Virus record (IMG/VR): IMGVR_UViG_3300009537_000206
Span: 1 to 21,721 of that record
DNA length: 21,721 nucleotides
From: a virus
Direction: 5' to 3' (one strand)
The position numbers and the translations under genes are program-made. Below the pieces are notes generated by a model. That model saw only the letters and a program-made list of their open reading frames with translations, was not told where the DNA came from and searched no databases. Positions 1 to 21,721 of this stretch are shown here, one piece after another (position 1 is the first letter of the stretch; every line of letters begins with the position of its first letter).

Positions 1-655
1 GCAATTGATCCTGTTCGACCTTGGTAGGTGCCGCTTAATATCTGAGTCAGAGCAGGCAGGGTTTGCGCAGCAGTTGCTGTACGCCCTTGATAAGTGCCGT
101 TCATGCTCTGTGTGAGCATGGGTAATGTTTGCGTTACGGTTGCAGTAGATGTGCCAGGTGCAAAGGTGCCACTCAGGGATTGAGTGAGCGTGGGCAAAGT
201 TTGCGCCACAGTGGCGCTATATGTTGGGGGCGAATGATTGCCGGCGGCAGATTGTGTTACCGAAGGCAGAACCTGAGCAATGGTTCCTGTAGAAGTGCCA
301 GGCACAAAGGAACCAGTTGCAATTTGGGTAATTGCCGGAAGAGTTTGAACAATCGTGCCAGTAGATGTATCAGGCCCAAAAGTTGCAGCAGCTATTTGAG
401 TTATGGCGCTCAACCCCTGGCTGATTGTTCCAGTAGAAGTTCCTGGGGCAAACGTTCCGCTTAAAGCTTGGGTAACAACTGGCAGAGTTTGTGTAATTGT
501 TCCTGTTGAAGTGCCAGGAGCGAAAGTGCCTGACAGAGACTGTGTAACGATAGCTAGAGTTTGCGCCATCGTAGCCGTGCGACCCTGATAGGTGCCCGAC
601 ATGGACTGCGCAACAGATGAAAGTGTTTGCGCAATCGTAGCAGAGCCTTCATAGG
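1..655 (-). repeat. Tandem 66/72-bp coding repeats (22/24-aa units)
   Basis: Within the leftmost minus-strand gene about nine units follow one another, each ending in a heptad-like Q-T-L-P-x-x-T-Q core. Units beginning SGTYQGRTAT are 22 residues and units beginning SGTFAPGTSTG are 24 residues. The order seen is one 22-mer, six 24-mers, one 22-mer, then a unit cut by the window edge. One unit (around 210-280) is divergent, with NHSPPTYS in place of the usual FAPGTSTG. DNA copies are similar but not identical. The regular spacing suggests a repetitive beta-solenoid or fibrous shaft; this is inferred from the pattern only. Confidence 0.85.
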
Positions 656-1280
656 CCGTAGCTTGCTCTACGCTGACCGTCAGCGCGTCCCACGGTGCGC
701 TCCGGTTCATCGAATAGGTGCCGGGGTTCTCGCTGCTGACGCTGGTCAGGGCGCGGGTTGCCGCCGATTGGGCGTGTCCGCCCGGCCCGCTTGTGGATTC
801 TTCTAATTGGTTCGAACTGTAATTCGTCGGATAGCTGGAAACCTTCGAACGTCCATCGTCGGATGCCTGAGCCGCTATGAAAACGTAATCGCTACTGCCG
901 CCTGCCGGGGAATGATTGGGTGGGTCCGGGGCGTCATTGCTGCCGGTGGCGCTGGACAATTCAGCCGAGCCATTATGAGTCCCGGTCTGGAACTTGTAGG
1001 CAATATAGCTTTTCGTGCCGCTGCTGCTACTGGAATCGAAGGACGGGTTCGCTTCGCTGCTGCTGATTTGCTTGTAATAGCAGGCGTAACCATTCGCGTC
1101 ATAGAGTTCGGTCCAGCCGGTAGTCCCCGACGTTTGCGACCATGATGCAGTCGAAACGTCCTGGTATAGAAAAATAACGACCAGATCGTCGGTCGCCTTC
1201 GTACCCGGAATGGTAATCGTGACAGATGTGTCAGAACCTGGTTGACCGGAGCCAGAGCCGTCGATTGTGGGCGCAGCCAT
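1..1280 (-). CDS. Repeat-rich fibre-type structural protein, C-terminus beyond the window
   Basis: This frame is open from an ATG at 1280 to the left edge without a stop, giving at least 426 residues, so the gene is partial. The N-terminal part (about residues 1-205) is a Gly/Ser/Thr-rich, beta-type region typical of phage surface proteins, with many aromatic and polar residues and no catalytic motif I recognise. From about residue 210 it becomes a tandem array of 22- or 24-residue units of the pattern GTFAPGTSTGTIxQTLPxxT. No signal peptide or membrane segment is visible. It lies downstream of two other fibre-region genes, only 7 nt after the preceding stop, so it is probably in the same late transcript. 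No convincing Shine-Dalgarno is seen before the ATG, which may mean coupled translation. I infer a tail fibre, appendage or virion surface protein. The structural class is fairly safe; the exact role is unknown. Confidence 0.72.
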   Translation of the reverse strand, partial: MAAPTIDGSGSGQPGSDTSVTITIPGTKATDDLVVIFLYQDVSTASWSQTSGTTGWTELYDANGYACYYKQISSSEANPSFDSSSSSGTKSYIAYKFQTGTHNGSAELSSATGSNDAPDPPNHSPAGGSSDYVFIAAQASDDGRSKVSSYPTNYSSNQLEESTSGPGGHAQSAATRALTSVSSENPGTYSMNRSAPWDALTVSVEQATAYEGSATIAQTLSSVAQSMSGTYQGRTATMAQTLAIVTQSLSGTFAPGTSTGTITQTLPVVTQALSGTFAPGTSTGTISQGLSAITQIAAATFGPDTSTGTIVQTLPAITQIATGSFVPGTSTGTIAQVLPSVTQSAAGNHSPPTYSATVAQTLPTLTQSLSGTFAPGTSTATVTQTLPMLTQSMNGTYQGRTATAAQTLPALTQILSGTYQGRTGSI

Positions 1281-1287
1281 GAGAGGA

Positions 1288-1680
1288 CTACGCTATATCA
1301 GCTTCATATGCGACCACGGCCGCATTAAAAGTAGCTTGGGTCGCATCCCGATCTGCCAAAGCGGCATCTCGGGTGGTTTCATTTTCAGGAGATGGATCAG
1401 CTTGGTAAGCTGCTTCGGCCTCCTGATAAACCCTGTGTTTTTCCAGGAGATCATCCCGGGCAGCACGAAGCGCAACAGCTTCAGGTGTATGCATCACAGC
1501 GGCAATGCGTTGTACCCGAGTTGGTAAGCTGGAATAGTCCTGGCCGGGAGAGAGTGTCATACGCTGGTGGGCGCGGGAAATTTCTTCTCCATCTTCAAAG
1601 ATGATACGAGTGCGGCGAACTTCCAAATCTTCTTGGTCTGTTACGCCGATTCGAAGAACGATTTTGTCTGTAAAGGCCAT
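1288..1680 (-). CDS. Small structural-region protein of unknown function
   Basis: A 130-aa protein starting at ATG 1680, two nucleotides after the stop of the upstream fibre gene, so probably translated by re-initiation. The N-terminus (residues 1-55) is mixed beta-type and contains the acidic stretch IIFEDGEEI. Residues 60-128 are Ala-, Glu- and Asp-rich and look like one long helix or coiled coil, broken by an ADPSPEN turn near residue 94. There is no signal peptide, no membrane segment and no cysteine motif. It sits between two fibre-type genes on the same strand, so a fibre-assembly chaperone or minor tail component is possible, but no sequence motif shows this. I do not recognise the family. 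Confidence 0.7.
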   Translation of the reverse strand: MAFTDKIVLRIGVTDQEDLEVRRTRIIFEDGEEISRAHQRMTLSPGQDYSSLPTRVQRIAAVMHTPEAVALRAARDDLLEKHRVYQEAEAAYQADPSPENETTRDAALADRDATQATFNAAVVAYEADIA

Positions 1681-1682
1681 GA

Positions 1683-3455
1683 TCAGATGAAATAGTGTCC
1701 AGAAAATTTAAGCATACCAGAGGCCCCGAAATCTGTAATGGAAACTGTTGTCGGACCTGTTGCTGAATCGTGTTCACGTATGTTGAAGTATGATGCTCCT
1801 AAATTTTCTATGGTCACGTTCTCACCCGCTGCGCCATTAGAAGTAATATTCCAGTCGGATACAGCAAATGCGCCCTCGCTTGCCACATCAGGGGCAAACG
1901 GAAAGTTCCCCAATCGTACTGTGTTCGCGCCGGCCAAGCTTCCAATACTTGTCAAGACAACATGACCTTCAACAAAAACCACATCTCCTATTCGAGTATA
2001 TCGACCATATTGCTTAGAATAGGTTTGACCCTCTGAACCGTTATTACTTTGATCCCATATTTCGGGGGTCCATGAACCTTCTTCGTAGTAATCAAGTTGA
2101 TCTGCGGCAGTAGGGACTGCAACGAAGGACAATGCTGAAACATCAAACACTTCGTTTTGATTCATATCCAGGCCGGTAGAATCAAAATGAGCAAGCTCGG
2201 TGCCAGTCCTGGAAGTTGTGCGGAATGAAACTCTGTTATCGGTCCATATAACCGTTTCGTTTGAAGAAATACCAATTCCATAAGTAGTACCGAATAGGAG
2301 AAGTTTATCTCCTACTTCATCTTCGAAATCGATCTGATCCCCAGCCCCCATGACAATATCGCCATTAAAGGTATTAGTAATACCATTGAAAGTAGAATTT
2401 CCGGAAATTGTTAAAGCACCAGTAGTCTGTAGATTCAGAGCACTGAAATTTGCCAAAGTACCGGTGATTTTAAGATGATTAGAATTTCCGATTCGGAAAG
2501 TCATTTCATCGATGGTATGGTCGTATAAAATTCCGCCAACAATTTCATTTTGGGGATCACCAAAGTTGATGCGACCTATACTGGTGTTCCCTGTCATGAG
2601 CGTAATACCCATATTGGCATCACGTTCAAAGAGCGCAATTGTAGAAGTTAAAGGTGAGGGTTCGGCTACATCTGAATTCCTTACATGAAGTTCAACCCCA
2701 TTGGGAGTAGAAACACCGATCGACGCAGCAGCAATGTTATTGATATTTTGAGCACCAACATCCCAACTTGCAGTTAACGCTGTCGAACCATCTCGCAATA
2801 CTACGTTGGAGTAGTTCGTCAGGTTAGCGATATTCAAAGCGGCTTCAAAATTGGCGAAGGTGATCTTCTGACTACCGGAGTCAGTAATGTCCACCATGGC
2901 GATAAAATCGCCTGCGGCAATTGCGGTTTCCGTACCAAGCTCATTGAGATCTACGGCCAGGCTGACATTGCCGTCGATGGTACCTCCACCTGAAAGTCCA
3001 TTGCCGGCAGTAATGGAGATGGATGAATGTGCCACATGTTCATCTGCCACTACGCCTGCCAAATTGGCATGGCTAATAGAACTTTCGAAGTTAGCAAAAG
3101 TGATTTTGCCACTGCCGTTATCAGTGATATCGACCATGGCAATGAAGTCACCAGTTGCAATGGCCGTTTCCGTGGTGAGTTCGTTCAGATCAACAGCCAG
3201 GCTGACATTGCCGTCAATAGTGCCGCCGCCGGATAGACCGACACCTGCTGTAATGGAAATGGAAGAGTGGGGAACGTGTTCATCCCCCACGAAACCAGTT
3301 AATGCATCGTGGTTAAGTGCGCCCTCAAGATCTGAAAATGCAATCTTTTTGTTCCGATCCGCAAGGGCGGGTTCAGAAATATCGACGATGGCAAGCAGGT
3401 CACCCGATGCTGGGGTGACCAGGCTTGCCATCCCGCTGATGGTAACGTCAGCCAT
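1683..3455 (-). CDS. Tail fibre-like protein with 80-residue repeats and a GSWTP-type C-terminal domain
   Basis: A 590-aa protein from ATG 3455. Residues about 11-215 hold two and a half copies of an exact 80-residue repeat; HSSISITAG starts at residues 63 and 143, each time followed by GLSGGG and IDGNVSLAVDLNEL. The middle (about 215-455) is Asn/Thr/Gly-rich beta sequence with a pattern common in trimeric phage fibres. The last 133 residues (458-590) begin with EEGSWTPEIW and contain YGRYTRIGDVVFVEG. This closely matches the widespread C-terminal domain of marine and environmental phage tail fibres, in which a G-T/S-W-T-P motif precedes a Y-x-R-I-G strand. I infer a receptor-facing fibre or spike. 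The start lies inside a perfect hairpin, described separately. No enzymatic motif was seen. Confidence 0.82.
   Translation of the reverse strand: MADVTISGMASLVTPASGDLLAIVDISEPALADRNKKIAFSDLEGALNHDALTGFVGDEHVPHSSISITAGVGLSGGGTIDGNVSLAVDLNELTTETAIATGDFIAMVDITDNGSGKITFANFESSISHANLAGVVADEHVAHSSISITAGNGLSGGGTIDGNVSLAVDLNELGTETAIAAGDFIAMVDITDSGSQKITFANFEAALNIANLTNYSNVVLRDGSTALTASWDVGAQNINNIAAASIGVSTPNGVELHVRNSDVAEPSPLTSTIALFERDANMGITLMTGNTSIGRINFGDPQNEIVGGILYDHTIDEMTFRIGNSNHLKITGTLANFSALNLQTTGALTISGNSTFNGITNTFNGDIVMGAGDQIDFEDEVGDKLLLFGTTYGIGISSNETVIWTDNRVSFRTTSRTGTELAHFDSTGLDMNQNEVFDVSALSFVAVPTAADQLDYYEEGSWTPEIWDQSNNGSEGQTYSKQYGRYTRIGDVVFVEGHVVLTSIGSLAGANTVRLGNFPFAPDVASEGAFAVSDWNITSNGAAGENVTIENLGASYFNIREHDSATGPTTVSITDFGASGMLKFSGHYFI
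2811..3425 (-). repeat. 240-bp in-frame tandem duplication inside the fibre gene
   Basis: Residues 94-173 and the following partial copy 174-215 repeat the preceding segment with an exact 80-residue period. Copies two and three share long identical peptide stretches, while the first copy is more diverged at its N-terminal side. This implies a relatively recent internal duplication of the fibre shaft. Confidence 0.85.
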
Positions 3456-3471
3456 AGGGGCGTGCCCCTAT
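3454..3471 (-). promoter_or_regulatory. Perfect hairpin spanning the fibre gene start codon
   Basis: ATAGGGGC (3454-3461) and GCCCCTAT (3464-3471) form a perfect 8-bp stem with a 2-nt spacer in the DNA. In RNA the inner pairs would open to make a slightly larger loop. In the leftward transcript the stem contains the AGGGG Shine-Dalgarno candidate and reaches into the ATG of the fibre gene (3455-3453). It also touches the stop codon of the upstream gene. It could limit initiation unless the upstream gene is being translated. Confidence 0.6.
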
Positions 3472-3926
3472 TAGCTTTCGGGCATATCGATTGTCCAGCT
3501 CGTGATCGAGATGGTGCCGCCAATGACGATGTTCTTGTCATCCAGGGTCAGGTCCGTAGAATCCGCGGCTTCGCCGGCGGAACCCTGGATATGACAATTC
3601 ACCTTCGAGGCATCCGTTGTCGAGTTGGTGCTGTACGCACGGAAGTATCCCGCTGTGCCGGTGGCATCGGCGGATGAATCATCCACGATGGCATTGGCTG
3701 TTATACGGGCGCCCGGGTTCTGGTTGGCTGCGGCGCCAAACGGCGTTGAATTCATCGCGCAGGTGCCGAGCAGAGTACCAGAAGGTGCCGTTTCGCAGTC
3801 GGCGGGTGCTGTGCCGGTGTAGATGTTGATAATCGCATCGCCAGTCCCCTCGTTCAGAAGGGTATTGACCGCGTTATCCAGCATCGCCGCCGCCAGGGCA
3901 TAACTGATTTCTGTCGCGCTGGCCAT
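3471..3926 (-). CDS. Phage structural-region protein (151 aa) of a widespread uncharacterised type
   Basis: Starts at ATG 3926, preceded by TAGGAG about 8 nt upstream. The protein has the pattern I know from many tailed phages: an N-terminal helix with LDNAVNTLLNEG, then a beta region INIYTGTAPAD (residues about 34-44), then FGAAANQNPGARITANAI and ADATGTAGYFRAY. It ends with a conserved-looking strand pair (IVIGGTISITSWTIDMP). Proteins of this pattern usually sit near head-tail connector or fibre genes and are annotated as hypothetical. Cysteines are few and there is no signal peptide or membrane segment. By position a minor virion component is likely. The family resemblance is from memory of the pattern; the function is inferred from the neighbours only. 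Confidence 0.75.
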   Translation of the reverse strand: MASATEISYALAAAMLDNAVNTLLNEGTGDAIINIYTGTAPADCETAPSGTLLGTCAMNSTPFGAAANQNPGARITANAIVDDSSADATGTAGYFRAYSTNSTTDASKVNCHIQGSAGEAADSTDLTLDDKNIVIGGTISITSWTIDMPES

Positions 3927-3937
3927 TCACTTGTCTC

Positions 3938-4540
3938 CTATCGGGTCACATTTTTAACGAGGGAAACTTTCCCCATAGCAATGTTTACGGCCTCACCCGA
4001 GGGATCAACAAGTTCGAGGTCATATACAGCTTGAGCAAAGTCTAACGTTTCTGTGACCGCCGTGGCAACGGTCACAGTGATACGGGCATCAGTAACGTTG
4101 ATGACAATGTCACCCGCACCACTGGTTAGATCAACAATAGGAGTTGTATCATTAATCCGTTCCCGAATTTGCATACGTGCTATCCAACCGGTCAGGTTAG
4201 ATGGCAGGTAATAAATTACGCAGCCTGTTCCGGCTTTGTACTTTTGATTCTGTGTGTTGGCCTCAACGCTGAAATTGTCTACATCGATATAGGTAGCCAA
4301 TACCGCATCGCATTTGTCTTTGCCAACATTGACATTGTGCGCACCCTTCACATCATCGATGAGAACGGGTGTTTTGGAAGTTGATGGCAGACCGTGGCCT
4401 GTGATTTGAATGACAGTGGGGCAACCAGGCGTCAAGTCCTCGATGGCCTTAACAACTTTGCCACCCCCATACCAATGCCAGGCGTGCTGAAATTGAGCGC
4501 CTTGATAGATAACCAGGTCTTCGATACGTGGTTCAGTCAT
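3938..4540 (-). CDS. Virion-associated protein of unknown function, beta-rich
   Basis: I choose ATG 4540 (200 aa) over the in-frame GTG at 4549, because the ATG overlaps the stop of the preceding 36-aa gene as ATGA. The N-terminus MTEPRIEDLVIYQGAQFQ and the later LTGWIARMQIRERINDTTPIVDLTS match a pattern frequent in phage baseplate, neck or fibre-adaptor proteins: a beta-strand with Q-G-x-x-F followed by L-T-G-W-x-x-R-x-Q-I-R. A C-terminal strand run (VYDLELVDPSGEAVNIAMGKVSLVKNVTR) completes a likely beta-sandwich. No catalytic residues or membrane segment are visible. It sits between the adaptor and the fibres, so a structural role at the tail or neck is likely. The precise role is unknown. 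Confidence 0.78.
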   Translation of the reverse strand: MTEPRIEDLVIYQGAQFQHAWHWYGGGKVVKAIEDLTPGCPTVIQITGHGLPSTSKTPVLIDDVKGAHNVNVGKDKCDAVLATYIDVDNFSVEANTQNQKYKAGTGCVIYYLPSNLTGWIARMQIRERINDTTPIVDLTSGAGDIVINVTDARITVTVATAVTETLDFAQAVYDLELVDPSGEAVNIAMGKVSLVKNVTR

Positions 4541-4647
4541 ATCTGCCACTCAAATGGAGAGGCCGGCCCGGCTTGGCACCCCGAGAACATATAGCCCCCG
4601 CTGATCCCTATGGATCCAAAGTCCGAGCCGGCCTCATAAAAAATCAT
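4537..4647 (-). CDS. 36-aa coupled microprotein
   Basis: This short frame starts at ATG 4647, which overlaps the TGA of the 241-aa adaptor gene (ATGA). It ends with a TGA at 4539-4537 that overlaps the ATG of the next gene, again ATGA. It therefore fills the 103-nt gap between two structural genes exactly. The peptide begins MIFYEAGSDFGSIGISGG and has one cysteine, several glycines and a C-terminal FEWQI. It has no obvious membrane segment. The double 4-nt overlap is strong evidence that it is translated, either as a real product or as a coupling element. I do not recognise a family. A longer frame upstream (to 4740) lies inside the adaptor gene and is not needed. Confidence 0.7.
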   Translation of the reverse strand: MIFYEAGSDFGSIGISGGYMFSGCQAGPASPFEWQI

Positions 4648-5369
4648 GGCCACGCCATCCGCATGGGTTGGGGTGGCGATTGTTGCCGCACCTGATCTGT
4701 TTGTGCCATGGCGGCAAGTTCCAAGAATCGGTCTTTCCACCGGGCAGCAGCTTTTTCATCGAATTTTTCTGCGTCCTGGTCCATGTATGCCAAATAATTA
4801 GCCCAAGCTTTTACAGCCATCAGGTACTGCCGTTTTACTTCGAATGTATCTTCACATTTCAAGATAGGTTCAATCGGATACCGATGGACCCGCAATCTCA
4901 AAATGCCAGCTTTGTCTGCCGGGTTGGCCAGGCGAATGTAGGCTTCGTCGTAATCCACTAATATTTTATACACCGGGCCTGCCGTGGTCAGGGATATTCC
5001 AGGTGCTACAGCATTGCCATAATCATCACCAATTGGTTCCTGAGCCAATAAGGAAGTCTCGGTACCTATTGCCAATTTGTGAAGTTTGCCGGAACCATCG
5101 TTGTCATCTCGAAAAGCACTCAGGATACGAATTACGGATTCATGTAACTCGAGTTCAGTGTCATTGGCGTTATAAGGAATCTCGCACACTTCCGGTGTGC
5201 GAGAATCCACGATGGGTCGGCCGATATCTGGACGACAAAATTCAGTCTGTGCCTCATCGATATACGTCAATAAGGCATTGTCAGACCAGAATACAGGTTT
5301 TTCCTGGTCGTCCAGGTTGATCCGCATCCTGCGGATCATATTTTTAGCAGTCTTCAACGTCAGGCTCAT
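4644..5369 (-). CDS. gp6-like head-tail adaptor protein
   Basis: A 241-aa protein from ATG 5369, preceded by AAGAAGG, overlapping the previous gene by 26 nt. The N-terminal pattern (MIRRMRINLDD, then VFWSDNALLTYIDEAQTEFC, residues about 11-45) matches the W-S/T-D-x-x-L-x-x-Y-I/L-N/D-E-A-Q signature of phage adaptor (gp6-like) proteins. The middle is beta-type with IPYNANDTELELHESVIRILSAF. The C-terminus is helical (YLMAVKAWANYLAYMDQDAEKFDEKAAARWKDRFLELAAMA) and matches the helical finish of this family. In short-tailed phages such proteins form the ring under the portal. Its place after the capsid genes agrees. It is coupled by ATGA to the following 36-aa gene. Confidence 0.8.
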   Translation of the reverse strand: MSLTLKTAKNMIRRMRINLDDQEKPVFWSDNALLTYIDEAQTEFCRPDIGRPIVDSRTPEVCEIPYNANDTELELHESVIRILSAFRDDNDGSGKLHKLAIGTETSLLAQEPIGDDYGNAVAPGISLTTAGPVYKILVDYDEAYIRLANPADKAGILRLRVHRYPIEPILKCEDTFEVKRQYLMAVKAWANYLAYMDQDAEKFDEKAAARWKDRFLELAAMAQTDQVRQQSPPQPMRMAWP

Positions 5370-5904
5370 TAGCCTTCTTCACCTTAGTTTTTTTAGCAGC
5401 GACTTTTTTCTTAGGCGCTGCTCCCGTGTCGCCTTCTTTTATCTTGCGCGTAGTTTCTTCACGTTTTTTGGCCTTGATGCGATCCTGTTCAAGTTTCTCA
5501 TCCTGGCGTTCACGAGCAATTTTTTCGAAGACTGGACGAATTTCATTTTCACCAATTTTTTCCAGGCCAGCCTGTTTTGCAATAGCACGCATTTTGGGCA
5601 GACCATTGGCACTGAATTTATCGCGGTTTTCACCTTCGTTGCCTTCAGCGATGAGAATACGTATAGCTTCCTCGATTAATTCACCGCGTTCGTAGGGATC
5701 AACTGGATCTGGTTCTGGTGTTCGTGGTTGATCAATCTCCGCTTCATCAACATATTCGATACCACGAGCTAATGCATCTTGCTGCAATCTAGGTGCAACC
5801 AGGACCGGGACATCTGGATCAAAACGTTCTGAACCAAAAACGGTGCGAACATATACAGGCCGTTTGCCACGGCGCCAGACCATTTCTCTTGCTTTGTATG
5901 ACAT
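5344..5904 (-). CDS. Head-region protein with lysine-rich tail
   Basis: A 186-aa protein from ATG 5904, with AAAGGAAG about 6-12 nt upstream. Residues 1-60 are beta-type (VWRRGKRPVYVRTVFGSERFDPDVPVLV). Residues about 75-130 contain EEAIRILIAEGNEG, SANGLPKMRAIAKQAGL and NEIRPVFEKI. This resembles the short module I..AI..L....F...G.P.V..L....G..I...E seen in several phage head-completion or Mu-like proteins (HI1506-related); that match is approximate. The last 55 residues are charged and end in a Lys-rich stretch (KKKVAAKKTKVKKA), suggesting nucleic-acid or acidic-partner contact. It lies between the capsid-adjacent gene and the adaptor, so a head-neck role is likely. Function is not certain. 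Confidence 0.72.
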   Translation of the reverse strand: MSYKAREMVWRRGKRPVYVRTVFGSERFDPDVPVLVAPRLQQDALARGIEYVDEAEIDQPRTPEPDPVDPYERGELIEEAIRILIAEGNEGENRDKFSANGLPKMRAIAKQAGLEKIGENEIRPVFEKIARERQDEKLEQDRIKAKKREETTRKIKEGDTGAAPKKKVAAKKTKVKKANEPDVEDC

Positions 5905-5925
5905 TGGGGGCTTCCTTTAGATGTG

Positions 5926-5947
5926 GGGTGCCCCCGAAGGGGCACCC
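5926..5947 (-). promoter_or_regulatory. Hairpin with cUUCGg tetraloop
   Basis: In the leftward transcript GGGTGCCCC, TTCG and GGGGCACCC form a perfect 9-bp stem closed by C-G over UUCG, an exceptionally stable tetraloop. It lies between the capsid-adjacent gene and the lysine-tailed gene. No run of U follows, so it is more likely an mRNA processing or stability element, or a weak pause, than a complete rho-independent terminator. Confidence 0.7.
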
Positions 5948-5955
5948 GTTGTGGA

Positions 5956-6375
5956 TCAGCTTACGCCGTCTGCGGCATCCGGACGCAGATACTCCATGTA
6001 GACCACGGCTTTGCCGACAGTCGGTTCCGCGCCTGTGAGCACGAAAGTCGCTTCGACTTCACCAGTCACACCGTACTCCTGCGCTGGGAAAACGCCAGCA
6101 CCAGTAGACAGTGCGGTAATACCGGGAGTTTCGAGATCAACGACACCATCAAAGGTGAATTCGTCGGGATCGACACCATCGCCGATATCAGCGGTCAGGG
6201 AAGTACCTGGATCGAACGCCTCGATCACATGGACAAAACCACGGCCAGTCAGGACCGCGTTATCCAGAATTGTGAACAGTTTGAACGCAGCCGCCCAATC
6301 TTTCACCCGCACAGGTGAAATTTCGGCAGTTGCGAAATTGGCGAACTGAAGACTACCAGTCACTCGTTGTACCAT
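5956..6375 (-). CDS. Capsid-adjacent structural protein
   Basis: A 139-aa protein with a strong AAGGAGG 8 nt before ATG 6375, lying 12 nt after the major capsid stop. It is beta-rich with no membrane segment. Residues 38-75 (LDNAVLTGRGFVHVIEAFDPGTSLTADIGDG) resemble the small protein that follows the capsid gene in many environmental short-tailed phages. There the pattern A-F-x-x-G/T-T-S-L-x-V/A-x-I/V-G is repeated in annotations as a hypothetical structural protein. The C-terminal VGKAVVYMEYLRPDA is a typical last beta strand. I infer a head decoration or head-completion protein. The position is strong evidence for a virion role; the exact role is inferred. Confidence 0.75.
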   Translation of the reverse strand: MVQRVTGSLQFANFATAEISPVRVKDWAAAFKLFTILDNAVLTGRGFVHVIEAFDPGTSLTADIGDGVDPDEFTFDGVVDLETPGITALSTGAGVFPAQEYGVTGEVEATFVLTGAEPTVGKAVVYMEYLRPDAADGVS

Positions 6376-6387
6376 GACTACGCCTCC

Positions 6388-7497
6388 TTATTGCTGGGAC
6401 ACGTAGCAGGACAAAACGCCGTAATCCTGCACCGTGTCGTTGGCGTACATGTGGGTGAACTGTGGCTTCAGGAAACCAAGGATTCCGCCGTACTTGATAC
6501 CTTGCTGGTTCGAGTAGTCGAAACCCTTTTCTTCCCAATCGGGTTCACCAATATCAGCCATGCCGAGTGCCTGGGCGCCACACATGAGCAGTTGGCAACC
6601 TTCCACATCATTGCCGACACCCCACTGGTCCACACCTGAAGTCAGGCCGGAAGAGTTCGGGATATGTCGGTGTTGATAGAGGATCAGGTTGTCCACCACG
6701 GCAAAAGCACCGGTAAAGAGCGGGTTGCTCATATCCCGTTTCTCAGCGTGACGGAGATTCGCCATGTAGGTGGGATCCAGCTTCAAACGAGCGCCAGCCT
6801 GTGGAGTGAGGAAAACACGATAGAAACTTTCGTTTGCCTCTCCCATTAGCGGACGAATATATTCGTCTTCGGCGTAGGCCTTCATCTGTACGAGAAGTTC
6901 CCAGGCTGGCAAGTCGGTTGCCGTGACTGCGCCAGTTGTGCCGCCAGTGGAAATGGTTATGCCATTCCAGTTCAGCACGCGTCGGTCAGTCGGTGCAGCA
7001 ACGTCGCCTGCAAAGTCCAGGTAGATGAGTTCGGAACCACTACGAGTTGCACCATTGGGGCGCAGAGCATAGCTGATTCCGGCGAGGGTTTGAATGGCCA
7101 TCTGATCTCGACGATCAGCCCACCAATAAGCCAGGTTGTTGCGAGCTTCCTTGCGGAAAGTCACAACCGACTTTTGGTCAGCCATTTTACCCTTGTGACG
7201 ATGAGCGTTTCGCAGCTGGTCAACTTGGATAACCGTATCGTAGCTCTTGATTTCCTCTTCGTTACCTTCGAGGGTGCGGTCACCGGCGACACCATCGCCT
7301 TCTGTGTCCGCTACGAGCGTCAATACTGCACGTGAGCCTTTTTCGCTTTCGGTCAGTTCCGTGATGTGTTGAATCATCGCGTCCTGACCTTCGCCGAGGA
7401 ACTTATCCACGAAGGATCGGTTCCGGGCCAGGTGCCAGGTTTCCATTGCCCAAGCTGTTTTTTGCTCATCGGTCAATGCATTAAAATTTGTAAGCAT
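6388..7497 (-). CDS. Major capsid protein, N4 gp56/DUF4043-like
   Basis: A 369-aa protein from ATG 7497, preceded by GGAG 8 nt upstream. It shows the hallmarks of this capsid family. The N-terminal helix region contains NRSFVDKFLG. ESEKGSRAVLTLVADTEGDGVAGDRTLEGNEE (about residues 51-82) carries the G-D-x-x-L-x-G-N/Q-E-E pattern. The stretch IQVDQLRNAHRHKGKMADQKSVVTFRKEARNNLAYWWADRRDQ (about 91-133) is the conserved I-x-x-D-Q-x-R-H...K-M-x-x-Q-R signature. The C-terminus (PQFTHMYANDTVQDYGVLSCYV) matches the usual ending. It should form the icosahedral shell through the HK97-type fold known for this family. It is downstream of the scaffold, but separated from it by a 36-aa gene and a 184-nt leader with a stable hairpin. 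Confidence 0.92.
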   Translation of the reverse strand: MLTNFNALTDEQKTAWAMETWHLARNRSFVDKFLGEGQDAMIQHITELTESEKGSRAVLTLVADTEGDGVAGDRTLEGNEEEIKSYDTVIQVDQLRNAHRHKGKMADQKSVVTFRKEARNNLAYWWADRRDQMAIQTLAGISYALRPNGATRSGSELIYLDFAGDVAAPTDRRVLNWNGITISTGGTTGAVTATDLPAWELLVQMKAYAEDEYIRPLMGEANESFYRVFLTPQAGARLKLDPTYMANLRHAEKRDMSNPLFTGAFAVVDNLILYQHRHIPNSSGLTSGVDQWGVGNDVEGCQLLMCGAQALGMADIGEPDWEEKGFDYSNQQGIKYGGILGFLKPQFTHMYANDTVQDYGVLSCYVSQQ

Positions 7498-7629
7498 TGG
7501 TTTGCTCCGATGTTGTCAACAAAAAACTGCTGGGTATCGTTGCTCCTTTACGCTGAGCTGCGAGCTATACGTCGAATTCGGTGTGACGAACACCACCCCA
7601 TGGCGCAGGGGTCCGGCGAAGGGTTATAG

Positions 7630-7657
7630 CGAAGATACCGCCGAAGCGGTATCTTCG
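7630..7657 (-). promoter_or_regulatory. 12-bp hairpin with cUUCGg tetraloop in the capsid leader
   Basis: In the leftward transcript a perfect 12-bp stem (arms at 7646-7657 and 7630-7641) closes over UUCG with a C-G pair. It lies 25 nt after the 36-aa membrane gene and about 130 nt before the capsid ATG. No U-tract follows. Candidate roles are RNase III-type processing, 5' stabilisation of capsid mRNA, or partial termination. No obvious sigma70-type promoter was found in the surrounding 184 nt. Confidence 0.7.
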
Positions 7658-7681
7658 TCAAGTAAATAACTGAAATCTGTA

Positions 7682-7792
7682 TTACTGCCACCATCCCATA
7701 GCTATTCCAAACTTCCAGATTTGGATGCCTACAAGAATAACTAGATTGCAGATAATGATTTTCAGAGCCAGAATAAGGCTTTTCCTATTCAT
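7682..7792 (-). CDS. 36-aa single-span membrane microprotein
   Basis: The ATG at 7792 follows the scaffold stop by 2 nt (TGA-CA-ATG), so it is well placed for translational coupling. The peptide starts MNRKSLILALKIIICNLV, with a basic N-terminus, and continues as one uninterrupted hydrophobic stretch to about residue 25. It ends with a tryptophan-rich tail, AMGWWQ. This is a clear single transmembrane segment (about residues 5-27), and the positive-inside rule suggests the N-terminus faces the cytoplasm. No family is recognised. Its place between scaffold and major capsid gene is unusual for a lysis gene. It could be a small holin-like protein, a membrane-associated virion protein or a modulator. 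Function is unassigned. Confidence 0.68.
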   Translation of the reverse strand: MNRKSLILALKIIICNLVILVGIQIWKFGIAMGWWQ

Positions 7793-7794
7793 TG

Positions 7795-8832
7795 TCAGGC
7801 AGTGTCGTGATCAGGAACATCCCCACGCAGACGCGCACGGGTGTTCTCATCCAGGCTGGCATACTGCTTTTTGGTCATGCGAGTTGGCTTGAGCGTTTCC
7901 TGGATATCGGCTTTACCCTTGCCAATGCCGGAATGATCCGGGGGTGAACCTGCCACCTTGGTTGCAGCTTTCTTGCCCCGGTCACGCAATGTCTCTTCCG
8001 CATTGGCTTTTATCTGCGGACGCAGATAAACATCAGCAGCTTCATCAAGTGCAGAAATTGGATCAGTTCCACCGCGAACCAAACCGTGATACAGGCGGCT
8101 GATCTTCTTCTCGATTTCCGGATCGTATTCTTCCGCATCTGGATTGATCTGCGGGAATTCGGCCTCGAGTTTGGCCAATCGGGTATTGTAAGCCGTATCC
8201 TGGCTGGAACCCTGGCGGGCGCGGGCTTCGGCCTGCGCCATGGATTCATTACGCAGGGCACGTTCAGCCTGGCGCAGTTCCGCACGAATTTGGCTCATTG
8301 CCGAGCGGTCATTATCAGCAATGGCATCCTCGTACCGCTCACGGATTTCGTCCACTTCGATTTCGAGTTTTTCCAGGCGCTGTTCAGGCGTTTCCTGATT
8401 GGGGGCATCAGGGTCTTTACCTTGCAGTACAGCAATGAACCGATTGTTCAGTTCTTCGTACTTTTGTTCGGCCGCATCTGCCCGCGCCCTTTCTTTGCCG
8501 ACTGCTTCGTTGAATCGGTCCTGCGGAACGCCCCTTCCGCCTTCATCCTGATCTCCGGTTTTTTCAGAGTTGTCTTTCGACTTTCCTTGATCATCGCCCG
8601 ACTCATCGCTGGACTTAGATCCCTGTAGCCTTTCCTGCTTGTCGCCATTTTCCTGATCACCTCCTTCACCTGGGTCATCGTCTTCATCGAGGGTGCCGTC
8701 TTGAAGTATCTTGACAGCACGTTGGAATTCATCGTCGGAAAGCTTGCGCCCTTCGGATGCTTCAGCCCGCCGGCGGGCGGTATCGATTTGTTCTTGCGAC
8801 AGGTCATCGCCGCGGTCTACTTTGTCGTTCAT
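7795..8832 (-). CDS. Capsid scaffolding protein
   Basis: A 345-aa protein whose ATG (8832) overlaps the portal stop as ATGA and is preceded by AAGGAG. The composition is that of a scaffold. Residues about 50-110 are very acidic and low-complexity (DEDDDPGEGGDQENGDKQER and following). Residues about 118-210 form a long predicted coiled coil (KYEELNNRF, QRLEKLEIEVDEIRERYEDAI, SMAQAEARAR). Residues about 215-275 form a helical domain with YDPEIEKKISRLYHGLVRGG. The C-terminus is basic (MTKKQYASLDENTRARLRGD), as expected for a region that contacts the coat protein. There is no membrane segment or protease motif. The position between portal and capsid genes is standard for scaffolds. Identification rests on composition and position more than on a unique motif. 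Confidence 0.82.
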   Translation of the reverse strand: MNDKVDRGDDLSQEQIDTARRRAEASEGRKLSDDEFQRAVKILQDGTLDEDDDPGEGGDQENGDKQERLQGSKSSDESGDDQGKSKDNSEKTGDQDEGGRGVPQDRFNEAVGKERARADAAEQKYEELNNRFIAVLQGKDPDAPNQETPEQRLEKLEIEVDEIRERYEDAIADNDRSAMSQIRAELRQAERALRNESMAQAEARARQGSSQDTAYNTRLAKLEAEFPQINPDAEEYDPEIEKKISRLYHGLVRGGTDPISALDEAADVYLRPQIKANAEETLRDRGKKAATKVAGSPPDHSGIGKGKADIQETLKPTRMTKKQYASLDENTRARLRGDVPDHDTA

Positions 8833-10934
8833 TGACTTGCTCCTTGGGGTGCGGGGTTAGCTTTATCAACTTGAATCTGCAACCTGGCTTCTTCGCGCAT
8901 ACGACGAAGGTCCAGCATGAACTGGATATTCATTTCCCGAATCTTGTTATTGGAGTTCTGTTGAGATTTCAACATATCCAATTTGGCTTCGGCCAATTGT
9001 TGTGGCGTGAGATCACCTTCGTCCGGACCTTCTAAAGCCTGACGATCTTTTGCAGCCAACACCATGGTATGGGTGCCCTCGGCTTCGGTATCGAAGGCAT
9101 CGGCTTCCAGTTTGCGGACTTCGGCTGCAGCACGGCGCCTTTCCAGTTCTTTGTTGAACTGTTCCTCTTCCGGCGTGATATCGGTCATCTCTTGCAGGAG
9201 TTCTTCCTTGTCCCGGAGCTTGGAGACACGAATGATGAAACTGTCTGGAATTGGAATGCCCAGGTCGCGGCGCATTTCAATCGCCTGGTCATATTGATTG
9301 GCTTCGTAGGTATCGCGCTCAGGTTCGTTGGTGATGACTACGCCATACTCGCCAAGTGACAAATTATTACGAATTTGGCCGACGGAATCGATTTGGTTCA
9401 CTTCAATGGCCTGGTGTTCCTGCCCTGGCCGGGTAGCAATGATATGAAGGGTGCGCGGCTCTACATAAAAAGTCTGTACCAAGTCAAGAATGCGTTTGCC
9501 GAGCATCTTGTCGGAACGATTCAGGCTATCCAACAGGGGTGCCTGTGAAGTGCTGCCTACTGCCTGATTGGCTTTGAGCGCCTTGGCAGAAACATCTTCA
9601 CGGGCGAAACCGGTCAGCGCATCGCTGATCCCGGAAATATTTTTCAGATCCTCTTCGGATTTGTAGCTGACTCGATCAAAACCGGTGGGCACCTGGTTGG
9701 GTTTGATCTTGTCAATGCCATCCATATTCTTGACGACCACAACAAGCCCGGTTTCAGAACCCCGGGTTTCCAACTGGCGTTCAGTCAAATTAACCAGGTT
9801 GTTGTGTTGGACCACCCAACCGGAGTTGGCTGAAGTACCGAGAATATGTAATTCCTGGCTACGGGATTTATTGAGAATTTCCTGGGGGCTGATTAAATGC
9901 TCCACGACGCCGATTGTTCGTCCATCTCGTAGCCTTGGAAAGAAGGGGACAATCGTAAAGTGCCGGTATGGCGACCAATTGTCGTGGAGCGTGAGATTGC
10001 CGGCAGATACTGTCCACCGAACTTTCTTGATTGGTTTGCGCATTACGAATATGTGCGGATTGAGGCGCAGATATTCGGAAATCCGGTTGTGATCCCAGGC
10101 TTCTGGAACCGGAATAATGTCGCCCAACATCGTATCTACGAATACTTCGCTGCGTACGATACGGAAATGCTGGCGGTCAATCATCCGATAGTAACGCACC
10201 ATGCCATAGGGATGCCATGAACCGCGGGCGCCAGAACTGCGTGATGGTGAACTGCGATGGGCAGTGCCGAACCGCCCCTCACGGATGAAATCATCATTGA
10301 TATTGCCGTACGGTATGTAGCCGGCCGGCATGCTCATGAGTTCTTCCTTGATTTTGCTGCCCCACAGCAATTCCATTTCCGTTTCGGATATCCATTTACT
10401 GATGGTTACATCTTCCCATTCATCGGGTTCGTACTCACTGGCGTCCGGATCAAGCAGAACAGTGGCAGGATGCTGGCGTTTGATTTCCACATCCCCCAGG
10501 AAATTGGTGCCCAGATTAATGCGGACATCATAGAAACCACGACTGGTGACATAACCATCTGCACAAACATCTGTACGCACGTAGGCCAAGTCATTCACCT
10601 GGCTGATATTCATGCCGACCTTGGTCAATGCATCGGCAACCTCCGTGGTCGCTTCACCACGTTGAGGTCTGAATGCAATGGCTGAGCGGTTGAATATCTG
10701 TTCGCCGACCATGTGATCGAGCGTGGAGAGAATCTTGTTGATAACCATGGCCGGCCGATTGGCGGCTTTCAGAGTAATGAGGTCTTGAGGGTGCCATTGG
10801 AACCCAGCTACAAAGTCTTCACAGCGGGCTGCTTTTTTGACGAATTCCATGTGGCCTTCGTCGCGGCAGTAGATATACCGGTACCAGTTTTCCTGTGCAG
10901 GATCGCCACCGGGTAGAAGCTGGTGTTCTGGCAT
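8829..10934 (-). CDS. Portal protein, P22-like
   Basis: A 701-aa protein starting at ATG 10934, two nucleotides after the large terminase stop. Length and motifs fit the P22-type portal family. The N-terminal region has NWYRYIYCRDEGHMEFVKKA and RPAMVINKILSTLDHMVGEQ (about residues 58-77), the signature in which the next residues describe the parts used to clip onto DNA. YDVRINLGTNFLGDVEIKRQHPATVLLDPDA (about 135-165) and EWEDVTISKW follow as in this family. The C-terminal 150 residues are helical and charged (EEEQFNKELERRRAAAEVRKLEADAF), compatible with a barrel-like extension. The portal forms the dodecameric DNA gate at one capsid vertex. It ends in ATGA with the scaffold gene. Confidence 0.9.
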   Translation of the reverse strand: MPEHQLLPGGDPAQENWYRYIYCRDEGHMEFVKKAARCEDFVAGFQWHPQDLITLKAANRPAMVINKILSTLDHMVGEQIFNRSAIAFRPQRGEATTEVADALTKVGMNISQVNDLAYVRTDVCADGYVTSRGFYDVRINLGTNFLGDVEIKRQHPATVLLDPDASEYEPDEWEDVTISKWISETEMELLWGSKIKEELMSMPAGYIPYGNINDDFIREGRFGTAHRSSPSRSSGARGSWHPYGMVRYYRMIDRQHFRIVRSEVFVDTMLGDIIPVPEAWDHNRISEYLRLNPHIFVMRKPIKKVRWTVSAGNLTLHDNWSPYRHFTIVPFFPRLRDGRTIGVVEHLISPQEILNKSRSQELHILGTSANSGWVVQHNNLVNLTERQLETRGSETGLVVVVKNMDGIDKIKPNQVPTGFDRVSYKSEEDLKNISGISDALTGFAREDVSAKALKANQAVGSTSQAPLLDSLNRSDKMLGKRILDLVQTFYVEPRTLHIIATRPGQEHQAIEVNQIDSVGQIRNNLSLGEYGVVITNEPERDTYEANQYDQAIEMRRDLGIPIPDSFIIRVSKLRDKEELLQEMTDITPEEEQFNKELERRRAAAEVRKLEADAFDTEAEGTHTMVLAAKDRQALEGPDEGDLTPQQLAEAKLDMLKSQQNSNNKIREMNIQFMLDLRRMREEARLQIQVDKANPAPQGASQ

Positions 10935-10936
10935 CG

Positions 10937-12652
10937 TCAGGCGCTCATATGTGTGGTGCCCCGGCGTTTCTGTAACTCAAGTTTTTCGCGCCAGGGTAAG
11001 TCATCCGGGTTTGCCCATGCATCCCGTACCTGGTATTCCTCTTCCGGCGGGGGCGACGGTTTTCCGATTTCGAGCAAGTGTCGCACAGCCCAGGCACTTG
11101 CATCAACCTGATCTTTGTCTTTGGTCTTGGGAAAACGCAGTAATTCCCGAACAAAATCAGCGGTCCACTGCATACTTTGACGAATGACCAACAAACCACG
11201 TTTCATACGATCCTGCATTGGCGTAGCGCGTGCACGTTTATCCGTGGTCGCTGTGTATTCTTGCACAATAGACCACGGTATATCATTTTCCTCAAAGGCC
11301 GCTTTTACATAAGGCCGGGCCGTTTTCCATATTTGGCCGTCCTCCACCGCGATGGTGTAATAGGGTGGATCGGGACGGCGCAAATAATAGATGGCCTCTT
11401 CCACCATCTCGTCGGCAATGCGGGTTGAATCACCCTTGAAACGACGTACTTTGCGCACAAACATCTTGCCGCCCCAATGGTGTTGCAGGGTTACACCGGC
11501 AGTGTGATTGTTGTGCTTTTCCTCGCCAATGGCGAAGTCCCAACCGGTACAGATATTACAATATGCCTCTTTCGGCGGGTGCACATAGTAGTACAGCATT
11601 TCCCGTGTGAAAAAGATACCGGTTTCCGGGATCGGGTTCTGTTGGTACAGCGCATTCCAGACATCTTCATCCACATCTGCCTTGATGGCCATGAGTTCCC
11701 GCCACGAATAGCGTTCCTCATGCAAAGCCTCGTTTGGCCCACGCAGCAACACATAGTTGAGATCTTCCAGTTCTTCGGGGGAATACGGAGCCTCCTTTTC
11801 TTCCGTAAACCTTATAATTTCCAGTGTCTCTTCATCCCTATATTCCCATTCCCCCGGGTCCGTAACTGCCGGATAACGGACGATCTCAAACTTATCGCGG
11901 AACTCAGAATACTTATCCTCCAATTCGTTCATCTGCATGATGCGCCCGGCCAGATCGTCGTTATGCCACCAGGTTTGGATGAGTAGAATGCCGCCACCAG
12001 GATGCAGGCGAGTACGGATATTAGAGCGATAACCCTTCCACAACTTGTCCCGCGTGTTTTCGCTATCCGCTTCCTCATCACCCTTGAGCGGATCATCCAC
12101 ACCCATGATGTTCGCACCGTGACCAGTGATACCACCCTTCAGGCCCGCCGCCCGCATAGCGCCGCCAAGAGTCAACTTCCAGTGATCGGATTTCCGATCA
12201 TCGCGCATGATGATCGTGTCAGGAAAGATTTCGCGGTAGGCCTTGGATTCGACCACGCGCCGGATGGCCTTGGAGAATTCGAGTGGCAAGTCCTCGTTAT
12301 ACCCCACGTTGAACATCTTCCACTCGGGGTGGTGGCCGAACACCCAACAGTAGAACATCACGGAGACAAGAGTCGATTTACCGTGGCGCGGTGGCATCAG
12401 CAACATTAACCGTGGGCGTTCTCCGTTCTCCACGGCTCGCATGAACCGGATCAGGCGAGCGGCTATGTCATGGTGAACCCAGCCGGCTTTGAACTTGCCG
12501 AAGCCAGCCACGGGATAGAAACGGTGGCAGAAAGCAATGAAGTCCCGGCGTATCTTTTCGCGCCGGGCTTTTTCTGCCAGTGCGGCGGTAGGAACTTGTT
12601 CCTCGAGCAGAGGGCCATCGGGGTCGAACATCTGTTCGACAAATTCATTCAC
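10937..12652 (-). CDS. terL: Terminase large subunit (ATPase-nuclease)
   Basis: A 571-aa protein whose start is a GTG at 12652, 8 nt inside the small terminase gene. An alternative ATG at codon 8 would give 564 aa. The Walker A motif is MPPRHGKST (residues 86-94). IMGVDDP (182-188) is the Walker B-like aspartate pair, and LLIQTWWHNDDLAGRI (223-238) contains the coupling-motif region. The C-terminal RNase H-like nuclease shows GWDFAIGE (D372), IAVEDGQ (E437/D438) and KDQVDASAW (D517). This is the motor that translocates and cuts DNA during packaging at the portal. Order TerS-TerL-portal is standard. All key residues appear intact. Confidence 0.94.
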   Translation of the reverse strand: MNEFVEQMFDPDGPLLEEQVPTAALAEKARREKIRRDFIAFCHRFYPVAGFGKFKAGWVHHDIAARLIRFMRAVENGERPRLMLLMPPRHGKSTLVSVMFYCWVFGHHPEWKMFNVGYNEDLPLEFSKAIRRVVESKAYREIFPDTIIMRDDRKSDHWKLTLGGAMRAAGLKGGITGHGANIMGVDDPLKGDEEADSENTRDKLWKGYRSNIRTRLHPGGGILLIQTWWHNDDLAGRIMQMNELEDKYSEFRDKFEIVRYPAVTDPGEWEYRDEETLEIIRFTEEKEAPYSPEELEDLNYVLLRGPNEALHEERYSWRELMAIKADVDEDVWNALYQQNPIPETGIFFTREMLYYYVHPPKEAYCNICTGWDFAIGEEKHNNHTAGVTLQHHWGGKMFVRKVRRFKGDSTRIADEMVEEAIYYLRRPDPPYYTIAVEDGQIWKTARPYVKAAFEENDIPWSIVQEYTATTDKRARATPMQDRMKRGLLVIRQSMQWTADFVRELLRFPKTKDKDQVDASAWAVRHLLEIGKPSPPPEEEYQVRDAWANPDDLPWREKLELQKRRGTTHMSA

Positions 12653-13118
12653 CTGTAGTGCCTTCTATCGCCCTCGGCGCCTGTTCAATGATCTTGTCCA
12701 ACTGATCTTCGGGCATGTCACGCAGATCAATGTATGTCATGTTTTCGATATTGATCGGCCGGCGTGATTCCGGATCCTTGTCATGCCCCAGCAGCCGGGC
12801 CATCTTTTCCCAACCCTGTAACATGATGCCCGGCTCGCCTTGCGCTTCGGCAAGTGTGATGGCGCCCATGTATCCCCGCTTGATATCTTCGAAGGTAATA
12901 TCCAGGTCGCGGGCCATTTCCACCCGCAGTACCGTGACTGCGTGTTCTACAGCTCGGGACTTCGGAGGACTCTTGAAACCGGCATCGAGGGCCGCGTGCG
13001 TTGGTGACATAGCGCCGAGTGTGACCTGCAAAACATACCGGCGCTGCTTGATGTCCAACGTGTCGAGGGCATCCTGAACCGGGGTGGATTTAATGAGTTG
13101 TCGAGCCTTGGCGTCCAT
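12645..13118 (-). CDS. terS: Terminase small subunit
   Basis: I choose ATG 13118 (157 aa) rather than the in-frame TTG three codons upstream. Residues about 20-60 (LDIKQRRYVLQVTLGAMSPTHAALDAGFKSPPKSRAVEHAVTVLR) have the helix-turn-helix layout of phage small terminases: Q-R-x-Y/F-V, then A-A-x-x-A-G-F/Y. A central helical segment (DLDITFEDIKRGYMGAITLAEAQGE) and MLQGWEKMARLLGHDKDPE follow, as in related proteins, and YIDLRDMPEDQLDKII ends the chain. The protein binds the packaging site and recruits the large subunit. It lies immediately upstream of terL and overlaps it by 8 nt, and it overlaps the preceding gene by 29 nt. Long runs quoted here are interrupted by less conserved residues. Confidence 0.85.
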   Translation of the reverse strand: MDAKARQLIKSTPVQDALDTLDIKQRRYVLQVTLGAMSPTHAALDAGFKSPPKSRAVEHAVTVLRVEMARDLDITFEDIKRGYMGAITLAEAQGEPGIMLQGWEKMARLLGHDKDPESRRPINIENMTYIDLRDMPEDQLDKIIEQAPRAIEGTTGE

Positions 13119-13440
13119 CGGGACCAATTATTACAGCGTCTGGCCGTGGTTGTCCAAGTTCCCAGGTATCTTTTTTCGGCAGAAGGCCGGGAAAGGGGAA
13201 CCGTTTGGCCATCAGCAGAAACATTTTGAGGCCGTCCGCGAAGATCTGAACCTGTTCTTCCGGACCCTTTAATTCCAGGCCGAAGTTGTATGACAACCCC
13301 GGCCCGTGGGTCCAGAGTATCCCCGGTAAAACTCGCACATTGACCAAGGCGGCAGCTTCGCGCACCTGCGCATTGAATGCATCCGCCCGTTCTTGCGAAT
13401 TGGGGAAACTGATCGTGTTGATGACCAGACGCAGATTCAT
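13090..13440 (-). CDS. Unknown 116-aa protein upstream of the terminase genes
   Basis: ATG 13440 overlaps the stop of the previous gene as ATGA, and the end overlaps terS by 29 nt, so it belongs to the packaging operon. The N-terminus MNLRLVINTISFPNSQERAD looks like a beta strand followed by a helix. Residues about 48-60 contain GPGLSYNFGLELKG, then comes a helix (QVQIFADGLKMFLLMAKRF). The C-terminus is Gly/Pro-rich and polar. There are no cysteines, metal motif, signal peptide or clear membrane segment. I do not recognise a family. Coupling to terS suggests a late-expressed protein, possibly a packaging accessory, but this is position-based inference only. Confidence 0.7.
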   Translation of the reverse strand: MNLRLVINTISFPNSQERADAFNAQVREAAALVNVRVLPGILWTHGPGLSYNFGLELKGPEEQVQIFADGLKMFLLMAKRFPFPGLLPKKDTWELGQPRPDAVIIGPDGRQGSTTH

Positions 13441-13841
13441 CTGCCATTACTGAGAAAAGACCCGGTGTCAATTCGACCTTCAGCCAGTTCCTGTTGTGCA
13501 GACATAGGTCTATCGCCAGCAATACTCGATGATTCATCAACACCCAGGATTTGGGTCAATTCAGTGAGCTTGTTGCGAAGTTCGCAGGCCATTTCATTCT
13601 GTTCTTGCTGAGTTGCGAACATTTTTTCGAAGATACCCTGGGGTACTTTCTTCAGCTCCTTGCCTTCAGGTTTTCCCTGATCAACCGGGCCGCGCACCAC
13701 GGTCAGGATGCGCTCAAGAATGATGTTGAAATCGGCCAATACGGCTACGTGCATCTGCAGGTGAACAAGGACTTTTTGTGGAAGTTCCGAGTTCACGGGT
13801 CTTGCGGTTGGGCTTCTCATGTCGGTGCCAGCTTGTTCCAT
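13437..13841 (-). CDS. Unknown 134-aa helical protein
   Basis: Starts at ATG 13841; another in-frame ATG is at codon 8. The first 20 residues are polar. Residues about 25-50 (VLVHLQMHVAVLADFNIILERILTVV) form an amphipathic or hydrophobic helix. Residues about 68-100 (FEKMFATQQEQNEMACELRNKLTELTQILG) form a second long helix with heptad-like spacing, so a helical bundle or coiled coil is likely. The C-terminus is disordered and Ser/Gly-rich. There is no enzymatic motif. It is coupled to the next gene by a 4-nt overlap. The upstream neighbour is the first gene of the leftward operon. Role unknown; a small structural or scaffold-like accessory is possible. Confidence 0.65.
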   Translation of the reverse strand: MEQAGTDMRSPTARPVNSELPQKVLVHLQMHVAVLADFNIILERILTVVRGPVDQGKPEGKELKKVPQGIFEKMFATQQEQNEMACELRNKLTELTQILGVDESSSIAGDRPMSAQQELAEGRIDTGSFLSNGR

Positions 13842-13880
13842 GGTCGTTTTCCATATTGATCAGAGGGGGCTTCGAGTATA

Positions 13881-14129
13881 TCAATCCTTCCACTTTGGAT
13901 GCCACACATGCCAAAGCCACCCATGGTAAGGCGGCGCTGGTTTGAAGTGCGCCCATCTGTGTAGAAATTCACCAATGAATTCCCATTTGCCATAGAACTT
14001 CAAATGAAAAAGCATTTTAGGACCACCGCGTCCGTACCAGGCAATACAAATCTGACGATGGCAATCGAAACCTTTGCAACGGATGAATTTAGTCATGAAG
14101 CTAAATTTAGTGTTGTGTCTAACAAACAC
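13881..14129 (-). CDS. Unknown aromatic- and His-rich small protein with GTG start
   Basis: An 82-aa frame beginning with GTG at 14129, which has an excellent AAAAGGAG four nucleotides upstream. The first in-frame ATG (14096, giving 71 aa) has no good ribosome binding site, so the GTG start is preferred. The protein is basic and unusually rich in Trp, His, Phe and Lys, especially at the end (FHLKFYGKWEFIG, PPYHGWLWHVWHPKW). Cys18 and Cys23 are close (RCKGFDCHRQIC, with a third Cys). No family is recognised. It is the first leftward gene next to the divergent control region. The composition is unlike its neighbours, so I keep some doubt that it is a real protein. Confidence 0.5.
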   Translation of the reverse strand: MFVRHNTKFSFMTKFIRCKGFDCHRQICIAWYGRGGPKMLFHLKFYGKWEFIGEFLHRWAHFKPAPPYHGWLWHVWHPKWKD

Positions 14130-14133
14130 TAAA
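14106..14133. promoter_or_regulatory. 9-bp inverted repeat over the first leftward start codon
   Basis: TTTAGTGTT (14106-14114) and AACACTAAA (14125-14133) form a perfect 9-bp dyad around a 10-bp spacer. The GTG start of the leftward gene lies inside the right arm, and the Shine-Dalgarno is directly next to it. This could be a repressor operator at the divergent promoters, or an RNA hairpin that masks the start. Confidence 0.6.
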
Positions 14134-14345
14134 CTCCTTTTATATGGTGGAAACTAAAAAATTTTACACGAAATTTTTGGTTTTAAGTACGAAAGATGTC
14201 GTAATTAAATGGGGAAATTTGGTCGTTATACGGCTGGATGGTCACACACCCCCCACGAAAAGAGAGGGGGGTGGGTTCGGATTCGGGTTTTCGGATTCGA
14301 TAGGGGTCCCGTTATGGGACATTTTAAACCATTAGGAGAAAGACG
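14134..14345. promoter_or_regulatory. Divergent intergenic control region
   Basis: About 210 bp separate the leftward structural operon from the rightward small-gene operon, so outgoing promoters for both arms are expected here. The left half (14,134-14,225) is AT-rich; the right half is G-rich. I see no clean sigma70 promoter: TTGGTT at 14,177 with TAATTA at 14,202 has a poor 19-bp spacer. A TTCGGATTCG direct repeat occurs twice near 14,276-14,300. TAGGAGA lies just before ATG 14,346. A rightward open frame at 14,144-14,335 has no ribosome binding site and is not called. Confidence 0.5.
14247..14273 (+). promoter_or_regulatory. C6/G6 hairpin in the rightward leader
   Basis: CACCCCCC (14247-14254) pairs perfectly with GGGGGGTG (14266-14273) over an 11-nt A-rich loop. 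No U-tract follows. It belongs to a group of G-run hairpins across 14.2-16.0 kb. Confidence 0.5.
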
Positions 14346-14600
14346 ATGTTACGTAAAATCTTAGCAAGAACCGCTGATGTGATGGGGGAGTATACGTCCC
14401 GCACTGATAAGTACCTGAACGGTAATGACACTGTTCCTGGGCTGGGCGATATATGTCGTGCCCACTATAAGATAGGTGCACTGCGAGCTGAGCAGGACAA
14501 GCCTAAGCAGCCCAAGGTATTGAGTAGGGAGTATAAGGCTTACATGCGCAGCATATGTGAGAGAGATGGACTCGATGTCCCTGAAGAGTGGCAAGAGTAG
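14346..14600 (+). CDS. Unknown 84-aa protein, first gene of the rightward operon
   Basis: Starts at ATG 14346 with TAGGAGA 7-13 nt upstream. The protein is basic in the middle and acidic at the end. The N-terminus (MLRKILARTADVMGEYTSRTDKYLNG) looks helical. It is followed by a Gly-containing turn (TVPGLGDIC) and a helical part (CRAHYKIGALRAEQDKPKQP), then EYKAYMRSICERDGLDVPEEW. Two isolated cysteines are not arranged as a zinc motif. No family is recognised. As the promoter-proximal gene of the rightward arm it is probably expressed early, which is where phages often carry host-takeover proteins; that is inference from position. Confidence 0.72.
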   Translation: MLRKILARTADVMGEYTSRTDKYLNGNDTVPGLGDICRAHYKIGALRAEQDKPKQPKVLSREYKAYMRSICERDGLDVPEEWQE

Positions 14601-14620
14601 CACTACTCTCACTACTACAT

Positions 14621-14642
14621 GGAGGGGGAGTAATCCCCCTCC
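14621..14642 (+). terminator. Terminator-like G-run hairpin
   Basis: GGAGGGGG (14621-14628) pairs with CCCCCTCC (14635-14642) over a 6-nt loop, 21 nt after the stop of the 84-aa gene. It is followed by TTCTT, which is only a weak U-tract. It probably pauses or partially terminates transcription, or protects the 3' end of the upstream message. Confidence 0.55.
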
Positions 14643-14679
14643 TTCTTACTAACCCTTCAACCCAATGGAGGTAAATGAC

Positions 14680-14847
14680 ATGGGTATCAAAGCACTTGAT
14701 AGGTGGCGTGCCTACCGTCTGGATCGGCAGGTCCAGAAGCAGGCAAAAGCCATTATGGACCAGCACCCCGAGTACCGAGAGGTGAATATCGGTCCTAATC
14801 GCCGGCAGCGTCGTGCCATGGCCAAGATGGCACGTTTCAAGAAGTAG
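14680..14847 (+). CDS. Small basic protein, 55 aa
   Basis: I choose ATG 14680, because TGGAGG lies 8 nt before it; the ATG at 14665 is part of that ribosome binding site region. The protein is strongly basic. Residues about 8-25 (DRWRAYRLDRQVQKQAKAIM) form an Arg/Lys-rich helix. The C-terminus NRRQRRAMAKMARFKK matches the N-R-x-Q-R-R-A-x-x-K finish seen in many tiny phage proteins of unknown function. Nucleic-acid binding is plausible from charge alone. It sits between two hairpins in the small-gene array, so its expression may be set separately from its neighbours. No enzymatic role is suggested. Confidence 0.72.
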   Translation: MGIKALDRWRAYRLDRQVQKQAKAIMDQHPEYREVNIGPNRRQRRAMAKMARFKK

Positions 14848-14857
14848 CGGCGTTTGT

Positions 14858-14884
14858 GTATGCCCCTTCTAGTGGGGGGCATAC
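14858..14884 (+). terminator. Hairpin after the 55-aa gene
   Basis: GTATGCCCC (14858-14866) and GGGGCATAC (14876-14884) form a perfect 9-bp stem with a 9-nt loop, 10 nt after the stop. No U-tract follows, so full termination is doubtful. A 3' stability or processing role is equally possible. Confidence 0.5.
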
Positions 14885-14919
14885 CCGATGCGCTGTTGCA
14901 TCGTAATTAGGAGAAATCA

Positions 14920-15102
14920 ATGCATCCGTGGATGTTCTGGCTTGTTTGTAAGCGGTGTCACATCCGGCACCAGAGACTTGTGCCCCTGCGTGCAGGTCGT
15001 GTGTTTGTGGGCCATGCCCCGTTTGGGCAGGTCCCCAAGTATTGCCTGGGTGTGAAGTGTTCTGAATGCGGGCATACCCGCGTGGCAATAGGGAGGTTCT
15101 GA
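14920..15102 (+). CDS. Zinc-ribbon-like 60-aa protein
   Basis: Starts at ATG 14920 with TAGGAGA 7-13 nt upstream. It carries two CxxC knuckles: CKRCH (residues 10-14) and CSECGH (residues 47-52), separated by about 33 residues. This is the layout of a zinc ribbon. An additional Cys at 42 lies just before the second knuckle. The first ten residues (MHPWMFWLVC) are hydrophobic but too short for a membrane anchor. Its stop overlaps the next ATG (TGATG), so the following membrane protein gene is coupled to it. Small zinc ribbons in phage early regions often bind host RNA polymerase or nucleic acid. The specific role here is not shown. Confidence 0.72.
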   Translation: MHPWMFWLVCKRCHIRHQRLVPLRAGRVFVGHAPFGQVPKYCLGVKCSECGHTRVAIGRF

Positions 15103-15245
15103 TGTTCTGGATACTGGAGTTTCTGGTCCTGGTATTTAGCCTGTTTATCTTTGGGCTATCAGGTAGTTGGATCGTGGCCCTATGGGTCTACGTCCTGTTG
15201 TCAGCGGTGCAGCTTGCAATCTGCATCAAGGAGGATTGGCTATGA
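15102..15245 (+). CDS. 47-aa membrane hairpin protein
   Basis: ATG 15102 shares its A with the TGA of the previous gene (TGATG), and GGGAGG lies 6-11 nt upstream. The peptide is almost entirely hydrophobic. Residues about 2-18 (FWILEFLVLVFSLFIFG) and 23-41 (WIVALWVYVLLSAVQLAIC) make two short membrane segments joined by LSGS. It ends with the charged KEDWL. The stop overlaps the next ATG as ATGA. Its size and topology are like very small class II holins or other phage membrane effectors. No lysis partner (endolysin, spanin) is visible nearby, so holin is only one possibility. Confidence 0.7.
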   Translation: MFWILEFLVLVFSLFIFGLSGSWIVALWVYVLLSAVQLAICIKEDWL

Positions 15246-15400
15246 AAGACAAGTTCCTGAAGTGGTACGTAAGTGCTTGGATACCCTGGATTGGAGGATC
15301 CAGAGCCAGGCTGTATCTGCACCTGTTCGTGGTGCGGCCTATTGTGACCCGTTGTGGGGTCACGTTCGATGACGTTGCAGAACATATCTGCAGGAGGTAG
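15242..15400 (+). CDS. Unknown 52-aa protein
   Basis: ATG 15242 overlaps the stop of the membrane protein gene (ATGA) and has AAGGAGG 7 nt upstream, which fixes this start; frames reading further upstream are not needed. The protein begins MKDKFLKWYVSAWIPWIGG, Trp-rich and possibly membrane-peripheral. It continues with a basic stretch (SRARLYLHLFVVRPIV), then GVTFDDVAEHICRR. There are two Cys but no metal motif. No family is recognised. Tight coupling to the membrane hairpin gene suggests the two products are made in a fixed ratio and may act together. Confidence 0.68.
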   Translation: MKDKFLKWYVSAWIPWIGGSRARLYLHLFVVRPIVTRCGVTFDDVAEHICRR

Positions 15401-15404
15401 TGAA

Positions 15405-15590
15405 ATGCAAGAGGTAGTTGAAAACGTACGGTACAAAGATTTGTGCCATGAGTACGACCAGGTGGAGGCAGATTTGCTGGTCGAAGAAGCCAAGGATCGA
15501 AATGATCCTTACCGTGTGGTAGTCATTGATGATTTGGAAAGCCGGTTGGCGTTCCTGTCAACTGAGATTGCCTGGATTATAGGAGGGTAG
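15405..15590 (+). CDS. Unknown acidic 61-aa protein
   Basis: I choose ATG 15405 because AGGAGG lies 7-12 nt before it. The protein is acidic and mostly helical: MQEVVENVRYKDLCHEYDQV and EADLLVEEAKDRNDPY, then a second helix VVVIDDLESRLAFLSTEIAWII. The helix pair with heptad-like hydrophobic positions suggests a dimerising coiled coil. No cysteine pair or catalytic motif is present. The gene is 4 nt after the stop of the 52-aa gene and 4 nt before the next ATG, so it is in the same operon. Function unknown; small acidic phage proteins can mimic DNA or inhibit host enzymes, but nothing here demonstrates that. Confidence 0.7.
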   Translation: MQEVVENVRYKDLCHEYDQVEADLLVEEAKDRNDPYRVVVIDDLESRLAFLSTEIAWIIGG

Positions 15591-15594
15591 TGAA

Positions 15595-15783
15595 ATGGCA
15601 AAGCAGTTTAAGCATAAGGTGGGCCGTGGCTCACTGTTTGAGTGCACCAAGAAGAAGAGCGAGGTGCGTTTCCATGGGGACATTCGTGTCTCCAAGAGGA
15701 AGACCGTGCGTGTCTTGGTGTATGACAACGATTCGGAGAACCCGATGGCACCGAAGTATAACGTTCAGGTCATTGATGGCTGA
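15595..15783 (+). CDS. Small basic protein with GSLF motif
   Basis: ATG 15595 is preceded by AGGAGG. The 62-aa protein begins MAKQFKHKVGRGSLFEC, then has a lysine stretch (CTKKKSEVRFHGDI) and beta strands ending in NVQVIDG. This resembles a common small phage and bacterial family in which G-x-G-S-L-F-x-N is followed by a charged loop and a three-strand beta sheet. Its members are mostly uncharacterised and sometimes compared to single-stranded nucleic-acid binding folds. The match is partial, because the usual Asn after GSLF is replaced here. The stop overlaps the next gene's ATG (TGATG). Confidence 0.7.
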   Translation: MAKQFKHKVGRGSLFECTKKKSEVRFHGDIRVSKRKTVRVLVYDNDSENPMAPKYNVQVIDG

Positions 15784-15917
15784 TGGTGCGATTCAACGAT
15801 TTTGCACCATGTTCTGAGTGTCATCGTGCCACCCACTACGCCCTATTCGTAGGGCGTAAGTGGGTTAGGCTTTGCCGTAAATGTTACCAACGGTTAGGCC
15901 AAAAGTTTGATAGGTAA
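15783..15917 (+). CDS. 44-aa zinc-ribbon microprotein
   Basis: The ATG at 15783 is coupled to the preceding stop by TGATG. The peptide begins MVRFNDFAPCSECHRATHY and contains two CxxC knuckles, CSEC (residues 10-13) and CRKC (residues 31-34), with 17 residues between. That spacing is ideal for a small treble-clef or zinc-ribbon. It is basic overall and ends QRLGQKFDR. It is the second zinc knuckle protein of this array, after the gene at 14920. Likely nucleic-acid or RNA polymerase binding by family analogy; not demonstrated. Confidence 0.66.
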   Translation: MVRFNDFAPCSECHRATHYALFVGRKWVRLCRKCYQRLGQKFDR

Positions 15918-15935
15918 CAGTGGAGGAAAAGTGAA

Positions 15936-16064
15936 ATGGCAACATATAAGTGGGGGGACAATAGTCCCCCCACAGCCGGCTGGGCCAGGCTGTTTTTTGT
16001 CCGTCTAACCGCGCCAACGCTCCGGGCGCTACGCGCCCTTCGCTGCGCCGCTACGCGGCGCTAG
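15936..16064 (+). CDS. Doubtful 42-aa reading frame across hairpins
   Basis: TGGAGG lies 9-14 nt before ATG 15936, with the same GTGAA-ATG spacing context as the neighbouring genes, so initiation is likely. The frame (MATYKWGDNSPPTAGWARLF and on) reads through a perfect 10-bp hairpin, a terminator-like stem and a REP-like double palindrome before stopping at 16064. The second half is Arg/Ala-rich because of the palindromes. It may be a truncated gene whose end was replaced by the inserted repeat, a short regulatory peptide, or only a decoy ribosome entry. I give it low confidence as a functional protein. Confidence 0.35.
   Translation: MATYKWGDNSPPTAGWARLFFVRLTAPTLRALRALRCAATRR
15950..15973 (+). 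promoter_or_regulatory. Perfect 10-bp G-run hairpin
   Basis: GTGGGGGGAC (15950-15959) and GTCCCCCCAC (15964-15973) form a perfect stem over AATA. It starts 14 nt inside the doubtful frame at 15936 and overlaps by two bases the terminator-like stem that follows. Translation through it would open it, so it may work as a translation-sensitive switch. Confidence 0.55.
15972..15998 (+). terminator. Rho-independent terminator candidate
   Basis: ACAGCC (15972-15977) pairs with GGCTGT (15988-15993) around a GC-rich 10-nt loop, and the transcript continues in a run of T (15993-15998). The stem is short but GC-rich and the T-run is good. It would end the small-gene array that starts at 14346. Confidence 0.6.
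16024..16061. repeat. REP-like pair of GC-rich palindromes
   Basis: Two perfect short hairpins with the same TAC loop stand side by side: GGGCGC-TAC-GCGCCC (16024-16038) and GCGCCGC-TAC-GCGGCGC (16045-16061), separated by TTCGCT. This arrangement resembles the paired repetitive extragenic palindromes of proteobacterial chromosomes. Its GC content is far above that of the flanking phage DNA. It may have been acquired from the host. Confidence 0.6.
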
Positions 16065-16065
16065 T

Positions 16066-16112
16066 GAACTGCTATCAACCTTTTAAAGACAAGGATTGAT
16101 AGCAGTTCTTTT
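16066..16112 (+). terminator. 13-bp hairpin followed by TTTT
   Basis: GAACTGCTATCAA (16066-16078) pairs perfectly with TTGATAGCAGTTC (16096-16108) over a 17-nt loop, and TTTT follows. The long stem and T-run support termination. The large loop would also allow a regulatory stem. It separates the small-gene array from the next gene. Confidence 0.6.
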
Positions 16113-16200
16113 CCGCTTCGCTGATTTCAAGATTTCATTTGTCCACACGGTAATTGGTGGGCATGCAACACATCCACAAACTGAAAGAGGAAACCTAAAC

Positions 16201-16914
16201 ATGAAGGAACATAATCACAAATCATTCCAGGCCGAATTCGATGGTCTGGTCCCCGCTGTCCAGGCTTGCCTGGATGAAATCACCGATGATCGTCGGCCCT
16301 GGTGCGACGGACAGGTTGGCAATCAATTCCTGTACGGAGCAGCAGCCTCGTTCATGTACTGGCTGAAGAACCCGGGCGGCAGGCCGTCTTCGCTGAACGA
16401 AGCCATCAAGCTGCGTTCGGCTGCATACGACCACTTCCGGGATGACGAGCAGTTCGACCAGAACGCGGTTCGGATCCTCGAGTCTTTCAAGCCTTCGGCT
16501 TATGTCACCATGACGGAAACCGAAGAGGAAGAGGTTCCGGACTTCGTCCAGGAAAACGAAGCTGAACTCGAAAAGAGAGAAGCCGATGAAGAAGCAATGC
16601 TCGAACAGAACCTTCCTGCCCTGGAAGGATTCCTGAACGGCGCCAGCTACGACTACATCGATATGCCGCCGAACGAGATCCAGTCCATTCGTGCTCGTAA
16701 CGCTATCGTCAAGGCATTCGAGGCTATCGAAAACCGCGTCCAGCAGGACGTTCTGTTTTGCGGCACCAAGTGGAAAGCCGCAAAGAAGGCCTGCAACAAC
16801 CAGGAAAAGATTCGCTGGGCATCGGAAGGCAAAATTGCCTCGATGGACAGGGAAACTGTCCTGGCACATCGGAAGGCCGGCTCGTTTTACGCCGATAACG
16901 ACCTCGTGTCGTAA
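16201..16914 (+). CDS. Unknown 237-aa acidic protein in a stand-alone transcription unit
   Basis: I choose ATG 16201, because AGAGGAAA lies about 8 nt upstream; the open frame extends further but without a ribosome binding site. The N-terminal part (residues about 8-100) is helical, with VPAVQACLDEITDD and NQFLYGAAASFMYWLKNPGG. Residues about 105-150 are highly acidic (TETEEEEVPDFVQENEAELE). A helical C-terminus follows with IRARNAIVKAFEAIENRV and a basic end (GTKWKAAKKACNNQEKIRWA). No enzymatic motif or membrane segment is seen, and no family is recognised. It has terminators on both sides (15972-16112 and 16944-16977), so it must have its own promoter, but I could not see a clear one. Base use is more GC-rich than the DNA that follows. 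Confidence 0.78.
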   Translation: MKEHNHKSFQAEFDGLVPAVQACLDEITDDRRPWCDGQVGNQFLYGAAASFMYWLKNPGGRPSSLNEAIKLRSAAYDHFRDDEQFDQNAVRILESFKPSAYVTMTETEEEEVPDFVQENEAELEKREADEEAMLEQNLPALEGFLNGASYDYIDMPPNEIQSIRARNAIVKAFEAIENRVQQDVLFCGTKWKAAKKACNNQEKIRWASEGKIASMDRETVLAHRKAGSFYADNDLVS

Positions 16915-16943
16915 CATCTGTCACAACTCTCCTATGACATTTA

Positions 16944-16977
16944 CCCCACCCGGTTTCGGCCGGGTGGGGCTTTTTTT
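16944..16977 (+). terminator. Strong rho-independent terminator
   Basis: CCCCACCCGG (16944-16953) pairs perfectly with CCGGGTGGGG (16960-16969) over TTTCGG, followed by C and seven T. It lies 30 nt after the 237-aa gene and is the clearest intrinsic terminator in the window. Confidence 0.92.
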
Positions 16978-17148
16978 GCCCGTGTAAAGCTCCAAAATCA
17001 CTAAACCTTCTCATCAAAAAGTGTTTTCTTAGTGCTATTCCAGAACTTTAGCCATCGTTACATGGATATTCCATATAACGTGACTATATTATACTGGAAC
17101 GTAGGGGCTTGGTGGGGTATGGAATTCCCTGATTTCCAAGATATTCTC

Positions 17149-17177
17149 TGGAAATGACAGTTTAATTCAATTATAAT
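17149..17177 (+). promoter_or_regulatory. Candidate sigma70-type promoter
   Basis: TGGAAA (17149-17154) and a perfect TATAAT (17172-17177) are separated by 17 nt. The -35 matches 4 of 6 positions. It faces the repeat cluster and the 217-aa gene. The region is AT-rich, so chance matches are expected. Confidence 0.4.
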
Positions 17178-17230
17178 ATAATTCAATTACTTATCACTGC
17201 ATACACGAGTGTAAATGGCCCTTATCAACC

Positions 17231-17292
17231 CCTTAAAAACCCCTTAAAAACACCTTAAAAACAGCGGTAACACCTTAAAAAGTCACTTAAAA
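17231..17292. repeat. Iteron-like CCTTAAAAA direct repeats
   Basis: Four copies of CCTTAAAAA start at 17231, 17242, 17253 and 17273, and a shorter CTTAAAA starts at 17286. The CTT cores are 11, 11, 20 and 12 bp apart, so they lie nearly on one face of the helix. Each includes an A-tract, so the stretch may be bent. These are typical of binding sites for a repeated-site protein such as an initiator or repressor. Confidence 0.7.
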
Positions 17293-17384
17293 CAGTCATT
17301 GTTGTAAAATATCTCGCTTTTTATAGACTTTTTTCTACATATCATGAATTACTACTTCCCTTAAATATATATTTTTTATTAAAC

Positions 17385-17403
17385 TTACTCATATATTGAG
17401 TAA
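17385..17403. promoter_or_regulatory. 7-bp dyad, operator candidate
   Basis: TTACTCA (17385-17391) and TGAGTAA (17397-17403) form a perfect inverted repeat around TATAT. The size and symmetry suit a dimeric repressor site. It is about 110 bp before the next gene. Confidence 0.45.
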
Positions 17404-17458
17404 TTTAAATAAATCAAGATTTTTTAATGAAATACAGTATGTTATTTCGGATGATAAA

Positions 17459-17480
17459 GTTGTCTGGTTTACCCGACAAC
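17459..17480 (+). promoter_or_regulatory. Short hairpin in the leader of the 217-aa gene
   Basis: GTTGTC (17459-17464) pairs with GACAAC (17475-17480) over 10 nt. It is followed by a C-rich stretch, then AAGGTAAGTG before the ATG at 17512. Probably a leader structure; function unknown. Confidence 0.4.
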
Positions 17481-17511
17481 CCCCGTAACCCCCACCATTT
17501 GAAGGTAAGTG

Positions 17512-18165
17512 ATGCGCCAACACATTGATTCCATCGCAGAAATCGATTTTTTCGATTTTCCGTATTTTACTGTGAAGTCAGTCCAGAAAGACTCGCCTCT
17601 TTACACTACTTTTTATGCAGACTTGCTGCAACAATACCTGGCTGAAGTCCATTTGATTAGCGATGGACATAACCCACTCCCACCGCGATATGGTGAATGC
17701 CGGGTTAGCGATCATGAAATTTATTACCATCGATATCGTTCCCGCATTCCAGCTCAATATTTAAGCTTTATACTGGGACACCCCGATGTAGTTGCTGATT
17801 TATTGAAAGCTCGAGCATTCAATCGCCTCACTTTTCAAACTTTGTGTGGACGCCAGGCGTGCGTCCACCCACTTCATATCAAGTGCTTCCAAGATCCGGC
17901 TTGGCACCCTGAACCGCCACAACCGAGAGTGCGGCGTCTGGGCCGTATCAATGATGATTGGCTTACGTATCCTGAACTGAAGCGCCTTGAATTCATCATG
18001 ACTTCGACTTATACCAAGGACCTTTCTGATGTGGTTGCCGAATTCGCCAACCGCATCGCGGTGTCCTTTTCAACAGTCGTTTCAACTTGGAATACGCTGG
18101 TGACACTACACCGTAGGCGTTTCCATGAATCATTTGTTGTAATGGGAAAATATGAACGGAGGTAA
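17512..18165 (+). CDS. Putative DNA-binding protein with degenerate His-Me/HNH-like zinc motif
   Basis: I choose ATG 17512 (217 aa), with AAGG 7-10 nt upstream, over the adjoining GTG. Residues about 112-125 read CGRQACVHPLHIKC. This recalls the C-G-x-x-x-C-x-N-P-x-H-L zinc loop of HNH/His-Me finger nucleases. The Asn is replaced by His, the following G-T is absent, and the usual catalytic His just before the first Cys is replaced by Leu. An upstream YYHRYRSRIP (about 71-80) may be the matching beta strand. The C-terminal 60 residues (LTYPELKRLEFIM, then DVVAEFANRIAVSFSTVVSTW and a basic HRRRF) look like a helix-turn-helix. I infer a DNA-binding protein, perhaps an inactivated nuclease or a regulator of the adjoining repeat region. 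Confidence 0.6.
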   Translation: MRQHIDSIAEIDFFDFPYFTVKSVQKDSPLYTTFYADLLQQYLAEVHLISDGHNPLPPRYGECRVSDHEIYYHRYRSRIPAQYLSFILGHPDVVADLLKARAFNRLTFQTLCGRQACVHPLHIKCFQDPAWHPEPPQPRVRRLGRINDDWLTYPELKRLEFIMTSTYTKDLSDVVAEFANRIAVSFSTVVSTWNTLVTLHRRRFHESFVVMGKYERR

Positions 18166-18169
18166 AACG

Positions 18170-18394
18170 ATGAATATTTTCTACACTTCAATCACCGGCG
18201 ATTCGGCCGGCCGCGCCAGCTTGTTCTTCCGTAACGAGAAAACTGCACAGGCCAAGGCCGATGAGCAAAATGCTCTGTCCGAAGAACTGAAACTCAATGC
18301 TCATTACGAAGTTGTGGCCACCACCACCAAAGAAATGAATATTGATCCCAAGGAAATCAGGTTATCGGAGCTGAAAATGCGTGGGGTACAATAA
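18170..18394 (+). CDS. Unknown 74-aa protein
   Basis: ATG 18170 has GGAGG 8-12 nt upstream, which decides the start; a longer frame beginning at 18152 overlaps the previous gene. The protein starts MNIFYTSITGDSAGRASLFF, then has a helical part (NEKTAQAKADEQNALSEELK) and a C-terminal beta/helix (HYEVVATTTKEMNIDPKEIR). No motif is recognised. It is 4 nt after the 217-aa gene stop, so the two are cotranscribed and it could be an accessory of that protein. Confidence 0.7.
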   Translation: MNIFYTSITGDSAGRASLFFRNEKTAQAKADEQNALSEELKLNAHYEVVATTTKEMNIDPKEIRLSELKMRGVQ

Positions 18395-18431
18395 AGACCC
18401 ATCCTGCAAAACATTTTGATCTCGATTAAAA

Positions 18432-18590
18432 ATGAAAAAGTCAGTAATTGAATTGCGCTTGAAATATTGGCGCAATCACATCAAGACTTTCCCCAAAGAA
18501 TCTCTGGCTACGGATATTTGTCAGCGTGTTATTGATGAACTCGAAATGCGCCTTAACTCCAAAGAGGAAAAGCGAAATGTTCAAACGTAA
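18432..18590 (+). CDS. Unknown 52-aa protein
   Basis: ATG 18432 opens a frame MKKSVIELRLKYWRNHIKTF that ends at 18590, overlapping the next gene by 14 nt. It is helical and basic-acidic, with a single Cys. No good Shine-Dalgarno is visible before the ATG, which makes it less certain than its neighbours. It fills a gap that would otherwise be 182 nt, the spacing suits the compact layout, and its end lies just past the ribosome binding site of the next gene, consistent with coupling. No family recognised. Confidence 0.5.
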   Translation: MKKSVIELRLKYWRNHIKTFPKESLATDICQRVIDELEMRLNSKEEKRNVQT

Positions 18591-18771
18591 TGGTCAAAAC
18601 TATGATTCAACCGAACCCGGACGTTGCCGTGTCAAGGTTGAATACGAATTCGATTCCAGGTTTTTGGAAGAAGCATCCGAACTCGTTATCAACTTAATTC
18701 AGCGTGCCCAGAACACCGTCAATCCACACGACTGGCAAACGCGGGCACCTGGTGAGCGTAAAGTCGCATGA
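18577..18771 (+). CDS. Unknown 64-aa protein
   Basis: ATG 18577 is preceded by AAAGAGGAAAAG, so I prefer it over the longer frame beginning at 18526. The protein MFKRNGQNYDSTEPGRCRVK has one beta-type part followed by an amphipathic helix (FLEEASELVINLIQRAQNTV) and a polar tail. The stop overlaps the next ATG as ATGA. No family recognised; small operon member. Confidence 0.65.
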   Translation: MFKRNGQNYDSTEPGRCRVKVEYEFDSRFLEEASELVINLIQRAQNTVNPHDWQTRAPGERKVA

Positions 18772-19154
18772 CTGCCAAGAAGACATCGCCGGCAAAGCAG
18801 CAAGTTTCGCAATTCAAGGTGGTTACGAAGCTGGGTAAGATTCAGTCGGTGCGATTTGGACGTCTGGATCCTAAAAACGCTATCTTTGGTTTACGTATCG
18901 AAATTGGCGGCGATGGTTGGCAACAAACCATCGAAGATCAATTTCCATCTCACCTGTATGTTGAAGCTGAAAAAGCCAAAATTTCCGCTTCTGATCGAAC
19001 CAAGCAAGTTTTAAATTGCATCAAGACCCTCGAGTTGTTAATGATCGAAGCCCGCATTGTTGATGTATTACAGCTAATCAATATACCCGTAGCTGTAGAT
19101 TTTGATGATGCAGGTAAATTGATCAGTTGGCGAATACTGAAAGAGGTTTTGTAA
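18768..19154 (+). CDS. 128-aa protein of a widespread uncharacterised phage family
   Basis: The ATG at 18768 overlaps the previous stop as ATGA. The layout is one I know from many phages and prophages: a beta strand (KIQSVRFGRLDPKNAIFGLRIEI), then GGDGWQQT (about residues 47-54), a variable loop, a helical segment (NCIKTLELLMIEARIVDVLQL) and a final V-D-F-D-D-x-G-K-x-I-x-W strand. In the family the G-x-G-W-x-Q part is usually followed by G-F-G; here it is TIED, so this is a diverged member. Function of the family is unknown. It is the last gene before a change in base composition. Confidence 0.7.
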   Translation: MTAKKTSPAKQQVSQFKVVTKLGKIQSVRFGRLDPKNAIFGLRIEIGGDGWQQTIEDQFPSHLYVEAEKAKISASDRTKQVLNCIKTLELLMIEARIVDVLQLINIPVAVDFDDAGKLISWRILKEVL

Positions 19155-19237
19155 TAACCATTCGGAAAGCTCGCTAAGGGTCGGTATCAGGTGGCGTGTT
19201 ATTCCATGCTTTTGGTTCTACGCGGGGAAATGCTGAC

Positions 19238-19309
19238 ATGAAAGCCTGGCACTTTTCAAATATCGAACATCGCCTATACCGCATGATTATGCAGAGGAAG
19301 ATGAAATGA
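19238..19309 (+). CDS. 23-aa coupled leader reading frame
   Basis: ATG 19238 has CGGGGAA about 9-15 nt upstream and the frame stops with a TGA at 19307-19309 that overlaps the ATG of the next gene (ATGA). The peptide starts MKAWHFSNIEHR and is basic at its end, where AGAGGAAG codes part of the C-terminus and also serves as ribosome binding site for the next gene. Probably a coupling leader; protein function not supported. Confidence 0.35.
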   Translation: MKAWHFSNIEHRLYRMIMQRKMK

Positions 19310-19812
19310 CTCTTAGACTACAACTACAAGAAATGAACGCCTGCCCCGGCGCGGTGAAGTGGGTAGGCAACAAGACCATTAAAGGCGCGTGGAACCAATG
19401 CAATCGCGGCGATTGGATGTTGTGGCTACTCGAAATGTTGCGATGGGACCGCAAGGTGTTGGCCTCGATTGCCTGCGATTGCGCTGAAAGGGTTTTACAT
19501 CTGGTCCTCGAAGGTGAGGACCACTCCCGCAAAGCTATCGAAACGCGCAGGGCTTGGGTGCGCGGCGAGGCCACCGAGGAAGATTGCCGCAAGGCCGCGA
19601 GGGCCGTAGACGACGGCGCGGGGGTCGCCGCATATGCCGCACGGTCTGCCGCATATGCCGCCGCATGGTCCACATCGTGGGCCGCATGGGCCGCATCGTG
19701 GGTTGCAAGGGTCGCATTGGACGCAGAGGGCGCGGAACGCAAAGCCCAAGCCGACATTATTCGCCGATACGTCACCTGGCAAGAAGTGCGTGATGCGTTG
19801 GAGGCGGCATGA
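19306..19812 (+). CDS. Imm5-like (putative immunity) Ala-rich protein
   Basis: A 168-aa protein from ATG 19306. NACPGAVKWV, GAWNQCNRGDWMLWLL (residues 28-42) and the following CDCAERVLHLVL (58-69) match the pattern of the family annotated as putative immunity protein (Imm5-type). In it, A-C-x-x-A and A-W-x-x-C-x-R-G-D-W-x-L-W recur. AIETRRAWVRGEATEEDCRKAARA (about 77-100) is also typical. Residues about 104-145 form an Ala/Trp-rich low-complexity stretch made from short GCCGCATRTG-type DNA repeats. The C-terminus ends in a helix with ADIIRRYVTWQEVRDAL. Family members are found next to polymorphic toxins; no toxin is visible here. The ATGA overlap with the pentapeptide gene implies a coordinated pair. 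Confidence 0.72.
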   Translation: MTLRLQLQEMNACPGAVKWVGNKTIKGAWNQCNRGDWMLWLLEMLRWDRKVLASIACDCAERVLHLVLEGEDHSRKAIETRRAWVRGEATEEDCRKAARAVDDGAGVAAYAARSAAYAAAWSTSWAAWAASWVARVALDAEGAERKAQADIIRRYVTWQEVRDALEAA

Positions 19813-20522
19813 AACCTACCGAACTCAAAAAAATCCTGAATGAACACGCCAAGTGGTTGGGCGGAGCTGGTGGCGCGCGCGCGTACCTTCGGGGCGCGAA
19901 CCTTCAGGACACGAACCTTCAGGGCGCAAACCTTCAGGGCGCAAACCTTCAGGACGCGGACCTTCGGGACGCGGACCTTCGGGACGCGGACCTTCAGAAC
20001 GCGAACCTTCGGGGTGCGGACCTTCAGGACTCGAACCTTCGGGGCTCGGACCTTCGGGACTCGGACCTTCGGGGCGCGGACCTTCGGGACTCGGACCTTC
20101 AGAATGCAAACCTTCAGGGTTCGAACCTTCAGAACGCGTACCTTGCGGGCTCGGACCTTCGGGGCTCGGACCTAACAAACGCAAAACTCCCGCATTTCCA
20201 AATCCCGCAGGAAGGCGGCTTGACCGTCTGGAAGGCTGGGTCTGACGGATGTGTTATCAAGCTGTACATTCCCGCCGCTGCCAAGCGCACCGCATCATTG
20301 ATAGGGCGCAAGTGCCGCGCAGAATACGTCAAAGTGCTGGCAATTTTCGACTGTGACGGGAGGCCGGAAGCTGAGTGCATGGGTTGGTTTCCTGATATTG
20401 GTTTTGTCTACCGCGTGGGCGAAACCGTCCATCCCGATAAGTATGACGATGATATTCGCGTGGAATGCTCACACGGCATCCATTTTTTCCTAACCCGCGA
20501 GGAAGCGGAGGAATGGGGCTGA
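19809..20522 (+). CDS. Pentapeptide-repeat protein with DUF5758-type C-terminal domain
   Basis: A 237-aa protein whose ATG overlaps the previous stop as ATGA. The N-terminus MKPTELKKILNEHAKWLGG is the usual cap of phage pentapeptide proteins. Residues 25-127 hold about 21 consecutive A(D/N)L(R/Q)x pentapeptides, which fold as a right-handed quadrilateral beta-helix in known structures. Residues about 130-237 contain VIKLYIPAAAKRTASLIGRK, then CRAEYVKVL, and end GIHFFLTREEAEEWG. This matches the DUF5758 pattern (K-x-x-I-P-x-x-A-K-R-T, C-R-A-E-x-A/V-K-V, G-x-H-F-F-x-T-R-E-E-A). Some pentapeptide proteins mimic DNA and protect gyrase, but that role is not established for this architecture. Confidence 0.85.
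   Translation: MKPTELKKILNEHAKWLGGAGGARAYLRGANLQDTNLQGANLQGANLQDADLRDADLRDADLQNANLRGADLQDSNLRGSDLRDSDLRGADLRDSDLQNANLQGSNLQNAYLAGSDLRGSDLTNAKLPHFQIPQEGGLTVWKAGSDGCVIKLYIPAAAKRTASLIGRKCRAEYVKVLAIFDCDGRPEAECMGWFPDIGFVYRVGETVHPDKYDDDIRVECSHGIHFFLTREEAEEWG
19881..20189 (+). repeat. 15-bp coding tandem repeat (pentapeptide array)
   Basis: About 21 units of 15 bp, most with the core ACCTTC followed by GGG or AGG codons, encode the pentapeptides. Leucine is almost always CTT and the next codon almost always CGG or CAG, so the DNA is far more uniform than the protein needs. This points to recent expansion by slippage or recombination. All frames are open through it, which creates shadow reading frames on both strands. 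Confidence 0.9.
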
Positions 20523-20553
20523 GGGGGTAATGAAACAGGAGTTGCTGGTATGA
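20512..20553 (+). promoter_or_regulatory. Duplicated leader, copy 1, with 7-codon mini-ORF
   Basis: This 42-bp segment matches the one at 21093-21134 at 37 of 42 positions. It includes the pentapeptide gene stop, a GAGGGGG ribosome binding site (20521-20527) and a mini-ORF MKQELLV (20530-20553) whose TGA overlaps the next gene's ATG (ATGA). GGAG inside the mini-ORF also lies 8 nt before that ATG. Confidence 0.7.
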
Positions 20554-20879
20554 CCGACATAACCAAGCTGCCCGACAGGTGGCGCACAGGCAAGCCCGTT
20601 CGTGATGATGAGCGATACGAGATACAAGGATATGACGCTTATTCTTCCGAAGAATGCGCCGATCAACTAGAGGCCGCACTGCCGAAGTGGACTGAAATCA
20701 CCGATGACCCGACCACGTGGCCGAAGGCGGGTGTATGGGTAATTATTTTTAGAAGTCAATTTCCATGTACTACAACCATTAACCACGAATGGCTAGAGCG
20801 CGGTGATTATGTCGGCAACTACTGGCGGCCTTTAATCCCCGGCCTCGACACACCGCCGCAGGAGGATAATGATGAGTAA
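20550..20879 (+). CDS. DUF551-like small phage protein, 109 aa
   Basis: ATG 20550 overlaps the stop of the upstream mini-ORF and has CAGGAG 8-13 nt upstream. Residues 1-45 are polar and helical. Residues about 47-95 read WTEITDDPTTWPKAGVWVII, then a variable part, and WLERGDYVGNYWRPL. This has the pattern W-x-x-I-x-D-x-P-x-x-x-P-x-x-G-x-x-V ... V-x-x-W-x-P-L of the DUF551 domain common in phage and prophage accessory regions. Function of that domain is unknown. The 3' end overlaps the next gene by 8-11 nt. Confidence 0.7.
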   Translation: MTDITKLPDRWRTGKPVRDDERYEIQGYDAYSSEECADQLEAALPKWTEITDDPTTWPKAGVWVIIFRSQFPCTTTINHEWLERGDYVGNYWRPLIPGLDTPPQEDNDE

Positions 20880-21063
20880 ATACCGCGTTGTTTCCAAACC
20901 CGACCTTCCAGCATCCCCCTGGGACGACGATTTCGATGATGCCAAGAGGCTAGAGTGGTGGCTGAACAGCATGCACGAGTCCGAGTGGGAGCTGGTGGCG
21001 GTCCTGCCAGATAAAGACTGGTGGATATTTCGGACGATTGACGATGGTGGAGAGTTACTGTGA
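20872..21063 (+). CDS. Unknown 63-aa acidic protein
   Basis: Two adjoining ATGs (20869 and 20872) follow AGGAGG (20860-20865). The second has the better 6-nt spacing, so I use it. The protein starts MSKYRVVSKPDLPASPWDDD, then has a helical part (DAKRLEWWLNSMHESEWEL) and a strand pair (LVAVLPDKDWWIFRTI). It is acidic and Trp-rich, and resembles short phage proteins of the type W-E-L-V-x-V...W-x-I-F-R-R/T, whose role is unknown. Its stop overlaps a GTG start as GTGA. Confidence 0.68.
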   Translation: MSKYRVVSKPDLPASPWDDDFDDAKRLEWWLNSMHESEWELVAVLPDKDWWIFRTIDDGGELL

Positions 21064-21134
21064 AGGACATTGAGTACAGCCTCCGCGCCGGGATTGGGGC
21101 TGAGGGGGTAATGGAGCTGGAGTTGCTGGTGTGA
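21060..21134 (+). CDS. 24-aa coupled micro-ORF containing leader copy 2
   Basis: GTG 21060 overlaps the previous stop (GTGA) and the frame stops at 21134, overlapping the next GTG start by four nt. It begins MKDIEYSLRAGIG (with GTG read as Met) and ends MELELLV, the in-frame mini-ORF of the duplicated leader. It may be a remnant gene or a pure coupling device. Confidence 0.4.
   Translation: MKDIEYSLRAGIGAEGVMELELLV
21093..21134 (+). promoter_or_regulatory. Duplicated leader, copy 2, with 7-codon mini-ORF
   Basis: This copy shares GGGGCTGAGGGGGTAATG and GGAGTTGCTGGT with copy 1 and has 5 differences in 42. The mini-ORF is MELELLV (21111-21134); its TGA overlaps a GTG start instead of ATG (GTGA). 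The first 20 bases differ at one position only. Confidence 0.7.
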
Positions 21135-21475
21135 GCGTGAAATCCTACTCGTACCCAATAAACCCAGCGCACTCCACTGTTTCGGGCTATACGGCCACAT
21201 CCAAGTATGGGCGCAAGCTATGGAATGAACTCGACTGGCGCGGGGTCTGGTTGGATGGCGGCGCACACATGTTCAATCCGTGCGGCGGGGAGTACCTGCA
21301 TGTGCGCGTACGCTATGACCCTGACCTGGACGGGTGGAGGTTGCGGGAGAGGCGGTGGTTCAGAGTGCGGTGCCGACATGAGATAGGCACGCGGTGGCGG
21401 GGCGGGACGGTGGTGGACGTTCGGGCAATCAAGGGCCGCGCCGCTGATTGGCGGTGGGTGGTGCTTGTTTCGTAA
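21131..21475 (+). CDS. Unknown 114-aa basic protein with GTG start
   Basis: Starts with GTG 21131, overlapping the mini-ORF stop; the GGAG of the leader lies 8 nt upstream. The protein MSVKSYSYPINPAHSTVSGY has a beta-type, Trp- and Arg-rich body (LWNELDWRGVWLDGG, LDGWRLRERRWFRVRCRHEIG) and ends VVLVS. There are two Cys, not a metal motif. GC content is high, and Trp and Arg are abundant. No family recognised. The stop overlaps a following 16-codon frame as TAATG. Confidence 0.62.
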   Translation: MSVKSYSYPINPAHSTVSGYTATSKYGRKLWNELDWRGVWLDGGAHMFNPCGGEYLHVRVRYDPDLDGWRLRERRWFRVRCRHEIGTRWRGGTVVDVRAIKGRAADWRWVVLVS

Positions 21476-21525
21476 TGAACGGATGGATTTGGTTGGTGAA
21501 ATGGATGGAGCGCGAAGATGCCTGA
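21475..21525 (+). CDS. 16-aa micro-ORF between coupled genes
   Basis: ATG 21475 shares its A with the previous TAA (TAATG) and the frame MNGWIWLVKWMEREDA stops at 21525, 8 nt inside the next gene. Its 3' part contains GGAGCGCGAAG, the ribosome binding region of the next gene. Probably a coupling spacer, like the other mini-ORFs of this operon. Confidence 0.3.
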   Translation: MNGWIWLVKWMEREDA

Positions 21526-21721
21526 ACAACCCCGCTGGCTGGTCATGCCGTCCCTGCCGCTCAAGGCCCACCTATGGCGCTACACCCACGACCAAGCCGG
21601 CGGCAGGCAGCACCTGTCCGCTTGCCTGCTGTGGGCGGCGCTGCGGGGCGATGAACAGCCGCTGGACGTGGAGCGGCCCAGGTGTGGGAATTGCAGACGG
21701 AAGGAGAATGACGATGAGTGA
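21518..21721 (+). CDS. Unknown 67-aa protein
   Basis: ATG 21518 has GGAG 10-13 nt upstream. The peptide MPEQPRWLVMPSLPLKAHLW is followed by a helical part with HLSACLLWAALRG and a CGNC knuckle near the end (about residues 56-59), then a charged tail (RRKENDDE). One CxxC plus His and another Cys could make a small zinc site, but this is uncertain. The stop TGA is the last three bases of the window. AAGGAG inside its end would serve the next gene. Confidence 0.6.
   Translation: MPEQPRWLVMPSLPLKAHLWRYTHDQAGGRQHLSACLLWAALRGDEQPLDVERPRCGNCRRKENDDE
21708..21721 (+). CDS. Start of a further gene, cut by the window edge
   Basis: AAGGAG (21701-21706) is followed by ATG at 21708 and, in frame, ATG at 21714. 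The second has 7-nt spacing and so is the likelier start. Only the first few codons are inside the window. The layout copies the GGAGG-ATGATGAGT junction at 20860-20877. Confidence 0.4.

Follow-up and report, generated by a model that had tools for sequence, protein, structure and literature searches.

Two copies of a short mini-ORF leader at overlapping gene junctions of a compact phage operon

Described leaders and the phage locus

Short upstream open reading frames (ORFs) that deliver ribosomes to the gene behind them have been reviewed (PMC12548453). The mycobacterial interspersed repetitive units (MIRUs; Supply et al. 1997) are presented, in the portion of that review dealing with them, as repeats at gene junctions that carry a small ORF with a -4 nt overlap downstream, occur in many mycobacteria and are apparently mobile (PMC12548453). 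In Cluster K mycobacteriophages, the 13-bp SAS sequence GGGATAGGAGCCC is located 3-7 bp before start codons in 11-19 copies per genome (PMC3203893). ORF-11 at attI1 of class 1 integrons is a tiny ORF that carries a GGAG of its own and increases the translation of the following gene, and substitutions in its peptide are of little effect (PMC8876359). In bicistronic design leaders and two-cistron expression, a leader cistron carries a Shine-Dalgarno (SD) sequence and its stop lies at, or overlaps, the start of the main gene (PMC12548453).

The locus compared here is a pair of short repeats in a virus contig, which was analyzed in its entirety as one window of 21,721 bases. The first-pass annotation knew of no description of such a leader; MIRUs, ORF-11, SAS and the bicistronic designs are precedents for it. 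Like a MIRU, the phage leader is a short junction repeat whose small ORF is coupled downstream through a -4 nt overlap. Unlike MIRUs, it was found as two copies in a single viral contig, with no sign of interspersion or mobility, and in a comparison made by motif its relaxed form matched no mycobacterial genome among 84,980 species genomes. It resembles SAS as a repeated phage sequence with an SD core right before the starts of unrelated non-structural genes, whereas SAS has no mini-ORF and the leader is a 45-bp unit of other sequence present twice. With ORF-11 it shares a tiny ORF with GGAG that, in the phage, would likewise boost whichever gene follows; ORF-11, however, is bound to integrase recombination and receives its stop from the incoming cassette, while no integron features were identified in the contig and no integrase was found among the ten contig proteins scanned. 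The bicistronic designs resemble the predicted phage arrangement in that a leader delivers ribosomes to the main gene and differ in being engineered, whereas the phage leader would be natural. In these designs, the second SD sequence is located inside the leader. By analogy, the phage leader would work like MIRUs, SAS and ORF-11 as a short coupled leader; membership in any of these families is not claimed.

The repeat pair and its translation signals

The features of the two junctions, all on the plus strand, are as follows.

19809-20522, +, gene upstream of copy 1, pentapeptide repeats and DUF5758 (Pfam PF00805, PF19062); its stop is inside the repeat
20510-20556, +, repeat copy 1, 47 nt; its core, 20515-20556, matches copy 2 at 37 of 42 positions
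20521-20527, +, SD sequence GAGGGGG of mini-ORF 1, predicted pairing -10.6 kcal/mol; shares bases with the upstream gene's TGA
20530-20553, +, mini-ORF 1, MKQELLV, predicted from its reading frame
20538-20541, +, internal GGAG for the 109-codon gene, predicted pairing -6.9 kcal/mol, 8-nt spacer
20550-20879, +, gene downstream of copy 1, 109 amino acids, no known family
20869-21063, +, gene upstream of copy 2, 64 codons, no known family; overlaps the preceding gene
21060-21134, +, candidate 24-codon ORF with mini-ORF 2 in frame, GTGA overlap at both ends
21091-21137, +, repeat copy 2
21102-21108, +, SD sequence GAGGGGG of mini-ORF 2, predicted pairing -10.6 kcal/mol
21111-21134, +, mini-ORF 2, MELELLV
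21119-21122, +, internal GGAG for the 114-codon gene, predicted pairing -5.9 kcal/mol
21131-21475, +, gene downstream of copy 2, 114 amino acids, GTG start, no known family

The two copies lie 581 bases apart in the same orientation and are identical at 41 of 47 positions (87%) in an ungapped alignment. The 37 of 42 reported for the unit that starts at 20515 was obtained again when the match was re-measured. By comparison, the best 42-nt self-match reached no more than 28 in 200 dinucleotide shuffles of 20187-21721, and eight shuffles of the whole window gave 29 or fewer. The core pattern occurs exactly twice in the contig, with none expected (100 shuffles) even when three mismatches are allowed, and this search found no third copy in the contig. 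Homology ends sharply on both sides: 20441-20509 and the bases beyond about 20557 show background identity to their counterparts. Duplication of a whole segment was ruled out, as the flanks and the downstream proteins are unrelated.

Repeats of other kinds were observed elsewhere in the contig. A 207-nt direct duplication (72% alike) at 2844-3290, within the minus-strand gene 1683-3455, encodes a repeated SISITAGxGLSGGGTIDGNVSLAVDLNEL module, and a 72-nt tandem repeat at 143-527, by the left end of the contig, is probably in a gene cut by the contig end. Iteron-like AACMCCTTAAAAAC copies at 11-nt spacing (17216-17295) precede an A+T-rich stretch (GC of about 0.39, 17001-18000) and are a possible replication origin.

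Each copy begins at the close of a reading frame, or in the gap behind it, and extends into the first codons of the following gene. The anatomy described in the first pass, namely GAGGGGG, an M-x-x-E-L-L-V mini-ORF, an internal GGAG and an ATGA or GTGA overlap, is present in both copies. In copy 1 the mini-ORF starts at 20530 and reads ATG AAA CAG GAG TTG CTG GTA TGA, of which the final ATGA (20550) opens the 109-codon gene; in copy 2, GAGGGGGTA is followed from 21111 by ATG GAG CTG GAG TTG CTG GTG TGA, and its GTGA (21131) opens the 114-codon gene. The downstream overlap is 4 nt in both copies, and copy 2 overlaps upstream too if the GTG at 21060 is used. Both mini-ORFs thus look like short-upstream-ORF couplers, having their own SD sequence and start and a stop that overlaps the next start. 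Among the six differences in 47 nt, one is left of the core, three alter mini-ORF codons 2 and 3 (K/E, Q/L), one is in the next start (ATG/GTG) and one is just past it. Both SD sequences and the mini-ORF start and stop are identical in both copies. Changes that spare these signals and alter codons 2 and 3 support coupling; with two copies only, selection on the control signals cannot be separated from a recent duplication.

The flanking genes are unrelated. The products downstream of the two copies were said to be unrelated, and the 109- and 114-amino-acid proteins are indeed unrelated to each other. Neither of the two could be assigned to a family or matched to a relative in any collection searched; in viral contigs, a search that needs exact 8-residue words found no relatives of them or of the terminase. 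Copy 1 provides the pentapeptide gene with its stop (TGG GGC TGA). Homologous DUF5758 genes end in ...EEW or EQW or two residues later, so the left edge of the repeat coincides with the end of the pentapeptide gene. A link of the leader to DUF5758 genes was rejected, as it is missing behind the relatives of this gene in L003-L005. At 19837-20218, a 15-nt repeat in seventeen registers encodes the pentapeptide-repeat domain that is joined to the DUF5758 domain.

Overlap is not confined to the repeat pair. Neighbouring junctions include ATGA at 19306 (from a 23-codon ORF at 19238), ATGA at 19809, ATGATGAGTAA at 20869, GTGA at 21060, TAATG at 21475 (a 16-codon ORF) and an 8-nt overlap at 21518. 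Since the remaining junctions from 19.3 kb on also overlap, the repeat is one instance of the general style of this operon. Mini-ORFs at 19238-19309 (MKAWHFSNIEHRLYRMIMQRKMK) and 21475-21525 (MNGWIWLVKWMEREDA) each overlap the following gene's start, the latter overlapping the preceding stop as well (TAATG). Similar initiation regions occur at 15385-15407 (GCAGGAGGTAGTGAAATG) and 15578-15597 (TAGGAGGGTAGTGAAATG), with TAG and TGA, respectively, just before the next ATG. Small overlapping genes, mostly of unknown family, begin at 19.2 kb, where the GC content rises to about 0.57 from about 0.45; this stretch (19200-21721) is likely an acquired accessory block.

Mini-ORFs of this kind arise readily by chance. 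Shuffling of the gap at copy 1 gave a mini-ORF with its stop overlapping the next start in 39% of cases, so the reading frames by themselves say little about translation. The fraction of shuffles of 21475-21518 with an overlapping or bridging mini-ORF was 0.04. Bridging mini-ORFs were considered as a sign of design and this argument was rejected, because most of them are not significant in shuffles. RNA structure that would need opening by mini-ORF translation was not evident, the folding of the two copies being unremarkable (z 1.7 and -0.4), and Rfam and tRNA scans found nothing.

Explanations for the duplicate

Overall, our analysis favors, with moderate confidence, a translation-initiation and coupling junction that was locally duplicated within a compact, tightly overlapping phage operon. 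The leader is most likely an ordinary arrangement for crowded phage operons, in which ribosomes are passed from gene to gene. Translational coupling is well supported as a prediction from the layout: a strong SD sequence, a mini-ORF, an internal SD sequence, a stop-start overlap and unrelated downstream proteins. From these signals we infer that ribosomes would enter, or re-initiate, at the mini-ORF by way of GAGGGGG, decode seven codons (24 possible in copy 2) and terminate at the TGA, and that re-initiation at the overlapping ATG or GTG would be aided by GGAG. The mini-ORF would then supply ribosomes to the next gene, which would depend on it, and the sequence of the peptide itself would hardly matter. 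One copy may have been derived from the other through a short recombination or duplication, or through exchange. Probably copy 1 is the derivative, given that the end of the DUF5758 gene is fused to its left edge, while copy 2 lies within a longer open frame.

An unlikely explanation, though the most probable of the rivals, sees in the repeat a recombination scar or linker, a short boundary sequence common to both sites through which the 109- and 64-amino-acid accessory genes between the copies are gained or lost by homologous recombination. Translational content would then be incidental, inherited from an ordinary gene junction. This is consistent with homology that ends at gene boundaries between unrelated flanking genes, with a pentapeptide gene whose stop comes from the repeat, and with a GC content (about 0.57 from about 19.2 kb versus 0.45 before) that suggests acquired genes. 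However, no relative with the segment missing or rearranged was found, a 42-bp unit is short for homologous recombination to be efficient, and a scar is compatible with a coupling function.

It is improbable that the repeat acts at the DNA level as a regulatory site (promoter or operator) that is read once ahead of each gene set. Both copies have the same orientation and lie directly upstream of genes, but the repeat adjoins the start codon and so leaves no space for the usual leader. Scans of both copies predicted neither a sigma-70-like promoter nor a terminator, regional counts were at the level of shuffles, and the conserved blocks are the SD sequences, the start and the stop.

A mobile, MIRU-like element with its own ORF, which would insert into stop-start overlap sites and keep coupling, is still less probable than a regulatory site. 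Its prediction of copies elsewhere was addressed with two whole-motif patterns, the second of which was relaxed and allowed a variable mini-ORF length. Across 2.9 million viral contigs, neither pattern had a match. Among 84,980 species genomes, the relaxed motif gave one match, intergenic in a verrucomicrobial MAG; it was judged a chance match, as it is at no gene junction and our own estimate predicts about one such match. BLAST of the repeat region against 50,697 phage records gave no match, and the 47-mers gave only partial matches of 19-29 nt in these records (E about 1 or worse); partial matches in plasmid records were equally weak, none above chance.

The halves of the motif, searched singly, were found at one and two viral loci, approximately the chance number by our own estimate. 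The GGGGCTGAGGGGGTAATG half is located at a TAATG junction in L009; in L010 and L011, which carry the GGAGTTGCTGGTATGAGCG half, the upstream frame ends in ...ELLV* and ATGA starts the next gene. All three loci are genuine-looking gene junctions. Sequences of this kind are what a good SD sequence, correctly spaced within a gene's final codons, converges on; these loci are therefore better read as independent (convergent) coupling signals than as relatives.

A mobile or modular coupling cassette, widely used by phages, had been proposed in the first pass together with a search of phage genomes for further copies. None were found in any collection searched, the outcome that the first pass had named as refuting it, and of that proposal the coupling part is well supported by anatomy, while the mobile, widely used cassette is not supported. 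In addition to the confinement of both copies to a single contig, with none elsewhere in viral contigs or species genomes, the MIRU-like reading is opposed by the unit lengths, which differ (31 versus 71 nt between TGA triplets), and by the failure to find an empty site; overlaps of 4 nt are frequent at phage junctions anyway. The argument that deletion from TGA to TGA restores ATGA or GTGA was dropped, as this is true of nearly any segment so bounded. The searches turned up no close relatives of this virus, and the lack of copies elsewhere is therefore compatible with a lineage-restricted element. It is nevertheless very improbable that a phage-borne MIRU-like element of a poorly sampled lineage spreads between stop-start junctions with translation of the accessory genes inserted.

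Equally improbable is a functional small protein encoded by the 24-codon ORF (VKDIEYSLRAGIGAEGVMELELLV), with copy 1 as its truncated remnant. Upstream of mini-ORF 2 the frame stays open as far as GTG 21060, a start codon that overlaps the TGA of the 64-codon gene, so the natural ORF may have 24 codons; it has its own SD sequence (-6.4 kcal/mol) and overlaps on either side. Against this, a bridging ORF appeared in 41% of shuffles of this gap and is not significant alone, the upstream extension is absent in copy 1, two of the seven shared codons differ in amino acid between the mini-ORFs, and neither tblastn in phages nor PHROGs or Pfam yielded a relative.

Meaning of the duplicated junction

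At present, the duplicated coupling junction is a local two-copy case with described precedents, and nothing shows a widespread mobile element. If the mini-ORFs feed ribosomes onward, the leader would be a natural counterpart of the bicistronic leaders of biotechnology, and might give phages one means of adding orphan genes to an operon.
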